In this document: piece by piece, positions 1-64,000 of the stretch | How positions within the stretch are numbered: position 1 is the stretch's first letter | Layout of the letters: every line of letters starts with the position of its first letter | From: Bacteroidia bacterium | GTDB lineage: Bacteria; Bacteroidota; Bacteroidia; J057 | Direction: 5' to 3' | Assembly (NCBI GenBank): GCA_033391075.1 | Contig: JAWPMV010000001.1 | Coordinates: forward strand, 2,108,001-2,172,000 | DNA length: 64,000 bases | The notes under the pieces: generated by a model | Seen by the model: the letters and a program-made list of their open reading frames with translations, nothing else | What the model was told of the DNA's origin: nothing | Databases searched by the model: none | Position numbers and translations under genes: made by a program

Positions 1-263
1 ATTTCCAGGCCAAAATTTGCTACTCTATTTGATTTGAGTGCGAAGAGTCTGTATTCAGCTATATTTTGTAGATCCAGCTGTTTATTGAAATTGACTTCTA
101 TATCGGAGGCGTCACCTACATTTCCATTGTCCATGACAATAATTTCGCTTACCGGACCAAAGTCAATTGGTTCGGGAACTTCACCTTCACAGGAAATGAA
201 AATTAGGGGAGAAATGAATAGTAGAAGTAGGAGTAATTGGGGAGCGTGTTTGACAGACGACAT
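1..263 (-). CDS. Lipoprotein N-terminus (gene runs off the window)
   Basis: The reverse strand opens with ATG at 261-263 and stays open to the window edge, about 87 residues. It has a lipoprotein signal: a leucine-rich core followed by FISC, with the lipidated Cys at residue 25, then an acidic linker. The visible mature part contains a segment reading VNFNKQLDLQNIAEYRLFAL, which resembles the start of an Ig-like or cadherin-type beta domain of surface lipoproteins, but this is only an impression. The 3' part lies outside the window, so the function cannot be called. Confidence 0.75.
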   Translation of the reverse strand, partial: MSSVKHAPQLLLLLLFISPLIFISCEGEVPEPIDFGPVSEIIVMDNGNVGDASDIEVNFNKQLDLQNIAEYRLFALKSNRVANFGLE

Positions 264-460
264 GTGTTAAGGTTAGATGGCTTTCGAGGAAAGATAGGAT
301 GATCTTTCGCCAAAAGTAACGCGGGAAAATCTTGTGAGGTTGTCGGAGTCGTTCAAAAAAAAGAAATATGCCCTGTTTTTAGAAATATTGAAATAGTTCT
401 TCCGAAACAGATTAGCGATGAGTTTTGCTCGTTATAGTTTAAAACAGAAGATAGGTAGAC

Positions 461-742
461 ATGCGATTTAAGAAAAGCGAACACAAAGTCCTGGTACAGC
501 TCATCGAAGAAAAAGGCCTGGAAACTAAGAGCTTTTTTTTTAGCAAGAAAAGAGGAGTATTGCATGTCCAGCATCCAGATAAAAAAGAAGCGTTTACTTT
601 CCACCGAAAAAATAGTAGCAGACTAAATGCTAATAAACAATGGGAAGATCATGAGGCTTACTTTTTCAATTTGCCTCATAAAGGAGCGAAGGAAATTAGC
701 TGGGAAGAAGTCTGCGAGGCTTTTTCTCTTTGGCTTCCTTGA
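461..742 (+). CDS. Small hypothetical protein, 93 aa
   Basis: A basic and acidic soluble protein with no signal peptide or membrane segment. It starts at an ATG in an otherwise empty region and ends 40 nt before an interspersed repeat. An opposing reading frame overlaps its first half, but that frame is rich in Phe and Ser, as expected of an antisense shadow, whereas this one is balanced in Lys and Glu and has a plausible amphipathic start. No family was recognised. It stands alone, without an operon partner. Confidence 0.5.
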   Translation: MRFKKSEHKVLVQLIEEKGLETKSFFFSKKRGVLHVQHPDKKEAFTFHRKNSSRLNANKQWEDHEAYFFNLPHKGAKEISWEEVCEAFSLWLP

Positions 743-781
743 TTAAGATTTGAGATGGTTTGAGATGGTTTGGGATGTTTT

Positions 782-886
782 CCTACCTTCTTTAGAAAAA
801 GCTGAAGCCAAAAATCGCAGAACCCAAAGCTATTCACACAAGCTGCACCTTTTCCCAATGGGCTCGGCAGGACCTACCCACTTGAG
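782..886 (+). repeat. Interspersed repeat R1, copy 1
   Basis: About 105 bp that aligns, almost without gaps, to 7900-8003. Shared blocks are the TTTAGAAAAAG hairpin arm, CAAAAATCGCAGA, CACAAGC-GC-CCTTTTCCC and ATGGGCTC-GCAGG. The left end can fold through CTTC...GAAG around TTTAGAAAAAG. It lies in sense orientation just after the stop codon of the 461-742 gene. Confidence 0.75.
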
Positions 887-955
887 TACATTAATGACAA
901 ACTCATTTCCCCAATAAGTCAACACCTTTTTCTCAGCGCATCTGAAAGACCTGAA

Positions 956-2011
956 TTAAGAAGAGTGTTTTTGCTCGTGATCCAGCAGCCATTGTTTCCG
1001 GGCCAATCCTCCTCCATATCCCCTGAGTTTACCATCCTTGCCAATGATTCTGTGACAAGGTATAACGATGGCTATTCGGTTGTTTCCATTTGCGGAAGCT
1101 ACTGCCCGGGTCGAATTAGGGCGACCCATTCTTGCGGCCAATTCCTGATAAGAAGAGGTCTGGCCATAGGGCAATTTGATGAGGTTCTTCCAAACCGATT
1201 GCTGGAAATCTGTACCCGGACTATCGAGGGGAAAGTTGAAGCTTGTTCTCTGGCCAGCGAAATATTGCTCGATTTGTTTTCGAGCCTCTTTGATGTGTTC
1301 ATTTTCCCCATGAATAATCCGTGCCTGCAGCAGCCTTTGTAAATCCTTGAATTCTGTTTCCAGCATTTTGCGGTCTACAAATTCGAGTAGGCAGACTCCC
1401 TTTTCGGTCGCACAGACAAACATAGGGCCTAGAGGACTTTCTATTCTGCTAATCAGAATTCTTTGCCCGCTAGCAGTTTTGCTCGGAGCTTTACCCATCA
1501 ATTTCTTATAGGTATAACTAAATCCACTTAGGGATTCATAACCTGAATCGAAAGCTGTGTGAGTGGCATTCTTTCCACTCTTTAGTTCCAGAAATGCCTC
1601 ATTGATGCGGTACATGCGCTGGTAATTCTGGAAAGTAATTCCATAATTCCCCTTGAACCATCTTCTCAATTTCTCTGGACTTATGCCTGCATCTCTGAGT
1701 TGCTGATCAGAAATCTTCTCTTTGGGATTGTCTTTTACCATACGGATGGCTGTCTGTATATCCGTTGGCATAGGAAGGGCATTTTCCGTCGGATGACAGA
1801 TTTTGCAGGGACGAAATCCATTGTCGAGGGCATCTTTTACTTCTGAGTAGAAAATGACATTCTCTTTTTTTGGTTTTCTTGCCCGACAGGTAGCAATACA
1901 AAAAACGGAAGTGGTTTTTACCCCGACATAGAAAATGCCTACAAAGGTACTGTCCCGGTTCACCAAGGCTTCGTAATAGCTATCAATTTGCTTCTGTTCC
2001 GAAATATGCAT
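956..2011 (-). CDS. ada: Ada: DNA alkylation repair methyltransferase / AraC-type regulator
   Basis: A bifunctional adaptive-response protein that repairs methylphosphotriesters and O6-methylguanine and activates its own regulon. The length, 351 aa, matches E. coli Ada. The N-terminal zinc module has C38, C42, C69 and C72 at the same numbers as E. coli; C38 would be the methylphosphotriester acceptor. An AraC-type helix-turn-helix spans roughly 85-175. The C-terminal methyltransferase domain carries PCHR with acceptor C319, followed by a GYGGG turn. The gene appears monocistronic, about 90 bp downstream of the methyltransferase gene. No alkA or alkB is visible nearby. Confidence 0.95.
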   Translation of the reverse strand: MHISEQKQIDSYYEALVNRDSTFVGIFYVGVKTTSVFCIATCRARKPKKENVIFYSEVKDALDNGFRPCKICHPTENALPMPTDIQTAIRMVKDNPKEKISDQQLRDAGISPEKLRRWFKGNYGITFQNYQRMYRINEAFLELKSGKNATHTAFDSGYESLSGFSYTYKKLMGKAPSKTASGQRILISRIESPLGPMFVCATEKGVCLLEFVDRKMLETEFKDLQRLLQARIIHGENEHIKEARKQIEQYFAGQRTSFNFPLDSPGTDFQQSVWKNLIKLPYGQTSSYQELAARMGRPNSTRAVASANGNNRIAIVIPCHRIIGKDGKLRGYGGGLARKQWLLDHEQKHSS

Positions 2012-2100
2012 GGGATTCCTGATTTTTTACGAAGATAGCAAGGGGAAAAGGCCTGCTGCAACCGAAAAATTGACAGGTATTTTTTTTCTGTGTAGGTGGC

Positions 2101-2847
2101 TTAAAGATTGATGCCGATGAGTAAAGGAATCTGCCAGCGGAAGCTTCGTTTTTTCTCTGAAGCTCCCCATGCATGCAATAATTCTGTACGGATTTTAAGT
2201 AAAGGATTTCTGCCCCTGACTTCTTTGTATCTTTGCACCGCTGAAAAGGATTCCAGCAAGCCCAATAGGTCTTCAAAATTCCCCTCTTTTTCCATGCTGA
2301 AATTAGGAGAAGGAATTTCGGGAAAAGGGAAAGGAATCGTTGTGTAAGAACGGTTTACGAACTCATTTTCCTCCTTCCAGAAACCTTTAAGGATTTCGTC
2401 ATGGAAGTTCTGAATCAGGCTGTCCAATTCTTCACTTATGCCAGGAAGTCCATAGCTCCAGGCAGCGATCAATCCTCCTTTTTTCAGAATTCTTTCTGCT
2501 TCCGGATAAAAGCGCTCAAAATCAAACCAATGTAAAGCTTGTGCAATGCAAAGTAGATCAATGGATTGATCTAATAAATCACTTTCCTCTGCGCTTGCCA
2601 ATCTGTAGGTGATCTGAGGATGTGCTCTTGCCTGTTCAATTTGGGATTGGCTGGGATCTGTAGCTATGACCTTATGGAAATGAGCAGATAGTCCCTGTGC
2701 AGCCTGGCCATTTCCCGTTCCGCAATCCCAGGCGAGTTCCTTCTTTTCGCAAAGTCCAGCCAGGTAGCTAAAAAGCTCGTCCGGGTAGTTTGGTCGGAAC
2801 TTTTGGTAAATCGATGCATGCCGGGAAAAATGGTCTTTAAACTTCAT
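2101..2847 (-). CDS. Class I SAM-dependent methyltransferase (Tam/TMT1-like)
   Basis: A soluble methyltransferase of about 248 aa. I place the start at the ATG at 2845-2847 (MKFKDHFSRHA), because family members begin with this K-D-x-F-S block; an upstream ATG at 2883 would add an unlikely 12-residue extension. Motif I is WDCGTGNGQAA, and the acidic end of strand 2 is ATDPS. The block LLCIAQALHWFDFERFY is typical of trans-aconitate/farnesoic-acid-type methyltransferases. The substrate cannot be told from sequence. Confidence 0.85.
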   Translation of the reverse strand: MKFKDHFSRHASIYQKFRPNYPDELFSYLAGLCEKKELAWDCGTGNGQAAQGLSAHFHKVIATDPSQSQIEQARAHPQITYRLASAEESDLLDQSIDLLCIAQALHWFDFERFYPEAERILKKGGLIAAWSYGLPGISEELDSLIQNFHDEILKGFWKEENEFVNRSYTTIPFPFPEIPSPNFSMEKEGNFEDLLGLLESFSAVQRYKEVRGRNPLLKIRTELLHAWGASEKKRSFRWQIPLLIGINL

Positions 2848-3001
2848 GAAATCTGGGATGCAAGCATTAACTGAACAAAACAAAGCTAGAAAAGCTAGTA
2901 TTTCATGCTAAAGATCGTCTTTTTGCTTGCAGGTTGTAAGCTATTTGTTTTAAAGTTTTTCTCCGATATAATTGTAGATTAAATTTCTATTGATACGAAC
3001 T

Positions 3002-3589
3002 ATGTTACACAGACGATCCAGAAAACTATTTAAGGGTATTTCCATAGGAATTCTACTAGTGGAATTTGTCTCTATCTTGCTGGCCATTTACCTGGGTAAC
3101 CTGGCCTCGGATTGGAGCAAGGAGTCAAGTGAGCGTGATGCTGCTTCAAAATCTCTGAATCTTATTTGTAAGGAGTTGAACAAAAACCATGAGGAGCTTC
3201 AATACTATAGGAAATATTACAATCGAATGCTTTTTCTACTTGATAGTATCGAAAGCATCGGAGAATTCGAGAAATTCCATGAATTAAAGGAATACCAAAG
3301 CATTAATCCTCCCGGCATTTATACATTTGCCTATGATATAGCTGAAAGCAGTGGGAGGCTGGGCAATGTAGCGCATGAAAAAGCTGTCGCCATCGCTCGG
3401 ATTTATATGTCTTTGAAAGGGCTCAACAGGATAATTGAAGAAATCCAGGTTATAGTCTTAAAAGGAGAACTGAATAGCCCAAGGGCCTGGCGAAGTAGCC
3501 TTAACTTTTTAAAGCAGCCTATCGATCTCTTTTATCGCGATTATCCTATGCTGGAATCTTATAAGGTCTGTACAGGTTCGAGTGACTAA
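3002..3589 (+). CDS. Membrane-anchored hypothetical protein
   Basis: About 195 aa from the ATG at 3002; an in-frame TTG at 2990 would add four residues. One transmembrane helix lies near residues 15-35 (GISIGILLVEFVSILLAIYL), preceded by a basic stretch, so the C-terminal part is probably periplasmic. That part is helical and rich in charged and aromatic residues (KELNKNHEELQYYRKYYNRM) and could form a coiled coil. This layout resembles small DUF6090-type proteins of Bacteroidota, but I could not confirm the family. Its stop overlaps the convergent DUF3500 gene by 4 bp. Confidence 0.7.
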   Translation: MLHRRSRKLFKGISIGILLVEFVSILLAIYLGNLASDWSKESSERDAASKSLNLICKELNKNHEELQYYRKYYNRMLFLLDSIESIGEFEKFHELKEYQSINPPGIYTFAYDIAESSGRLGNVAHEKAVAIARIYMSLKGLNRIIEEIQVIVLKGELNSPRAWRSSLNFLKQPIDLFYRDYPMLESYKVCTGSSD

Positions 3590-4785
3590 TGATGATGATC
3601 CTCTAAATGCTGCCTTAACAAATCCTTCCCATAATCATTTCCATTGGGGGTTCGAACAACGGTATGAATGTGGTTTCGTGTAGGCCCTTTTTTGTCCGTC
3701 GGAGCTCCAACAGCTCTTTGGTGATCAAATTCAATCAGGACCACCGGGCTATGAATTCTATAATAAAAAACTGCTTCCTCATCTGTAGCTCCTACCCAAG
3801 CGAACCAGGTTTGATCCCAATGCGCTTCTATTTCTTCCATTTTTACCCGATTATGACCTGCTCGCATATTGCTAATGTATTGGAAGGCAAGGTTGAGTAA
3901 AGCTGATTTATGCTCATCAGATAGTTTAGATGCTTTCAGTCCTTCATAATCCAGGGTGATATTGTCTTTGGCAAATTCTCCCTGATTATTATTACGTGTT
4001 TTTTCTGGGGAAATAGTAGCTTCTTTTTGAAGTTCGGGAGGAAGGGATTGCATAAATGCCAGGCCAATATTTTGCTCATCCTGAAAGAGGGTATTGCCCT
4101 TGTATTTTCCTGTGGTGGTGATAATAGGTTCTCCGCCCATAAAGGTGGGAGTCATAACGACCTGATCGCCAAGAATGAAATAATTGATGATGAGGTGGTG
4201 TCCATCCAATTGCCAGCCCCAGGGCTCTGTTTCTGAAGGAGTCCCCATAAAGGTGAAGAAATACAATTCTTCATCGAAGAAATCCTCATTGTTGTTTAGC
4301 TCGCGCAAGGTCTGATCTGTTTTCATGATATCCTTGCTCAATTGCAAGCCTTTGGCACTCAAAGATTCCTGCATGAGTTTGAAAGCTGCCGATTTCTGAT
4401 CCGCATCCATGTCTTTTAAACTTACTCCCTGTCTTTCATAAATGCCATTGTCGACATTGGACCACATTCTCCACTCTATATCGTCAATCTCAAACTGAAT
4501 TTCTTCTCGCATCTCATCACCCAGGCTATTGAGTAAGGCTTCTGCTGCCTGTTTAATAGGCGCTGTACTTACTCCTGTAGATTGGATAGGGAACATACCT
4601 ATTTCCTTTCCCGTGGAGGTCTCCACTCCTCTAAAGGCTTCTGCCAGGGCTTTGTCTTCAATGTCTTTGAAGAATTTTTTGCCCATATACTGGAAGAAAG
4701 CATCTTTGCCAAGCCAATAGCCCAGGCCAGCTAAAACGAGTAAAATCAATAGGGCTATTCCAATTTTTTTAAGGATAGTAGTCAT
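3586..4785 (-). CDS. DUF3500 domain protein, membrane-anchored
   Basis: 399 aa with one N-terminal helix (residues about 8-26, ending in a Gly-rich turn), so it is probably tethered on the outer face of the inner membrane. The rest matches what I know of DUF3500: the signature block WGWQLDGHHLIINYFILGD, then VMTPTFMGGEP, and a C-terminal block with VLIEFDHQ and NHIHTVVRTPNGNDYG. The conserved His and Asp residues suggest an enzyme, but no activity is established. The extreme C-terminus is DHHH, encoded by a GAT/CAT run. It heads a minus-strand run that continues to 55084. Confidence 0.85.
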   Translation of the reverse strand: MTTILKKIGIALLILLVLAGLGYWLGKDAFFQYMGKKFFKDIEDKALAEAFRGVETSTGKEIGMFPIQSTGVSTAPIKQAAEALLNSLGDEMREEIQFEIDDIEWRMWSNVDNGIYERQGVSLKDMDADQKSAAFKLMQESLSAKGLQLSKDIMKTDQTLRELNNNEDFFDEELYFFTFMGTPSETEPWGWQLDGHHLIINYFILGDQVVMTPTFMGGEPIITTTGKYKGNTLFQDEQNIGLAFMQSLPPELQKEATISPEKTRNNNQGEFAKDNITLDYEGLKASKLSDEHKSALLNLAFQYISNMRAGHNRVKMEEIEAHWDQTWFAWVGATDEEAVFYYRIHSPVVLIEFDHQRAVGAPTDKKGPTRNHIHTVVRTPNGNDYGKDLLRQHLEDHHH

Positions 4786-4802
4786 GGAATCTTCTTAAGT
4801 TT

Positions 4803-5144
4803 CTAAGGATTAATATACCACATCCAGAGACAATCCTGGTAATCGGTCAACATATGGTATAAAAGGCCCAGGGCTAGAATTCTGCTTTTGGGAAAGAAAA
4901 AGAGGATGAGATATAAGCCAATAGCCCATTCAGTATGCAAGGGATGAAAGCCGATACTACATCGGTCCGGGGAAAATACGGGTTCTGCCAGGAAATGATC
5001 CAGATCTACCAACATCGTGGCCAACATGATGAGCCAGGCTTTTTTCCACTGATCCCGGAAAAATATGTAAGCAATCAGGCCGGGAACCAGAAAATGTTGT
5101 CCGTAATGACTGATGCTTTGAAAGAGATCCAGGTAATTAGTCAT
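4803..5144 (-). CDS. DUF6122-like small integral membrane protein
   Basis: 113 aa from the ATG at 5142-5144. An upstream ATG at 5213 would overlap the esterase gene and add a weak N-terminus. Three to four membrane helices are visible. Conserved polar residues within them include SHYGQHFLVPGLIAY, LVDLDHFLA, GFHPLHTEW and LLYHMLTDYQDC. The H/D-rich pattern resembles membrane-bound metal-dependent hydrolase (YdjM/DUF457) relatives, so bound metal is possible. The 35-nt spacing from the upstream esterase suggests co-transcription. Confidence 0.75.
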   Translation of the reverse strand: MTNYLDLFQSISHYGQHFLVPGLIAYIFFRDQWKKAWLIMLATMLVDLDHFLAEPVFSPDRCSIGFHPLHTEWAIGLYLILFFFPKSRILALGLLYHMLTDYQDCLWMWYINP

Positions 5145-5179
5145 GGGCGTCTTTAGCGCTTGGGCCCATGAAGATAAGG

Positions 5180-6169
5180 CTAGTTTAATTGATGTCCCAA
5201 AAACCAGGGCCAAAGGATATCGACTGCCACGACTCCTCTTGGGTTGTTGCCTCCATTTGGGTAAACATGTGCCATTTCCTTTACCATCATGAATTTGTAT
5301 TCTGAAGCTTGGGAAGATTGCGGGCTAGTAAAAGTCATCAGGTTCCAAAGGGGAATATTGGGGTTTTCCGTGTAATCTGTTTGCAGGCCCAGCATTTCGC
5401 ACATAGTTGTCAAGGAAGACCAGAGGAAAGAATGGGCTTCGATATCTGGGCCGCTAAGAGGGAGCTCTTCATTGCTTCCAATTTTCTCCAAAATTTTGGG
5501 ATCCATACTTCCGGATATATTAAAAACCGGCATAATTCGGTTGCCACTGATGGGAAATGAAACAGGAATCCCTACTCCTCCGCTGACATTGGCTGCTGCG
5601 AAAGTATCTCCCATTCGAGGAACTATCTCACTTTTAACAAAGCCACTTCCATTTGAAAAGCCGGAAATATAAAGTCGCCTTTCATCCAGCTTGAAGCTTA
5701 GCTTCAGCCTGCGTACCAATTCCTCAAAGAAAGGGATGTCATCTTTGACGCTTTCTCCTGCAGCTAACTCTGATTCCAAGCCCCTTGATCCCCATTTTGT
5801 AGAGTTTCGACCATCTGCCAGGCGATATTCCATAGCCGTGGGAAAGACAGTGATAAAACCTTCTGCTTCTCCTTTCTCTTTCCAGCCGGAAATATTGTGA
5901 AATTTTGTTCCGTTGCCTCCGCTACCATGAAGCATAAAGACTACAGGACTTGCAATGTCTTCCTGATAGGATGCGGGTACATGGATTATGAAGTTCCGTT
6001 CATAGCCATCGATCATGAGCAGGTATTCATTCTTCCCTTGCTGCCAGCTAAGGATATCCGGATCAGTTTCCATGCCTACAGGAGCCTCCTCACAAGCTAT
6101 GGGAAGGAAGGAGAATAAAAGTAAAAGCGATAGAAATGTCTTTAAATAAGAGCTGTTTATAAAAAGCAT
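5180..6169 (-). CDS. Lipoprotein esterase of the PHB-depolymerase / LpqC type
   Basis: A 329-aa alpha/beta hydrolase with a lipoprotein signal (FLPIAC, Cys26). The oxyanion block is VVFMLHGSGGNGTKF, and the nucleophile elbow is GFSNGSG, giving the catalytic Ser. The region AHVYPNGG near the C-terminus would supply the His. Family members deacylate polyesters, feruloylated or acetylated polysaccharides; the exact substrate is not evident. It is probably exported and attached to the envelope, as expected for polymer breakdown. Confidence 0.85.
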   Translation of the reverse strand: MLFINSSYLKTFLSLLLLFSFLPIACEEAPVGMETDPDILSWQQGKNEYLLMIDGYERNFIIHVPASYQEDIASPVVFMLHGSGGNGTKFHNISGWKEKGEAEGFITVFPTAMEYRLADGRNSTKWGSRGLESELAAGESVKDDIPFFEELVRRLKLSFKLDERRLYISGFSNGSGFVKSEIVPRMGDTFAAANVSGGVGIPVSFPISGNRIMPVFNISGSMDPKILEKIGSNEELPLSGPDIEAHSFLWSSLTTMCEMLGLQTDYTENPNIPLWNLMTFTSPQSSQASEYKFMMVKEMAHVYPNGGNNPRGVVAVDILWPWFLGHQLN

Positions 6170-6236
6170 GGCAATGGCTGGGTTTATTTACCCTTTAGTT
6201 GCCAAAGCCCGCTACTTCGTAACAAAAAGTCAGGTC

Positions 6237-6713
6237 TTATTTGATTCTTCCATCGTGAAAAGCAGCTCTTTTCCAGTTCTCTCCTTCTTTGATCCAGACA
6301 TTTGTTATTCGATAAGCTACCTGGCTTGTATCTGAGCCCAGGCGACTTTTTACGCTAATCCTCCCACTTAAAATACCTGTATTTCCTAGGATTTGTATCT
6401 GTTCCTGATCCAATCCATATTCCAATAATTCCATTTCTCCAGAATCTAAATCAGCTTTTCTTTGACCTATATATTCAAGCCAGGTTTCCTTGCCAATAGC
6501 TTCATAATAACTATTGCTGTGCTGATAGTTCTCAGTAATCATACTTCTTAATCGCGAGGTGTCTGCTTTAGCAAAAGCCTGGTTGAATTCCTCTATGGCT
6601 TCCTGAAGTTCGGACCTGAGCTCTTCCGGAGTAGCTTGTGCTTGCTTGCTCTCTTTGCAGGAAAGGAGGCATAAGAGAATGCTTGTGGATAGTGTAAGTG
6701 CGATTGTTTTCAT
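6237..6713 (-). CDS. NTF2-like (DUF4440/SnoaL) lipoprotein
   Basis: 158 aa. It has a signal peptide with lipobox LLSC (Cys19), then a helical linker and one NTF2-like cone domain. Family marks are a long first helix with FNQAFAKAD, the block LRSMITENYQHSNSYYEAIGK, and the closing strand VWIKEGENWKRAAFHDGRI. Such proteins often bind small molecules or act as ketosteroid-isomerase-like enzymes, but many have no known role. It looks monocistronic. Confidence 0.8.
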   Translation of the reverse strand: MKTIALTLSTSILLCLLSCKESKQAQATPEELRSELQEAIEEFNQAFAKADTSRLRSMITENYQHSNSYYEAIGKETWLEYIGQRKADLDSGEMELLEYGLDQEQIQILGNTGILSGRISVKSRLGSDTSQVAYRITNVWIKEGENWKRAAFHDGRIK

Positions 6714-6785
6714 GCCCCAATCTTACTTAATCTTTTTCAATTGAACCTGGGATTGGAAAGAATTATAGGATAGCTGGTCGAAAGA

Positions 6786-7181
6786 TTAGTTGGCTAATTC
6801 TTTTCGATTTTTACTGTGGAGGAAGGTGAGGAGCAATCCGATTCCTCCGGCCCACAAAATCCAGGCTGCACCATGCAGGGCAATTTCGACGGATTCATGA
6901 TAGATCCATTGGAACCAGGTCAAGGCGATTCCATCCAAAAAAATGGCTGAGGAGGTCATGATGACCAGAGGTTCCAGCATTTGCGATAGTGATAACTTAC
7001 TCGCCAACATGCTTAGGTATATGGCCAGATAGGTAATCGGAATAGCTAGAATAAACATGAATAGGCTTAGCGGATTATCCTCTGTAAAAACCAGCTCTCC
7101 GAGAAATTTTACCATCATGGCTCCTGCAAACCAATAAAGGAAACCGAGGATAACGAATAGGGGAATTTGAGATTTTTTCAT
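6786..7181 (-). CDS. DUF5367-like four-helix membrane protein
   Basis: 131 aa with four membrane helices (about 7-27, 40-62, 70-88 and 100-122) and a short basic C-terminal tail. The opening and the spacing of the helices fit DUF5367, a small membrane family often found beside TetR regulators. Here the TetR gene lies 78 bp upstream on the same strand, supporting a regulator/target pair. The function is unknown; a transport or stress role would be a guess. Confidence 0.75.
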   Translation of the reverse strand: MKKSQIPLFVILGFLYWFAGAMMVKFLGELVFTEDNPLSLFMFILAIPITYLAIYLSMLASKLSLSQMLEPLVIMTSSAIFLDGIALTWFQWIYHESVEIALHGAAWILWAGGIGLLLTFLHSKNRKELAN

Positions 7182-7235
7182 TGCGTATCAATTCTTGTTT
7201 TGAGGCAAGTTGATAAGCATGGGAGAAAATTTTTA

Positions 7236-7247
7236 GACGAAAGCGTC
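7236..7247. promoter_or_regulatory. Short palindrome between the TetR and DUF5367 genes
   Basis: GACG-AAAG-CGTC, an exact 4-bp inverted repeat with a 4-nt centre, lies 12 nt after the TetR stop and 55 nt before the DUF5367 start. It could be a half of a TetR operator or a weak hairpin. The arms are short, so chance is likely. Confidence 0.2.
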
Positions 7248-7259
7248 CAATGAGATAAT

Positions 7260-7817
7260 TTAAAGCTTTTTGATTCCGCTTATGGTAGATTTGATTTGCT
7301 GGAAATATTGGCTAAGCCAGCTTTTATTGAGGGTTTCTTCGTTTATCTGGAGATAGAAATTCTCCAGGGCCAACTCAAACATATTTTTTGCCAAATGGAG
7401 GTTCCCCTCCAAGCCTAAATCATTGGCCCAGACTTCTAAGAGTGCTTCTCCTACTTCTTCATTGGCTTTTTCGAAACAGGCTTTATAGCTGGGATTGTCT
7501 CGATGGAAGCGCAATTGTCGATTGAACAAAAGGTCCTCTTTTACGCCAATCAATACATCAATAAGTTCCGGATCTATAGTCTTGCAGGATTTTTCCAATT
7601 CTGCTATTTCGGCGGATTGTTTCAGGTGATGGTCGAGTAGAAATTCCGTAAAGACTTCAAGGTCAGCAAAATGATGGTAAAAGGAAGATTTACTTTTGTT
7701 TACCCTACGTGCAATGACTTCCACTTTTAGTCCCTGAGGTCCTTCTTTTGCAAAAAGAGAATAGCCCGCTTTGATCCAGGGCAGAAGAAGGTCTTTTTTT
7801 GTGGAGGATGGGATCAT
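7260..7817 (-). CDS. TetR/AcrR family transcriptional regulator
   Basis: 185 aa. The N-terminal helix-turn-helix (about 13-58) contains the family signature: AGYSLFAKEGPQGLKVEVIA, then RRVNKSKSSFYHHFADLEVF. The remainder is the helical ligand-binding domain, with no recognised ligand signature. It probably represses itself and the DUF5367 gene immediately downstream. The region upstream contains repeat R1 copy 2. Confidence 0.9.
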   Translation of the reverse strand: MIPSSTKKDLLLPWIKAGYSLFAKEGPQGLKVEVIARRVNKSKSSFYHHFADLEVFTEFLLDHHLKQSAEIAELEKSCKTIDPELIDVLIGVKEDLLFNRQLRFHRDNPSYKACFEKANEEVGEALLEVWANDLGLEGNLHLAKNMFELALENFYLQINEETLNKSWLSQYFQQIKSTISGIKKL

Positions 7818-8183
7818 GCTGTGATAAGGGATTTGTTATAGTTTAAAGTTACGATAATTTATTCTTCGAGGATTTTTTTGAATGTTTTGAGGGCTTGTTT
7901 CCATCTTTTTTAGAAAAAGATGGAGTCAAAAATCGCAGAGTCCAGAACCAGCCCACAAGCCGCCCCTTTTCCCGATGGGCTCTGCAGGGCCAGCGCGCTT
8001 GGGTAGGGAAAAGTGTTTGGGTATTTTTGTGTTAGGGTGCCAGGGTGCGGGGGCCGGGTTGCGGGAGGCTTTGCAGTAGCTTGATTTTTTGCGATGCCTG
8101 TCCCGAATAATCTATGAGGGATCTTTCTAAGGAAAAGAGAGAAGGCAATTTCTCTTCTCAACAAGAATCCAAAAAGACAATTT
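7818..8183. other. 366-bp intergenic region with repeat R1
   Basis: This gap holds repeat R1 copy 2 (7900-8003) and its perfect hairpin at 7901-7923. The remaining sequence, including a G-rich stretch near 8018-8070, shows no gene I would support. An open frame across the gap (reverse strand, to 8245) is low-complexity, Pro- and Arg-rich, and runs through the repeat; I regard it as spurious. Confidence 0.6.
7900..8003 (+). repeat. Interspersed repeat R1, copy 2 (best copy)
   Basis: Aligns to 782-886. It begins with a perfect 10-bp hairpin, CCATCTTTTT (7901-7910), TAG, AAAAAGATGG (7914-7923). CAAAAATCGCAGAG and a GC-rich right half follow, with CCCTTTTCCCGATGGGCTC and GCAGGGCCAGCGCGCTTGGG. 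The GC-rich half differs from the AT-rich surroundings. Confidence 0.8.
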
Positions 8184-8543
8184 TTAGAGATCCTTGAGTT
8201 TCCGATCCTCCCGAATCTCACCCGGAATATTATAGTAAGCCACAATTTCCTGTATCAAGCCCTCTTTCACATAATGCCATTCACTTACTTCCAGACGGAA
8301 ATCTTCTTGTACGGCTGTATAGCGAACACAGCCATGACGCTCTCCATAAATTTCATCGTGAATCTCAAATCGATGGTTGAGGAATTTATCTTTATTGGCC
8401 GCTACCAAATCTACATAAGCGGTTTTTCCTTTTATGATTCCATAAGGGCTTGTATGGGTGAAGGTATCTGAAATAGGCAGCGCCTGGAATTCTCCTTTCT
8501 CCCAGGCTTCAAACCAGCGCTTTATGAGGTCTCGGGCATTCAT
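8184..8543 (-). CDS. SnoaL-like NTF2-fold protein
   Basis: 119 aa, cytoplasmic, with no signal peptide. One NTF2-like domain: the first helix RDLIKRWFEAWEKG, then FTHTSPYGIIKGKTAYVDLV, and the last strands SEWHYVKEGLIQEIVAYYNI. These are features of the SnoaL-like polyketide-cyclase/isomerase superfamily, with no specific role deducible. It is separated by only 10 bp from the upstream membrane protein gene, so both are probably on one transcript. Confidence 0.85.
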   Translation of the reverse strand: MNARDLIKRWFEAWEKGEFQALPISDTFTHTSPYGIIKGKTAYVDLVAANKDKFLNHRFEIHDEIYGERHGCVRYTAVQEDFRLEVSEWHYVKEGLIQEIVAYYNIPGEIREDRKLKDL

Positions 8544-8553
8544 AAGATTGGTA

Positions 8554-9138
8554 TTATTCTTTCATGTTGATTCTTTTGATCGTGCCATTTATGGGCGATA
8601 CAGACACTTCTTTTTTCCCTTCTCTCACATAAAAAATAAAGCTACTGTTTTGCCCAATCACATGCACTTTCTCTGTCTCATTATCCAGAAAACTGATTTC
8701 GTCCAGCATTTTCAATTCTGCAGCTTTCATTTTATCAGCCGTCTTTATGCCTTTACCGACTCCTGTTCCCAGCAAGAGGGAAGCAACCATCAAAGCAATC
8801 AAGGGCATCTCTCGAGGGATCAAAGGTGCTTCTGCATATATATTATCCCTTTTTTCCACATTAAAGATTCTACTATACCATTTTTTACTTCTATGCTTTT
8901 TGTGAAAAGAAGGCTGAATAGCTACCCAGTAGGTTATAAAAAGGAAGATTAAAAAAAGGACGTACTCCTGGCTGAGATAAGCGATAGGGCTTAAGAGAAC
9001 ATCCATGACATCAGAATAACGGATGATGTTAATTCCCATAAATCCATAGTAAATAGAATCTCTGACTATACCCAGAATCAACAGGTATAAATACCCAAAG
9101 GATAGATAATCTTGTATTCTTAATTCTGATTTCTCCAT
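8554..9138 (-). CDS. Membrane protein of unknown function
   Basis: 194 aa. Hydrophobic segments lie near residues 12-32, 55-75 (EYVLFLIFLFITYWVA) and 108-125 (MPLIALMVASLLLGTG), with a basic loop HKKHRSKKW between. The C-terminal 65 residues are soluble and beta-rich (VHVIGQNSSFIFYVREGKKE). No family was recognised. It sits between a GNAT gene 13 bp upstream and an NTF2-like gene 10 bp downstream, so it belongs to a three-gene transcription unit. Confidence 0.75.
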   Translation of the reverse strand: MEKSELRIQDYLSFGYLYLLILGIVRDSIYYGFMGINIIRYSDVMDVLLSPIAYLSQEYVLFLIFLFITYWVAIQPSFHKKHRSKKWYSRIFNVEKRDNIYAEAPLIPREMPLIALMVASLLLGTGVGKGIKTADKMKAAELKMLDEISFLDNETEKVHVIGQNSSFIFYVREGKKEVSVSPINGTIKRINMKE

Positions 9139-9151
9139 AAGACTAGAAGGC

Positions 9152-9649
9152 TTATTTTTCTATGAAAAAAAATAACTGATTTCCCCGATCCACTCCCTGT
9201 TTCATTCCATTTTTAGCCAGAACTTTTGCGGATGCTTCATTATCCGGACGGCAGGTCGCATAGATTTGATCGAAATTGGCTTTCTCCAAAGCAAACTTCA
9301 GCACAGCTTCTACTGCTTCCGTAGTGATGCCTTGATTCCAATAGGCTTCCCCCAACCAAAAAGCAATTTGTGCCATCTTTTCTCCTTCTTTGTGGAGGCT
9401 GATTTCTCCGATGAGTTCTTCGCTTTCTTTCTGGATGATGGCGAATACGAATCTTTTATTCTGCTTAAACCCTTGTACCACATAACTGATTCTAAAAACT
9501 GCTTGTGGCTCCTCATAGGGATATGGGATATTGGGAATGCGATCCGCTATTTTTTTGTTATTGGCATGTTTGAGTAAAGCCGGTATATCCTCGATATCGA
9601 TCTTTCTCAAGATGAGTCGTGGGCTATATAGGGTAGGGAAGTAGTCCAT
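9152..9649 (-). CDS. GNAT family N-acetyltransferase (RimJ/RimL type)
   Basis: 165 aa. It opens with the RimJ/RimL-like LYSPRLILRKIDIEDIPALL. The acetyl-CoA region reads QIAFWLGEAYWNQGITTEAV, with N-Q-G in place of the common GxGxG/A loop. The C-terminal block is YATCRPDNEASAKVLAKNGM. It probably acetylates an N-terminal amine or a small molecule. It is first in a unit with the membrane protein gene and the SnoaL-like gene. Confidence 0.88.
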   Translation of the reverse strand: MDYFPTLYSPRLILRKIDIEDIPALLKHANNKKIADRIPNIPYPYEEPQAVFRISYVVQGFKQNKRFVFAIIQKESEELIGEISLHKEGEKMAQIAFWLGEAYWNQGITTEAVEAVLKFALEKANFDQIYATCRPDNEASAKVLAKNGMKQGVDRGNQLFFFIEK

Positions 9650-9680
9650 GATTTATGATCCAAAAAGAGCTGGGCAAATA

Positions 9681-10469
9681 CTACTCATTCAACTTAGTCA
9701 TCTCTCCTAATAAGTAGAAATTACCGTCTTTAAATCGGCTTAAATATTTGAAATTATTATTATTTACCTCAATAATGCTCACCTGGATAATTTTAGACCC
9801 ATCGGTATCTTCTGGATCAATGAGGAGATATTGACTGTTTGACTGCCAGACTATCTGCATATTCAGGCTTTGACCATTTGCTTTTTCTATTTGCTTATTG
9901 CCTACGCGCAGTACTTCCGTTCGGATTGTTTTTTGTTCGCCATCTTCTTCAATTTCGGTGAAATATTCAAAGCTGCCTTCCCGGAATTTGCTGCAGTCTT
10001 CTTTTGTTGGTGAGTTGAATAAAAGCTCCTGAACCCTGTAAAGGCGATTGATTATTTTCTCTCCGAATTCTTCCCCCCATTTCTCTACACTCTTACTTCC
10101 TTCTTCCAGAATGATTGGATTTATCCTTTTCATTTTTTGTCCAACTTCACTATTCAAAAAGGCATTGACTTCATCGATTTCTTCTTCCGTAAAATATTCT
10201 TTATAGAATGGGATTATGATACTGATTAGGTCTTCATATGCCTCATCCAGTATGACCGTTTCGTGTTTCTTCCAAAACTTATCAGGAACTTGTTTTCTTT
10301 GAATTTCCTTCATTTCAAAGAGCGCCTTTTGAAATAGGAAGTCATAAGTTGTCCGGGTGTCGGATAATTCCAACATCAAACGGATTTTTTGCTCAAAATT
10401 ATCTTCCTGGGCAGCTAGAGAAGAAAAGACTAATATTAAAGAAAAAAGGCAACAGCTAATTGATTTCAT
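9681..10469 (-). CDS. Exported DUF2059 domain protein
   Basis: 262 aa from the ATG at 10467-10469, which gives a clean signal peptide (MKSISCCLFSLILVFSSLAA) and a likely cleavage before QEDNF; the ATG at 10490 adds seven residues. Residues 25-145 match a DUF2059-type helical domain, with IIPFYKEYFTEEEIDEVNAF and LNSEVGQKM. The remaining C-terminal beta-rich part has no recognised family. Function unknown. Confidence 0.8.
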   Translation of the reverse strand: MKSISCCLFSLILVFSSLAAQEDNFEQKIRLMLELSDTRTTYDFLFQKALFEMKEIQRKQVPDKFWKKHETVILDEAYEDLISIIIPFYKEYFTEEEIDEVNAFLNSEVGQKMKRINPIILEEGSKSVEKWGEEFGEKIINRLYRVQELLFNSPTKEDCSKFREGSFEYFTEIEEDGEQKTIRTEVLRVGNKQIEKANGQSLNMQIVWQSNSQYLLIDPEDTDGSKIIQVSIIEVNNNNFKYLSRFKDGNFYLLGEMTKLNE

Positions 10470-10555
10470 GTTTATGCTTAATAGGTTCATCTTTTAATCC
10501 TGGTAACCCAAATATATTCCAAATTGTGGATAATGGATAGTGTGCAAAGCCAGAA

Positions 10556-10588
10556 TTAAAAAAGCGGCGAAATAATCGCCGCTTTTTT
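10556..10588 (-). terminator. Rho-independent terminator (bidirectional shape)
   Basis: GCGGCGA (10564-10570), loop AATAA, TCGCCGC (10576-10582), flanked by an A run on one side and a T run on the other. It lies 25 nt after the AHSA1 stop, and on the minus strand the stem is followed by TTTTTTAATTC. It ends the ArsR/AHSA1 operon. Confidence 0.9.
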
Positions 10589-10613
10589 GTTATGTCACTG
10601 CTCGTTTTTTTGT

Positions 10614-11069
10614 CTAAACCTTTTCTTTCAAATACTCACTTAGATTATCAAACACAGAACCCCATCCCTTATAAAAGCCCATCTCTTCCTGCTGTTTGCA
10701 GTATTCCTCCGTCTCATGAATCACATGAAAGGTGAAATTTGTTTTGTCTCCAGCTTCTTCAAATATGGATTGCAATTCAACACCCTCGGTCATAGGCTTG
10801 AAATCAGCAGAGCTATGAATGCGTTTCAATTCTTCGATCAGGGAATAGATCCCTTCGGTAATAAATTCCGCTCCATTAGGCATGGTCATAGAATATCTCC
10901 ATTGCCCACCAAGCTCAAAATTGTGCTCAATGATATTGACCTTCATGCCTTTGGGACCCCACCAGTGTGCGATGTGCTCGGGCTTAGTCCAGGCTTCCCA
11001 AACCAGCTTGATGGGAGCATTGAAAGTTCTTGTTAAGGTTAAGGTGCGATTCTCTAATTCCTTACTCAT
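10614..11069 (-). CDS. SRPBCC / AHSA1 domain protein
   Basis: 151 aa with the START-like lipid/ligand pocket fold. Family marks are LTLTRTFNAPIKLVWEAWTK, then PEHIAHWWGPKGM and a closing amphipathic helix, GFYKGWGSVFDNLSEYL. Proteins of this type paired with an ArsR regulator are common in Bacteroidota and are thought to bind or modify small hydrophobic molecules. The start overlaps the end of the ArsR gene by 8 bp, so the two are translationally coupled. Confidence 0.92.
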   Translation of the reverse strand: MSKELENRTLTLTRTFNAPIKLVWEAWTKPEHIAHWWGPKGMKVNIIEHNFELGGQWRYSMTMPNGAEFITEGIYSLIEELKRIHSSADFKPMTEGVELQSIFEEAGDKTNFTFHVIHETEEYCKQQEEMGFYKGWGSVFDNLSEYLKEKV

Positions 11070-11391
11070 CTGTATCTTGTTTTGATTGTAATTTGTTTAA
11101 ATATTCTTCGAAAGCATCTAGTTTTTCCTCCCATAGCTTACGGTAAGGTTCGACCCAATCATAGACCGGGGCCAGTTCTTTGGGCTGGATTTGGCAATAT
11201 CTTTCTCTTCCTACCTTTCTGATCGCAATGATCCCGCATTCGTTCAGGATTTTGATATGCTTGGAAATAGCAGGCCGACTTATTTCAAAATTCTGAGCTA
11301 CGGCATTTACCGTCAGAGATTCAGAAGAAAGTAATCCGATGATATCTCTACGTACCGGATCGGCTATAGCTTGAAAAACATCTCGTCTCAT
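11062..11391 (-). CDS. ArsR family winged-helix repressor
   Basis: 109 aa from the ATG at 11389-11391 (MRRDVFQAIADPVRRDI), the standard N-terminus of this subfamily. An ATG at 11445 would run the protein through the operator palindromes and is rejected. The winged helix contains LTVNAVAQNFEISRPAIS and the recognition helix up to KHIKILNECG; the wing is KVGRERYCQIQ. There is no metal-binding Cys pair, so it probably senses an organic ligand. It controls itself and the downstream AHSA1 gene. Confidence 0.92.
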   Translation of the reverse strand: MRRDVFQAIADPVRRDIIGLLSSESLTVNAVAQNFEISRPAISKHIKILNECGIIAIRKVGRERYCQIQPKELAPVYDWVEPYRKLWEEKLDAFEEYLNKLQSKQDTDE

Positions 11392-11399
11392 AGTTATAT

Positions 11400-11415
11400 G
11401 TAACTGATCGGTTAC
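11400..11415. promoter_or_regulatory. ArsR operator, proximal palindrome
   Basis: GTAAC-TGATCG-GTTAC, an exact inverted repeat whose far end touches the likely -7 element. The proximal edge is 8 nt before the ArsR start codon. It is a near copy of the distal palindrome, with centres 26 bp apart. Confidence 0.75.
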
Positions 11416-11445
11416 TAATTTACATGTAACTGTTCGGTTACGCAA
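11415..11445 (-). promoter_or_regulatory. Promoter of the ArsR/AHSA1 operon
   Basis: On the minus strand there is TTG (11443-11445), a 20-nt spacer, and TAAATTAG (11415-11422). This fits the Bacteroidota primary-sigma pattern TTG-N19/20-TAnnTTTG with one mismatch. The distal operator occupies the spacer, which explains repression directly. Confidence 0.6.
11426..11441. promoter_or_regulatory. ArsR operator, distal palindrome
   Basis: GTAAC-TGTTCG-GTTAC, the second copy of the operator. It sits wholly between the -33 and -7 elements, so a bound repressor would exclude RNA polymerase. Confidence 0.75.
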
Positions 11446-11496
11446 GGGAAATTGAATATTTTTTAGAAAAAAGGGGAGGAGAGAGGGTAAAATGGA

Positions 11497-13923
11497 TTAG
11501 AACTTATAGCGAATTCCTAGCCTAATTACCTGAGTTTCATAATAGTTTTGGTATAAATTGGTAAAACCGTCCCCTTTAAGTTCTTGCCGAATTCCGAATT
11601 GGTTGAATAGGTCGTTTGCTGAAATTGTAATTTCTCCTTTCTGATTCCAAAGAGATTTTTTGATCCCGAAATCCAGAGAAGCTCGCGACAATTGCCGCCC
11701 TTGAGGGATATTGAAGGGGGCATAATACAAATAAGCTATTTGTATCTGCCAGTCTTCTGATAATTGGAATTGGTTCTGGAATTTTATGTCCCAGGTAGTA
11801 CTCTGGGTTTTATCGATACTAAAGGGTCTTATGTAGGGAAATAGTAATTCCCCTGTAAAGGCATTTATGGTGTTCTGGTAAAGGTTGAAGCTCCCGCTAA
11901 ATTTCCAGACTTCAGAGAATTGATGTGAAAAGAGGAATTCCAGTCCGGCTTGATTTCCACTCCCTACATTCTGATAAATGCGATTGACAATGTCATATTG
12001 TACGCTACTTGTATCTATGCTGTATACACGTGTGAAGGGATTGTCGATGATTCGATAATAAGTTGAGAAAAATGCGGAACCCTTTTCCCAACTATAGCGA
12101 TAAGCCAGTTCAAAGTTTTGAGTGAACTGAGGCCTTAAATAGGGATTGCCGACTTTGAGCAATTCGGGATCATCGTATTTAGGGAAAACCCTTAATTCTG
12201 GCTCTCCAGGTCGATCTACCCGTCTGTTATAAAACAGAGAAAGTCCATGTCTGGGGTGAGGCTTTAGCGTAAATCGAATATTGGGATATAGTTCGAAATA
12301 CTGGTAAGCATCATTTTGATCATAATAAATATTGACAGGATCTAATTCGTAAAAGACATAGGTTTGCTCAGCCCGTATTCCGGATTCAATTTCATAGCGA
12401 GGCTTTTCCCAGATATAATTCAAATAAGCAGCAAAAATACTTTCGCCCCAGGAAGAGTTGTCGCCGAGCTCGGGGTAAATAATAGAGGATTCTCCCTGTC
12501 CTATTTCGTAGGTAATAGGGATACGGCGAACTTGAATTCTACTTCCTCCTTCCAATCTGCCACTCTTGAGAGGTTTGGTATAGTTTAGCTGAAAAAGTCC
12601 GGTATGTTCAATGGCAATGATATGGGTAGTATCCTGGCCTATGCGAATAGAAGAACTATCTGTTAAGAAGTAGGCTTCATCTTCAATTCCTCTTGTGTAT
12701 TGTAAGCTGCTCGAGATTTTATGCCCTGCTTGAGGGAAACTATGCTCATAAGCTGATCGGAAATTCAGGTAACCGGTCGTTTCTCGTTCGGACCAATGCC
12801 AATATCGATTACGGACATCGGTGTTCAGATTGATATAGGGTACCTGGGCTGTATCTATATGATTTTCATAATCAACTATGGCAGAAAAACTTAAGAGATT
12901 TCGTTGATCCAGTTGCCAATCAAGGCCTCCATTGACTATGTATTGGGTTTGGGTTCGATTTTCTGGTACCTGAGAAATAATGACTCTGCCATCCTCATAA
13001 GTCCGGGTATTAAATTCATTGTTCGGCAATTTTTTCTGGCGAAGAATTTCCCCTCGAATAAAGGCCCTCCATTTGGGCTGTGAATAATTGAGGCTTATGC
13101 TGGGAATATATTTGGGATTGAGAGAAAATCGACCTAATTCTGTCGGAAGACTTTCTTTTCGAGTGCTTATTTCTCCCAGGCCATAAGTAAAACCAACTTC
13201 TCCTGTCAGGCCTTCCTTTTTTTCTTTTTTGTATATAATATTGATGATTCCAGCCATTCCTGCTGCGTCATACTTAGCAGACGGATTATTTATAATCTCT
13301 ATTCGATCGATGTTTGCCGCAGGAATGTTATCCAGTCCTTGTTGTTGACCAAAACCCGTCAAACTTGACTGCTGTCCATCTATGAGAATAGATACCTGAT
13401 CACTTCCTCGAAGGGCAACTTTTCCTTCAGCATCCACAGTTATTCCAGGCAAAGTCCTCATGGCATCCAGGACAGAGCCTCCAGCTTGAGAAATATTTTC
13501 ATCCAGATCAAAGCTTTTCCGATCGAGGGAAGTTGAAACACTGGCTATTTCCCCCTCAATGAGTACTTCGGAAAGCCGACTTTCTGAGGGCAAAAGTTGT
13601 ATTTTCCCCAAATCATAATATCGATTTAGGCGTCCGATTAGGATGTCTTGCTGGAATGCCTGATATCCAATGTGAGTAATTCTAATAAGGAAACTGCCTG
13701 GCTTTATTCCTGTGATGCTTGCCCTACCGCTGGAGTCCGATAATCTCCCTGCTAATAGACTACTATCAGCTAAGCTAATAAGTCGAATACTTGCGCTTGT
13801 TATGGTGTTCTGAGTCTTCCCATCAAGAACTTGTAAGGAAAGGGTGGCGCTTTCTTGTGCCTGTAAGCTTAGCGATAAACAACTAAAGATCAGCAGGCTT
13901 AAAAAGATGTGTTGGTAGTTCAA
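11497..13923 (-). CDS. TonB-dependent-receptor-like outer membrane beta-barrel protein
   Basis: 808 aa with a signal peptide ending near LQAQ. Residues about 26-115 form a carboxypeptidase-D regulatory-like beta domain (TITSASIRLISLADSSLLAG, then DSSGRASITGIKPGSFLIRI). A plug domain follows (about 125-235), with GSVLDAMRTLPGITVDAEGK, RGSDQVSILIDGQ and RIEIINNPSAKYDAAGMAGI. The rest is an outer-membrane barrel of the OMP_b-brl_3 type, ending in aromatic RLGIRYKF. I see no clear TonB box. No SusD partner is adjacent, so a glycan role is not implied; peptide, metal or siderophore uptake are open. Confidence 0.92.
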   Translation of the reverse strand: MNYQHIFLSLLIFSCLSLSLQAQESATLSLQVLDGKTQNTITSASIRLISLADSSLLAGRLSDSSGRASITGIKPGSFLIRITHIGYQAFQQDILIGRLNRYYDLGKIQLLPSESRLSEVLIEGEIASVSTSLDRKSFDLDENISQAGGSVLDAMRTLPGITVDAEGKVALRGSDQVSILIDGQQSSLTGFGQQQGLDNIPAANIDRIEIINNPSAKYDAAGMAGIINIIYKKEKKEGLTGEVGFTYGLGEISTRKESLPTELGRFSLNPKYIPSISLNYSQPKWRAFIRGEILRQKKLPNNEFNTRTYEDGRVIISQVPENRTQTQYIVNGGLDWQLDQRNLLSFSAIVDYENHIDTAQVPYINLNTDVRNRYWHWSERETTGYLNFRSAYEHSFPQAGHKISSSLQYTRGIEDEAYFLTDSSSIRIGQDTTHIIAIEHTGLFQLNYTKPLKSGRLEGGSRIQVRRIPITYEIGQGESSIIYPELGDNSSWGESIFAAYLNYIWEKPRYEIESGIRAEQTYVFYELDPVNIYYDQNDAYQYFELYPNIRFTLKPHPRHGLSLFYNRRVDRPGEPELRVFPKYDDPELLKVGNPYLRPQFTQNFELAYRYSWEKGSAFFSTYYRIIDNPFTRVYSIDTSSVQYDIVNRIYQNVGSGNQAGLEFLFSHQFSEVWKFSGSFNLYQNTINAFTGELLFPYIRPFSIDKTQSTTWDIKFQNQFQLSEDWQIQIAYLYYAPFNIPQGRQLSRASLDFGIKKSLWNQKGEITISANDLFNQFGIRQELKGDGFTNLYQNYYETQVIRLGIRYKF

Positions 13924-13956
13924 TGTAGCTAGTGTTTAATTTTAAATGGCATTGCC

Positions 13957-14925
13957 TTAAAATATAGCAATCGGGTTTAAAGGTGAGCCTGTCCCTCCTT
14001 CAATTCTTAACGGAGCAGCAGTAAAAAGAAATGCCCAACGATTTTGCTTTTTTGCCTCCATAAGAAGGTCCTCCAAATTGAGATTGTCCAGGATAGGAGT
14101 TCCCATACTATGCAGCACCAAAAGGTGAACGGGATGGCTTTGGCCTTCCACACCAGAGGGAAAAAGATCGCTGGCTCCATCCGAACCCAAAACTGCGATA
14201 TCTCTTTCTCTCAACCAGCTAACTGCAGAGGCATGCAGGCCTGCTGCATTTTCACTATACTTCCAGGGGCCTCTCTGTTTTTCGCAGGCAAGCTTTCCGG
14301 TTCGAATCAAGAGTATATCTCCACTTTCAACTTTTATACCTGATTTCTTTTCCCATGCATCCAAATCAGAAGCGAGAATGGGTGTGCCGGGTTCCAAATA
14401 GTCCAGCTCTTTTAACCAGGGAATATCAACCAATATTCCCCTACTAAAAATCCCTTCCGACATTTGCTGAATGCCCAGTTTCTCAGCCCCATTCGCTTTT
14501 CTACTATCCGCAGGAAATCCATTGTACAATAGTTCGTCTCCAGCTATATGGCATAAAGCATCGATATGGGAATGGGCATAGCCATGGTAATTTATGGTAT
14601 AGGTATCTCCTGCCCATTGGCCAGAGGTGCCCAATTGATGGATAAGCGGATCGCCATTATTTATGTTTTCTTCTTTTGAGAGAGGGTAGGCCAGGGAAAC
14701 GGATACGCCTTCTTGTACCAAAGCGGCTGCAGCTACTTTTTTCTCAGCCGTGATGAGATTTAAACTTCCTTTCTGATCCTCTTTGCCCCATCGTCCCCAA
14801 TTGGAAACTTCTTTTTGCCATGTTTTGAGTTGATCCCTTGAGACTTTTTCTGGCTTATTTTGGGGTAAAGCCGAAAGGGGGAAAAAGAATAATAGAAGGA
14901 TAAAAGTAAGGACTGTATACTTCAT
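13957..14925 (-). CDS. Exported cyclase family protein (kynurenine-formamidase fold)
   Basis: 322 aa with a signal peptide ending near ALPQ. The metal-binding core of the cyclase family is HGYAHSHIDALCH (H118, H120, D122 and H126 being the likely ligands). A further family block is ILLIRTGK. Members hydrolyse amides or lactones using zinc or manganese. This is the long subgroup, with WGRWGKEDQKGSLNLIT at the N-terminus, usually of unknown substrate. It follows an exported amidohydrolase gene by 63 bp, so the two may act on the same compound outside the cytoplasm. Confidence 0.85.
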   Translation of the reverse strand: MKYTVLTFILLLFFFPLSALPQNKPEKVSRDQLKTWQKEVSNWGRWGKEDQKGSLNLITAEKKVAAAALVQEGVSVSLAYPLSKEENINNGDPLIHQLGTSGQWAGDTYTINYHGYAHSHIDALCHIAGDELLYNGFPADSRKANGAEKLGIQQMSEGIFSRGILVDIPWLKELDYLEPGTPILASDLDAWEKKSGIKVESGDILLIRTGKLACEKQRGPWKYSENAAGLHASAVSWLRERDIAVLGSDGASDLFPSGVEGQSHPVHLLVLHSMGTPILDNLNLEDLLMEAKKQNRWAFLFTAAPLRIEGGTGSPLNPIAIF

Positions 14926-14988
14926 AATGTATCTGTTAGGCTTTGTCCTATATAAGTTAACTAGAAAAATTGATCCGGAGTATTAGGT

Positions 14989-16650
14989 CTAGTCGGTCAA
15001 TTCAAATACTTTTTTCCCTCCTACATAGGTTTGTAGCACCTGAACATCTTTGATTTTTCCCGGATCAATTTGAAAGAGGTCTTCACTCAGGACGACAAAA
15101 TCTGCCAGTTTCCCTACTTCAAGGCTTCCTTTAATATCTTCCTCAAAGGAAGCAAAGGCTGCATCTATGGTATAGGCTTTTAAGGCTGCTTCCAAACTGA
15201 TTTTTTGTTCAACTACCCAACCATCGGGATTTGCTCCATCCAGGGTTTGTCTTAAAAGGGCAGCATGAATGCCTTTGAGAGGAGAGGCAGGTGCTACTGC
15301 CCAATCACTGCCAAAAGTAAGTCTTGCTCCTGATTGAAGGAGGGATTGAAAGGCATAGGTCGTTTTGATCCTTTCCGGACCAATATAGGTTTCTGCCCAC
15401 CTGCCATCATCAATGGCGTGATAAGGCTGCATACTTGCGATTACGCCTAATTCCCGAAACCTCTGTATATCTTCAAGAGCGATATGCTGGGCATGCTCGA
15501 TTCTAAATCTACGATCCTTTGTTCCATTCTCCCGGGCCACCTGTTCAAAAATATTGAGCAAAACATGATTGGCTTTATCTCCAATGGCATGAACCATGAC
15601 ATGCAGATTGGCTTTGTCTGCCCCGGATATCCACTCGTATAATTCCTCTTCGGAATTGATGAAAAATCCTTTGTCATCCGCTTTGTCTGTATAGGCTTCA
15701 TGAAAGGCAGCAGTATGAGAGCCCAGAGATCCATCCACAAAACCCTTTAAACTTCCACTTTTTATCCATTCGTCTTTTTGCAGCTTTCCAGCTTGCAGAC
15801 TTTCCCAATCCTTCAAGGGAGTAGCCGCATAAATCCGGAGGTTTAACTTGCCTGATTCCTGAAATTTTTGTGCTGTTGCATAGCTTTCAAAATCCTCGAA
15901 AAGTGCATCCACATCATGTACACTTGCCACTCCATTCGAAAGGAAATATGCCATGGCAGCATCGAAGGCAATATCTTTTTCTTCCTCAGACATAGGAGGA
16001 ATTTTATCCATGACCAAATTCATGGCATTATCCTTTAAGATGCCAGTAAGTTCTCCATCTTTATCTCTTCCTATACTTCCCCCAGCTACCTCTTTTGTGT
16101 GTTTATCCAGACCTGCAAATTTCAGGGCTGCCGTATTTGCTAAAGCCATATGCCAGTCCAGTCTGAATAGCAGAACCGGAGTGTTGGGAGTCCTTGCATC
16201 TATCCAGTCTCTATGGGGAAGCTCACCTCCCCAAAGGGTATGATCCCAATTTCCTTCCAAAATCCATTGTCCCTCTGGGATACTTTCGGCAAAATCACCC
16301 ACTCTTTTGCTAAACTCTTCAGGAGAATCTGCATCGCGCAAATCCACACTTAATAAGCTTCTACCGCCTGTCATCAAATGAACATGACTATCAATGAAAG
16401 CCGGCATGAGAAACTTACCTGCAAGATCGATTTTCTGACTTTTCGAGGATAAATATTTCAGGATTGTTTCTTCTTTTCCTATAGCCAGAATTTTCCCGTT
16501 AGAGATTGCTAGTGAATTTGCAGAAGGATTTTGCTTATCAGCAGTCCAGATATTGGCTCCTGTAATGATTAAATCTGCTGATGGTTCTTGTTCGCAGGAG
16601 ATAGAAATAAGGCTACTGATGAATATAAAGTAGTAGTAGAAAGTTCTCAT
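14989..16650 (-). CDS. Amidohydrolase family 3 lipoprotein (YtcJ-like)
   Basis: 553 aa with a lipoprotein signal (LISISC, Cys19). The metal site starts with DSHVHL (D87, H89, H91). Further marks of the YtcJ/NfdA group are GNWDHTLWGGELP, VHDVDALF, the His block VHAIGDKAN, FRIEHAQHI, and SDWAVAPASPL, followed by the C-terminal KLADFVVL. Known relatives hydrolyse N-substituted formamides or similar amides. It lies upstream of the cyclase family gene on the same strand, 63 bp away. Confidence 0.9.
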   Translation of the reverse strand: MRTFYYYFIFISSLISISCEQEPSADLIITGANIWTADKQNPSANSLAISNGKILAIGKEETILKYLSSKSQKIDLAGKFLMPAFIDSHVHLMTGGRSLLSVDLRDADSPEEFSKRVGDFAESIPEGQWILEGNWDHTLWGGELPHRDWIDARTPNTPVLLFRLDWHMALANTAALKFAGLDKHTKEVAGGSIGRDKDGELTGILKDNAMNLVMDKIPPMSEEEKDIAFDAAMAYFLSNGVASVHDVDALFEDFESYATAQKFQESGKLNLRIYAATPLKDWESLQAGKLQKDEWIKSGSLKGFVDGSLGSHTAAFHEAYTDKADDKGFFINSEEELYEWISGADKANLHVMVHAIGDKANHVLLNIFEQVARENGTKDRRFRIEHAQHIALEDIQRFRELGVIASMQPYHAIDDGRWAETYIGPERIKTTYAFQSLLQSGARLTFGSDWAVAPASPLKGIHAALLRQTLDGANPDGWVVEQKISLEAALKAYTIDAAFASFEEDIKGSLEVGKLADFVVLSEDLFQIDPGKIKDVQVLQTYVGGKKVFELTD

Positions 16651-16685
16651 CTGGGTCTTGAGTTAAGCATAGGCTAAATTTCAAG

Positions 16686-16713
16686 ATTGCATTAATTTGA
16701 GCAAGAATGCAAT
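16686..16713 (-). terminator. Possible hairpin terminator after the GNAT gene
   Basis: ATTGCATT (16686-16693) and AATGCAAT (16706-16713) pair perfectly and directly abut the stop codon of the GNAT gene. The following minus-strand sequence is only moderately T-rich, so terminator activity is uncertain. Confidence 0.35.
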
Positions 16714-17253
16714 TCAAGACCTAGTTTTCCTATAGGATTCCTTTATGACGCTATAGACTTCCGCATCCGAAATTTGGTCGCGGATTTGAAATCCATTCGG
16801 GACCAGGTACATATGCTCATAGGGAAGTTTTTGGGCAACTTTTTTGCTAGCAGGATTCTCCGCAGAGGGTATGATGCGTATCTGTTCCAATCCGACTTCT
16901 TCAAAACCATACTCAAGCAGAAAAAAGCTGGCTTGAGTAGCAATACCAAAACCAGTGGCTGAAGTCCTAACCCAATAAGCGATATTGGCTACTTTATTTT
17001 TCAGATCTAATTGCTCCAAAGCGCATCCGCCCAAAACCTGATCTTCTTCCGGATTCAGGATGATAAATTCACAGCCTTTTTGCTCCTTCCAGATGTTCGG
17101 AATCATTTCTTTTATCCATTTCTCAGTATCCTGGCGGGAATAATGTTCGTGAGCCCAGGGAAACCAAACTGAGAGTTCAGCAAGGGACTCTTTTACGGCT
17201 TCATAAAAAAGGGGAATATCCGTATCCTTATATTTTCTTATCCGAATTTCCAT
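16714..17253 (-). CDS. GNAT family N-acetyltransferase
   Basis: 179 aa. RimJ-like blocks: IRIRKYKDTDIPLFYEAVKE, FPWAHEHYSRQDTEKWI, and the CoA-binding segment NIAYWVRTSATGFGIATQA, in which TGFGIAT matches the loop of the family. The closing block is IRIIPSAENPASKKVAQKL. Its start overlaps the end of the isochorismatase-like gene by 26 bp, so the two are translated from one message. The acceptor is unknown. Confidence 0.88.
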   Translation of the reverse strand: MEIRIRKYKDTDIPLFYEAVKESLAELSVWFPWAHEHYSRQDTEKWIKEMIPNIWKEQKGCEFIILNPEEDQVLGGCALEQLDLKNKVANIAYWVRTSATGFGIATQASFFLLEYGFEEVGLEQIRIIPSAENPASKKVAQKLPYEHMYLVPNGFQIRDQISDAEVYSVIKESYRKTRS

Positions 17254-17815
17254 TTTGTTTCAGAGGGGAAAGCGAAGCGAGAATTTCGGCACTACTTTTA
17301 ACTTCAATTGATCCTTGAGTTGGGAGCATGTTTTGCCAGACCCAATTGTAATGATCAATAACTTGTTTTGCACTGAGATTAGGCCTTTGCCCTGTAGTAT
17401 GCCCATCCGAAACTACGGTGATATGATAGTCTTTGATCAGGGCAGATTGTATGCTGGATGCTACGCAAAAATCGGTCGCACAACCCGTGATGTATAAAGT
17501 ATTGATTCCCTTATTTTCTAGTTGCTGGCGGAGACTTGAGTGATAAAAGACGTCATTGGCGGTTTTGTCTATCCGAAGATCAGTACCCTTAATCTGAATC
17601 TCATCCAGGATTTCCCAATCCCAATTCCCCTTTTCAAATTCTCCACTCCCTGTACCGTCATGCTGAATATGGATAACTGGCCCACCTAATTGACGAAAAT
17701 GAGCGGCCAGCTCATTGATTCTTATTACCGTCCCTTCCGTATCAAAGGGAGGAGTTTCAGGGACAAAAGAACCTTTTTGCATATCGATGATCAGAAGGGC
17801 GGCTTGAGGATTCAT
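17228..17815 (-). CDS. Isochorismatase-family cysteine hydrolase
   Basis: 195 aa. The catalytic triad of the family is visible: Asp in ALLIIDMQKGSF, the Lys in DLRIDKTANDVFYHS, and Cys in ITGCATDFCVASSI. The cis-peptide region GCATDF is intact. Relatives hydrolyse amides such as nicotinamide, ureidoacrylate or streptothricin; the substrate is not predictable here. It is joined to a GNAT gene by a 26-bp overlap. Confidence 0.9.
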   Translation of the reverse strand: MNPQAALLIIDMQKGSFVPETPPFDTEGTVIRINELAAHFRQLGGPVIHIQHDGTGSGEFEKGNWDWEILDEIQIKGTDLRIDKTANDVFYHSSLRQQLENKGINTLYITGCATDFCVASSIQSALIKDYHITVVSDGHTTGQRPNLSAKQVIDHYNWVWQNMLPTQGSIEVKSSAEILASLSPLKQNGNSDKKI

Positions 17816-17870
17816 ATCAGCTTAGCTTAAGTACTGCACAAATCTAGAGATAAACAGCTACTAATGCTGT

Positions 17871-17970
17871 CATTGTGAGTTGGAACCTCCGGCGAAACAA
17901 TCCCTTTGGCTACAAAAGATTATTTGGTTTTAAGGAGATTGATTCGCCTGTATTACAGGCTCTCAATGAA
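17871..17970. repeat. REP-like imperfect inverted repeat, copy A
   Basis: Outer arms TCATTGTGAG (17871-17880) and CTCTCAATGA (17961-17970) pair with one mismatch. Inner arms GGCGAAACAATCCC (17892-17905) and GAGATTGATTCGCC (17936-17949) pair with two. A long imperfect hairpin results. It resembles the widely scattered bacterial repeat built on TCATTGCGAG...GAAGCAATC. It fills the gap between the isochorismatase and DUF4153-like genes. Confidence 0.75.
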
Positions 17971-18020
17971 AGCGGTGCTGATAGTGTATTCGCAATGGCA
18001 GTTTTGTTGGAGATTAATCT

Positions 18021-19265
18021 TTACTTAAATCCAAATAAGAGTGGAAACAAAAAGGTAACTACGATGGTCCAGATGCTATAATAGGGCAAAAATGAGGTGA
18101 TGGATTTCTTGACAGCTTCCAGACCTTCTTTTTCTTTTAAGCCTTTGAATAGATAATAAGCAACTATGCAAAGATTGCTCAGCATAAGCAGGTTTCCTCC
18201 CAAAACAGCCATTCGGTTAGGGGTAATTCCCCATTCAGCGATTCTAAATAAAATGGCTGAAAGCGCAATCCCATTTACGATAATAGTAACACCGGAAAGA
18301 GCTGTCAACATGATATGGGGAAAAGGGCTTTCTACGTCTTCTTCTGTTTCAATGATAGAGAACAGGATAATCGCCATAACTCCGATGAGCATGATATTGA
18401 AGACGATGAGGAAGTCTCTATCCGTATAAGGATCCTGGCCTGAGTAAATAATTGCTATGAGATATATCACTAGCGTAATCAGAACCAAGGGCGTAAATAC
18501 CTTGGCGATTACCGGGGAAACCTTATTGACCAATTGAGGATTGGTTTGAACGAGGTAGGTCGCAACAATGGGGGCAGCGGCCAGCCCCCAAACGACGATA
18601 TATTCTCCAAAAACCTTTTCAATATTGACATTAATAAGGTTGAAAAGACCTACACTTATTCCCGTCAGGATCATTCCCGAAATAAGAATCAAGGTAGTCA
18701 TGACAATCAGATCTCCATTATATCGGAGGTAGTCCAGGCGTTTTTGATAATCCTTTAGTCCATCTCCCAGAAATGAAAAGCCCAGAATCGCCCACAGGAA
18801 AAGGGGCAAGTGGATAGCAGCCAGAATAAAAGTATGGCTCTCATTTTCATTGGGAAGTAGATTTATGTACAAGAGGGCGACGAAAAAGGCTCCTCCTATG
18901 GGAAGAATTTTTCGTACATCCAGCTTTTGCTTCCAACTGAAATAGGCTGCCAGAAATGGAAAGACAATAAAGGAGATGTTTCTGCTAAAGAAATTTTCCT
19001 CTGAAATTCCTGCTAAAGTCGGAATCTTGGCAACCAGGCCTGCAAGAAGGGCTGCAAAAACAACAAAGCTAAGTTCATTTCGTGTACCCCAGGAAATCTC
19101 CTCATCCTCATAATTCAATCGCTCATACCATACTCGAGCGGTTTCATTGCCTCCTATTTCGGGATAAAGTGCATTGAACTCTCGCTTGAATGTGGATTTA
19201 TTCCCTCTGTAAAGCCGTTCCAGCTCATGGGGATTGTTGATTTGTTCCAGAATATTGTCTCGCAT
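18021..19265 (-). CDS. DUF4153-like polytopic membrane protein
   Basis: 414 aa with a soluble N-terminus of about 65 residues (HELERLYRGNKSTFKREFNA) followed by about ten membrane helices in pairs. The spacing and the motif FSFLGDGLKDYQKRLDYLRY agree with DUF4153/DUF4173-type membrane proteins, whose function is unknown. It precedes a serine hydrolase gene by 81 bp on the same strand. Confidence 0.7.
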   Translation of the reverse strand: MRDNILEQINNPHELERLYRGNKSTFKREFNALYPEIGGNETARVWYERLNYEDEEISWGTRNELSFVVFAALLAGLVAKIPTLAGISEENFFSRNISFIVFPFLAAYFSWKQKLDVRKILPIGGAFFVALLYINLLPNENESHTFILAAIHLPLFLWAILGFSFLGDGLKDYQKRLDYLRYNGDLIVMTTLILISGMILTGISVGLFNLINVNIEKVFGEYIVVWGLAAAPIVATYLVQTNPQLVNKVSPVIAKVFTPLVLITLVIYLIAIIYSGQDPYTDRDFLIVFNIMLIGVMAIILFSIIETEEDVESPFPHIMLTALSGVTIIVNGIALSAILFRIAEWGITPNRMAVLGGNLLMLSNLCIVAYYLFKGLKEKEGLEAVKKSITSFLPYYSIWTIVVTFLFPLLFGFK

Positions 19266-19346
19266 GGATCGCTCGGTTTAGTAGATTCAGAAAGCTTTGA
19301 ATCGATCAAAGAATTGTGAGCAAGCGCGAAAATGAAGACTGGAATA

Positions 19347-20561
19347 CTAGGCTGCTTGTCTACTGCTGATTTTTCGGACAATAAAGCGGACAAAAAATAC
19401 CAGTCCTGTAAGTAGCAATATAGCGAATAAAGCGAGTATTGCATAGATTTTCCCATCAATGGGCCCAGTTAACATATGTAAAAAAAGATCAGCGCCCAGC
19501 TTTTCTCCATACTCTGAATTGGTAAATAGAACAATTCCCCAATCCTTTTCTACATCCATGACAAAGAAGGCATTGAAACCATAATTATTGCCACCATGTG
19601 AATAGAAATTGCCAATAGGCAGAATGGGCTTAAAAAATCCAAGGGTATATTTTACCTCAATTCCATCGAAATCCCCTACATCAGAATGGTTCTTAAAGAG
19701 TTCTTCATAGGAGGCTTCGGTCAGGATTTCTTTATTCATAAGGGAGATCATCCATTTAGAGAAGTCCAGAGATTCTGAGTGGATGGAAGCGGGAGCTACA
19801 AATTGATAGCGAGTGAGGCTATCGACATCTTGCTCCGGACTGATCCATTGGCCATCCTCATCATAAGGCTCAGCTTTATGAGTTTTTGCGAATTCATCCT
19901 GTATAAATACCGTATGCTCCAGCCCCATCGGTTGAGCAATCAGGCGCTGGAAGTTGGCTTCCAGCCCTTCCCAATCTGTTTGGTCTATATGTTTGAGGAC
20001 CTTGGCGAGGTATTGATAGCCTTCACCTGAATAGGAATAATCTGTACCGGGATCAAATTGAATAAAAAGCTCTCCCTTTTCGTAATCCGTACGCCAATTG
20101 GGGAAACCGGAGCGATGGCTAAGAACCATGCGAGCCGTGATCTTTTTGTAGCGCTCATCATGCGCGATATCCGGATAGGGCATATATTCATAAAGCGGCC
20201 TATCCAGATCGAGTTTGCCGGCTTCCACATAGGTCATAACGAAATGGGCGAAAACAGATTTAGATAAGGAGGCTGCTTCGAATATGGTTTTTTCTGTTAC
20301 CGGAATGCCTTTTTCCCTATTAGCATATCCAAAGACATTATTGTGAACCACTTTCCCTTCATTGATAAAGGCTACTGTCAGGCCTGGCATATCATATTCC
20401 TCCATTTTATCTGTAAGGAATTTATCCAGACTTTCTACAGAAACATCAAATCCGAGGAAGCTGTCAACTTTTTGATCCTGACTGCCTGAACAGGAAAGAA
20501 GAAAAAGAAAAATAGGAGAAATCAATAGTAGCCCTAAGGGCTTAGTTTTGTGCGTGTGCAT
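19347..20561 (-). CDS. Serine hydrolase of the beta-lactamase (class C) family, lipoprotein
   Basis: 404 aa from the ATG at 20559-20561, which gives a lipoprotein signal with LLSC (Cys24); an ATG at 20612 adds 17 residues that spoil it. The active site is SLSK (S98, K101). The second motif is YSGEGY, with Gly where classical enzymes have YSN. The third is HGGNNYGF. A C-terminal membrane helix (ILALFAILLLTGLVFFVRFI) follows. Such proteins are usually esterases or D-aminopeptidases and need not confer drug resistance. Confidence 0.9.
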   Translation of the reverse strand: MHTHKTKPLGLLLISPIFLFLLSCSGSQDQKVDSFLGFDVSVESLDKFLTDKMEEYDMPGLTVAFINEGKVVHNNVFGYANREKGIPVTEKTIFEAASLSKSVFAHFVMTYVEAGKLDLDRPLYEYMPYPDIAHDERYKKITARMVLSHRSGFPNWRTDYEKGELFIQFDPGTDYSYSGEGYQYLAKVLKHIDQTDWEGLEANFQRLIAQPMGLEHTVFIQDEFAKTHKAEPYDEDGQWISPEQDVDSLTRYQFVAPASIHSESLDFSKWMISLMNKEILTEASYEELFKNHSDVGDFDGIEVKYTLGFFKPILPIGNFYSHGGNNYGFNAFFVMDVEKDWGIVLFTNSEYGEKLGADLFLHMLTGPIDGKIYAILALFAILLLTGLVFFVRFIVRKISSRQAA

Positions 20562-20654
20562 GACGATAAGATTAGGTCCAGGTAAAAGTCTGCTAAAAGC
20601 AGCTTTATACATGGACGCTTTAAATCAGAATTTGGTTGCAAAGCAGATCGGGAA

Positions 20655-22421
20655 TCATGCTTCTATTTTTCTCCCCAATTTATAGAACACAATAACTCCC
20701 AGCAGGATAAGAATACCTATGATCCAGGGCATACTTTTCTGCTTAACATTATCTATAAATTTTCTTTTGATTTCACCTGTTTGGCTATAGCCTTCCGGCA
20801 TTTCCAATACGCCATATTCTTCACAGTATTCTCGGTAGTATTCCATCATTTCCTCAAAAAGCTCCGGCATTTTTTGGGAAAGGTCCTGTGTCTCACCAGG
20901 ATCTGAAGAAATATCATACATATACCATTTGTTATCTCCGTAAATAGGCCCATTCCTCACAATTTTCATATTCCCTTTAAATAATGCAGCATTTCCCGCA
21001 ACTTCTACCGCCACATATTCATCTTCTTCATGAATCCTTTCCTGCGTATTCTGGATAAGGGGATAGAGACTTTTTCCATCGAAATAGTTTTGGGGATAAG
21101 AAGCTCCGACGATATCCAGAATTGTGGGAACAACATCTGTAACAAAACTGAAGGCGGATTTTGTTTTGCGAAAAGCCAGGCCTGCTCCAGAGACAATCAA
21201 GGGCACCCGAAGGCCTCCTTCTCCTGCATAGAATTTGAAATAAGCACTTGGGGAAGCAGCTGCACTGGCGAATTCCGGACCAATGAAATTCCAGGAACCT
21301 CTCTGTCCAAGATTGTCATATTCTCTATCATAACCCGCCCATTGAAGCCATAAATCCATGCCAGCAACCAAAGAAGGATCGCTTCCTTCTGGCCCATTGT
21401 CCGAACTCACAAGAAAAACGGTATTATTTAACTTTCCCTGCTCTTCCAGATAGTCCATTAAGCGCCCAATATGAAAGTCCATGGCCTCGATCATGGCAGC
21501 ATTTACGGCCATGGCCTTGGCTTTGAGTTGCTTTTCTTCTTCTGTCTGACTTTCCCAACTATTTAAAAAGGGTAACATTTCTCCCAATTGTACGCTTGAA
21601 TCGATGATGCCCAATTCTATAGCTTTCTCATATCTTTCTTGCCTGATCACATCCCAGCCCTTATCATATACTCCATCATAATTCGCTATAAATTCTTTGG
21701 GAGCCTGTACAGGAATATGAATGGCCTGGAAAGCGAGATAGGAAAAGAAAGGAGATGCTTTATCTTCTTCTTCGTCGATAAAGGAAATTAATTTGTCTAC
21801 CAGAGTTCGGGAGGAATAAAAATCCTCTGGCAGGTCTATCTCTTTTCCATCCTGGTACCAGGGAGGTTTGGATTGAGTAGGTAAATAGGCTTTGTGTTCG
21901 TAATTATCTGCTCCTGATGCATCCAGAATATAGCTTCTATCGAATCCTCTTTTTGTCGGGAGCGTATTTGGGGAATGTCCCATATGCCATTTTCCACTTA
22001 CATAGGTATTGTAGCCTTCTGCCTTCAATAAAGTACCCAGGGTTTTAACCGTATCGTTTAGAATTCCCTCATATCCGACTTCATTTATTTGCTCAGGAGG
22101 AAGGAAGAGGGGAAGATTTGGTACTCCCGTTTTATGACTATCCATGCCTGTCAACAGCATAGCACGAGAAGGGGCACAAGAGGGGGAAGTGTGGTGATTA
22201 AAAAAACGGATTCCAGAATGAGCTAATTGATCGAGGTGGGGCGTGGAGGCTTCTCCTCCATAGCTTCCTAAGTCCATCAGGGACATATCGTCTACCAAAA
22301 TCAGGATAACATTTGGTTTCTGAATAGGATCAGATTGGGCGAAAAGGATAGAATTGGGAATATAATATAGGATGATCAATGCGATGCATTGAGCTTTGAG
22401 GTAGTAGTGAGTAGTGCTCAT
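20655..22421 (-). CDS. Arylsulfatase-family protein (sulfatase S1)
   Basis: 588 aa. Signal peptide, then the metal-binding VILILVDDMS. The formylglycine signature is CAPSR (C82 to R86), which would mature by oxidation of C82. Other marks are GKWHMGH and VSSDNGPEG, then DVVPTILDIVGA. The extra C-terminal hydrophobic segment (WIIGILILLGVIVFYKLG) suggests membrane tethering. No sulfatase-maturating enzyme or glycan-use locus is next to it. Desulfation of a sulfated polysaccharide or small ester is likely. Confidence 0.93.
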   Translation of the reverse strand: MSTTHYYLKAQCIALIILYYIPNSILFAQSDPIQKPNVILILVDDMSLMDLGSYGGEASTPHLDQLAHSGIRFFNHHTSPSCAPSRAMLLTGMDSHKTGVPNLPLFLPPEQINEVGYEGILNDTVKTLGTLLKAEGYNTYVSGKWHMGHSPNTLPTKRGFDRSYILDASGADNYEHKAYLPTQSKPPWYQDGKEIDLPEDFYSSRTLVDKLISFIDEEEDKASPFFSYLAFQAIHIPVQAPKEFIANYDGVYDKGWDVIRQERYEKAIELGIIDSSVQLGEMLPFLNSWESQTEEEKQLKAKAMAVNAAMIEAMDFHIGRLMDYLEEQGKLNNTVFLVSSDNGPEGSDPSLVAGMDLWLQWAGYDREYDNLGQRGSWNFIGPEFASAAASPSAYFKFYAGEGGLRVPLIVSGAGLAFRKTKSAFSFVTDVVPTILDIVGASYPQNYFDGKSLYPLIQNTQERIHEEDEYVAVEVAGNAALFKGNMKIVRNGPIYGDNKWYMYDISSDPGETQDLSQKMPELFEEMMEYYREYCEEYGVLEMPEGYSQTGEIKRKFIDNVKQKSMPWIIGILILLGVIVFYKLGRKIEA

Positions 22422-22595
22422 ATTCAGATTTATCCGTCAAAAATGGGAAGGATACCAGGCATGTCTGACTTTTTATAAGAACTAAAAATACGAATTTGAG
22501 GGGCAAGTTCAAGTATGGGCTAGTTTGCATCAAAATAGCAGCCTGTAAAATAGCTATTTCTAATAAAAGCGGATTTTTGAAAAGAGAGTTCATTC

Positions 22596-22647
22596 CAATC
22601 AGCTGGGCCCTACGATTTTTGACTTCCCTTTTTCCTGAAAATAAGGG
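22596..22647 (-). repeat. Interspersed repeat R1, partial copy 3
   Basis: On the minus strand it reads a CCCTT...AAGGG hairpin followed by AAAAAGGGAAGTCAAAAATCG and a diverged CCCAG block. The core AAGTCAAAAATCG matches the two other copies (GAGTCAAAAATCG, GAAGCCAAAAATCG). The GC-rich right half is missing. It lies in sense orientation, 55 nt after the stop of the gene at 22703-23677. Confidence 0.6.
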
Positions 22648-22702
22648 AAATACAACTCCATTGAAACTTCAACATTTTCATAAAACCCTCATTTATAGAA
22701 TA

Positions 22703-23677
22703 CTAAAATGGAAGGACGAGGAATTCTTCTTTTTGGCAATCCAAAATGAGTTTACTATCCAGAAAGGCTTTATTCCCCAACCATCCTCCTATATCTGAAA
22801 AAGGGGCTAATACCCCTTGCACAGGCGTATACATATCTATATAACTGACCCTTCCTAAGGCTAGTTTTGTTCCTCCTATTTCCATTTGCAGTGAAGTCTC
22901 TTTATGACAAATGGGAATACTATTTCCCCAGGAATTGGTTTCGTAGCGGATGAGAGGACTTTCATCCCGGGAATAATCTTCAAATCTTCCTTTGCTGGTA
23001 ATAAGGCCAAAGGCACTGCTTCCAGAGTCATAGAATAAATCATGCTTTTTCCCATCCAGAATAGCTGGTAGCATCATTCTTCTTCCAGCAAAATTAAAAT
23101 CCTCAAATGGAAGACTCGCATCCATTTCTTCCGGCCGATTCAGGTAAATATCTATCTGTCCATTTTTGAAATCGATGATGCTGACCTTTTGATCCATGAT
23201 ATCTGCTCCCAAGGTGCCTAGTTTTATTGGGCTTAAGCTATCATCGGGCTCAAAATTCCTCCCATAATTCTCAAAAACAGGAAAACTATCAGCTGAAAGA
23301 ATCCCATTGCCAATTAAGATATTAAAATCGAGCAAGAAGCCTTTTGCTTCCTGCCATTCGAATCCTTGTTTCTTGAGGGAGTTGAGGGGGCGACGATAGA
23401 GCAAAGAATGGGGAGAACCTGTATCCCATTGGAGGTAAAACCTTTGTGAAATCCCCTTCAGGCGAACGGGCACCTTTATAAGGTCATGGGCTTCCACTAA
23501 ATCCCCATATTTTCCAGCGGCAAAATGAAAATCAAAAGAAATACTGTCTTTATCCCATTTGACATAATTAGGTTTTTCATGGAACCACATCGAATTGAAA
23601 TACTGGATGCCGATACCTGTAAGGATCGAAAGCAGCGTAATGAGAATCAACAAGCCTATAAGGATCTTCTTCCACAT
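22703..23677 (-). CDS. Membrane-anchored bilobal aspartic-protease-like protein
   Basis: 324 aa from the ATG at 23675-23677; the longer frame would add 17 residues before the anchor. One N-terminal membrane helix (about 3-22). Lobe 1 has WDTGS (D85) and, about 70 residues later, LGTLGADI. Lobe 2 has YDSGS (D217) and, about 80 residues later, GGWLGNKAF. Each lobe therefore has a D-T/S-G-S loop and a hydrophobic-Gly psi-loop, as in pepsin-type enzymes made of two retropepsin-like halves. Activity is not proven. Confidence 0.7.
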   Translation of the reverse strand: MWKKILIGLLILITLLSILTGIGIQYFNSMWFHEKPNYVKWDKDSISFDFHFAAGKYGDLVEAHDLIKVPVRLKGISQRFYLQWDTGSPHSLLYRRPLNSLKKQGFEWQEAKGFLLDFNILIGNGILSADSFPVFENYGRNFEPDDSLSPIKLGTLGADIMDQKVSIIDFKNGQIDIYLNRPEEMDASLPFEDFNFAGRRMMLPAILDGKKHDLFYDSGSSAFGLITSKGRFEDYSRDESPLIRYETNSWGNSIPICHKETSLQMEIGGTKLALGRVSYIDMYTPVQGVLAPFSDIGGWLGNKAFLDSKLILDCQKEEFLVLPF

Positions 23678-23780
23678 AAGAGGAATAATAAAGGATGAGA
23701 AAATGAAGGATGGCCTGCAAGGAAACAAGCTTCATTCATATATGCCTTATTTTCATGCCGCCATTTTTACGACAATTTGC

Positions 23781-24341
23781 CTAGATGAGTCTTAGCGGCA
23801 GATTCAGGAAATCATATTCTTCTTTTTGTATGTGCAAAGCAGTTTTGAAAATGAAGAAAAGATTGAAGGCAATTCCCAGGAAAAGAAAGATAAGGATAAG
23901 GGGAGTGGAGAGACTGAGCCCAAGATTTATGAATGGAGCTAATGAAAGGGACAGAAATAGGCAAAGGGTCCAGATGATCTGATAATTCAGAATCTTGCGT
24001 CCTGCCTGATCGACTTCTGCTATGTCTTTATTTCTTTTCCAGATGAATAAGGGGACCAGAATATTGCTAAGAGGTAAAATGAAGAAGCATAAGCCAGAAA
24101 GATTGATCAGGCTGATGATTTGTTTAGGAGAATCCTTTTTCTGATCCTTTTCTGAATAGAATGCTTTTAATTGGAGCCTATCTAATTCAAAACTTTCAGC
24201 TAAAGCACCTAAGCTATGCCCCTTGGGAGCACGATCTTCTTTTTCAAGTCTTTGGATGGTTCTCAGAGAAAGCCCGCTCTTATCGGAGAGCATTTGTTGA
24301 GTCATTCCCTGTTTTTTTCGAAGAGACTTAATAGGATTCAT
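23781..24341 (-). CDS. XRE-type helix-turn-helix protein fused to a DUF4870-like membrane domain
   Basis: 186 aa. Residues about 3-58 form a Cro/CI-type HTH: LRKKQGMTQQMLSDKSGLSL then RTIQRLEKEDRAPKG. Residues 72-180 contain membrane helices resembling DUF4870, with LINLSGLCFFILPLSNILVP, WKRNKDIAEVDQAGRKILN and further hydrophobic runs. It would be a membrane-bound transcription factor, possibly sensing membrane state. It lies downstream of an alpha/beta hydrolase gene and upstream of the aspartic-protease-like gene. Confidence 0.8.
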   Translation of the reverse strand: MNPIKSLRKKQGMTQQMLSDKSGLSLRTIQRLEKEDRAPKGHSLGALAESFELDRLQLKAFYSEKDQKKDSPKQIISLINLSGLCFFILPLSNILVPLFIWKRNKDIAEVDQAGRKILNYQIIWTLCLFLSLSLAPFINLGLSLSTPLILIFLFLGIAFNLFFIFKTALHIQKEEYDFLNLPLRLI

Positions 24342-24379
24342 GTGCTAGCTGTTAAATTTTGAGGAAGTGGCCATTTTGC

Positions 24380-25288
24380 CTATGCATAAGTTCTTATGAT
24401 TTCCTCCATTTTTTGGATGGCCGGACCATAGGTTTCTATGCCATGCCCTACACCTGTAAAAACTTCTGTTCCTTTGAGATTGGGCAAATATTTACGGGCA
24501 TTTTTGAGCGAATTATTATAGGGGAAAAGTAAATCCGCATCTCCTTCAAATACATAGGTATCCGGCTTTACTTCCTGAAGCTCTTTTCCCATAAAATAAG
24601 GCTTTTGCGTTTTGTCTTTGTATTGTTTGATGGCAAAGACCTCATAGTCAATGACCAGCTTCATAGCTTTTTCACTCAATACATGCTCTGGAGCTTGAAA
24701 GACCAGTTTCTCCAGGAAAAGTTGGACGTTTTTTCGGCTGGTTTTGAAAACTGGCAGGAGGTTGTAGTAAAGGTTAGTCCAGCCTAATGAAAATGGACTC
24801 AATCCTGCTGAATTGAACAAAAAAATGGATTGTATCCTTTCTGGTGCTACTATGCCTATTTTCATGGCGACTTCTCCCCCAAAAGAAGCGCCTGCCAGAA
24901 AGACCTTGTCTAATTCCAATTGATCCAGAATCTCTTTTCCCCATTTTCCATAATCGAGGCTTTTAATATTGGGACTATTGCCCTTACTAAAATTGGGTAA
25001 TCCATTGGTTTCAACAAGAATGAGGCGGAAAGCATCGCGTAAAGTTTTGAGTTTGTTGTCCAGGTCCCAGAAAAGGACAGTGGTACGAGCTCCGGGAAAG
25101 AGGATCAAAGTCGGTAGATCTTGTCGTTCAAGATTGTGGGTCCAGATATGTGTTTCACCTAAAGAGCTTATAAGCTTAAGAGAATGATAGGTATAGCCAT
25201 TTATTTCCTCCAACTGCTTACCCCAGTTCTTAAGATATGTGAAGTCTTTTTCAGGATTTTTAAAGAATGATTTTCTATGGATTTTCAC
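24380..25288 (-). CDS. Alpha/beta hydrolase
   Basis: 302 aa, cytoplasmic. The nucleophile elbow is GASFGG, giving the catalytic Ser. The oxyanion-loop block is PTLILFPGARTTVLFWDLDN. The acidic residue likely lies in FEGDADLLFP and the His in TGVGHGIETYG. No lid feature points to a substrate. It lies just upstream of the HTH-DUF4870 gene, 38 bp away, and may be on the same transcript. Confidence 0.85.
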   Translation of the reverse strand: MKIHRKSFFKNPEKDFTYLKNWGKQLEEINGYTYHSLKLISSLGETHIWTHNLERQDLPTLILFPGARTTVLFWDLDNKLKTLRDAFRLILVETNGLPNFSKGNSPNIKSLDYGKWGKEILDQLELDKVFLAGASFGGEVAMKIGIVAPERIQSIFLFNSAGLSPFSLGWTNLYYNLLPVFKTSRKNVQLFLEKLVFQAPEHVLSEKAMKLVIDYEVFAIKQYKDKTQKPYFMGKELQEVKPDTYVFEGDADLLFPYNNSLKNARKYLPNLKGTEVFTGVGHGIETYGPAIQKMEEIIRTYA

Positions 25289-25383
25289 AACTGAAAATTA
25301 TGCAAGCTGAAACCTAATTCCAATTAGCAAAGAGATGATACTATCAATAAATATACTTAAGAAAAGCCAGCCCTTACGAAAAT

Positions 25384-25452
25384 CATGAAGCAATCTGCTC
25401 GAACACTCCTAAGATTTTTATTCAAGGAGATTGATTCCGACTCTCATTAAAA
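25384..25452. repeat. REP-like inverted repeat, copy B
   Basis: GAAGCAATCT (25387-25396) pairs with AGATTGATTC (25428-25437) with one mismatch. The right part CAAGGAGATTGATTC, then CTCTCATTAAAAGC, closely copies 17932-17974 in copy A, where the same order AAGGAGATTGATTC...CTCTCAATGAAAGC is seen. It lies in the gap between the SDR gene and the alpha/beta hydrolase gene. Confidence 0.65.
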
Positions 25453-25500
25453 GCTTTATCTCAGCTGTATCAGATCTTGTTCATCTGTTCTTATTAGACT

Positions 25501-25537
25501 AAGGGGGAAAGCCTGAGTTAATTCGACTTTCCCCCTT
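25501..25537 (-). terminator. Strong hairpin after the SDR gene
   Basis: AAGGGGGAAAG (25501-25511) pairs perfectly with CTTTCCCCCTT (25527-25537), loop 15 nt. It is 43 nt past the SDR stop. The flanks are only moderately T-rich on either strand, so it may be a weak terminator or a 3'-end stabiliser. Confidence 0.6.
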
Positions 25538-25580
25538 GTTTATAATTCTGATCGTTGATCGCTTTTGTAGTAATCAGGAA

Positions 25581-26456
25581 CTAGGCTTTATTTAAACTCA
25601 GCATGTTTTCGATTCCATTTCCCTGATAGATGGCTCGTGTGGTTTTATCCAGGCTTTCATTATAAGCTTCAATGGGTTCCCTTAGAGCCATGAAATCCAC
25701 GACTGTTCTAAAGGGTTTTTTTCCAAAGGGAAGTTCCAGCAAATCGACTACTGCATCTGCCACTCGCTGAGGTCTTTGCATAGGACTGCTTTCCATATAT
25801 TGATGAAAGGCTTTGATGGAGGCAGTTGGGGCATGTACCATTTCGCCATAGCCTTTGGCTCGTTCCGGATCACTGGGTTCTATCATAGCACCCATGAAGG
25901 TAGTAGGGAAACCTCCGGGCTCAATGATGCAATTTTCAATACCGAATGGGGAGAGTTCTGCTCGATAGCCTTCCACCATAGATTCAAGGGCGTATTTGGA
26001 AGAAGAATACATCGCAAGGAAGGGGACGGTAACTCTACCTATGCAACTGGAAGTATGCAATATCGTTCCTTTTCCTTGTTTGCGGAAATGAGGCAGGACT
26101 GCTCGCATCAATCTTTGGACACCGAATACATTTACTTCGTATACACGCTTCATGTCTTCGACGCTGAAAAGTTCCTGAATGCCATTGGAACCTATGCCCG
26201 CATTATTGAAAACGATATCCAGGCCTCCCAGCAATTCCAGGGCCTTGGCAATACCGGCATTTACACTGGCATCATCTGTAACATCCATTTCCACCAGCTG
26301 GATTCCTGCTGCCCTCAATTCTGCAGAGATATCTGCATTTTTTCCACTTGTGGAACGCATAGTACCTACTAGCTGGTAGCCTTTGCTCTGAAGACTTTTA
26401 CATGTTAGAGAACCGAAAGCTCCGCTGGCCCCTGTTATTAAAATTTTCTTACTCAT
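25581..26456 (-). CDS. Short-chain dehydrogenase/reductase (classical SDR)
   Basis: 291 aa. The NAD(P) motif is TGASGAFG (8-15). NNAG is at 84-87, the catalytic Ser in TSSC near 136, and YSSSK (Y150, K154) is the active-site pair. R34 in TMRS suggests NADPH preference. The C-terminal substrate loop includes EPGGFPTTFMG. The upstream region carries two copies of a box also found in front of the adjacent AraC regulator gene, so it is probably under that regulator. Confidence 0.93.
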   Translation of the reverse strand: MSKKILITGASGAFGSLTCKSLQSKGYQLVGTMRSTSGKNADISAELRAAGIQLVEMDVTDDASVNAGIAKALELLGGLDIVFNNAGIGSNGIQELFSVEDMKRVYEVNVFGVQRLMRAVLPHFRKQGKGTILHTSSCIGRVTVPFLAMYSSSKYALESMVEGYRAELSPFGIENCIIEPGGFPTTFMGAMIEPSDPERAKGYGEMVHAPTASIKAFHQYMESSPMQRPQRVADAVVDLLELPFGKKPFRTVVDFMALREPIEAYNESLDKTTRAIYQGNGIENMLSLNKA

Positions 26457-26519
26457 GTCTTTGAATTATTTTTTATTTGATTGCTATAATTCAAAGCTCA
26501 AGCTTTTGAAGTGGGCAGG

Positions 26520-26552
26520 ATAGCACAAATCAGGGAAGCTATAACACAAATC
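26520..26552. promoter_or_regulatory. Two AraC-type boxes upstream of the SDR gene
   Basis: ATAGCACAAATC (26520-26531) and ATAACACAAATC (26541-26552) are direct repeats spaced by exactly 21 bp, two helical turns. The same 12-mer is found upstream of the AraC gene at 27544-27555. They lie 64-96 bp before the SDR start, a position fit for an activator. Confidence 0.65.
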
Positions 26553-26589
26553 GCGGGAAATAGAGAAAAGTATGTTATTTCAAGAATTT

Positions 26590-27501
26590 CTAGTTGTTTG
26601 CCTGTCGGTATTCAAGGGGAGTCATCCCCATTTTTTTCTTGAATAGCCTGCCGAAATAATGGGGATAGTTGAATCCTAAAATATAGGCGATTCCACTAAC
26701 CGAATCCTCAGAACTCAATAGAAGATCTTTGGCTTTATCGAGAAGAAAATCATTGATGTGATTTTTGGCTGATCTTCCGGTTTCTTTGGCGAGCAGATCA
26801 CTCAGGTAGGATGGCGATAAATTGCATTGATCGGCCAGGTATTGGATGCTGGGTTGTCCGATCTCTGTCAGTTTATCCTCATGATAATATTGTTGTAGAA
26901 GACTTTCTACTTTGGCAACCACATCATGGTTTTGTGCGGCTCGGGTCAGGAATTGCCTTTCGTAGAAGCGGACAGAATAGTTGAGCATCAACTCGATATT
27001 TGATACCAAAACCTGTTGGCTGTGGTGATCTATCCGCTCATTGATCTCGTTTCGGATCATGTCTATGCAATTGATAAGAATTTCTTCTTCCTTGTCAGAC
27101 AAATGCAGGGCTTCATGGATTTCATAATTAAAAAAGTTATAGCTATCCATTTTTCCGGCAAGGCTGGTGTTTCGAATCAGGTCCGGATGAAAATAGAGCA
27201 ACCAGCCATTTACTTCCCCTAATTCCTGGGTTTTGGTGACCGTAAAGACTTGTTTAGGAGCGGAAAAGAGGAGCGCGCCTTCAGTGAAGTCCAAATGAGT
27301 TCTGCCATAATCCAGGCCGCAATTTGAATCCTTCAGCGCAATGCAATACAGATCTGAGCTAAAGCTCGTTCCAATATCTTCTTCTCTATGGACCAGTTTT
27401 GAGGTGTCTATGACCGTTATAAGGGGATGTGGAGGCTTGCCCAAATTCAAGGATTCATGGACATTTGCTATAGTCTTCTGTTTGATGAGTGGCTTGGCCA
27501 T
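26590..27501 (-). CDS. AraC family transcriptional regulator
   Basis: 303 aa. An N-terminal cupin-like sensing domain (to about 170) is followed by a helical linker and a C-terminal double helix-turn-helix (about 215-300). The second HTH closes with the family signature VSGIAYILGFNYPHYFGRLF, then KKKMGMTPLEYR. Bacteroidota regulators of this subgroup commonly sit beside SDR genes of the kind seen here. Its start is preceded by a box matching those before the SDR gene, which suggests autoregulation. Confidence 0.92.
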   Translation of the reverse strand: MAKPLIKQKTIANVHESLNLGKPPHPLITVIDTSKLVHREEDIGTSFSSDLYCIALKDSNCGLDYGRTHLDFTEGALLFSAPKQVFTVTKTQELGEVNGWLLYFHPDLIRNTSLAGKMDSYNFFNYEIHEALHLSDKEEEILINCIDMIRNEINERIDHHSQQVLVSNIELMLNYSVRFYERQFLTRAAQNHDVVAKVESLLQQYYHEDKLTEIGQPSIQYLADQCNLSPSYLSDLLAKETGRSAKNHINDFLLDKAKDLLLSSEDSVSGIAYILGFNYPHYFGRLFKKKMGMTPLEYRQANN

Positions 27502-27543
27502 ATTGTTGATTTTTACAAAAATCCGCTTTAATCATAAAAAGCT

Positions 27544-27555
27544 ATAACACAAATC
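27544..27555. promoter_or_regulatory. AraC-type box upstream of the AraC gene
   Basis: ATAACACAAATC, identical to the second SDR box; the shared context extends to AGCTATAACACAAATC. It lies 43-54 bp before the AraC start. A poorer match, TTTACAAAAATC, is at 27512-27523. Confidence 0.6.
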
Positions 27556-27799
27556 CCTGATTTTTCCTTTATGCGATATTAACTCAATTTCTATCCATTT
27601 TCCAGCAGGGCCTAGTGTCTGCCCAGGTTATATAGTTTACTACTGGAATGCCAGTTTCCAGCCTTTCACCTTTATAGCATTTTTTCAGGAAATTTCTCTT
27701 AAGAATATTTGCAGATCATTGATTTAACCATCCAAACTTAGTCAGACTCGGGTATTCATATTATTCCTTGTAGAGAGAATTGAAATGCAGAGGTAGCAC

Positions 27800-28669
27800 T
27801 TACTTCAAGTATTTCCAACTGGACACTAAGTTGAAATCAGGCGTGGCCTCATACATTTGATCCAGGGCCCATTTGTGATTGTCTCCAACAATGATGAGCA
27901 GTCGATCTCCTGTTTTCGCAAGCTTTAATGTATTGGCGAGCATTCGCAGATTTCGCCTATACCATCTTCCCAACCAGTCCGGACCCACCCAATTCTTTTG
28001 GATACCTACACGCAATTCGAGCATATGCATACGCTGGGCATTGATCTTTTGTTTTTCCGGGGAATTCAGGATTGCGATATGATCTTTCGGACTTTGGTCT
28101 TTGAGGAATTTCTGATTGCTACTAAAATTGCTTTGTAATGGCTCCATAAATTTATCGTAGAAACCCGCATCCTGCTCTTCTGCATATTGTAAAAATAAGT
28201 CAAAAGAAAAAGGATCGTCCTCTGTGCTAAATTCTTCCAGTGATCCTATATGCTCGGTTTGATCGTCAAAAAGGTAGAGACTATCGTGTCCCATTTCTCG
28301 GGCAAGACGAAAGCCCAATTGATAGACCTCATTGTTTTTATCTGATAGATCTAAGGAATCTTTGAGATAGAGTTGATAGGCCTTGTTTACTTCTTCCATG
28401 CGATGGGGTTCCCATTCAAGGACTATTTTAGTTGCAGGATATGCCGTTAATTGTTCTACCAAAGCTTTGATACTTGCCTGCTCCTCTTCACCTAAAACCT
28501 CTCGCCCAAAATGAAAAGTCCCCAGAACCATTACCTCTGCAATAGCGAGAGAATCATAGTTTTTTAAAGAATGTGCTGCCTCCTCCAATGGGGTCATACT
28601 AACTTTTTGCTGAACTTCCTGGCAAGCGAAAGAGGATAAAAAAATAAATAGGAAGTGGATAGGCTTCAT
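27800..28669 (-). CDS. DUF5694 family lipoprotein
   Basis: 289 aa with a lipoprotein signal (SSFAC, Cys16). The domain opens with VMVLGTFHFGRE, followed by KIVLEWEPHRM and FDDQTEH, and ends with LLIIVGDNHKWALDQM. This is the pattern of DUF5694, which I regard as distantly related to the TraB/TIKI metalloprotease-like fold (GTxH start, GxxH end). Function is not established. It appears monocistronic. Confidence 0.85.
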   Translation of the reverse strand: MKPIHFLFIFLSSFACQEVQQKVSMTPLEEAAHSLKNYDSLAIAEVMVLGTFHFGREVLGEEEQASIKALVEQLTAYPATKIVLEWEPHRMEEVNKAYQLYLKDSLDLSDKNNEVYQLGFRLAREMGHDSLYLFDDQTEHIGSLEEFSTEDDPFSFDLFLQYAEEQDAGFYDKFMEPLQSNFSSNQKFLKDQSPKDHIAILNSPEKQKINAQRMHMLELRVGIQKNWVGPDWLGRWYRRNLRMLANTLKLAKTGDRLLIIVGDNHKWALDQMYEATPDFNLVSSWKYLK

Positions 28670-28738
28670 AGATAAGCTAATTGTGTGTGAATGTTAGGTA
28701 GACGAAATCGGCCGAAATAAAGATGCATAGTCTCCGCT

Positions 28739-30169
28739 CTACTCATTTTCCTTACTCATTTGACCAATTGCTTTTATAGCTTCGAGATGTCCTCGGAATA
28801 CGTTTTCTTTCTTAAATACCTCCATCGGAATATCAACGGCCACTCCATTGGCTTCAAAGTATTCACCTGCAGGATTTAGGAGCTTTTGATTGGAAATCGT
28901 AACATAATAATCATGGATAGATTTCCCCAGCATACCCGAAAGAATGCCCAGACTGGGGGTACCGACTATTTGTACATTGGGAAGGGCATCCATCATCATG
29001 GCAAAGCCTTCTGCTGCACTTCTGCTGATGTCCGTGCTTAGGAGATACACATCTTTTGTATAGCGGGCCGTTTTTGAAGGATAAATTCGGACTTGATCTT
29101 CTGTATGATAGCTTCCATCATAAAAGACCTGAGAATCATAAGCTTTGTGTATTTCCTCTGTAAAAAATGAAGCAATTGTCAAGGCAGAGGCATCATAGCC
29201 TCCGAAATTGAAACTGATATCGATGATCATTGCTCTGGTATCCTGAAGAGAATCAATGATGATCTTCATGTGTTTTCGGATGGAGTCTATTTGCTGCATT
29301 CGGCTAAATTCCCTTCCCAAAAATCCTGCAAAAGAATGAATGTGTAGGTAGCCAATATTATCCTGCGTTTTTCCCCATTCCAATTTGCCATTCAAAACCT
29401 TCTTCCCTTTCCCCAGCAAAATAGAATCGGCTATGAGTCGGTAATTATTGCTGAAGAAATGATTGAAGTATTGATTCAACTCCTTTATTTCATTTTGTTC
29501 TTCGAATGTCTCTTGTACGATTAATGCGGAAGGCGTTACACGATACTGAAGGCTTTGACCTTCTGTATTTATGATTTTGGTGTGTTGATCTTTGCAAGCT
29601 GTTGCAATCGCACCCATGTATTGAAAGAGCTTGCTATCATCAGCCTTCAGACTGTCAGAATAGCTTGAAAAGAGTTTGTCCCAATCCAGCTCTCTTCTTT
29701 GCTGAAAGGCGTAATTTTCTTCCATAGTCTCTCGGTACAAGGCAAACTGGTCCTTGGGTGTTAATTGGACCATTTCAGAAAAAGTAAGGCAGGGACTAGG
29801 AAGGGACTCTATCCGAATGAAATCTTTTTTCGTCTGTAGGTTTTCAGTTCCTTCCCCATAATCCGTCAGGTAAAGTTGTAGGGTGTCATGGAGCAACCTG
29901 AAACTGCTTTGGGAGTTGAGCAGGCCTTCCAGGTAATCGTTTTTTTCTTTATAGCAGAAAGATTGCGTATAGCTGTAAAGGAGGAGACTATCTTCTCTTG
30001 CTTCCAGGAGATACCCATTGCCGATGGATTTCCACAAACCAAGAATTTCAGGGTTTGTCTTTCCCCGCTCTAGCATATAACAGCTAGCTAATGGCTGATA
30101 GCTAGATTGTTCTGAGTTTGTGCAAGCTGAGAAGAGGAAACATGCCAAAAGTAGTTTCGTGATATTCAT
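28739..30169 (-). CDS. S41 family peptidase (tail-specific protease type), lipoprotein
   Basis: 476 aa. Lipoprotein signal LFSAC (Cys16). The S41 catalytic domain starts near residue 265. The strand-turn RAMIIDISFNFGGYD corresponds to the DLRxNxGG block, and DISRSAAEGFA gives the nucleophile S384. IVGTPSLGILSGM and NGVAVDIPMEV complete the fold. I see no PDZ domain of clear identity; the first 260 residues resemble tricorn-like or orphan N-terminal regions in Bacteroidota S41 lipoproteins. Confidence 0.88.
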   Translation of the reverse strand: MNITKLLLACFLFSACTNSEQSSYQPLASCYMLERGKTNPEILGLWKSIGNGYLLEAREDSLLLYSYTQSFCYKEKNDYLEGLLNSQSSFRLLHDTLQLYLTDYGEGTENLQTKKDFIRIESLPSPCLTFSEMVQLTPKDQFALYRETMEENYAFQQRRELDWDKLFSSYSDSLKADDSKLFQYMGAIATACKDQHTKIINTEGQSLQYRVTPSALIVQETFEEQNEIKELNQYFNHFFSNNYRLIADSILLGKGKKVLNGKLEWGKTQDNIGYLHIHSFAGFLGREFSRMQQIDSIRKHMKIIIDSLQDTRAMIIDISFNFGGYDASALTIASFFTEEIHKAYDSQVFYDGSYHTEDQVRIYPSKTARYTKDVYLLSTDISRSAAEGFAMMMDALPNVQIVGTPSLGILSGMLGKSIHDYYVTISNQKLLNPAGEYFEANGVAVDIPMEVFKKENVFRGHLEAIKAIGQMSKENE

Positions 30170-30353
30170 GATGGATGGATTTTGTGGCAGAATCTTTATC
30201 TAAAGATCGGTCGAAATCCCATTTAGATGCATGAGGTCATCTAAGGTAAGCTGGCTTTCATTCCCATCTGCCAAATACTCTATCAAGACATCCTTTTATT
30301 CGGCCAAGTCTTCATTTTTTTCTGGCTATCCATCAATCGGAAATTTTTATGAG

Positions 30354-30372
30354 AAGGCTTGAATAAAGCCTT
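30354..30372 (-). terminator. Hairpin after the amidohydrolase gene
   Basis: AAGGCTT (30354-30360) and AAGCCTT (30366-30372), loop 5 nt, 21 nt past the stop at 30393. On the minus strand it is followed by CTCATAAAAATTT, a modest T tract. Confidence 0.45.
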
Positions 30373-30392
30373 TTGTATCCTAACGGCCTTTC

Positions 30393-31364
30393 CTAAAGGG
30401 CCTTATGTTGGGCAATTTCTTCAGCTGAAAGTTCCAGGAAGCTAGCTGCATTATTATAAAAGATATCCTCCTTTTGTTCTAAACTCAGGAAGTCAGCAGA
30501 ATTAACGGCTTCTATGGCTTCTTCGATTGTGCCTGGCCATTCCATTTGGTCTGAACCAAACATGATTCTTTTACCAAAACCAGCCTGAACCAATCCTTTC
30601 AAGAAGTGGTGAAATTCAGCTTTTGGTAAAGCCCAACTTATTACCCCTAGATCTACATAAACCTGGAGATGTGCATACATCAAGGCCTTCATATCCTCCA
30701 GATAGGGCCAGCCCGAATGCATAATGTAGATTTTCATGCTGGGCCGTTTCAGTAATATTTCTTCCAGAGCCAGAGGTTTTACCTGATTAGCTCTTGTCTT
30801 GGGATAGGCAAAATAGGCTCCTCCCGGAGGCCCTCCTGGATACATATGGTAAGCAATGGGAATTTGCAGTTCTTCTGCCAGGTCAAAATAGGGCCTTATT
30901 CCTTCATCCGTTGGTAGGAGCCCTTGATAATTGGGAGCTACCTCTCCGATAATATCCAATTGGCCCTTAGCGTGTATTTCTCTAAGTTCCTCAATGGGAA
31001 AACTTTGCCCTTTTCCACTCAAAATCAAATCGGGAGCAGCTTCTTTCCAATCTTCAGCATACTGTGAAACAAAGGCTTTGACAATCTTGTGCTTTTCAAA
31101 GATAGCAAAGCATTCTTCTTTATGTGCTTCGAGAGAAGCAGAGGCTTTATAAGACTTTCCGGTTAGAGGATTGGGAGGCATATCCTGGCCAAATAAAGGG
31201 CTGGGATTCTTAAAAGCATGCAAATGCATATCAATAATAGGCCCTGCATAGTTTTTTGATTCTGTGTCCTGCTTTTCCTGTTCAGCACTTAGGCTACAAG
31301 AACTCAAAATACTGCCAAACAAGATGCAAAGAATTAGAATAGCGTGTGTGCGCATGAATTTCAT
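30393..31364 (-). CDS. Amidohydrolase 2 (ACMSD-like TIM-barrel) lipoprotein
   Basis: 323 aa. Lipoprotein signal ILSSC (Cys23). The metal site begins with DMHLHAFKN (H47, H49). Later blocks are PIAYHMYPG, IYIMHSGWPYLEDMKALMY, VYVDLGVISW and RIMFGSDQMEWPG, in which the SD is the usual catalytic Asp. These features fit amidohydrolase family 2. The substrate is unknown; relatives include decarboxylases and lactone hydrolases. Confidence 0.9.
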   Translation of the reverse strand: MKFMRTHAILILCILFGSILSSCSLSAEQEKQDTESKNYAGPIIDMHLHAFKNPSPLFGQDMPPNPLTGKSYKASASLEAHKEECFAIFEKHKIVKAFVSQYAEDWKEAAPDLILSGKGQSFPIEELREIHAKGQLDIIGEVAPNYQGLLPTDEGIRPYFDLAEELQIPIAYHMYPGGPPGGAYFAYPKTRANQVKPLALEEILLKRPSMKIYIMHSGWPYLEDMKALMYAHLQVYVDLGVISWALPKAEFHHFLKGLVQAGFGKRIMFGSDQMEWPGTIEEAIEAVNSADFLSLEQKEDIFYNNAASFLELSAEEIAQHKAL

Positions 31365-31481
31365 GTTTAAGGCTAAATCTCAGACTGTCAATTAAGTACA
31401 GAGATAGTTAAGATCAGGATTTTTTATTCAATAATAAAATCCTTTCCTATACCCTTACGAAATTCAAACTGGATTTACATT

Positions 31482-32315
31482 TCAGAATGATGCCTGGCTG
31501 TCGAGAATTTTGAATAGGATAGCATTCAGTTTTTCCGGCTGATCAATGGCAATAAAGTGGCCACATTTTTCAATATAGTGTCGGGGAACTTCCGGATTTT
31601 CTTCACTTAGCTTCTTGATGTGCGCATAGCAGAGAGGGTCTTGAGCAGCTATGATTAAATGCTTTTCAGCTTCGAGCTTTTTGAATTTGTGAGACAGGCC
31701 ACTTACCTCATTTTTCTTTCTGTTTCCCAATGGCTCAGTGAGGGTTCTTCGTTTGATCGCGCTTTCTACCTGGAGAAAAGGAGCACAAATTTCATCAATC
31801 TTTTCCTTTAAGCCGGATCTCCCACTTTTTGTATTGGTTTTGAGTACCTGACGTATGCCAAAAGGACTCACAAAAATATCTCTGAGTAGGGGAGTATGCA
31901 GGATAAATTCACTGCTTGCATCCAGGGGAGTCTTCATGGGATAAACAACTGTATTGAGCAGGATGAGCCGTTTTACTTTTTCCGGGTTTTCATCTGCCCA
32001 TAAAATAGCTGCAGGACCTCCAATATCATGTGCTACCAAATTGATCTTTTCTTCTGGGGCCAGAATTTCGGCCATCAATTGACTCAGGATTTCCTTTTTG
32101 TGGGTAAAGGTATATTGATAATCACTGGGTTTGTCGGAGTTTCCAAAACCTGGCCAGTCTATCCGTATGCATTGGTAGTTATCTTTTAAAGCGACTACCT
32201 GATCGCTCCAAAGCTGTGCATTTGTGGGCCAACCATGTAAAAAGAGTATAGATTCTCCCTTACCTTCCACATAGTATGTGAGCCTATGGCCCTTGAAATT
32301 AAGTGTGTGTGCCAT
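31482..32315 (-). CDS. Alpha/beta hydrolase with Asp nucleophile (haloalkane dehalogenase / epoxide hydrolase group)
   Basis: 277 aa. HGWPTNAQLW (27-36) is the oxyanion-loop block. The nucleophile elbow reads VAHDIGG, with Asp97 rather than Ser, typical of haloalkane dehalogenases and soluble epoxide hydrolases. The catalytic His is in KCGHFIAIDQPE. DWPGFGNSDKP is a family block. Without cap-domain comparison I cannot choose between halide and epoxide substrates. The protein has no export signal. Confidence 0.85.
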   Translation of the reverse strand: MAHTLNFKGHRLTYYVEGKGESILFLHGWPTNAQLWSDQVVALKDNYQCIRIDWPGFGNSDKPSDYQYTFTHKKEILSQLMAEILAPEEKINLVAHDIGGPAAILWADENPEKVKRLILLNTVVYPMKTPLDASSEFILHTPLLRDIFVSPFGIRQVLKTNTKSGRSGLKEKIDEICAPFLQVESAIKRRTLTEPLGNRKKNEVSGLSHKFKKLEAEKHLIIAAQDPLCYAHIKKLSEENPEVPRHYIEKCGHFIAIDQPEKLNAILFKILDSQASF

Positions 32316-32438
32316 AGCTTTATGTACGGAAAATTTGCAAGAAGGCTGACTTAAATTCCAAACATTTCAATTCCTGTAAAAATATTTAGAGTAGATTTGC
32401 TTTCTCTTTTATTTATGCCTGAATCTCTTCCCATTTTT

Positions 32439-32849
32439 CTAAGACCTAAACAGGAAATCTAATTGTTGCTTAAGGTCTTTTGGATTTTGATAGACAATCT
32501 GATACGTTGAGCTGCCTGCTACTGTAGTAGAAGGTTCACTTAATTCCTGCCTCAGATATAATACAGGAATTCCTTTTGCGTGAGCATAACCCACTTCAAC
32601 TCCTACTCCTATAGCTTTTTTGCTTAATTCGGCGATTAATAGATCAGATCGGTCAATTTCCCGAAAGGCTGTTTGCATCATTTCCTTCTCCTGCTCCTTG
32701 CTAAAGTGGTAATGGTCCACAAAAATAAAAACCTCTATTCCTGTTTCCTTCAGGATAGATTGAATATGCCCTAGTTCTTCTTCCAACTTTGGTCGGTTTG
32801 AAAGACTAATGGCTAGATATGCTCTTTTTATAGAAAGAAAATTATTCAT
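32439..32849 (-). CDS. Nucleoside 2-deoxyribosyltransferase-like protein
   Basis: 136 aa from the ATG at 32847-32849 (MNNFLSIKRAYLAISL); upstream ATGs run deeper into the RDD gene. The family pattern is visible: AYLAISLSNRP, then REIDRSDLLIAELSKKAIGVG, EVGYAHAKGIPVLYL. The Glu in VEVGYA is the expected nucleophile. It may cleave or exchange a nucleoside or a related N-glycoside. It overlaps the RDD gene by 8 bp and is probably translated with it. Confidence 0.85.
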   Translation of the reverse strand: MNNFLSIKRAYLAISLSNRPKLEEELGHIQSILKETGIEVFIFVDHYHFSKEQEKEMMQTAFREIDRSDLLIAELSKKAIGVGVEVGYAHAKGIPVLYLRQELSEPSTTVAGSSTYQIVYQNPKDLKQQLDFLFRS

Positions 32850-33381
32850 AGAAATGAACATGTGTATTGAGCCATTTATCATACAAACTTTGCTGCTTTT
32901 GATTCAGGCTAATACTCAGAAAATAGACCAGGAATAAAAGGATACCTAAAATGGATAGGATTCTGATTTGAGGATCCTCCGCAAAATACATGGGTTCAGG
33001 GAATATGATTCCTAGATGAGCTATTTCCCAGGGGAGTAGTTTCAGGAGGGTTCTTGATAAAGCTTTAGCAAAACTGAGTTTCTTACCATTTTCTAGCTGA
33101 GTTACTGCCAATTTCATCCATTTTTTTCCCAGGCTCCCTTTTTTAGTTGAACTGTCTTGAAATGCAAAGTAAAGCCAAACAGGAAGGGAAATACTCAAGA
33201 GAACATATATTTCCATATTCCAGGCATCTTGAAACCAGTCTTTATCTATGCCTATATATCCTCTAATTTTGACCAGAATAAGTTGCTGGATAAATAGCAT
33301 GACTATGGCGAATGCGATAATGCAATCTATCCAATAGGCCAGACTTCGTTTCAGTAAGTAAACTAGTTTTGATTTATCCAT
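32842..33381 (-). CDS. RDD family membrane protein
   Basis: 179 aa with three to four membrane helices. The RDD hallmark is present in degenerate form near the N-terminus (RSLAYWIDCIIAFAIVMLF) together with the second block TKKGSLGKKWMKLAV, which matches the K-G-SLGKxx motif. Function unknown; members may carry ions or lipids. It lies 4 bp from the upstream alpha/beta hydrolase gene and overlaps the deoxyribosyltransferase-like gene. Confidence 0.85.
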   Translation of the reverse strand: MDKSKLVYLLKRSLAYWIDCIIAFAIVMLFIQQLILVKIRGYIGIDKDWFQDAWNMEIYVLLSISLPVWLYFAFQDSSTKKGSLGKKWMKLAVTQLENGKKLSFAKALSRTLLKLLPWEIAHLGIIFPEPMYFAEDPQIRILSILGILLFLVYFLSISLNQKQQSLYDKWLNTHVHFYE

Positions 33382-33385
33382 GAGT

Positions 33386-34162
33386 TTATTTCAGCTGATC
33401 AAGAATAAAATCCAGTAGCTGTTGAGGGTCTTTCAGGGAGTGTGGGTGGTGGCCGACCCCTTCTTTTAGAATAAGCACAATATTTCCTCCTGCAGCCCGA
33501 ATACGTTTAGCCAGCAAAGCAGTGTTTTCTTCATAGGGAACAACTTTGTCAGCCAGTCCGCAAACATGAATCAAGGGGATCTTCGCTTTGACAATAGGTG
33601 AATAATTATCAATGGGATTTCCTCTGAAGTCCTTTACGGTATTTTCATCCAATCCATAAGCCTGCAGACATTTCTCCCACTCTGCTTGACTACCTGGACC
33701 CTCATACAAACCTCCTGGCCAACTCTTGATATCACAAACCGGAGCATCTGCATAAATACAAGCGACTCTTTTCCGATTCCTGGCAGCCCAATTGTATACA
33801 ATCAAGCCTCCTCGACTCATTCCTTCCAGTACAACTTTCTTTTTGAGTTTATATTTTTTCCGGATAAAGCGGTAAAAGTCATTCCAGAGCTGAACGGCTT
33901 CCTCATTACCAAAAAGACCAGCGACATCTACATAAACAAGATGAAAGCCTTTATCCAGGAGCGCTTTGTCCAATTGAGGCTCATGGCCCCAAAAGCGGGC
34001 TCTCCAAATCCATTGCCCATTCATTTCCGTCTTTGGGGAAACAACTTTGGCTTCATGGCCCTTGAAATCAAATTCTTCGACCTCATATTCCGAGAAAGTC
34101 TGGGCTTGTATAGCAAAATGAGACAGGAAGAAGAGCATGCTGAGGAGGAGTTTTACGGGCAT
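33386..34162 (-). CDS. Exported alpha/beta hydrolase
   Basis: 258 aa. Signal peptide ending at IQAQ. The nucleophile elbow is EGMSRGG, giving the catalytic Ser, the acid is probably in CGLADKVVPYEE, and the His in EGVGHHPHSL. The N-terminal block IWRARFWGHEPQLDKALLDK is typical of an esterase or prolyl-oligopeptidase-like group seen in Bacteroidota and Planctomycetes sialate or acyl esterases. The substrate is open. First gene of a probable three-gene unit (33386 down to 32439). Confidence 0.85.
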   Translation of the reverse strand: MPVKLLLSMLFFLSHFAIQAQTFSEYEVEEFDFKGHEAKVVSPKTEMNGQWIWRARFWGHEPQLDKALLDKGFHLVYVDVAGLFGNEEAVQLWNDFYRFIRKKYKLKKKVVLEGMSRGGLIVYNWAARNRKRVACIYADAPVCDIKSWPGGLYEGPGSQAEWEKCLQAYGLDENTVKDFRGNPIDNYSPIVKAKIPLIHVCGLADKVVPYEENTALLAKRIRAAGGNIVLILKEGVGHHPHSLKDPQQLLDFILDQLK

Positions 34163-34191
34163 GAGAAATAGAGGATTGATTGTTCAGTAGT

Positions 34192-34230
34192 CAAGGAGAT
34201 TGCTTAGCTGTAGAATCCGGTTCACAATGA
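34192..34230. repeat. REP-like repeat, partial copy C
   Basis: CAAGGAGATTGCTTAGC, then GGTTCACAATGA. It matches the reverse complement of the left half of copy A (GGGATTGTTTCGCC...CTCACAATGA) and the right half of copies A and B. Only one arm is present. Confidence 0.5.
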
Positions 34231-34362
34231 GCGCTTTGTTACGGGTGTATTCTTATTATTATCTTACCCATTTCTAAAATAGGTATAATAAAAAACAAGG
34301 ACCAAGCCTTGGAGAATTGAAATTAGTCTCTGCACCATGCTATTTTAAGCTAGAGCATCTAC

Positions 34363-34773
34363 TCAAATATTTTTCGCCTGTGAAAGCCGTTTTATGATCT
34401 TTCGTTTTCGTCTTTCCGTAAACAATTTCACCCAGTAGGTCAGGATGATGTCATAGCCTCCAGAAGCTGTTTTTTCTTCAGGGCTTAGGATCGTAATTCC
34501 TGTAGCAACTCTGGAATTTTTCTCATTCCAGCTTCGAATGTGATCGAAATATTCTGTTTTGCTTCCTTCACGGCTCGCGGCGCTTCCCGTAATAAAGAGG
34601 ACTTTCTTCCCTTTAAGTTCATATCCCCCTAAATCTTCCTGCAGGTATTGCTGCAAATAGTTGGCTTCCTCTCTATTCAAATAAGCAGACTTGTCCATAC
34701 CACAAGCATCCAGGCTTTGGGAAAAACCTATTGTACTAAAGATCAATAAGAGAGAGAAAAGTATGTATTTCAT
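34363..34773 (-). CDS. Exported hypothetical protein
   Basis: 136 aa from the ATG at 34771-34773, giving a clean signal peptide (MKYILFSLLLIFSTIGFSQ); an ATG nine bases earlier is also possible. The mature part has a basic C-terminus (ERRKRKIIKRLSQ) and a central strand with KGKKVLFITGSAASREG. A Cys lies in LDACGMDKSAY. No family was recognised. It follows the lipoprotein at 34837-36033 by 63 bp, on the same strand. Confidence 0.65.
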   Translation of the reverse strand: MKYILFSLLLIFSTIGFSQSLDACGMDKSAYLNREEANYLQQYLQEDLGGYELKGKKVLFITGSAASREGSKTEYFDHIRSWNEKNSRVATGITILSPEEKTASGGYDIILTYWVKLFTERRKRKIIKRLSQAKNI

Positions 34774-34836
34774 GTTGAGCATTTAAGCTGGGTCCCTTTT
34801 GTAGAGATACCGATGAATTTAGATGGATAAGCAGCT

Positions 34837-36033
34837 TCAATAATGGGTAAAATACTCCTGATATGCTCCTGCTCTCAGTTTTTTATTAAATGCATTCCCC
34901 AGCTTACGAATGATTTCTATACTTCCCTTTTCATCTTCATCCAATAAGGAGGTCGAAAGATATACGGTATTTACATTGTCAAGAAAACTTATCTCAATTC
35001 TATTATCTCCTAATTTTAAGTCGTATTCTTCTTTTTCGCCGTAATAAGATTTTACGAAAGTTGAATCGTCGAGAGTGAGGTAGTCTTTGCAAAAGTCGGC
35101 AAACACTCCCAGAAATTCATATGTAACCGGTGAGAGAGAATATGCATCTGAACTACTAAAATCTCCTTCCCAATAGGGTAGTTTGTCCCAGTGCCTTTTT
35201 TCCAAATTTAAATTGCGATCGCTTTCTTCCTTCCATTCGAAATAGGTGGTTAGCCAATTTGCGGGAGGATGGTGCGGTTCATGGAGCCGAGTTTCATTTC
35301 TGTCGAAAGGGAGCAGTTTTGCTTCCCTTTTTGGGTAATTATAAACCAGAAGGGCATATTGATAAAAACCTCTGTATTTGCTGCTCATAAAAACCAATTG
35401 TTCTTTGTCAGGAGAAGAACCTATTAGTCTTCCCGGAGAAAACTCATCTATATACAAGGCATTTTGATCAAAGGGAGTGATACTTAAATCCCCAAGTGCC
35501 AGAACAAATTTTTTATTGATTAGAAGTCTTGTACCTCCGCTTAGCTCCCAATCTTTATCTGTATCATCCGATGCATAAATTTCCTGCTTCTCGCTGGGGT
35601 GCCCATCTTCACTGTCTATCCATTGCCAGCTGGCAAAATCTGATTTTTCTTCTTCTATGGTTTGCAAATGGTAGCCATTATTATCAGCTGTAAGCAAATA
35701 AACGCTTCTATTCCCCACTAATAAAGCCGGTTTGGGGGTTCCAGGGAGAGGGTGGACTTTCCAGATACCTGCCAAACCTGATTGGGATTCCCGTCCGTCC
35801 GGGAAGGGTATCAATTGCTCATTATAATAAATCTGATAATGGGTTCGGGAATCATCGGTTCTTCTTGCGGTATTAATATCGAATCGACTTTTGTAAACAT
35901 GGGTCCTTTTAATGGTAAAAGGTGGGTACTCAATACTTTCGCTTTTGTTGCGACCTATACAGCCAAATAGCTGAAGAATTCCAGAAAAAATCATAAGGTA
36001 AAAGAGTGCCTTTGGGGGTGTCTTAGGTTTCAT
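34837..36033 (-). CDS. Hypothetical lipoprotein, 398 aa
   Basis: Lipoprotein signal with LFGC (Cys25). The mature protein is beta-rich with repeated short strands around aromatic residues (WKVHPLPGTPKPALLVGNRS, SSPDKEQLVFMSSKYRGFYQ), compatible with a propeller or barrel-like fold. The C-terminal 90 residues are mixed alpha/beta. No family was recognised. It is the first of a row of unrecognised genes (34363-38671) that share no export pattern. Confidence 0.65.
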   Translation of the reverse strand: MKPKTPPKALFYLMIFSGILQLFGCIGRNKSESIEYPPFTIKRTHVYKSRFDINTARRTDDSRTHYQIYYNEQLIPFPDGRESQSGLAGIWKVHPLPGTPKPALLVGNRSVYLLTADNNGYHLQTIEEEKSDFASWQWIDSEDGHPSEKQEIYASDDTDKDWELSGGTRLLINKKFVLALGDLSITPFDQNALYIDEFSPGRLIGSSPDKEQLVFMSSKYRGFYQYALLVYNYPKREAKLLPFDRNETRLHEPHHPPANWLTTYFEWKEESDRNLNLEKRHWDKLPYWEGDFSSSDAYSLSPVTYEFLGVFADFCKDYLTLDDSTFVKSYYGEKEEYDLKLGDNRIEISFLDNVNTVYLSTSLLDEDEKGSIEIIRKLGNAFNKKLRAGAYQEYFTHY

Positions 36034-36315
36034 AGCTCATTCCAATCAGATCATTTAATATGTGAAAAAAATGGCAAATGTCCTTTTGCGGATAGTTATT
36101 CTTTCCTCAGGACCGAAGGATGGATTGAGCCAATCGTCCTGGTTTATGTGGCAGTGAATGCCGGAAGTATGGGTGAGAATGTGTTTGAGTCTGATTCGGG
36201 ATCGGCTATGAGTTGGGTCTCTTCCCGTTAAACAATTTTCTCTTTGCAGGAGAAAACAGATAAAAGGAGACAGATAGGGAGTAGTTTTATTAGATAATTC
36301 ATATCGAAATCTTTA

Positions 36316-37113
36316 TCAGGATTCACTTTCCGGATTGGCTTCTCTTTTCCGCCATTTTAGTTGATCGAAAAACAAGCTTCCAATTTCTTCATTTTCTAAT
36401 GCTTTCTTCCACAAGAGCTGAAATTCTTCCTTTGTCGCTTTGTGATAGAAAGGTAAGCCTTCCTTTTTTATTTGAGCAATGATGTCCTGGGCTTCCTCTT
36501 GCCATTCCTCCGGATATCGGGATACATATTTAGGTAAATAAGTAGCAAGCATATAGCTAACTAGAAAATTGCGGCTTTTCTGGAATTCTCGCATGAGAAT
36601 ATTAAGGATCTTATAAATTTCTTCTTCCTGGCCGATTGCTCTCTCCCGAACGTACTTTTCATAGGATTTTTCATCCTCTATGGCAAAAGACCAGTATAGA
36701 TGAAAGTTCCAGTACAAAGAATCTATGGCCTTTATCTTTCTATAAAGATCCTTCCCTTTGATCAACTTGATGATATCCTCCATAAAGGCCTGGGGGCCTT
36801 TCATTTGTTTTGAAATGATGAAAAACAATCGATTGAAACTTGGATCCCGGTGGCGAATTCCTGCATCGAAAACAGGCTCGTAAAGCTCATGAGGAATCTC
36901 TTCTTTATAGAGTTTGAGGAAGTCCATCACAAAGTACTTTTTGCTACTATCTTCATCCTGCTTGAGGATAGAAATCATATCCTGGATCTTATTCCGACTT
37001 AAAGGGCTGTGAGCATCTACCAATTGCTGAAATTCCGATACATCCCTTTGGTAAAAGGGATCGAAGGTGCAATTGAGCTTTTTATATGCCAGGTAGAGTT
37101 TTTCCAGATTCAT
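36316..37113 (-). CDS. Helical hypothetical protein
   Basis: 265 aa, no signal peptide. Almost entirely helical with regular amphipathic repeats (DFLKLYKEEIPHELYEPVFD, RNFLVSYMLATYLPKYVSRY), which suggests a HEAT-like or TPR-like solenoid. No catalytic motif is seen. It follows, by 35 bp, a gene with a zinc-ribbon-like Cys pattern, and the genes 37149-38671 lie close upstream; they may form an operon. Confidence 0.65.
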   Translation of the reverse strand: MNLEKLYLAYKKLNCTFDPFYQRDVSEFQQLVDAHSPLSRNKIQDMISILKQDEDSSKKYFVMDFLKLYKEEIPHELYEPVFDAGIRHRDPSFNRLFFIISKQMKGPQAFMEDIIKLIKGKDLYRKIKAIDSLYWNFHLYWSFAIEDEKSYEKYVRERAIGQEEEIYKILNILMREFQKSRNFLVSYMLATYLPKYVSRYPEEWQEEAQDIIAQIKKEGLPFYHKATKEEFQLLWKKALENEEIGSLFFDQLKWRKREANPESES

Positions 37114-37148
37114 AGAAATAGATCTTTTCTCGATTTGGCAATAAATGA

Positions 37149-37598
37149 CTAGACCCGAGCAATTATTATTTTTAAACTGCTAGCCAATTTTGCTTTCAAA
37201 ACCTTTATCTCATGTTCACTGAGCATTCGTTCTATGTCCCAAACCTCCAGATAATATTTCCCAAATGCACAGGGAAATTCCCATAGCAGTTCGTTTAGGT
37301 TGATGAGTTTCTTGCAACAAGGAGAAGGATAATCCAAGTTTACGAAGTCTTCTTTATAAGAACTATCGACTGTCTCAGCAAACCATTCGATCTCCAAAAC
37401 GGATGAACATAAAGGACAAGAGGGTTCTGATATGTTGTGTCCCTGGTCTATGAAGATGATCTTTTCTGATATTCTTTCTTCGATCTGTTTGCCTTTTCTG
37501 AACCTTGTTTTGAGGTAGTTTAAGGCACTTGATCTTGCATTCTCGGGCGGAATAAAGAGGGGGTTGGAAGGGGTAATTCTGAGAATAGAGGTAGACAT
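37149..37598 (-). CDS. Hypothetical protein with a Cys4-like pattern
   Basis: 149 aa, cytoplasmic. CPLC at 61-64 and CC at 94-95 with intervening strands (VLEIEWFAETVDSSYKEDFV) could bind zinc. The C-terminus is a helix ending in a hydrophobic stretch. No family was recognised. It lies 14 bp downstream of the stop-proximal gene at 37613-38671 and 35 bp upstream of the helical gene, so co-transcription is likely. Confidence 0.65.
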   Translation of the reverse strand: MSTSILRITPSNPLFIPPENARSSALNYLKTRFRKGKQIEERISEKIIFIDQGHNISEPSCPLCSSVLEIEWFAETVDSSYKEDFVNLDYPSPCCKKLINLNELLWEFPCAFGKYYLEVWDIERMLSEHEIKVLKAKLASSLKIIIARV

Positions 37599-37612
37599 GT
37601 TTTCAGATGGTT

Positions 37613-38671
37613 TTAAGCAGATACAATTTCGATAATTTCAATCTTCTTTCCTTCCTTTTCCCTACAAAACTTTTTACTTCCAGGGATTCTTCTCTCAAGG
37701 TACATTTCTGCTTCATGAGCTAAAGTTTTGCCTGAATCGATATCCAAGACATAAGTGCCTTTTGCAAGAGAACTTATGAGCAGTCGCTGTTTGAAAAAGT
37801 AGAGCCTGCAATCCGGACTAGCTCCCTGGTATTCATTTCTGGAGAAGCCTTCAAAGGAAATCTTTTTCTCGGCTGTAAACTGATGAATATTATAAAGGAT
37901 AATATGGCCTGCATTCGTCTTATATCCCTCTTCCACTGATTCTTTTTTATCGAATCCTTCTTCTCTGGGATCGTATAGATATGCAATTCTGCTATCATCC
38001 ACCCAACACAAAGCACGATCCCAATAATAACTCATGATACAAAGATTGGCTGGACTGCCAAGTTCTGACTGATTTTTGTTTTCCCTTAGCCAGGGATTTA
38101 ATTCTATAAATCTGAGATAGGATGCCGGACCCCAAAGCCAGCCGCTACTAAGCAAGCTTTTGCCTTTGGGGCAAAGATGAAGCTCACCGTAAAAGTAATC
38201 CAGGTAATGGGGCTGTTCGTATTGGGTATTATTCCTTTCTGTAAGCAAGCGTCGTGAGTCCAGCTCTGTTATATCTATTTTGTTCCAATCTGTTGCATGA
38301 ATGAGATATTGCTTGCCTTCTTTTTCGAAAAAAAGGAGGGGAAATCCTGAATGCTCGACCTGATAGTCCTGTCGATTGAGTTCCATTACTTTTAGAGAAG
38401 TGGCAAGATCCAGAACAAGGCCGTACTGACCGTAGGTATTGCTTATGCTTAGGTATTGCTCATTGGGGGAAAGCTGGACTTGAATTTCTTTTTTCCAATC
38501 GATTTTTGAATCGGGGATTTCCCATCTTTCAATTGGCACTGCATTTTTAAACAGGATAAGGGAAGCTTGTTTTGTGATGCCATATATAATTCCTTCCTTT
38601 TTAGCTGAAAAAAGGAAGGATAGGAGATCTTCTTCTATAGCAAGAATAAGTTGTGTTTTCGTGAATTTCAT
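37613..38671 (-). CDS. Hypothetical propeller-like protein
   Basis: 352 aa, cytoplasmic, with no signal peptide. Repeated hydrophobic-aromatic strand units (IQVQLSPNEQYLSISNTYGQ, ALCWVDDSRIAYLYDPREEG, EYQGASPDCRLYFFKQRLLI) resemble blades of a WD- or YncE-type beta-propeller, which suggests protein binding. No enzyme motif seen. It heads the probable three-gene unit 38671-36316. Homologues in toxin/immunity clusters cannot be excluded. Confidence 0.6.
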   Translation of the reverse strand: MKFTKTQLILAIEEDLLSFLFSAKKEGIIYGITKQASLILFKNAVPIERWEIPDSKIDWKKEIQVQLSPNEQYLSISNTYGQYGLVLDLATSLKVMELNRQDYQVEHSGFPLLFFEKEGKQYLIHATDWNKIDITELDSRRLLTERNNTQYEQPHYLDYFYGELHLCPKGKSLLSSGWLWGPASYLRFIELNPWLRENKNQSELGSPANLCIMSYYWDRALCWVDDSRIAYLYDPREEGFDKKESVEEGYKTNAGHIILYNIHQFTAEKKISFEGFSRNEYQGASPDCRLYFFKQRLLISSLAKGTYVLDIDSGKTLAHEAEMYLERRIPGSKKFCREKEGKKIEIIEIVSA

Positions 38672-38703
38672 GATTGTGCGTTGAATGCTTCGGTCTTGTA
38701 TTT

Positions 38704-39612
38704 TTAGGTAAATTCTGTTTCGACCAGGACTTTATTCAGGTAGGCTCCTGCAAAATTTCCACTGGCCACTGCCTGGGCAACTGAGCGAAGGGGAGTTGAA
38801 TTGTCACCACAGGCGAAAATACCTTCTACGCTGCTTTCCTGAAATTCGTTCACTTTTATGTGCCCATGCTCTGTCAGTTCACAGCCTAAAATTTCTACCA
38901 GCTTTGATTGGCGAAAAGGAATACTGGCATAAACTGCATCGAAAGTCTGCCTTGTCCCATCAGCAAAAAGTACTTCCTTTAGGTATCCATGTTTATGTTT
39001 GATCTCAAGTATTCCTTTTTCCAGCAGTTCTATTTGATGCTTCTCAAGAATTTGTGATTGTTCTGGAGAAAAGCTGCTTTTTCCATTTGGCAGGATACTG
39101 ACTTGATCGGTGAGATTACGGATGAGGGAGACCATATGAAAAGCTTTGTCTCCATTGCTCATGAGGCCTGTTTTTTTGCCTCTGAATTCGTAGCCATGGC
39201 AATAAGGGCAATGGATAACTGAAATCCCCCAACAGGCCGAAAAGCCTTTGATTTCCGGTATGAGGTCTTGAATTCCTGTTGCCAGGATCAACTTTTTTCC
39301 GATATAGCTATCTCCATTCCCCAACTTCACTTCAAAGCCAGCATCGATTTTTTCCCCTTCCTGAACCAGACCCTCGATGAGTTGAACATCTGGATAAGCA
39401 AGTACTTGTTCTTTGGAGACAGCGCTTATTTCTGATGGAGTTTTGCCATCCTGAGTGAGAAAGTTATGAGAATGAGGTGTTTGCTGATTACAAGGCTTTC
39501 CACTATCAATCAATAAAGTCTTTCGCAGAGACCTCCCTAAAGCCATAGCGGCAGAAAGTCCTGCATAACTGCCTCCTATAATGATGACTTCGTATTTTTC
39601 TGTAGTGCTCAT
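38704..39612 (-). CDS. NAD(P)/FAD-dependent oxidoreductase, thioredoxin-reductase-like
   Basis: 302 aa. FAD motif IIGGSYAGLS (11-20), redox centre CPYC (135-138) in HCPYCHGYEFRGKK, and the C-terminal FAD block GIFACGDNSTPLRSVAQAVA. This matches thioredoxin-reductase-like flavoproteins that often reduce a disulfide or small substrate and lie beside a Crp-type or other regulator. No such regulator gene is adjacent here, but a long palindrome sits on its promoter. The start gives a compact leader of about 30 nt after the -7 element. Confidence 0.93.
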   Translation of the reverse strand: MSTTEKYEVIIIGGSYAGLSAAMALGRSLRKTLLIDSGKPCNQQTPHSHNFLTQDGKTPSEISAVSKEQVLAYPDVQLIEGLVQEGEKIDAGFEVKLGNGDSYIGKKLILATGIQDLIPEIKGFSACWGISVIHCPYCHGYEFRGKKTGLMSNGDKAFHMVSLIRNLTDQVSILPNGKSSFSPEQSQILEKHQIELLEKGILEIKHKHGYLKEVLFADGTRQTFDAVYASIPFRQSKLVEILGCELTEHGHIKVNEFQESSVEGIFACGDNSTPLRSVAQAVASGNFAGAYLNKVLVETEFT

Positions 39613-39641
39613 GATAAATGTCTTAGGTGATTGTTCAGGGG

Positions 39642-39671
39642 TAAAATTAGTAATAAATCCCCCAAATGCAA
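39642..39671 (-). promoter_or_regulatory. Promoter of the flavoprotein gene
   Basis: On the minus strand there is TTG (39669-39671), a 19-nt spacer, and TAATTTTA (39642-39649), close to TTG-N19-TAnnTTTG. The start codon is 29 nt beyond. The -33 TTG lies within the palindrome, so the palindrome is probably an operator. Confidence 0.6.
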
Positions 39672-39694
39672 CATTGTTGCATTTGGGGGATTTA
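39654..39694. promoter_or_regulatory. 41-bp palindrome over the flavoprotein promoter
   Basis: Two perfect 20-bp arms around a single central T. The left arm is TAAATCCCCCAAATGCAACA and the right is its exact complement. The arms cover the -33 element and most of the spacer. This could be an operator for a dimeric or tetrameric regulator. It could also fold as a hairpin in RNA of the upstream DASS gene, whose stop is 230 nt away. I favour the operator. Confidence 0.6.
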
Positions 39695-39924
39695 AGACTT
39701 TCTGAGAATGGAAGAGGGGAGAAGAATCTTATTGGCTCAAGCTCAAGCTTTGGAAATCACCGGCTTTCTCCGGTTAAATTTATCTTCCTTGATGCACTGC
39801 ACAAGAAATTCTCGCTTTACTTGTGGTTTTCATAATGTGCTTATTTAACGGTAAAAACTTCTTGGATTAATGCAGTAGGAATCAGAAATACAATGCAGAA
39901 AATCGAATTCAGAGATTTAATATT

Positions 39925-41352
39925 TTACCACCATCCGAGAACTTTCCACCACATCATCCCTATCCCCAACCAGATACCAATATGTACCAGAGAAATCAGA
40001 AAGCCGATCCTGAACCACCTTTGTGAACTTTCATATCCCAGGCCATAGTATATGATGACAGGTCCGGAGGAATAATTGGTCATACATCCACATAGACAAG
40101 AGAAATAGGCAAAAAGAGGAATGGCAAGCATAGGCTCAGCACCAGCAGCCAAACATACCGCAAAAAAAGGAGCAACCATAGCAGCTATATGCCCACTCAG
40201 CATGGAGAAAGCATACATGGAATAAAAATAGATAAGACTGAGCAGGATTAATATAGAAATGCCGGAATACGCACTTACCAACAATTGGGATTGATCGACG
40301 AACCATTGGATGAAGCCATACTGACTAAGCATGCTGGCCATGGTTAATAAGCCTCCCAGCCAGAAAAGGGTATCCCAGGCTTTTTCGTTGCGAATGACAT
40401 CTTCCCAGCTCTGGGTATTGCTCAATAACAAGATGGCCACTCCCATCCAGGCAATTAAGGTCGTAGAAAGCCCATGCAAAAACTGAGTTCCCCAAAGCAG
40501 CAGCAATCCCATCAACACAAACATCATGATTCTTTCTTTCCTTTGCATTGGACCTTTTTCTGCCAATTGCTTTTCCGCGCTTTCCTGGGCTTTTTGACTC
40601 TCATCTACAGCAGGAGGCGCAAAGTAATAAATCAACAAAGGCAAAAGCAGTAAGGAAACTATGCCGGGAACGATGCTTCCCAGCAACCAGGTCCCCCAGC
40701 CAAAATCCTTTCCGAAAACATCCTTAGCAGCTTTGGATACCAGGGGATTGGCTGCCATGCCGGTCATGTACATAGAAGCTGCGATCAGGTTGGCATGGCT
40801 TCCCACAAGACTCAGGTAACGCCCGGCTAATATGGGTTTAGTACTTCCATCTTCTATGGAGTGAGCCAAAGAATCCACAATGGGAGCATGGATGCCTCCG
40901 CCCCGAGCAGTGTTGGAAGGGATGACTGAGGCCAACAAAAATTCAGAGCCACAAATTGCATAGGCAATTCCTTTCATGGATTTGCCGAGTTTGCTGACCA
41001 GAAACAAAGCGATTCGATTCCCAAAACCTGTTTTCAGTACTGCATCGGCGACCATGAATGCTGCAATCACCAGCCAGACTGTAGTATCTGAAAAACCGGA
41101 AAGGGATTCTTTCAAACTAATCGTTTCTGTTCCCACCAAAACGAGCAGTCCCATTAGCACTGACATTCCCAGGGGATAAGGCCTGAGGATGAAGCTCATA
41201 ATAACGGCTATGAATATTGAGAAAATATGCCAGGCTTTAGCTTCCAATTCTACATAGCTATCCATTCCCCAAAGACCTGCTCCCACAAGTATGCAGAGCA
41301 AAAGTTTTACTCCATTGGATAGCTGGGGAGTTGAGGAAGTCTCTTGGTTCAC
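39925..41352 (-). CDS. DASS-family anion transporter (SLC13/CitT type)
   Basis: 475 aa with about 11-12 membrane helices. The two signature Ser-Asn-Thr-like hairpins are IPSNTARGGGIHAP and, near the C-terminus, MTNYSSGPVIIYYG, where NYS replaces SNT. Family members import dicarboxylates, citrate or sulfate by sodium symport, or exchange them. The substrate cannot be read. It lies 22 bp downstream of an unrecognised lipoprotein gene, with which it may be cotranscribed. Confidence 0.9.
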   Translation of the reverse strand: MNQETSSTPQLSNGVKLLLCILVGAGLWGMDSYVELEAKAWHIFSIFIAVIMSFILRPYPLGMSVLMGLLVLVGTETISLKESLSGFSDTTVWLVIAAFMVADAVLKTGFGNRIALFLVSKLGKSMKGIAYAICGSEFLLASVIPSNTARGGGIHAPIVDSLAHSIEDGSTKPILAGRYLSLVGSHANLIAASMYMTGMAANPLVSKAAKDVFGKDFGWGTWLLGSIVPGIVSLLLLPLLIYYFAPPAVDESQKAQESAEKQLAEKGPMQRKERIMMFVLMGLLLLWGTQFLHGLSTTLIAWMGVAILLLSNTQSWEDVIRNEKAWDTLFWLGGLLTMASMLSQYGFIQWFVDQSQLLVSAYSGISILILLSLIYFYSMYAFSMLSGHIAAMVAPFFAVCLAAGAEPMLAIPLFAYFSCLCGCMTNYSSGPVIIYYGLGYESSQRWFRIGFLISLVHIGIWLGIGMMWWKVLGWW

Positions 41353-41374
41353 CTGGGATATGCTAATCTAGGGC

Positions 41375-41860
41375 TTAGGGTTTGGCTTGAAATTGAAGGG
41401 CAACCATTTTAGTTCCTTCGAAAAGAGGTGCATCCGGCACATTGATACCATCTCCAAAATCAAAGACCTTGTTTTGATTGACGTCCCAATGAAGCATCAG
41501 GATGTAGTTTTCTTGTGGAACGGGTATGTCTTCAACCGTTATGGAAACATTTTTATTCTTCCCATGCTTCACATAGGTTGCTCCTACATAAACGGTTCCA
41601 TGAGGCTTACCATCCTTAAAGGGGTGCATGACCAACCATCCATTTCCTTCAATGACAATTTCTTTGAAGGTAAAGGTCGATCCTTCCTGTGTAAAGCCAT
41701 CAGAAATGATATAGCTGTTTTCCCCATTGCCCATAGTAATCTGATCTCTGGGAGGAATTTTGGGTTCTTTGGGGGTATATTTTAAGCCAGGATTGCATCC
41801 ACTCAGGAAGAAGCTAGCTATGATGAGTAGCTTTGCAGATAATAGTAGTCGGTAGTTCAT
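41375..41860 (-). CDS. Small lipoprotein, DUF7282-like
   Basis: 161 aa. Lipoprotein signal FLSGC (Cys22). The mature domain is beta-rich with GNGWLVMHPFKDGKPHGTVY and LHWDVNQNKVFDFGDGINVP, and the EF-hand-like DVNQNKVFDFGDG may bind calcium. Its layout resembles the cupredoxin-like DUF7282. It lies 22 bp upstream of the DASS transporter and might act with it. Confidence 0.6.
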   Translation of the reverse strand: MNYRLLLSAKLLIIASFFLSGCNPGLKYTPKEPKIPPRDQITMGNGENSYIISDGFTQEGSTFTFKEIVIEGNGWLVMHPFKDGKPHGTVYVGATYVKHGKNKNVSITVEDIPVPQENYILMLHWDVNQNKVFDFGDGINVPDAPLFEGTKMVALQFQAKP

Positions 41861-41870
41861 GTATGCTAAA

Positions 41871-41887
41871 TATTAGAATTCCTAATA
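41871..41887. promoter_or_regulatory. 17-bp palindrome upstream of the small lipoprotein gene
   Basis: TATTAG-AATTC-CTAATA, arms of 6 with an AATTC centre, ends 11 nt before the lipoprotein start. It could be an operator, but AT-rich palindromes of this size also arise by chance. Confidence 0.3.
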
Positions 41888-41937
41888 GAGCTAATATAGG
41901 TCTTCTTTAGGAGCTTTTGAAAAGCTTGAAAGAGGCT

Positions 41938-42339
41938 TTAGCCCAATACCTGTACCTCGGCACCTTTTAGCAAGGTATTTACAGAGAGACAGCCTTTTTC
42001 TGCAATGCGTATAAGTTTGGGAAATTCGGCTTCATCGCTGCAGGAAGTATAGGAAACTCTTAGTTCTATGCGGCTAAAGCTTTTGCGAGCATCTTCGCTT
42101 AAGTCGGCTTGTATCCCGACCGATAATCCTTCAATTTCTATCGATCTGGCTTGAGCTGCAGCGAATAGATTACTGCAAAAACAACCGCCTACACCTATCA
42201 ATAAATATTGACCTCCCATTAGTCCTTGTCCGCCTCCCCCTTTTGATTCTGGACGGTCAACAATGATGGAAAATTGATCATGCTCCAGTTTCATGGAAGT
42301 GGAGGCGTGTTGGGTTAATTGAAGGGATACGCTGGCCAT
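41938..42339 (-). CDS. OsmC/Ohr family peroxiredoxin-like protein
   Basis: 133 aa from the ATG at 42337-42339 (MASVSLQLTQHASTSMK). A longer frame adds 42 hydrophobic residues that are not typical of this cytosolic family. OsmC/Ohr redox cysteines are found in GGCFCSNLF and AEKGCLSVNTLL. The family detoxifies organic peroxides with a Cys pair. It follows a strong terminator, so it is probably transcribed from its own promoter. Confidence 0.88.
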   Translation of the reverse strand: MASVSLQLTQHASTSMKLEHDQFSIIVDRPESKGGGGQGLMGGQYLLIGVGGCFCSNLFAAAQARSIEIEGLSVGIQADLSEDARKSFSRIELRVSYTSCSDEAEFPKLIRIAEKGCLSVNTLLKGAEVQVLG

Positions 42340-42464
42340 GGGATTAAATTTGAAAGTATAGGAAATGAGAATATAATTAAACAGAAGGAAGAAGAAACAA
42401 AAAATGAAGAAGGATAGCTTTTTTTGTAATTCGAGCGTAGCAAAATCCTGAGTAAAATAAAACA

Positions 42465-42511
42465 TAAAAAAGAAATGCCTATACGAAAGATTGATTTCGC
42501 ATAGGCATTAG
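42465..42511 (-). terminator. Rho-independent terminator
   Basis: AATGCCTAT (42474-42482) pairs with ATAGGCATT (42501-42509), then CGAAA with TTTCG inside, loop GATTGA. On the minus strand it is followed by TCTTTTTTATG. It is 19 nt past the stop of the fusion gene at 42528. Confidence 0.85.
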
Positions 42512-42527
42512 CTAGTTTTTAGGCTTT

Positions 42528-44621
42528 TTAAATTCCGACTGCTTTCAGGCGAATAAGTGCTTGCTCAGTTACCTTATTATTAGGATGAAATGTTAAGGAT
42601 TTTTCGTAGGCAGCTATTGCTTCCTTTGTTCTACCCAATTTTTCCAAACAGCTCCCGTAATAATCCAGGCTACGATGGGTGTAAAAGCCCTGGATATATA
42701 GTTCAAGGTTTAACTCAAAAAACTTGATGGCATCCTCACATTTCCCATCTTCCGTCAGTTGGAGTCCATATTCATTGATCAAGCGCTCTGAAATGGCGTA
42801 TTCTGAGTCTCCTTGATATTCCTCTCGAATAAAGGAAATGATTTCATCGGATGACTTTTCTTCTGCCAGGCTAGCAATACTTTTTCTATTGAGCATGAGA
42901 TTTCTCAATATCCACCAATAGCGCCAGGAAGGAGTTGAGCTGCGCTCCGAAATACCTGCATAGCCGAGAAAGTCCAGGGTCGTTTTATGGGCAATTACAA
43001 TTTTCTTTTTGGGAATAACGGTGATGTACTGCCCTCCGAACCCACTGGCTGTATAGGCTCCTTCAAAATCCGGATTGTCATACATGCGTTCAAACAGCCA
43101 CCACATATACCCATAGGATTCCTGCAAAGGGCTGGAAGGATCTCTTCTATAGCGAGCAGAAACAGTATCTGCAGGAGTTACTGTCTGAGTAATTTTCTTG
43201 ATCCATGCTTTGGGGATGAGCTGTTTCCCTTCCCAATTGCCTTCCTGTAGCATCAACTGACCTATTTTTGCCATGTCTCGGGTAGAAAGGTGCATATGAT
43301 AAGCCGAATAGCGAGACTTTTTCTCATTGACGGTTCTTTTCTGGTTTCTGATATTCCAGTCCTGAAAGCCCAAAGGAATGGCCAATTGTTCTTCCAGTTC
43401 TTCATAAACACTTTTTCCCGTTTGCTGCTCCAGGATATATCCTGCTGCATTGAAATCCCAATTGTTGTAGAGGTAATATTCCCCTGCTTTTACACTTCCT
43501 CTTGTCTTCACATTATCCGTATCATAGCCTCCATTTGCTGGAAGATGAAATACCCCTGAACGAGCCGTGATGAGATGATCTACACGTGCTTCTTTTTCAA
43601 TATCCAGCAAACCATCATCCTCATCCAAACCCAGTTCTCCAATGGTCTTTTGTAAATCGATGGTCCCATTTTTTACATGCTTTCCATAGAGCATGGCGAG
43701 GATACTTTTTCGGCAGGAAGCCAGGTAACTGATTTCGCTTACATCCCCATATTCATAAACCACCTTCCCATCTTCCAATACAAGCATGCTGGTAGTCTCC
43801 GCTTCCTTTTTCAGGTAGGTATCAATTTCGTCCAGTTTTTCCTGACTAAAAGTGGATTTGTCCAAAGTTTTCGCATACTCAAAAGCAGTCCCTTTATAAG
43901 CAGGCTTTTTGTAAAACCAGGTCTGGGGACTCATGCAGGAAATCATGGCCGAAAGACCTCCGAAAGCAAGCAAGCCGATCATAACTCTTTTTATGTGAAA
44001 CCGATGGTAAAATGAGATAAGCTCTTCCTTTTTGTGAATGATGAGGTAGGCGACCAGCATATTCGGCAACCAACTTAGCCAGGCGACGATTTGATAAGCT
44101 TCTATGAAATTCCCATAAATGAGGATAAGAATAGGCAACCATAGTCTTAAGGTAACAGCTCCGAAAGTACCTGCATAGCTATAGATCATCAATTGTCTGT
44201 GGGCTTCGACTTTAGCTTTTTTGATCTTCAGAAAAGACATAAAGGTGATGATGGTCCAGAGAACTGCTCCAATAGAAAATCCCAGTTGAGGAGACAGTCC
44301 ACCCGATGCATAAAAAGCAATGTATAATCCAAAGGGACCACTGATCAGAACCGAAGCCACATAGAGTTTCCCGATATTACGGTGAAGCTTCTTATACTTG
44401 TTTCGTAACTTCTTACTGAACTGAAGCCAACCCACGAGCAGGGCTATTCCTCCAAAGCCAATATGAGCAAAAAAGGAAAGCTTATAGAAATGACTGCTTA
44501 ATAATTCGGCAGATTTGGAGAGCCACAGTAAAATGGGTTCATCTGCGAAAAAATAAGGGACGGGATAGAAACTGAAGAAGACACAGAGACTCCCAAAAAT
44601 GATCCAGGCAATTTTTTTCAT
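42528..44621 (-). CDS. Three-part fusion: DUF2306 membrane domain, beta-lactamase-like serine hydrolase, TPR tail
   Basis: 697 aa. Residues 1-225 hold about seven membrane helices with DUF2306 features (KKLHRNIGKLYVASVLISGP, EAHRQLMIYSYAGTFGAVTL). Residues about 260-575 form a serine hydrolase of the class C beta-lactamase type. It has SCRK (S302, K305) as nucleophile and base, YNN (385-387) as the second motif, and the loop ASGFGG near 525-530. Residues about 610-690 hold TPR-like repeats (KEAIAAYEKSLTFHPNN). The hydrolase part probably faces the periplasm. A LytTR regulator gene lies 143 bp upstream. Confidence 0.9.
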   Translation of the reverse strand: MKKIAWIIFGSLCVFFSFYPVPYFFADEPILLWLSKSAELLSSHFYKLSFFAHIGFGGIALLVGWLQFSKKLRNKYKKLHRNIGKLYVASVLISGPFGLYIAFYASGGLSPQLGFSIGAVLWTIITFMSFLKIKKAKVEAHRQLMIYSYAGTFGAVTLRLWLPILILIYGNFIEAYQIVAWLSWLPNMLVAYLIIHKKEELISFYHRFHIKRVMIGLLAFGGLSAMISCMSPQTWFYKKPAYKGTAFEYAKTLDKSTFSQEKLDEIDTYLKKEAETTSMLVLEDGKVVYEYGDVSEISYLASCRKSILAMLYGKHVKNGTIDLQKTIGELGLDEDDGLLDIEKEARVDHLITARSGVFHLPANGGYDTDNVKTRGSVKAGEYYLYNNWDFNAAGYILEQQTGKSVYEELEEQLAIPLGFQDWNIRNQKRTVNEKKSRYSAYHMHLSTRDMAKIGQLMLQEGNWEGKQLIPKAWIKKITQTVTPADTVSARYRRDPSSPLQESYGYMWWLFERMYDNPDFEGAYTASGFGGQYITVIPKKKIVIAHKTTLDFLGYAGISERSSTPSWRYWWILRNLMLNRKSIASLAEEKSSDEIISFIREEYQGDSEYAISERLINEYGLQLTEDGKCEDAIKFFELNLELYIQGFYTHRSLDYYGSCLEKLGRTKEAIAAYEKSLTFHPNNKVTEQALIRLKAVGI

Positions 44622-44699
44622 GTGAATTTCTTTTTGATTGATGGAGGCAAAATACTCGCTCTGATCAGCAAAAAAATATACATGGGGGAATAAGGTATG

Positions 44700-44753
44700 A
44701 AGGCCCTCTTTTTAGGTGAATTTATGGGGAGTAGGTACGAAAAGGGCCTTTTT
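44700..44753. terminator. Inverted repeat between the LytTR and fusion genes
   Basis: AAGGCCCT-TTTT (with one bulge) pairs with AAAAGGGCCTT across 27-31 nt. It lies 12 nt after the LytTR stop. The T run follows the plus-strand arm, so it may be a bidirectional or weak terminator. Confidence 0.4.
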
Positions 44754-44764
44754 AGGGATAAAAA

Positions 44765-45511
44765 TTAGAGGCTTAGGAGGCGATCTTTGTAGTTTTTCGA
44801 GACGGGGAGCTCGATTTGAGTAAGGGAAACGGTACTGGAATCTACCCAGGATTTGAAGTGCTCAGGATTGATGAGATGAGAGCGATGAATTTGTATGAGA
44901 AAAGGAAATTCCGCCTGCAGCTTTTTGAGGGAAGTCCTAATGAGTTTGGTTTTTAAGTCTTCCTGTTCCAGAAAATATATCTCCACATAGTTCTGAGCAT
45001 TGGAAATGCAGATCAATTCGGATTGCTTTATTTTCAGGAAGTCTAGTTTGTTTTCTCCTTTGAGGATGATGTGTTCTTTTTCTTCCTCATTGGGAATGAG
45101 CTTTAGGATATAAAGCCTGGCAATAAAAATCAGGGGGGTAATAATGAGGAAGAGATTAAAGATGATTTCAATCAAAAATTCATCGAAATCATAGATCCCT
45201 TTTATCAAGCTACTTCTGTAAAGGTAAAAGGTAGAGATGCTGTAGAAGATGAAAAAGGCAACATAGACTCCGGTTTCGAGGTAGCCATTCCAGGACTTGA
45301 TCCTGGTATAAACCAGGTTTTGAATCCATGCGGTAAAGATGTAGCAAAGAAAGGCCAGGAAGCTAAATCCCACGCTCACATTGATCCAGATTTGCTGATT
45401 CATTTGCCCATGTTCATAGGGACGGGTAAACCAGGCAAACAAAAATCCCCAAACCCCCAGCAAGAGACCAATCAGGAGATGAAGTTTAAAGGATGGATTC
45501 AATTTGTTCAT
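44765..45511 (-). CDS. Membrane LytTR-type transcriptional regulator
   Basis: 248 aa. Four membrane helices (about 12-28, 44-62, 78-98, 108-130) form an N-terminal sensor part. The C-terminal LytTR DNA-binding domain (about 150-248) has the family blocks LICISNAQNYVEIYF, IQIHRSHLINPEHFKSWV and LPVSKNYKDRLL. It is not a receiver-domain response regulator. It lies just upstream of the fusion gene, so it may control it. Confidence 0.88.
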   Translation of the reverse strand: MNKLNPSFKLHLLIGLLLGVWGFLFAWFTRPYEHGQMNQQIWINVSVGFSFLAFLCYIFTAWIQNLVYTRIKSWNGYLETGVYVAFFIFYSISTFYLYRSSLIKGIYDFDEFLIEIIFNLFLIITPLIFIARLYILKLIPNEEEKEHIILKGENKLDFLKIKQSELICISNAQNYVEIYFLEQEDLKTKLIRTSLKKLQAEFPFLIQIHRSHLINPEHFKSWVDSSTVSLTQIELPVSKNYKDRLLSL

Positions 45512-45689
45512 GGATGAGTCTCGGATGAAAAATCAGTCTTTTTTCCTGTATCGCCTGGGATTTATCTTCGACTAAGATAAAAATTTTTCTGCATCAAGGA
45601 ATCTGAGAATTTGGATGCATTAAAGACAGTTCCTTAGGGAAAAGGATGGAAACAAATCCCATTTTTTCAAGGAAAACTTGATGGGCCTA

Positions 45690-46607
45690 TCAGTTTTGCA
45701 TTTGTCCTTTCCAGGAGGAAAGGCCTGCTTGTATTTCTGCGTAGCCATCCAATGATTTAATCTGTGTTAACATCTGCGGAGGTAAGTTGCTCAGACCTAA
45801 GGCTGAACCAGCTAGCTGACCCATGATGGAAGCATTCGTATCTGTATCTCCTCCGGTATCAATGATTTCAAGAATTGCTTGTTCAAAGCCTATTTTCTGA
45901 GACTTCACAAAAGCAAATAATGCCAGGGGTACTGATTCAACTACATAACCGCTGCTTCCAAACTCGGCGGCAAGGGTAGAAATTGTGGTAGTAGGACTTA
46001 TTTCTGAAAATGTCAGGATTTTATCCCGGACAAGACTGTCTGGAAGTTGCCTGCTAATTTCCTTTAGAAAATTATCGAAGCTATCGAGGGTATTTTTCAG
46101 GATGCTTTGAATACCTAGAACTATCGCCAGACTTCCTACATAGGCTTCCTCATTGTGATGGGTAATTCTGCTAATATCCCTGACCAACTGTCGATCCACT
46201 TCTTTCATCCCAAAAGCCAGGGGGGCAATCCGCATAGCACTTCCATTTCCAGCAGCTTGTTCGCCTTTCTTCCCAACCAGGTACCAATGGCCGCCGTTTC
46301 GAATTCCCTGAATGGCTTGTAGGGTCGCAGAACCCAATCCTCTCAGTTTTCCTGTTTCGTAGAAGTAAACAAACTTATTCGCTATAGCTTCCGGATCAAT
46401 CTTGCCTGATTCTAATATGGCTGCCAGCGTGGCAAGGGTTAATTGGGTATCATCGCTGAAAAAATATCTTCTTTCTTCTTTTTGTTCTCCCCAAACAAAG
46501 AGGTTTTCTGAAGGCTTAAGTTTTTCGGCAAATTCAAACTGCCCTCCATAGGCATCTCCAATCGCGCCTCCGAGTATACATCCTGCGAATTGATCATAAT
46601 TTCTCAT
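45690..46607 (-). CDS. ADP-ribosylglycohydrolase family protein
   Basis: 305 aa. The Mg-binding marks are GAIGDAYGG near residue 15, SDDT at 51-54, GNGSAMRIAPLA, and the C-terminal IDTGGDTDTNAS. This is the DraG/ARH type, removing ADP-ribose from proteins or nucleic acids, or acting as a related hydrolase. It lies 5 bp downstream of the M23 peptidase gene in the same direction, so both may be on one transcript. No ADP-ribosyltransferase is adjacent. Confidence 0.92.
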   Translation of the reverse strand: MRNYDQFAGCILGGAIGDAYGGQFEFAEKLKPSENLFVWGEQKEERRYFFSDDTQLTLATLAAILESGKIDPEAIANKFVYFYETGKLRGLGSATLQAIQGIRNGGHWYLVGKKGEQAAGNGSAMRIAPLAFGMKEVDRQLVRDISRITHHNEEAYVGSLAIVLGIQSILKNTLDSFDNFLKEISRQLPDSLVRDKILTFSEISPTTTISTLAAEFGSSGYVVESVPLALFAFVKSQKIGFEQAILEIIDTGGDTDTNASIMGQLAGSALGLSNLPPQMLTQIKSLDGYAEIQAGLSSWKGQMQN

Positions 46608-46612
46608 CTTAA

Positions 46613-47239
46613 CTAAGGAATGAGGCGATGTTTCTCGATGAATTTTGTAGGATCAAGATAGCCCTTTGTATCTGAACTATATCCTCCTCCAATCGGCATA
46701 TCAAGGGAATCTCTAATCTCCAAATGTAAATGAGCCAGGTAGGCTCCGTGGGCATTACCTATGGTTGCAATTTTTTCGCCCATCTTCACGGCCTGGTTTT
46801 CCTTTACCAAAATCGTATCACAATGGGCATAGATGGATTCTACAAATTTCGCTTCTCCTCCTTCTAGTAAATGGACCAATCGTACCACATTTCCCCAACC
46901 GCCTCCAAGATCCTTTGCAAATACCACATATCCATGTGAGATGGCATAGATAGGATCACCTAAATCAGAATCTCCTCCGGTTACAGCATTCCAGTCATCT
47001 CCCAGATGATTGTTATCCTGAAAACCCTGAGCATTGTAATAGCCTTTTGCATCTGGCTTGCCCACCGGATAATCGAAAGCGATTGATTTGAATTGGGGAT
47101 GTTGATGGAAGAATTCTATCAGACTGGAATCCGATTCTTCCCTTTGTTCTGCTTGTGAATCCACCGATTGGGAAGGCGAATTTTCTTTACAGAAAACTAG
47201 CACAGGGAAGAGCAGAAGAAGTCGTAAAAGTGTTTTCAT
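46613..47239 (-). CDS. M23 family peptidase lipoprotein
   Basis: 208 aa with a lipoprotein-like signal (VLVFC, Cys17). The LytM-type zinc site is complete: H78-x3-D82 in NNHLGDDWN and H170-x-H172 in LAHLHLEI. Intermediate blocks are DPIYAISHGYVVFAKDLGGG and WGNVVRLVH. Family members cut peptidoglycan cross-bridges or act on related peptides. The protein should face the periplasm. It directly precedes the ADP-ribosylglycohydrolase gene. Confidence 0.9.
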   Translation of the reverse strand: MKTLLRLLLLFPVLVFCKENSPSQSVDSQAEQREESDSSLIEFFHQHPQFKSIAFDYPVGKPDAKGYYNAQGFQDNNHLGDDWNAVTGGDSDLGDPIYAISHGYVVFAKDLGGGWGNVVRLVHLLEGGEAKFVESIYAHCDTILVKENQAVKMGEKIATIGNAHGAYLAHLHLEIRDSLDMPIGGGYSSDTKGYLDPTKFIEKHRLIP

Positions 47240-47406
47240 GATTCAAAGAAAATGGATATAGCGATCCAGGTATTCCTGTAATAAACGCATTCCAGCCTTC
47301 AGAGTTTATCAGGATCAAGCTGAAAATGAAAATTGAGCTGATAATGCCTGATCTGATCCTGCTGTATATTCAAGCTGGCTAATTTTCGAAAAGCTCCCAC
47401 GAACTC

Positions 47407-48870
47407 TTAAAAACTCCCGATCTCCATATCCATCCAATTGGTTCTGAATTCGATGTATTCTCTGAGACCTGTGATGCTGTTGTCATAATCCACATCCAGG
47501 CCTGCATCCCAGATAGCGTAATTGCGTCCGATTGCACCATTATCCTTTAGCAAGTTGGCCGTTTCCTCTATGCTATTTAGTAAGTTGGTATTGGAAAAAG
47601 AACCTGCACGGAGTTCCTGCCAACGACTTTTAACCAAAGCTTTGAACTGAGGATCCTCCATCAAGCGTGGCCACCAAAAAGGCACCATCCAGGCATCCTG
47701 ATTCACGTAGGTATTGTATTCATACACCCATCCATCCCAGGGCACACGATCTCCAGTCCCATAGCCAATGTTTAGGTCCCAGATGGGTCCCATGGCCAAT
47801 TTGCCCCCTCGATCTTTTTGAAGATAGGTACTCAAGCGGTAGGCATCTATATTTCGGGTGAGTTCAGTGAGCAAGAGGTACTCCACAAAAGTATTTAACT
47901 CAATGTAATCCGTATAGGTCCTTTCACTGCTGGAAAAGTCATCGGTCAATAAGGCTTTTTCGAAATCATGAATATAGCCTGAGATGTATTCTTTTTGTTC
48001 CTGGCTAATATTTTCAGCTTTGGGATATTCGTAGAGGAAATAGGTCTCCAGGTATTGATTGGAATGGTAGGGGCCGTCATAAGGGTCGAAAGTGATGGAA
48101 TCCCCATTGATGTCAAAGCTGGAGCGGAAGCTGTTTTGTGCCGTGTAGCGAGCATCATCATCCCAATTGGAGAGGTAGTATTCCAGGGGTTGTCCGAGGG
48201 TTTGATCGCCACCAGATGTTTTATCAATCTTCAGGATATATCCGCCTGTCTGATCGATATCCATAGGGTCCTGTTTTGAAACATCAATCCGGTCTCCATC
48301 TCGTTTCAGTTTTTCAGCAAAAACATAAACGCCCTGGTATTCTCCATTGAGTTCGAGTTCCACAAATTGGGTACGACTGGCATATCGCCCAATACTTCTG
48401 GACCAGGTATAGCCGATATAATGATACATAAGACTTCGGTCGAAAATGTAGCCCCCCTGTTCATTGACTACATGCCCCAATAGAACCCAATCTTCTTCTT
48501 CCGGCATACCAAAAAAACTGACATTCACATCGTTTCCAGCTTCGTCCCAGCTCTCTATGCCGTAAGACTTTTTATCGGATATTCGAAAAGAAGTCGAACC
48601 CCTAAATTCGATGCCGATAGTTTGTGTCTGGAGTTTATCTCCCTCAATATAGATGGATAATTTTGCAGGCACTTTGGGTTCATTCACTATACTTGTACCC
48701 TCCGTATCAATGACCACATAAGGAAGTTTACTCTCACCGATTTCAACTGCGGGGGTAAATCCATCGGAAAAACCTGATCCAGGTGGCTCTGGCTCTGGTT
48801 CTTCTTCGCATGCTGGGAGGATGAAAAAAATACTTATCAGGAGGGAGAGGACTACTTGATGCTTGAACAT
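47407..48870 (-). CDS. CotH kinase-family lipoprotein
   Basis: 487 aa. Signal peptide with lipobox ILPAC (Cys21). The CotH pattern is clear: an N-terminal beta region (IGIEFRGSTSF) typical of its fusion domain, then the kinase-like part with DWVLLGHVVNE, FVELELNGEYQGVYVFAEKL, and GPIWDLNIGYGTGD near the active-site loop. CotH proteins are atypical kinases first known from Bacillus spore coats. In a Bacteroidota lipoprotein the substrate would be an extracellular protein. It looks monocistronic. Confidence 0.88.
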   Translation of the reverse strand: MFKHQVVLSLLISIFFILPACEEEPEPEPPGSGFSDGFTPAVEIGESKLPYVVIDTEGTSIVNEPKVPAKLSIYIEGDKLQTQTIGIEFRGSTSFRISDKKSYGIESWDEAGNDVNVSFFGMPEEEDWVLLGHVVNEQGGYIFDRSLMYHYIGYTWSRSIGRYASRTQFVELELNGEYQGVYVFAEKLKRDGDRIDVSKQDPMDIDQTGGYILKIDKTSGGDQTLGQPLEYYLSNWDDDARYTAQNSFRSSFDINGDSITFDPYDGPYHSNQYLETYFLYEYPKAENISQEQKEYISGYIHDFEKALLTDDFSSSERTYTDYIELNTFVEYLLLTELTRNIDAYRLSTYLQKDRGGKLAMGPIWDLNIGYGTGDRVPWDGWVYEYNTYVNQDAWMVPFWWPRLMEDPQFKALVKSRWQELRAGSFSNTNLLNSIEETANLLKDNGAIGRNYAIWDAGLDVDYDNSITGLREYIEFRTNWMDMEIGSF

Positions 48871-48991
48871 GTATGGCTTCTTATTAGCTTGGGTAAATCT
48901 GGGTATATGTTCTGTAGGTAAAGATATATTTGTTTCGGATAAATTTCATCCCAAAATTATCTCCTGAAATTAATGGTAAAGGAGAATGCAC

Positions 48992-49630
48992 TCATTTTTT
49001 AGCGGAACGGTATTTATCATGTAATCCAATTCCATTGAGGATCATGGGTACACATTTTTCAATGCGTGAGATTCGGGTTTTGGATTGTTTGGCCTGGGAA
49101 ATGTGGAGGATATAGCCTCTTTGGCGTCCGGGACTAAGGTCTTCAAAGGCTGCTTTCAAAACGGCATCTTCTTCAAGAATGGACAGAAGTTCCTCGGGCA
49201 TGGGTTCAGGATTGGACTTAAAGCTAACTTTCAGTCCCGCTTTTTCAATTTCAATTGCTTCAAAAATGCAGGCTTTGAGGTAATCTTTAATTGCCTCTAT
49301 TTCATTTAGCTGTTTAAATCTGAATAGTCGGACGGCTTGAGAATTTTTACCCGGCTTCTCCAGAAGCTTCTTTTCATCTGACAATAAGGAACCCTTGAAA
49401 AAACTCAGGCAACAAGAGTCTTTGAAGGCAGCTATCATCAATACATTTTTGCCTTGAAAGGTATAGCATGCTGCTCCCCATTTTCTCTCTTCTGTCAATC
49501 CACAATCCAGTACTATTTGCCTTAAGTAAGTAAGTTCCCGTGGCCAATTATGAACCTTACAATCTTCTGTGCCGCCAAGGGGACATCGACCACAGCCTTC
49601 CTGGAAATATAGGTCTACTTCGGGATTCAT
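48992..49630 (-). CDS. YdeI/OmpD-associated family protein with DUF1801-like domain
   Basis: 212 aa, cytoplasmic. The N-terminal two thirds match DUF1801 (KWGAACYTFQGKNVLMIAAF, CLSFFKGSLLSDEKKLLEK). The C-terminal part holds the YdeI-type block LSPGRQRGYILHISQAK followed by KTRISRIEKCVPMILNG. The fusion is a known arrangement; members are linked to bacteriocin or heavy-metal tolerance in some species, not proven here. Four Cys near the N-terminus (GCGRCPLGGTEDC) are an added feature. Confidence 0.85.
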   Translation of the reverse strand: MNPEVDLYFQEGCGRCPLGGTEDCKVHNWPRELTYLRQIVLDCGLTEERKWGAACYTFQGKNVLMIAAFKDSCCLSFFKGSLLSDEKKLLEKPGKNSQAVRLFRFKQLNEIEAIKDYLKACIFEAIEIEKAGLKVSFKSNPEPMPEELLSILEEDAVLKAAFEDLSPGRQRGYILHISQAKQSKTRISRIEKCVPMILNGIGLHDKYRSAKK

Positions 49631-49672
49631 TTTTTAATCGGATATTCTAAACCAAAAGATACAGAATCCTTC

Positions 49673-50584
49673 TTACTTCTCCTTCCAAAGTTGATAGCTA
49701 GTATCGATGCCTTCAGACTCATTCTTTTTGTTATAGAATTCTCCTTGGCTTAAATTTTTAAGCTTTTCAACATAAGCCAAAGCATCTGCATACTTTTCCT
49801 CATGGGCAAGGATTTGAGCTTTTATCCAATATAAATGCCCTTCTACATAGCTTCTGGGATAAAATTGTTCGTTCCACTCCTCGTTCGCAAGCATGATCTT
49901 TTCTGCTTTGTCTATCCAAATTCTCGCCTTGGGAAGTTCTTCTTCTATTTCGACCAGATGTTCTGCGCCTTGTAAATAGGGAATCCACTTGATATAATCC
50001 GGCTGTTTCTCTGCTCGGGATTCAATTTCCTGTTCGAATGCCGCTAAATAATTTGTCTCAAAGGCTACTTCGATTTCCATGAATTCCCAGGCAAGGAGGA
50101 TACTTCCAAATTTGAATCCCGTTTGACTAATAGTGTAGCTCAGGAATTCTGTTTTGAAAGGAGATGTACGTCCCCTTATCTCTAATCGTAAGGCATCTTC
50201 TGCAGGATCATAAGAGAACGCGCCCCATTGTCGGGAAACTTTATTTAAAATGGCGGTCCAACTGTCATTCTCCCGAGGAATCAGAAAGAAGGCATAGCTA
50301 CCACTGTCCAGCTTGGTCCCATTGATGATGACTGGAGAACCAAAACGAATGCTGGTGGCATAATTAGCTCCCGCTCTCCAAACTTCTCCATAAGGAACCA
50401 GGCCTCCCCATATTTGTCTATCCTTGACGGCTGGACTTCCATATCTGATCTCGACTTCTGTATAGCCGATCTTTTGATAGATCATTTTATCCGGACTCTG
50501 CCTGGGGATGATGCCGATTTGGTATTGGGCGAATAGGGTTTGTATAGAAAGGCTGAGAAGGAGGGGAAGGTATGTTTTTTTCAT
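49673..50584 (-). CDS. Exported DUF2911 domain protein with helical tail
   Basis: 303 aa. Signal peptide ending at LFAQ. The DUF2911 domain (about 20-170) is marked by VEIRYGSPAVKDRQIWGGLV, PYGEVWRAGANYATSIRF and GSYAFFLIPRENDSWTAILN. The C-terminal third is helical and TPR-like. Function is unknown, but DUF2911 proteins are common, exported and abundant in Bacteroidota. The gene is followed by the YdeI-like gene after 42 bp. Confidence 0.9.
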   Translation of the reverse strand: MKKTYLPLLLSLSIQTLFAQYQIGIIPRQSPDKMIYQKIGYTEVEIRYGSPAVKDRQIWGGLVPYGEVWRAGANYATSIRFGSPVIINGTKLDSGSYAFFLIPRENDSWTAILNKVSRQWGAFSYDPAEDALRLEIRGRTSPFKTEFLSYTISQTGFKFGSILLAWEFMEIEVAFETNYLAAFEQEIESRAEKQPDYIKWIPYLQGAEHLVEIEEELPKARIWIDKAEKIMLANEEWNEQFYPRSYVEGHLYWIKAQILAHEEKYADALAYVEKLKNLSQGEFYNKKNESEGIDTSYQLWKEK

Positions 50585-50799
50585 GTTGAAATCTGGCTAG
50601 TAGCAATCCTTGGCTAGTAGATTGTTCGAGTTATTTGTTAGGATAAAATGTTAGGTAAATTTCCATAAGACTTTCTCCTTATCCTCTCATCCAAATGTGT
50701 CCATCTTAATCTGTGAGAATTTGAAAGTAAGGCCCATCATTTTGAAAGGCAACTTCCCAACAGAGCCCCAGCTTTTTTGCCTGCCTTCTTAAATAGAAA

Positions 50800-50827
50800 T
50801 AGCCTCATCATTTTTACGATGAGGCTA
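50800..50827 (-). terminator. Rho-independent terminator
   Basis: TAGCCTCATC (50800-50809) pairs with GATGAGGCTA (50818-50827), loop ATTTTTAC. It is 22 nt after the stop of the gene at 50850, and on the minus strand a modest T-rich tract (TTTCTATTT) follows the stem. Confidence 0.7.
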
Positions 50828-50849
50828 ATCCTATGTTTAGGCAAATGCC

Positions 50850-51251
50850 TTATTCTCTCAATTGAAAAAGCATATCCGAAATCTCTATTTCCGGAGGCCC
50901 TTGAAGCTCATATGCTACAGGAATGGTCTTGGCGAGTTCTGTGCCTTTAAAGGCCATCATCGATTCTTTGGAATCCCAAATATAAATGCCTGCATAAGCT
51001 CCTTCTCCGCCTCTACGAACGTAAAACTTTTGAACCAGGCCTGGGATGGCTCGGAATTTTTCAGCACGTGTTTGCGCTCGGTCAATTAATTCATTTTCGG
51101 CCAGGGGAGATTGGATTTTAATTATTTGTACGATCATTTCTTTATTTTTTGAAGTTTTGTCAGGGGTCCCGTAAAAGTTAGCTGCTCCCAATAGAAGTGG
51201 GACTATGGCTGACAGAATAATAAGTTGAAAAACAGATGATTTTACTTTCAT
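50850..51251 (-). CDS. Small exported dimeric alpha-beta-barrel (monooxygenase-like) protein
   Basis: 133 aa. A hydrophobic N-terminus resembles a signal peptide (SVFQLIILSAIVPLLLG). The mature part resembles the ABM/YdhR monooxygenase-like ferredoxin fold: MIVQIIKIQSPLAENELIDR, then EKFRAIPGLVQKFYVRRGGE, and GIYIWDSKESMMAFKGTELA. The first 40 residues may be a later addition; relatives are usually cytoplasmic. A small enzyme acting on an unsaturated or aldehyde substrate is possible. Confidence 0.75.
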   Translation of the reverse strand: MKVKSSVFQLIILSAIVPLLLGAANFYGTPDKTSKNKEMIVQIIKIQSPLAENELIDRAQTRAEKFRAIPGLVQKFYVRRGGEGAYAGIYIWDSKESMMAFKGTELAKTIPVAYELQGPPEIEISDMLFQLRE

Positions 51252-51354
51252 GACATTGATGGTTAATGGTTTGTTATTGTATCAACATCACAAAGAAAGG
51301 AAGAAGCGAGACTCGAGCTGTTACGCTAATCGTTCAATAAGTTTAGCTAGTGGT

Positions 51355-52197
51355 TCAACTTTGCAACTGATAAGCTTTTGGAGGAATTCCGAAATGTTTT
51401 TTGAACTCATTGCTAAAGGAAGAGAGGTTTTCATACCCTAGTTCAAAGTAAATTTCTGAGGGCCTTTTGTTGACCTTTAAGAGCTGCTTTGCCTTATTCA
51501 TTCTTTCTGCAATCAAATACTTTTTAGGAGAAGTTTTATAGAGCTCTTTGAATCTTCTTTTGAAAGTGGAAAGGCTCATATTGCAAAGAAAGGCCAATTC
51601 TACCGTATTCAGGTTTTTGAATTTATGGCTCTGAACTACTTGCGAAAGGGAAAAATGTTTCTCCTTGGCAATAGAAAGAGCCAAAAAGCCTTTGGTTTTC
51701 TGTGGATACTTTTCCAGTAAATACAGAAGTAGTTCTTCCATTTTTGCCAGACGAAAATGCTTCTTGGAGAAATTCTCTTCCAACAATTTCATCGAACGTT
51801 GAAAGTTAAGTAGATATTCGTCCTTTGGGAAGGTGATGATTGCAGATTGATCTATGGGTAAATCGGTCAATTCCACATTAAATTTCGCCAGAAACTCGCT
51901 CAAGTATGCATTAGAGAAAAACAAAAGCAAACTTTCAAATTCCTTCTTCAAAGTCACTCGCTCATTCATAAGCATATTGCCCGAAGGGACCAGACCGATT
52001 TGTTCATCGTTCATGGAAAATCGCTCACGATCATTGATGATCTCTTTCACGCCTTTTAGCATGAAGCAGAACATATTTTGGGTATAGTGAAGTTTGAGTT
52101 TTATTTGATCGGGACCTTTTTCTCTTAAATAGAAGAAAATGTTTAGGTCATCAATATCCTCTCCTAATAGGGCGTTAGGTATTTGTAAACCATTCAT
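51355..52197 (-). CDS. AraC family transcriptional regulator
   Basis: 280 aa. The N-terminal domain holds a beta-rich sensor (NMFCFMLKGVKEIINDRERF). The C-terminal part (about 185-280) is a double helix-turn-helix: LNTVELAFLCNMSLSTFKRR, then RPSEIYFELGYENLSSFSNE followed by FKKHFGIPPKAYQ. It is divergent in subgroup from the regulator at 26590-27501. It is upstream of the monooxygenase-like gene, 104 bp away on the same strand, and may control it. Confidence 0.9.
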   Translation of the reverse strand: MNGLQIPNALLGEDIDDLNIFFYLREKGPDQIKLKLHYTQNMFCFMLKGVKEIINDRERFSMNDEQIGLVPSGNMLMNERVTLKKEFESLLLFFSNAYLSEFLAKFNVELTDLPIDQSAIITFPKDEYLLNFQRSMKLLEENFSKKHFRLAKMEELLLYLLEKYPQKTKGFLALSIAKEKHFSLSQVVQSHKFKNLNTVELAFLCNMSLSTFKRRFKELYKTSPKKYLIAERMNKAKQLLKVNKRPSEIYFELGYENLSSFSNEFKKHFGIPPKAYQLQS

Positions 52198-52309
52198 GTA
52201 AAGTATTGCTAAAAGGTACGTTTTCGGAAATAGGGCTTAGATAGATTCATCCAAGATAATCAAAAATACCCAATCGAATATTTTGTTGACAGAAGGGGAT
52301 GAATACTGC

Positions 52310-53131
52310 TTAGCTATCTTTTTTCTCATCCACAAACTCAATTCTACTCCATTTCTCTGGCAAATGGGTATCGTAAATGCCATGACTACTTAATACCCAT
52401 GCGGGATGAGGTTGGACTTCCTTGCCCCCAATCATCAACTTCTGAAAGCGGCCTAGAAACATCTTCCAGATATCACCGGGAGTAGGAGGGAGGCTCCGAC
52501 CATTGGCCAATAACTCCAGACTTTTCCAGGGTATACCTATTTCCAAAGACCAGCCTTTGTCAATATCACGATGGTCATTTATGGTCCCTTCAACTTGCAC
52601 CGCCGTTTCCAAATTCGGCATATCATAATTGGTAAAAGCCCAGCGTATGCCTCTGGGATGGGTTCCTTTCCAAAATGAGGCTCCACTGCGATCATAATCT
52701 CCCCCAAAGGTATAGGCCTGATCCTGATGTACGTCAAATTGAGGGATGTCAAACTTTGATCCCTTTTTGTAAGCATCCTTCCAGATGAAAAATACCTCAT
52801 AAATGGTATTGGCAGCATTTACTTCCAACTCATAATAACAATCTCCACCATCGATAAAGACTTCCAGGTCATTCTCCAGAAAAATAATACTGTCTCTTTC
52901 TGTGAGTTTGGCTTCTATAAAAGGTTCCTCAGCTTTGAAGGCAAGGTAAAGATGACTGTCATTCCATAAGATAGCAGTGCGTGTGTCATACATGCCCGGA
53001 TCAGCCGTAACCATATCGACAAATCGCTTGCTCCAGACCGCTTCTTTCCATATGGGCTTTTCCACATCTCCATCTATTTTAATGGATCTGTCAATCATTT
53101 TTGCCTGTAAATCAGATTGAGGTTTATTCAT
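52310..53131 (-). CDS. CBM9-like carbohydrate-binding protein
   Basis: 273 aa. The CBM9-type beta-sandwich spans most of the protein: SIKIDGDVEKPIWKEAVWSK, TAILWNDSHLYLAFKAEEPF, ENDLEVFIDGG and the closing WSLEIGIPWKSLELLA. These features match the family. Unusually, no signal peptide is present at the chosen start, and no start codon upstream gives one. A cytoplasmic role, or misplaced start, is possible. Confidence 0.85.
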   Translation of the reverse strand: MNKPQSDLQAKMIDRSIKIDGDVEKPIWKEAVWSKRFVDMVTADPGMYDTRTAILWNDSHLYLAFKAEEPFIEAKLTERDSIIFLENDLEVFIDGGDCYYELEVNAANTIYEVFFIWKDAYKKGSKFDIPQFDVHQDQAYTFGGDYDRSGASFWKGTHPRGIRWAFTNYDMPNLETAVQVEGTINDHRDIDKGWSLEIGIPWKSLELLANGRSLPPTPGDIWKMFLGRFQKLMIGGKEVQPHPAWVLSSHGIYDTHLPEKWSRIEFVDEKKDS

Positions 53132-53197
53132 ATTGGTGGGGTAATGAGGAATTTTTTTAACAAAGAAGCTTAATACTAAGGATTGAAGCTCCTTAAA

Positions 53198-53545
53198 TCA
53201 ATGCATAGCTTCTCCTTGCTCATTTCTGAGCCGCTTTCCCTGATGTACATACCAATGCAAATGCTTGCTACTTTGGTAATCGCCTACATTGGAGGATATT
53301 CGACAGCCCCCATATTTCTCTTCAAATAGCCTTGTTACAAATTGCATAGCAGCAAATAAATCTCGATTCAATTCAGCTTCATTGGGATAAGAGGAAAGGG
53401 ATTCGATATGGGCTTTTGGAATAATGACCACGTGGCGTTCGAAATAGGGTTTTGTATGATGAAATGCCATCACGAGATCTGTCTCAAAGATAATGTCAAC
53501 TTTGAGCTTTCCGGGTATGATTTGCTGGCAATAAATATCTTCCAT
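53198..53545 (-). CDS. HIT domain protein
   Basis: 115 aa. The histidine triad is HLHWYVH (H95, H97, H101) preceded by FERHVVIIPKAHIESL. Such proteins hydrolyse or transfer nucleotides from AMP-lysine, dinucleoside polyphosphates or similar. The C-terminus GEAMH is short. It may be a stand-alone gene between a CBM9-like gene and a dihydrofolate-reductase-like gene. Confidence 0.92.
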   Translation of the reverse strand: MEDIYCQQIIPGKLKVDIIFETDLVMAFHHTKPYFERHVVIIPKAHIESLSSYPNEAELNRDLFAAMQFVTRLFEEKYGGCRISSNVGDYQSSKHLHWYVHQGKRLRNEQGEAMH

Positions 53546-53583
53546 AAAGACAAATGAGAGGTTAAAAGCTGATCTGATTTGGC

Positions 53584-54126
53584 TTAGCTTCTTTTTCGCT
53601 TATAGGAATTCTGCACAATCTGTTTTAAAAAAACTTTGGACTCGATATGCTCCCATGCTAATGGTTTCGGTAAATCTCCAAATAAAGGGAATCCTCCTCC
53701 CAATAATATTGGGATGGTGGTGATTCTCAATTCATCAATCAAATCTTCACTCAGAAAATTTTGCACGGTCCTCCCTCCATCAATGTATAATTTGTGGTAG
53801 CCTAGTTCATGGATTTTACCGAGAATTTCCTGAGGACTTCCCGCTAGAATGCTTACTTTTTCTTTTAAGCCTTCTGGCACTTCCTTTAGTGAATTGCTCA
53901 GGACAAAGACAGGCTTACTGTATGGCCATTCTCCTCCAAATCCACAAACTACATCAAAGGTAGTACGGCCCATGACGATGGCATCTATTTCAGCTATCAA
54001 GTCATTGTAACCCATGTCATGCTGATCAGGGTTGGGGATAGCATGAAGCCAGTCCAACTCACCTTGCTTGTCAGCAATGTAGCCGTCCAGACTTTTAGCG
54101 ATAAAAACGATATTCTTTTTCTTCAT
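53584..54126 (-). CDS. Dihydrofolate reductase-like (RibD C-terminal) protein
   Basis: 180 aa. The DHFR/RibD-C fold is marked by IAKSLDGYIADKQGELDWL at the N-terminus, VMGRTTFDVV, and GGRTVQNFLSEDLIDELRIT in the nucleotide-binding half, followed by PILLGGGFPLFG. NADPH binding is likely. True DHFR is usually smaller and differs in the active site, so this is more probably an uncharacterised reductase of the YyaP/YwjB group. Confidence 0.9.
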   Translation of the reverse strand: MKKKNIVFIAKSLDGYIADKQGELDWLHAIPNPDQHDMGYNDLIAEIDAIVMGRTTFDVVCGFGGEWPYSKPVFVLSNSLKEVPEGLKEKVSILAGSPQEILGKIHELGYHKLYIDGGRTVQNFLSEDLIDELRITTIPILLGGGFPLFGDLPKPLAWEHIESKVFLKQIVQNSYKRKRS

Positions 54127-54268
54127 GTAATTGTATTTATCTCTATTTGATAGCTTAAATCTAAGTTGGATTTCTGATTTTTCTTATGCTCTATTTCGCC
54201 TAAAATTTTCAGCTGACAAATTCAAGAGATAAAATTTGGCTAACTAGGCCAGATGCAAGATTGAGCGC

Positions 54269-55084
54269 TTAGTCAGCTGCTTTTATTTTTTCTTTAAGGT
54301 AGAGCAAATCTCCCGGATGCAGCTCAAGTTCGGAATACACTTCTTTCAGTTTATCATAGATCGCCTGGCTAATCGAAACCTTCTCTTGAAGAAGCTGATT
54401 TTCAATTCCAAGCAGGGCATCTATGGACTTGTTTTCTGTTAAAATTTTTTCACTAGCAGTAAAGGCTAAAGTTGGATACTGACCCTTCAAAAATTTAAGT
54501 AGATCCCTAATTATCCCTAAAGCCTTTATGTTCTTGTCCGTTGAAAATTTCCTTTTTTGATTAATAATCGATCCATATTTGAATAGATCATGAAAGTTAT
54601 CGCTAATCACTTCAGATCGTTTGATTAGTTCTTTTTTAGATTCTCCCAGATCATGAATGATTAATCTGACCTTTGGCTTCTTTTTATTGCTGACAAACAA
54701 AGATTCCAGCGTGCTTTCTTCATCAAGGGCGATAGGGATATAGTATTTGCGGTCAAATACTCCTTTTTTAATTAAGTCTATTCCGGGATAGAAATTAGTC
54801 GCCTCCTTTTCTATTTCCCTTAAATCATAGAATCTGATTCTCATAAGTGGCAGGTCTTCCTTTTTGATATCCTGGAGGAAAGGCTGACCAAAATCACTAG
54901 GAACTCCTATCTCCAATCCCGCTATAGGATAGCTTAGTAGAAGATCTTTATACCAGGTCGGAATTCTGTTTTCTACATATTTGCTGATAGAATTGAAGTC
55001 CTGGGTTTTTGTTAGCCTCCCGGTATCGATATCCTTTTTAAACTTTTCAAAAAAACCTTCGATATATTGATTTTTCCTTGACAT
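54269..55084 (-). CDS. Hypothetical protein, possibly SUKH/SMI1-KNR4-like
   Basis: 271 aa, cytoplasmic. The region 42-130 (NRIPTWYKDLLLSYPIAGLE, GVPSDFGQPF, RIRFYDLREIEKEATNFYPG, YYIPIALDEES) loosely fits the SMI1/KNR4 (SUKH) pattern of a Trp-Tyr start, a mid 'eel' block and a final D-E-E strand. The rest is helical. SUKH proteins are often immunity proteins against nuclease toxins. No toxin gene is seen here, so this is a weak call. Last gene of the long minus-strand run. Confidence 0.45.
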   Translation of the reverse strand: MSRKNQYIEGFFEKFKKDIDTGRLTKTQDFNSISKYVENRIPTWYKDLLLSYPIAGLEIGVPSDFGQPFLQDIKKEDLPLMRIRFYDLREIEKEATNFYPGIDLIKKGVFDRKYYIPIALDEESTLESLFVSNKKKPKVRLIIHDLGESKKELIKRSEVISDNFHDLFKYGSIINQKRKFSTDKNIKALGIIRDLLKFLKGQYPTLAFTASEKILTENKSIDALLGIENQLLQEKVSISQAIYDKLKEVYSELELHPGDLLYLKEKIKAAD

Positions 55085-55267
55085 GCTTGAGCCTATCTAG
55101 CATAAACTCCGAAGGCTAGCAGCTAGCTCTTAGGAGGGCGTTTATTTTTTAGAGGTATATGGCCTTTGCAATATAGCCTTCATATCTACTTTATCTTCAT
55201 TTTATTTCCCTGGGATAAAATCAATCTTCTCTCTTCCTGATCTCTTAAGATTCTTCCTTGCAAATGC

Positions 55268-55275
55268 TACATTTG
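55268..55275 (+). promoter_or_regulatory. Possible -7 element for the SDR gene
   Basis: TACATTTG fits TAnnTTTG exactly and lies 60 nt before the SDR start codon at 55336. No clear TTG is seen 19-20 nt upstream, so this is a partial match. Confidence 0.35.
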
Positions 55276-55335
55276 TCAGCAGGCCTATTGGGAACTCCTT
55301 TTTTCTGACTGGTACAAAATTCATAAATCGAAAGC

Positions 55336-56100
55336 ATGGAATTATTCAAACTCACTGGAAAAGTAGCATTAATAACGGGTGGTAATGGAGGCATAGGTTT
55401 GGCCTATGCCAAAGGACTAGTAAAAGCCGGCGCAAAAGTCGCTATTTGGGGAAGGAATGAGAGGAAAAATAAAGAAGCGCTTGAAGAACTTAAATCTTTG
55501 GGAGGAGAAGTTGCTGCCTTTGTTTGTGACGTTACAAATACTGAGGAAGTAGATACTGCTTTTGAGGCTACTATGGCTCACTTCAAGCAGGTAGATATCT
55601 GCTTTGCCAATGCAGGTGCAGGAGGGCCGCGTGGGATGTTGCATCAGATTGACTATAAAGATTGGCAGGGAATTCTGGACCTGAATCTGAATGCTGTGGT
55701 ACATATTTACCGCAAAGTGATTCCTCAATTATTGGAAAGAAATGCGCCCGGCAAGCTCATCGTTACCTCTTCGGTAGCAGCTTTGCTTGGGATGGGTTTT
55801 GCCTCCGGCTATGCAACAACAAAGGCTGCTGTAGGCGGCTTGACGCGCGCGCTGGCAATAGAACTCGGGCGCAACAATATTCAGGTAAATGCCATTTTGC
55901 CCGGCTATGTTGAAACCGATATGTCCGTGAAAACTCCCCAGGCTTTCAAAGATTCAGTTTTGAGGCGTTCTGCTTCGGGTAAGTTTGGTACCCTCGAACA
56001 AATGGAAGGAATTGCCGTCTTTCTGGCTTCTCCGGCCAGTGATTTTATGACGGGACAAAGCATTGTACTGGACGGCGGACATACCATCAATCCGATTTAA
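55336..56100 (+). CDS. SDR family oxidoreductase (FabG-like)
   Basis: 254 aa, classical SDR. The nucleotide motif is TGGNGGIG (14-21), NAG is at 92-94, the catalytic Ser lies in VTSSVAAL, and Y159-ATT-K163 is the active pair. The close is SPASDFMTGQSIVLDGG, as in 3-oxoacyl-ACP reductase-like enzymes. R40/N41 after the beta-2 strand suggests NADP. The substrate is not clear. It is the first plus-strand gene after the long minus run and is followed by a bidirectional terminator. Confidence 0.93.
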   Translation: MELFKLTGKVALITGGNGGIGLAYAKGLVKAGAKVAIWGRNERKNKEALEELKSLGGEVAAFVCDVTNTEEVDTAFEATMAHFKQVDICFANAGAGGPRGMLHQIDYKDWQGILDLNLNAVVHIYRKVIPQLLERNAPGKLIVTSSVAALLGMGFASGYATTKAAVGGLTRALAIELGRNNIQVNAILPGYVETDMSVKTPQAFKDSVLRRSASGKFGTLEQMEGIAVFLASPASDFMTGQSIVLDGGHTINPI

Positions 56101-56122
56101 AGCCTATTTGTTCTAATAAAAG

Positions 56123-56163
56123 AGGGATGCATAACAAGCCTGAACTTAGCATTATGCATCCCT
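56123..56163. terminator. Bidirectional terminator between convergent genes
   Basis: AGGGATGCATAA (56123-56134) and TTATGCATCCCT (56152-56163) pair perfectly over 12 bp around a 17-nt loop. The plus strand ends in GCTTTG and the minus strand in CTTTTATTAG. The hairpin lies between two convergent genes. Confidence 0.85.
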
Positions 56164-56182
56164 GCTTTGAAGCTCTGGCTAT

Positions 56183-56749
56183 TTATTTTTTCGAATTGTC
56201 TAGCAACCTATAAGCAACAGTAATCGCGACTGCATTGGAATTAAATCCGGCGAAAATCCCTAAAGATGGGTCTACATTTTCTCCGCTGGAAAACCTTAGG
56301 CTTACAGAAGGTATAGTCTCAGCGCTTAGATAAAATACCTCAGAAAAATTGTATTGAAAACCCAATACATAGCCCAAACCTCCCTGAACCACGAATATGG
56401 TATTATCTGCTACAACGCTTAGTGCCAGATTTGCAAAAGGTTCTGGACCCCGATAAAAATTTAGTTTCTCATTGATGGCTTTTCTTCTTTCTGAACCCAT
56501 CGCGATACCAAGTGCCAGATTACCTACATTCTCGTCGGCGATATTTGCGAAAGAAATATTTGCGACACCCAATCTAATCCGAGAATATTTATTGGGCTCT
56601 TTTTCTTTTTTATAAATGAAATCGAAGTTTTGCAGACCGGTCATTCGAATGCCTAATTCTTTGGTTTGCCCCTGACTACTCAAAGCCAGGCCGATAAGAA
56701 GAAAAAAGAAGAAAAGTGTTTTGGGTAAATAGGTGTTAATGTTCATCAT
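56183..56749 (-). CDS. Exported beta-rich hypothetical protein (OMP-like)
   Basis: 188 aa. Signal peptide with a hydrophobic core TLFFFFLLIGLALSS, cut near GQT. The mature part alternates hydrophobic and polar residues (FANLALSVVADNTIFVVQGG, YVLGFQYNFSEVFYLSAETI, NSNAVAITVAYRLL), which resembles a small outer-membrane beta barrel or an OmpW-like porin. No family was confirmed. It is convergent with the SDR gene. Confidence 0.7.
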   Translation of the reverse strand: MMNINTYLPKTLFFFFLLIGLALSSQGQTKELGIRMTGLQNFDFIYKKEKEPNKYSRIRLGVANISFANIADENVGNLALGIAMGSERRKAINEKLNFYRGPEPFANLALSVVADNTIFVVQGGLGYVLGFQYNFSEVFYLSAETIPSVSLRFSSGENVDPSLGIFAGFNSNAVAITVAYRLLDNSKK

Positions 56750-56964
56750 GTGTTGAGTTAATTGTGTTTAATGATTTGCTAAATGCCTTCATGGAACTTA
56801 GCATAAAATAAATCCTGCATCCTTAAGGCAAAGCTTAAAGACACCTTATGCTTTTTAGTCTTATGATGGGTGGTGAGTATGTGAAGAGAGCGTAAGATAG
56901 GCACTTTTGGTTTCAGGCCTATCATGAAGAATTCATAAGGTTAACTTTCAATGAAGCTAATCTG

Positions 56965-57024
56965 TTTGAAGGGGGGAAATAAATAGTAAATGGTTGTATA
57001 CTTACCCCATTTATTTGCTTCAAA
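56965..57024. other. Imperfect inverted repeat after the MBOAT gene
   Basis: TTTGAAG (56965-56971) and CTTCAAA (57018-57024) pair, and AAATAAAT (56977-56984) pairs with ATTTATTT (57009-57016); the left arm carries an extra G run. It lies 12 nt past the MBOAT stop. There is no T tract, so it may be a transcript end structure rather than a terminator. Confidence 0.3.
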
Positions 57025-57035
57025 AAGAAGATTTC

Positions 57036-58655
57036 CTAAAACTGGAAGTAGATAAATTGCTGGGGAGTGTCAAGCCCACTTTGGACGATAAATACCAGCC
57101 AGATAAAGATAGCAATGACACCAGCTTTAACCAGAAAGTGAGACTTGATAAAGTAGGTCTCTACAAAATTATCGATATCATCCGGGATAAAGTGGAGGAG
57201 ATATCCCATGATCATCAGGAGGAATACGCTTTGCTTCTGAGAAAGGACTTCCCCCACAATTTCACCCCCGAAGTTGAGGTAGATATTTTCAATCATGTCC
57301 CAGGCGAGTTCAAAGGATTCTGCCCGGAAGAAGATCCAGCAAAAGCAGACAAAATGGAAGGTGAATATCACGCTTAACAAATGGACTACTACACTGAGCA
57401 ATAGAGAAAACCAACCTTGCATAAACCATCGGGCCTGAACCAGGAAGTTAGCTACTTTATTATCGCTATTCTGGCCCTCTTCACTCAACATGAATTCATC
57501 AAGCTTATCCAGCCCTTTAGATAGCTTTCGTCGAACCCACTGCTTGGCATGTTTGAGCATACGGTCGATTGCAAGTGCAACTCCATGCAGGGCTCCCCAA
57601 ACCACAAATCGCCAGGAAGCACCATGCCAAAGTCCTCCCAACAACATAGTGATCAGCAGGTTGATATACGTCCTGAATTTGCCTCGCCTGTTTCCTCCCA
57701 TTGAGATGTAGAGATAATCTCTCAACCAGGAAGAAAGACTGATATGCCACCTTCGCCAAAATTCCTGTATGCTCCCGGATTGATAGGGAGAATTGAAGTT
57801 GATAGGAAGTCGAAATCCAAGTAAAAGCCCGATTCCTATGGCCATGTCTGAATACCCAGAAAAATCACAATATATCTGCAAGGCAAAGCCATAGACAGCC
57901 ATTAGGTTTTCGAAGCCTGTATGCAGGGTCGGTACCTCGAAAATGCCATCTACGAAATTGGTGCCAATGTAATCTGATATGACCGCTTTCTTGAAAAGGC
58001 CACTACAAATCAGAAGAAAAGCTCTCCCGAGATCTTCTGCACTGATCTCAATATTATTGCGGATTTGCGGGAGGAATTGAGCCGCCCGAACGATAGGACC
58101 TGCTACCAATTGCGGGAAGAAACTCACAAAGAATCCAAAATCCAGGATATTGTCCACAGGTTCCAGCTTGCGACGATAGATATCTATCGTATAGCTCATG
58201 GTCTGGAAGGTGAAAAAGGATATACCTACCGGAAGAATAATATCGAGATTGGAGAGGGGCGTAGCAAAGATTCCGTTAACGGTATCGATGAAGAAATTGG
58301 TGTACTTGAATATCGCCAGTATGCCCAGATTGACTACGATGCTGATGATGAGATAAATACGTGCTTTTTTTCTATCTGTCTCTCGATGGATCAGAAAGCC
58401 GAGGTAGTAATCAACCAGGGTAGAAAATATGAGGAGGAGGAAATAAAGTCCGCTTGATTTATAGTAGAAAAAGAGGGAGAAAAGGAAAACCCAGGCAGTC
58501 CTCATGGGTTTGCGGCCCAAAAGCAGCAGGTACACCCCCATGAATAAAAGAAATAAGAGGAGAAATTGTCCGGTATGGAAGAGCAAGGGTTGATCCGGAT
58601 CGTAAATAAATAGTTGAGCAATATTATCTGGACTCAGCCAATCGAAAATCCTCAT
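57036..58655 (-). CDS. MBOAT O-acyltransferase (AlgI/PatA type)
   Basis: 539 aa with about 11 membrane helices. MBOAT marks include FWRRWHISLSSWLRDYLYIS (299-318) and GGLWHGASWRF, whose H344 is the catalytic His. PVGISFFTFQTMSYTIDIYR is the AlgI-type block. It would move acetyl groups from the cytoplasm to a periplasmic acceptor. It overlaps by 32 bp the upstream SGNH gene, and the two look translationally coupled, as in peptidoglycan or exopolysaccharide O-acetylation pairs. Confidence 0.93.
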   Translation of the reverse strand: MRIFDWLSPDNIAQLFIYDPDQPLLFHTGQFLLLFLLFMGVYLLLLGRKPMRTAWVFLFSLFFYYKSSGLYFLLLIFSTLVDYYLGFLIHRETDRKKARIYLIISIVVNLGILAIFKYTNFFIDTVNGIFATPLSNLDIILPVGISFFTFQTMSYTIDIYRRKLEPVDNILDFGFFVSFFPQLVAGPIVRAAQFLPQIRNNIEISAEDLGRAFLLICSGLFKKAVISDYIGTNFVDGIFEVPTLHTGFENLMAVYGFALQIYCDFSGYSDMAIGIGLLLGFRLPINFNSPYQSGSIQEFWRRWHISLSSWLRDYLYISMGGNRRGKFRTYINLLITMLLGGLWHGASWRFVVWGALHGVALAIDRMLKHAKQWVRRKLSKGLDKLDEFMLSEEGQNSDNKVANFLVQARWFMQGWFSLLLSVVVHLLSVIFTFHFVCFCWIFFRAESFELAWDMIENIYLNFGGEIVGEVLSQKQSVFLLMIMGYLLHFIPDDIDNFVETYFIKSHFLVKAGVIAIFIWLVFIVQSGLDTPQQFIYFQF

Positions 58656-60114
58656 AGCCTTTCATCAACGCCCTAAATAATAGTTTACCTTGTAATTCAT
58701 AGCCCGCCTTCGTCAAGTGTAAGTAGTCTTCCTGTGCCAAATATGCATCTTTCCATTGACGTATGGAACCACTTCCCCCCATTATTTCAAAAAAATCCCA
58801 GCAAGCCAATTCATTTGCCAGCGAATAGGAGAGGAGAATGTTCTTGCTTCGCCTCACATTGGGATTTTCTTCTCGCCCTGATCGCAAGGCTTCGGGAGGG
58901 GTAGTGAATAGAATATCTGTATAGGGAATCTGCTGTTCTAAATCTGAGATAAACTCATCAATTTCATCAAAAAAGCGGTTGGCATTGAAGCCCCGATTTA
59001 CGCTTTCATTTGTACCTAAAGAAATGATAATCAGATCGGGATTCAAGGCTCGAACCTGTCTCCAGAAATTACCAGAGCGATTGAAATGCTTGAATTCAGC
59101 TCCATTCACTCCGATCATATGGTAAAGGATACCTTTTTTATGGGTGTTTTCCAGTACCATTCCATAAAGGACACTTTGACTTTGCAAAGACGTACTTTTT
59201 CTTCCTCTTAAATAAACTTCCTGCCCGGCTTCTTCCCAATTGACCTGGTGTAGGGTGTTCATCAGGGAACGATCAGAAATCGGGAGCAAATAACCGCTTC
59301 CATTGTTTTGGATTCGTTTTCTGGGTACTGCCTTTCTGCTTCCTTTGGAGACTTTCAATTTTTGCCCCGCATAGATTACACTTGATTCCAATCCATTCAA
59401 CTCTTTGAGCTCCCGAATTGTCAGGCCATATTTTTTGGCTACCCGGGTTAGATTATCGCCACTTTCTATGATATGATATTCTGCATCCGTATTTACTACA
59501 GGAGGTGCAACATATATCGGAGAATTTCCGGTAAATGAAGTTGGACTGATTTGTAAGTCGAAATTGATAGGACCCTGTTCTGCAAAAAGGGTTACCTGGT
59601 TGAAAGAATAATCCAGTTCATATGGATTTTCGCCCAAACGGATACGCAACTCAAAATTGGGGCTTTGGGAACGTATGCCCATGCCACTCACTCCTGTTCG
59701 AAGATCCTGAGGAACGCTGCGTGAATTTCTACGACTTTCCCAGCGAATATTGCTACGGGCAGTAATATCCTTGGGACCATTGGTCTTGGCAACATTATAT
59801 GGAAAGATCAGGCCTCTTCCTGCTGATCCGAATCTCTTTTGTAATTCCATTCGAACGATACCCGAAAACCAGTCTGCCTGGATATGGGAATCCCCTATAT
59901 GGACAATGTTGAGTTGTTTTTTTTCGCCTGATTCGAGCTGAGATAGTTGGCGGTAAAACTGACGTAATCCTTTTAGATTATTGTCAATTTCATTTATCTC
60001 TTCTTTGATAAATGGGTAGCTGCTGCCTCGGTAAAAGGTATCCTGCGCCTGTATAATTGCACATAGATTAAAGAACACAAAAGCAATACAAACGCTGGGG
60101 AGCTTATGAAGCAT
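58624..60114 (-). CDS. SGNH-family hydrolase/transferase with an internal LysM domain
   Basis: 496 aa. Signal peptide ending at IQAQ. SGNH block I is VHIGDSH (S76). Block III is ISLGTNE (N369), and block V is DYLHLT (D463, H466). Between blocks I and III, residues 212-256, is a LysM domain (EYHIIESGDNLTRVAKKYGL, VIYAGQKLKV) that would bind peptidoglycan or a related GlcNAc polymer. Partner of the MBOAT protein, with which its end overlaps. It may act as periplasmic O-acetyl transferase or esterase. Confidence 0.9.
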   Translation of the reverse strand: MLHKLPSVCIAFVFFNLCAIIQAQDTFYRGSSYPFIKEEINEIDNNLKGLRQFYRQLSQLESGEKKQLNIVHIGDSHIQADWFSGIVRMELQKRFGSAGRGLIFPYNVAKTNGPKDITARSNIRWESRRNSRSVPQDLRTGVSGMGIRSQSPNFELRIRLGENPYELDYSFNQVTLFAEQGPINFDLQISPTSFTGNSPIYVAPPVVNTDAEYHIIESGDNLTRVAKKYGLTIRELKELNGLESSVIYAGQKLKVSKGSRKAVPRKRIQNNGSGYLLPISDRSLMNTLHQVNWEEAGQEVYLRGRKSTSLQSQSVLYGMVLENTHKKGILYHMIGVNGAEFKHFNRSGNFWRQVRALNPDLIIISLGTNESVNRGFNANRFFDEIDEFISDLEQQIPYTDILFTTPPEALRSGREENPNVRRSKNILLSYSLANELACWDFFEIMGGSGSIRQWKDAYLAQEDYLHLTKAGYELQGKLLFRALMKGYEDFRLAESR

Positions 60115-60135
60115 GGAAATTCTCGCTTAGGCCAA

Positions 60136-60151
60136 CAAAATTACAAAAATA
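60136..60151 (-). promoter_or_regulatory. Tandem -7-like elements of the SGNH/MBOAT operon
   Basis: On the minus strand TATTTTTG (60144-60151) and TAATTTTG (60136-60143) both fit TAnnTTTG exactly and lie 22-37 nt before the SGNH start. No clear TTG is seen at -33. Confidence 0.4.
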
Positions 60152-60252
60152 GTACCAGTAAGCAGCTAGAGTAAATCTTCTCTTATTTATTTTCTGACAT
60201 AGAGAATACCCTGCTTTTTTACGCTTTTTTCCCTTTTTATGTACCTTGTACT

Positions 60253-61281
60253 ATGGCCAGAATAAATGAAAAGAAAATTCCCTTTAGTATAGATCGGGGA
60301 TTGCGGAGATACCTCAAGAATTATTTGCGGGAAATGAGTCTTCCTATCCAGTATTCTGACCTTTCTCGATACAGTGAAGGGATCACCCTTTATGATAAAT
60401 ACGGAAATGATACCCTCTGGATTTCTCTCCTGTATAGCCAGGATGATCTCAATCATATCAATGAAAGTCTAAAGCAGATATATGCCATTCTGAAAGCAAA
60501 TGGAGATATGTCTGTAATGCAGCACCTGTATGTTGATCGTATAGACCTTTGCCTGTATGGAAATACCAATCCTTTTCGGGTACGTGTGGTGAATAAAATC
60601 AATGACAACTTTGATTATTTCTACATCAAACATGCAGATGCTTCGCGCATATATGGCCTGGAATTAGAACATTTACTTTCTCCTAATCATATGAGTTATG
60701 TAGTAGATGGAGATACTTTGATTGAGGAACATATCGCAGGTATACCAGGAGAGGAATTTATCCAAAACTATCTCAATACCGGCCGGGTTGAAAATGAGAT
60801 TCGTTTGGCCAAAGAATTTGTCAAATTCAATGAACGTTGTTTTGTGCGTTTGTTGGGCGATATGCATTCCAGCAATTATGTTATCGAAATCATGCCTGAT
60901 TTTGAGGACATTCATTACCGCATTCGAGCCATAGACTTCGACCAACAATCATATGAACCTCGCAAAAGTATCTATATGCCTCAGTATTTTAAGCAGAATA
61001 TGGGCATCATAGATGTAGGATTGAGGCATATGACTCCTACTACTGTACGCCAATACCAGAAAGAAGAGAGATCCATGATCTCGAGCAGGATTCGTTATTC
61101 AATTCGGCAGGTAAGAGATCTGATGAAATATATGGTAAAAAGTGAATTGGCTCCGCAAGAGTACGTGGAGGGATTAGGGAAGGAGTTGGCCGAGCACTAC
61201 AAAATTGACAAATTTAATACAGGGAGAACCATGGGAGATCTGGTTAAGCTGAGTCTGGAACTTCTGGTGGAGAATAATTAG
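60253..61281 (+). CDS. Predicted kinase-like (APH-type) protein
   Basis: 342 aa, cytoplasmic. The order of motifs matches a protein-kinase-like fold of the aminoglycoside phosphotransferase kind. K126 in FYIKHAD may be the beta-3 Lys, and E137 or E139 in YGLELEHL the alpha-C Glu. TLIEEHIAGIPGEEF resembles the hinge. LGDMHSSN (D203, N208) matches the GDxHxxN catalytic loop, and IDFD (D228) the metal-binding DFG position. The gene is divergent from the MBOAT/SGNH pair, 138 bp away. No known family was recognised; phosphorylation of a small molecule or lipid is inferred, not shown. Confidence 0.7.
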   Translation: MARINEKKIPFSIDRGLRRYLKNYLREMSLPIQYSDLSRYSEGITLYDKYGNDTLWISLLYSQDDLNHINESLKQIYAILKANGDMSVMQHLYVDRIDLCLYGNTNPFRVRVVNKINDNFDYFYIKHADASRIYGLELEHLLSPNHMSYVVDGDTLIEEHIAGIPGEEFIQNYLNTGRVENEIRLAKEFVKFNERCFVRLLGDMHSSNYVIEIMPDFEDIHYRIRAIDFDQQSYEPRKSIYMPQYFKQNMGIIDVGLRHMTPTTVRQYQKEERSMISSRIRYSIRQVRDLMKYMVKSELAPQEYVEGLGKELAEHYKIDKFNTGRTMGDLVKLSLELLVENN

Positions 61282-61608
61282 CATAGGGTGTAGATCCCTC
61301 CAAGATTTTTCTACTAATTATCAATATATCCTTTGATTCGATTAATAATTGAGTAATTTCAATTTGTAAGGCTAAGAAGCAGCTGATACACAACTGTAAT
61401 TAGCCTTTACTCACCTCTCTTCTCTGAAAAGGTTTGGTCCCTATAAAATCTTTCCAGATACCCTATTTAGCAGTCTGCATGAAGCTCTGAAAAGAGCCAG
61501 GATTCCTTTTGCCAAAAGCCAGGGAAAAGGTCTTGGCTTTCATTGTCCATTTTTGGGGCATAGAGCTGTTTCCAGGCTTTATTCCGTACTTATTTAACAC
61601 ATTTTAAC
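61282..61608. other. 327-bp intergenic region
   Basis: AT-rich spacer between the kinase-like gene and the beta-helix gene. One short hairpin is present, GCTCT-GAAA-AGAGC at 61484-61497, and a 7-bp inverted repeat (AAAGCCA/TGGCTTT) near 61517-61542. I see no open frame, no clear terminator for the kinase-like gene, and no clear promoter. A small RNA cannot be excluded. Confidence 0.5.
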
Positions 61609-62637
61609 ATGAAACCGACCTTATTAAGCATTTTAATTCTTTTCCTATTTAGTGTGAGTCAGGCCAATATATTAAGGGTTGACAATACGCCGGGAAGTAG
61701 TGCTCCTTATTCTGACCTTACTACTGCCCATGCAGTAGCATTGGATGGAGATACTTTGTACATCGAAGGATCAAATACCTCCTATGGCAATTTGATACTA
61801 AACAAACGACTGGTAATCCTTGGGCCTGGATATTACCTGGATCAAAACCCAAATACCCCTGTCAGTTTATCCGCCATTGTTGCTATTTTTACCCTGGAAA
61901 GAAGCGATCCTAATGATCCTACTTCCGGTTCTTATCAAAGTGAAATACGGGGGCTGAGTTTTACAGCTACTTCGAATTCAGGAATTAGAATTGAAAGTAG
62001 TGAAATCACCATTGCAAATTGCCTGATTCGATCAGATATAGCACTACAGTCATTCGACATCAATGGCATCCATGTATCGCAATGTTATTTCCAGGGAGAA
62101 GGCATAGATGCTTCTTCCAATAATCCAGGCTTTAACGGAGTTGTTTTTATTAACAACATTGTGGAAGGTAACTTTTTGATTCCTGACAATTCAACGGGAA
62201 CCATCAACCACAATTTGTTTCTGGGGGATCGTTTTGAAGTCTTGAGTTTTGCAGGAGAACTTCGATCCAATATCGCTACATCAACCAACACAAGCAATTT
62301 TGCAGTTAGCTCCTCCGGCTCGGGTCAAATTTCCCATAACACGGCGGCCAATGGTCAATTCGGGACGATTGATGACAATAACATTTCAGCAGCAAATGTA
62401 TTGTTTGTGGGTTTGACCGGAAATAGCCAGGATGGACAGTATCAATTGGCTGCTGGTGCTACGGCAGTATTGGGAAATGCTCATGACGCTACAGATCGAG
62501 GACCATTTGGGGGAAATAGAGCTTACAGTTTGTCTGGACTTTCTGACATCCCCAGAATCATTTCGCTTGAAGTACCTCCTACTGGATCAGCTTCAGAAAC
62601 CTTTACCATCCGTGTGAAAGCCCGTGCAGGAAATTAA
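61609..62637 (+). CDS. Exported right-handed beta-helix protein
   Basis: 342 aa with signal peptide (LSILILFLFSVSQA). The body is a parallel beta-helix: repeated short units such as GIRIESSEITIANCLIRSDI, FDINGIHVSQCYF, GVVFINNIVEGNFLIPDN and TGTINHNLFLGDR. This is typical of pectate-lyase-like adhesins or glycan-binding proteins; no catalytic residues were found. No sorting domain is visible at its C-terminus (RVKARAGN), but it lies 9 bp upstream of a T9SS cargo gene, so they may be exported or function together. Confidence 0.8.
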   Translation: MKPTLLSILILFLFSVSQANILRVDNTPGSSAPYSDLTTAHAVALDGDTLYIEGSNTSYGNLILNKRLVILGPGYYLDQNPNTPVSLSAIVAIFTLERSDPNDPTSGSYQSEIRGLSFTATSNSGIRIESSEITIANCLIRSDIALQSFDINGIHVSQCYFQGEGIDASSNNPGFNGVVFINNIVEGNFLIPDNSTGTINHNLFLGDRFEVLSFAGELRSNIATSTNTSNFAVSSSGSGQISHNTAANGQFGTIDDNNISAANVLFVGLTGNSQDGQYQLAAGATAVLGNAHDATDRGPFGGNRAYSLSGLSDIPRIISLEVPPTGSASETFTIRVKARAGN

Positions 62638-62646
62638 TCTATAGCC

Positions 62647-63678
62647 ATGAGAAAAATTAAGATGCTAAAATTTTGCACAGGCTTTGTTCTACTTATTACA
62701 ATGCTTCTTTCAGGAAGTAATTGTTTCGGGCAAAACCAGATCACGCGCGCAGAATGGTTTGTGGATCTGGATCCTGGATTTAATATGGCAAATCAGGTCT
62801 CAAGCCTTACGCCTGGCCTGGAAGTAGATGTGAATCTAAATCTGGATTTGAGTAATTATACTCCTGGACTTCATACCTTTTATGTTCGGATGTTGGACAA
62901 TGCGGGGAGCTGGTCCCATACGCTTTCCCAAAATTTCTATGTATTAAGTAGAGATAGCTCTGAAGATTTGTCTTCCCTTGAATGGTTCTGGGATATCGAT
63001 CCTGGATTCGGGCAGGGAAATCCGGTTCCTAATGTTTCCGGTGATACGCTGGATAGCAGTTGGGCGATAAATTTGGATACACTAGCTCCGGGAATCCATA
63101 ATTTGTATGTGAGGGTTCAGGACGAAGAGGGCCTATGGAGCCAAAGCCTGAATGCGAGTAGTTGTATAATCGCTGAACCAGAAGCCCTGATAGATAGGTT
63201 CACTTATTATTATCAAGATTCTCTGGGGAGTTCAGATACCATCCTGTATAGTCTTATGCAGGCACAGTCTTATGTTGATATCTCTTTTGAGCCGGATACT
63301 TCAAGTTTGATGGGTAACAGGACTTATCAATTGTGCATCAATGCCATACGAACGGATGGCGTGATGAGTTTTGATGCTTGCCAGAGCTTTTCCTGGAGCT
63401 CCTCGGTTGGAATAGACCGGGGAAGTTTGACCTCTCTGGTAAAGCTCTACCCGAATCCTGCTTCCGGATTTATTTCTTTGGAACTACCAGGAAGGAGAAG
63501 CGGGAAGATGAAAGTCAGTTTAATTGATATGCGGGGCAAATACCTGATGGAGAAAGTATTTGATAGAACGGCAAGTCATCTTCAAAGACTCGAACTTCCT
63601 GAATTAGTTCCCGCTGTATATTTTTTAAGTATCGAGATGGGACAGCAAGTCGGGATAAAGAAAATACTTGTAAAGTAG
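62647..63678 (+). CDS. T9SS type A cargo protein with tandem 'EWF/DPGF' repeats
   Basis: 343 aa. Signal peptide (FCTGFVLLITMLLSGSNCFG). Two tandem repeats open with AEWFVDLDPGF and LEWFWDIDPGF and each close with GLHTFYVRMLDNAG or GIHNLYVRVQDEEG, a bacterial Ig-like layout. Residues about 265-343 form a type IX secretion sorting domain (VKLYPNPASGFISLELP ... VYFLSIEMGQQVGIKKILVK), so it should be exported and anchored to the cell surface. It is probably in an operon with the beta-helix gene. Confidence 0.9.
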   Translation: MRKIKMLKFCTGFVLLITMLLSGSNCFGQNQITRAEWFVDLDPGFNMANQVSSLTPGLEVDVNLNLDLSNYTPGLHTFYVRMLDNAGSWSHTLSQNFYVLSRDSSEDLSSLEWFWDIDPGFGQGNPVPNVSGDTLDSSWAINLDTLAPGIHNLYVRVQDEEGLWSQSLNASSCIIAEPEALIDRFTYYYQDSLGSSDTILYSLMQAQSYVDISFEPDTSSLMGNRTYQLCINAIRTDGVMSFDACQSFSWSSSVGIDRGSLTSLVKLYPNPASGFISLELPGRRSGKMKVSLIDMRGKYLMEKVFDRTASHLQRLELPELVPAVYFLSIEMGQQVGIKKILVK

Positions 63679-63694
63679 AAGCTTATGCAAAAAG

Positions 63695-63722
63695 AAAGGG
63701 CCAGAAATATTTCTGGCCCTTT
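63695..63722. terminator. Bidirectional Rho-independent terminator
   Basis: AAAGGGCCAGAAA (63695-63707) pairs perfectly with TTTCTGGCCCTTT (63710-63722) around TA. The T run continues to 63725, and A-rich sequence lies on the other side. It serves the T9SS gene and the convergent E2 gene. Confidence 0.93.
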
Positions 63723-63744
63723 TTTATGTTATTCTTATCCATTT

Positions 63745-64000
63745 TTATATCAGGATTCTCACCGGATCTTCCAGCAATTGTCTGAACGTAACCAGGAATT
63801 GAGAACCAACCATTCCGTCAACCACACGGTGATCACAGGAAAGGGTAACTTTCATCATATGAGCAGGAACAATCTCTCCGTCTTTTACAATCGGCTTCTG
63901 GATAATGGCTGAAACGGCCATGATGCAGGAGTTGGGAGGATTGATGATGGCGGTAAATTCTTCTATGCCCATCATGCCCAGATTAGAAATACTGAAGGTA
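63745..64000 (-). CDS. 2-oxoacid dehydrogenase E2 subunit, C-terminal part (gene runs off the window)
   Basis: The reverse strand encodes the last 85 residues of an acyltransferase catalytic domain. It begins at the edge with TFSISNLGMMGIEEFTAIIN, continues PPNSCIMAVSAI, and has the active-site block SCDHRVVDG (His and Asp being catalytic). The NLGM-G-I-EEF and INPP patterns fit the dihydrolipoamide acetyltransferase of pyruvate dehydrogenase better than succinyltransferase, though this is tentative. The lipoyl and core domains are outside the window. Confidence 0.9.
   Translation of the reverse strand, partial: TFSISNLGMMGIEEFTAIINPPNSCIMAVSAIIQKPIVKDGEIVPAHMMKVTLSCDHRVVDGMVGSQFLVTFRQLLEDPVRILI

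Follow-up and report, generated by a model that had tools for sequence, protein, structure and literature searches.

A conserved kinase-like protein of Bacteroidota with a predicted fold nearest to the PI3K/PI4K/PIKK group

The window, i.e., the whole stretch of 64,000 nucleotides which was analysed from the genome of a Bacteroidia bacterium (9,489,248 bases), carries on its plus strand at positions 60253–61281 an open reading frame for a kinase-like protein of 342 amino acids, with a computed mass of 40.5 kDa and a computed pI of 6.1. The reading frame is a real gene, present in single copy in this genome, and its start methionine is conserved in at least 90% of 66 aligned proteins. The maximal mean hydropathy over 19 residues was 0.66, and thus no transmembrane stretch is present. 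Two genes on the minus strand are mentioned as context only, an SGNH hydrolase with an internal LysM domain (58624–60114), which is the divergent neighbour, and an MBOAT O-acyltransferase (57036–58655), for which DltB was the top NCBIfam model, below its cut-off. The spacing of 138 bp between the kinase-like gene and this pair, reported in a preliminary description of the DNA, was confirmed, the nearer gene of the pair being the SGNH hydrolase. In the latter protein wall binding is combined with an esterase, the LysM domain (residues 214–255) preceding the GDSL-type catalytic part.

The motifs IKHA, GLELEHL, TLIEEHIAG, LGDMHSSN and AIDFD, to which the preliminary description had drawn attention, were all found, in the order claimed. 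For the analysis of conservation 80 proteins, including that of the window, were chosen from 171 loci (some genomes are in this set twice); all had at least 300 amino acids and less than 75% mutual identity, and the other 79 showed 36–74% identity to the window protein. Invariant positions numbered 40 of 342. They include residues of five segments on the plus strand (C100, N104, P107 and R109 in the turn between β1 and β2 of the N-lobe, residues 100–109, positions 60550–60579; K126, D129, R132, G135 and E139 in the β3 lysine and αC region, residues 126–139, 60628–60669; E158, H160 and G163 in the hinge segment TLIEEHIAG, residues 155–163, 60715–60741; L201, G202, D203, M204 and N208 in the catalytic loop LLGDMHSSN, residues 200–208, 60850–60876; I227, D228, F229, D230 and Q231 in the metal-binding segment IDFDQQ, residues 227–232, 60931–60948). 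Residue 205 in the catalytic loop is variable, with histidine in 43 and arginine in the other 37 of the 80 proteins. From its position in the structural model, the segment 100–109 is probably the equivalent of a phosphate loop; D203 would be the catalytic residue, N208 a metal ligand and D228 another.

Loss of D203, N208 or D228 in homologues, which had been set beforehand as evidence against a kinase, occurred in none of the 80 proteins. Judged by sequence, K126, D203, N208 at +5 from the aspartate, and D228, each present in 80 of 80, make up the active-site set of the protein kinase-like (PKL) superfamily, namely lysine, catalytic aspartate, asparagine and metal-binding aspartate. The chance that these four named positions would all be invariant is about 1.6e-4, or about 1.7e-5 with E139 as a fifth position; thus the quoted motifs are more than chance. 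In comparisons with six close relatives dN was 0.15–0.22 and dS was saturated, and in a closer pair of homologues (L036/L037) dN was 0.055 and dS 1.7; over nine pairs dN ranged from 0.05 to 0.22, and dS was saturated in eight of them, the ninth having the value 1.7.

The preliminary description had stated that the family could not be named, and this still holds: no match to the protein was obtained with Pfam and NCBIfam, even at E values up to 10, or with PADLOC and PHROGs, and searches for it among plasmids and phages yielded nothing. Sequences of the PDB, queried with the protein and with two profiles, gave only noise and no credible relative. A Pfam scan of 66 homologues produced scattered matches, none of them in more than five members. 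Specifically, neither PF01636 (APH) nor PF07804 (HipA_C/HipA) nor PF00454 matched the window protein at E values up to 10; PF01636 was also absent from the 25 families shown of the 32 matched by the 66 homologues. PF00454 gave no match in the window's own genome, and in 296 genomes none above the cut-off; there were 14 weak matches in 13 genomes, none of them at the kinase gene. A weak PF00454-like match, confined to the catalytic loop, was seen in open frames of 550–568 amino acids from genus g38 (L174, L175, L179 and L181), which are possibly another unassigned kinase-like family.

Profiles were also compared with hhalign. The family profile and 20 APH proteins (30 loci were fetched, and 10 were dropped because the reading frame picked exceeded 520 amino acids) aligned over 94 columns with P 0.098 and a probability of 0.6%, which is not significant, although D203, N208 and D228 stood in the right register. 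With 18 HipA proteins the alignment covered 46 columns at P 0.26, with D203 and N208 in register, and APH was the better of these two family profiles; only 10 columns were aligned with a single VPS34 segment, and the global mode was uninformative. By these profile comparisons the protein is placed in no known family, and it should not be filed under PF00454, APH or HipA.

Structure prediction, which had been proposed as a check of the kinase-like fold, supported it. An AlphaFold2 model of the window protein, based on an alignment of 66 rows, reached a pLDDT of 85.9 and a pTM of 0.85, and a second model, of the homologue from Arcicella aurantiaca (L050), a pLDDT of 86.8; both have the two-lobed kinase fold, but most of the alignment rows are common to both, so that they are not independent. 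In the window model a helical region with two strands (residues 15–91) is followed by β1 (92–100), β2 (108–114), β3 (119–127, with K126), αC (130–142), β4 (149–152) and β5 (155–159), and then by two helices, the catalytic loop, a hairpin (209–226), the IDFD segment and C-terminal helices. Two confident models and the invariance of every residue named thus support a two-lobed kinase fold of the PKL superfamily, as predicted.

A Foldseek search of the PDB with the window model placed VPS34 at ranks 1–5 and SMG1 sixth, followed by many protein kinases; with the L050 model the protein kinase STK33 came first and VPS34 second, again followed by many protein kinases. The top 1000 chains of Foldseek were the input for realignment, of which 988 were realigned to the window model and 979 to the L050 model. 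The best match to the window model with VIA-align was VPS34 (Z 12.1, 265 aligned residues, rmsd 4.4). All of the best 50 of the 988 belonged to the PI3K/PI4K/PIKK group (Z 10.1–12.1, 238–275 residues, 3.9–5.1 Å), as did all of the best 50 of the 979 (Z 11.0–12.7); the ordinary protein kinases among the realigned chains therefore scored lower. Chains with Z of at least 8 numbered 233 and 284, respectively. APH and HipA chains were absent from the best 50 with both models, which is no argument against either family, and APH chains may have lain outside the top-1000 sets. A fold search of BFVD returned mostly viral protein kinases with low TM-scores. Thus, the predicted fold appears nearest to PI3K/PI4K/PIKK among the best 50 matches listed for either model, with Foldseek's own lists mixed.

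The motifs point in a similar direction. The segment of VPS34, which was confirmed letter for letter in PDB chains, reads IFKHGDDLRQD, GVGDRHLDN and HIDFG, and the new family reads YIKxADASR (with A128 and S131 variable), LLGDM[HR]xxN and IDFDQ. In K126-x-A-D129-x-x-R132 and KHGDDLR of VPS34 the lysine, the aspartate at +3 and the arginine at +6 coincide; G-D203-M-H/R-x-x-N208 and GDRHLDN have equal spacing from D to N, and I-D228-F corresponds to IDFG. There are also differences: the gap between the catalytic and the metal-binding aspartate is 25 residues in the new family and 18 in VPS34, the distance from the lysine to the hinge is 32 residues (K126 to E158) as against about 45 in VPS34 (to the FMQFI strand), the DFG of the PI3K group is replaced by DFD (D230 for glycine, 80/80), and the arginine of DRH by methionine (M204, 80/80). 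The best realigned fold matches, such as VPS34, PI4KIIIbeta, ATM/Tel1, mTOR and SMG1 (PF00454), had only 8–13% identity, and the new proteins are too small to contain the helical, C2 or FAT domains of that group. The motifs seem to resemble the PI3K group more than APH kinases; this is a resemblance and not a statistical match.

Homologues are widespread. A scan of genomes of named species confirmed 421 relatives; the top 80 (59–80% identity) were retained, and their record titles were mostly Bacteroidota. Many relatives are presumably Cytophagales, judging by names such as Marivirga, Algoriphagus, Runella, Fulvivirga and Arcicella. The gene was present in 23 of 60 relatives in a first sample and in 82 of 296 Bacteroidota genomes of at least 95% completeness in a second sample, with the window's own genome counted in both. 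Within the window's class the figures were 58 of 75 in the second and 10 of 38 in the first sample; the distribution is patchy and differs between samples. One genome of the 296 (G145; loci L147 and L148) has two full copies, the second one with 37% identity to the window protein and with K126, D203, N208 and D228 kept. Another (G302; locus L153), still counted among the 82, contains only two fragments, each with a stop codon, and there the gene looks to be decaying; apart from these two genomes it was always single copy. In a tree of 78 proteins nine of the 12 genome families with several members were monophyletic (the exceptions being f21, f42 and f47), which fits mainly vertical descent. 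Two metagenome-assembled genomes labelled Polyangia (L005 and L006) contained the gene at 71–72% identity, with GC3 values of 0.98 and 0.83 and on GC-rich contigs. If the bins are correct, the gene may have been transferred to Myxococcota and become adapted to its new host.

The occurrence of other genes was compared between the 82 genomes with and the 214 without the kinase gene. BshC was found in 82 of 82 and 209 of 214, respectively; it is hence uninformative, and bacillithiol was discarded as an explanation of the distribution. SprA of the type 9 secretion system was present in 80 of 82 genomes with the kinase and in 154 of 214 without (raw p 1e-7, uncorrected for kinship). Inside the window's class this association vanished (56/58 versus 15/17, p 0.22), the absences of SprA listed outside the class all fell in one family (f58), and two genomes, G061 and G322, have the kinase and lack SprA. 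Hence a link with type 9 secretion, although it may exist, was given no weight here.

The gene neighbourhood varies. A same-strand upstream gene within 60 bp, overlaps included, was found at 77 of 169 loci, and thus the kinase gene appears to be often part of operons, but clustering of the neighbours at 171 loci revealed no partner common to different families. The commonest neighbours were bound to lineages: a DUF3817 protein directly upstream at 28 loci, a GT28-like glycosyltransferase upstream at 13 loci (directly at nine), and a family-4 glycosyltransferase immediately upstream at 10 loci from other classes of the phylum (L113, L114, L116–L118, L124, L133–L135 and L138; with gaps of 8–89 bp in the five printed), which we take to be BshA-like. 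A Pfam scan of 30 of the 121 same-strand upstream neighbours identified, e.g., a Mur ligase, a RodA/FtsW protein, DnaJ, DNA polymerase III delta, arginase, DHQ synthase and flavodoxin; four of the 30 were without any Pfam match. The operon partners are unrelated housekeeping genes which vary by lineage. Since the residues of the protein are kept and its neighbours are not, the kinase more likely acts in trans.

We consider it rather probable (about 60%) that the gene product is a soluble and active phosphotransferase which uses ATP and belongs to a new PKL family, with lobes arranged most like those of PI3K/PI4K/PIKK, and that it works in trans on one conserved substrate in the cytosol. In such an enzyme K126, together with E139 or E137 of αC, would hold the phosphates of ATP, D203 would position or activate the hydroxyl of the acceptor, and N208 and D228 would bind magnesium. 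The single conserved substrate in the cytosol could be a protein or a metabolite, and as a guess we lean slightly towards a protein over a small metabolite; it would not be phosphatidylinositol, and the kinase would be no part of the neighbouring O-acylation pair. The residues of the catalytic-looking site would also be compatible with AMPylation or another transfer. Against a PI3K-like reading one has to count the mixture of PI3K and ordinary protein kinases in the Foldseek lists and the lack of a profile link to PF00454.

The preliminary description had spoken of an APH-type kinase, and an enzyme of the APH/choline-kinase branch which phosphorylates a small molecule, such as a sugar, an amino alcohol or a cofactor precursor, is the strongest competitor, possible although in our opinion unlikely. 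That branch (PF01636) shares the two-lobed PKL fold, a similar size and the D...N...D active site, the last of which is common to it and the PI3K branch, and the register of D203, N208 and D228 over the 94 columns mentioned above would agree with it, at the P value and probability given there. However, no APH profile matched the protein, the listed fold matches (best 50, both models) were all of PI3K/PI4K/PIKK type, and two residues before the catalytic aspartate APH kinases have histidine (HNDFKxDN or HNDYKYDN), whereas the new family (LLGDMxxxN) has L201 in 80 of 80 proteins. The label "APH-type" was thus not upheld.

A growth-regulating protein kinase like HipA, possibly in a toxin-antitoxin arrangement, appears improbable. 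HipA (PF07804) is a bacterial PKL kinase which also has a D-x-H-x-x-N loop, it phosphorylates a protein (PMC9758233), and hhalign set two of the residues in register; but the HipA_C model did not match, the alignment with the 18 HipA proteins was short and of poor P value, a true HipA is encoded separately in the window's genome, and no HipB- or antitoxin-like gene occurred among the 30 scanned of the 121 same-strand upstream neighbours. Still less credit is given to a phosphatidylinositol or inositol-lipid kinase of Bacteroidota, in spite of a fold nearest to VPS34 and PI4KIIIbeta. According to Heaver et al. (PMC9246714), some Bacteroidetes make inositol lipids, through myo-inositol-phosphate synthase. 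The gene for this enzyme (PF01658) was present in 13 of the 82 genomes with and 36 of the 214 genomes without the kinase (Fisher p 1.0), within the window's class in 4 of 58 as against 5 of 17, and it was absent from the window's own genome; the kinase thus does not co-occur with inositol synthesis, which makes an inositol lipid an unlikely substrate in spite of the fold. The proposed partnership with the divergent MBOAT/SGNH pair, e.g., by phosphorylating an acyl donor or acceptor, can hardly be maintained: the same divergent layout recurs at L004 and L084, two retrievals of a single locus, but neither gene was found at the remaining 168 of the 170 other loci (55 of the 170 are shorter than 6 kb, where a more distant copy would be missed), and among nine other kinase-bearing genomes of the window's family in the first sample the pair was found in one only (G004, L084).

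Remote bacterial kinases of this kind have been described before, and the new family was compared with them by their descriptions only. Kannan et al. 2007 (PMC1821047) list 20 PKL families; PI3K is treated there as one without sequence similarity beyond key motifs and is counted among the eukaryote-specific families. Krysinska et al. 2022 (PMC9758233) reported 13 novel kinase families in Legionella and, for the phosphatidylinositol-kinase-like proteins in Legionella, evidence in favour of a bacterial origin. Known bacterial proteins of the PI-kinase type are, for example, the effectors LepB, AnkK and MavQ of Legionella (same source) and the PI3-kinase effector Risk1 of Rickettsia (PMC7298712), again compared by description. 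These are effectors of intracellular bacteria which act on host lipids, whereas the new family is chromosomal and single-copy, and its carriers are, by record titles, mostly free-living Bacteroidota. A search of the literature by title and abstract, which cannot be searched by sequence, yielded no description of a chromosomal Bacteroidota family with this fold.

The protein is best described as a member of a new PKL family whose predicted fold is like that of PI3K/PIKK. A phylum-wide family with 40 of 342 positions invariant and with no match in Pfam, NCBIfam, PADLOC and PHROGs marks an obvious gap in the bacterial kinome. If the PI3K/PIKK-like architecture is confirmed, a group investigated mainly in eukaryotes would gain a compact relative in bacteria, and Bacteroidota a new regulator or enzyme that is open to experimental test. 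Tentatively, and at somewhat less than even odds, it may be an ancient, chromosomal and largely vertically inherited kinase of the PI3K/PIKK branch in Bacteroidota, which phosphorylates proteins or metabolites in the physiology of its own cell and does not act on host lipids; if this is true, the family would bear on the question of a bacterial origin of that branch.
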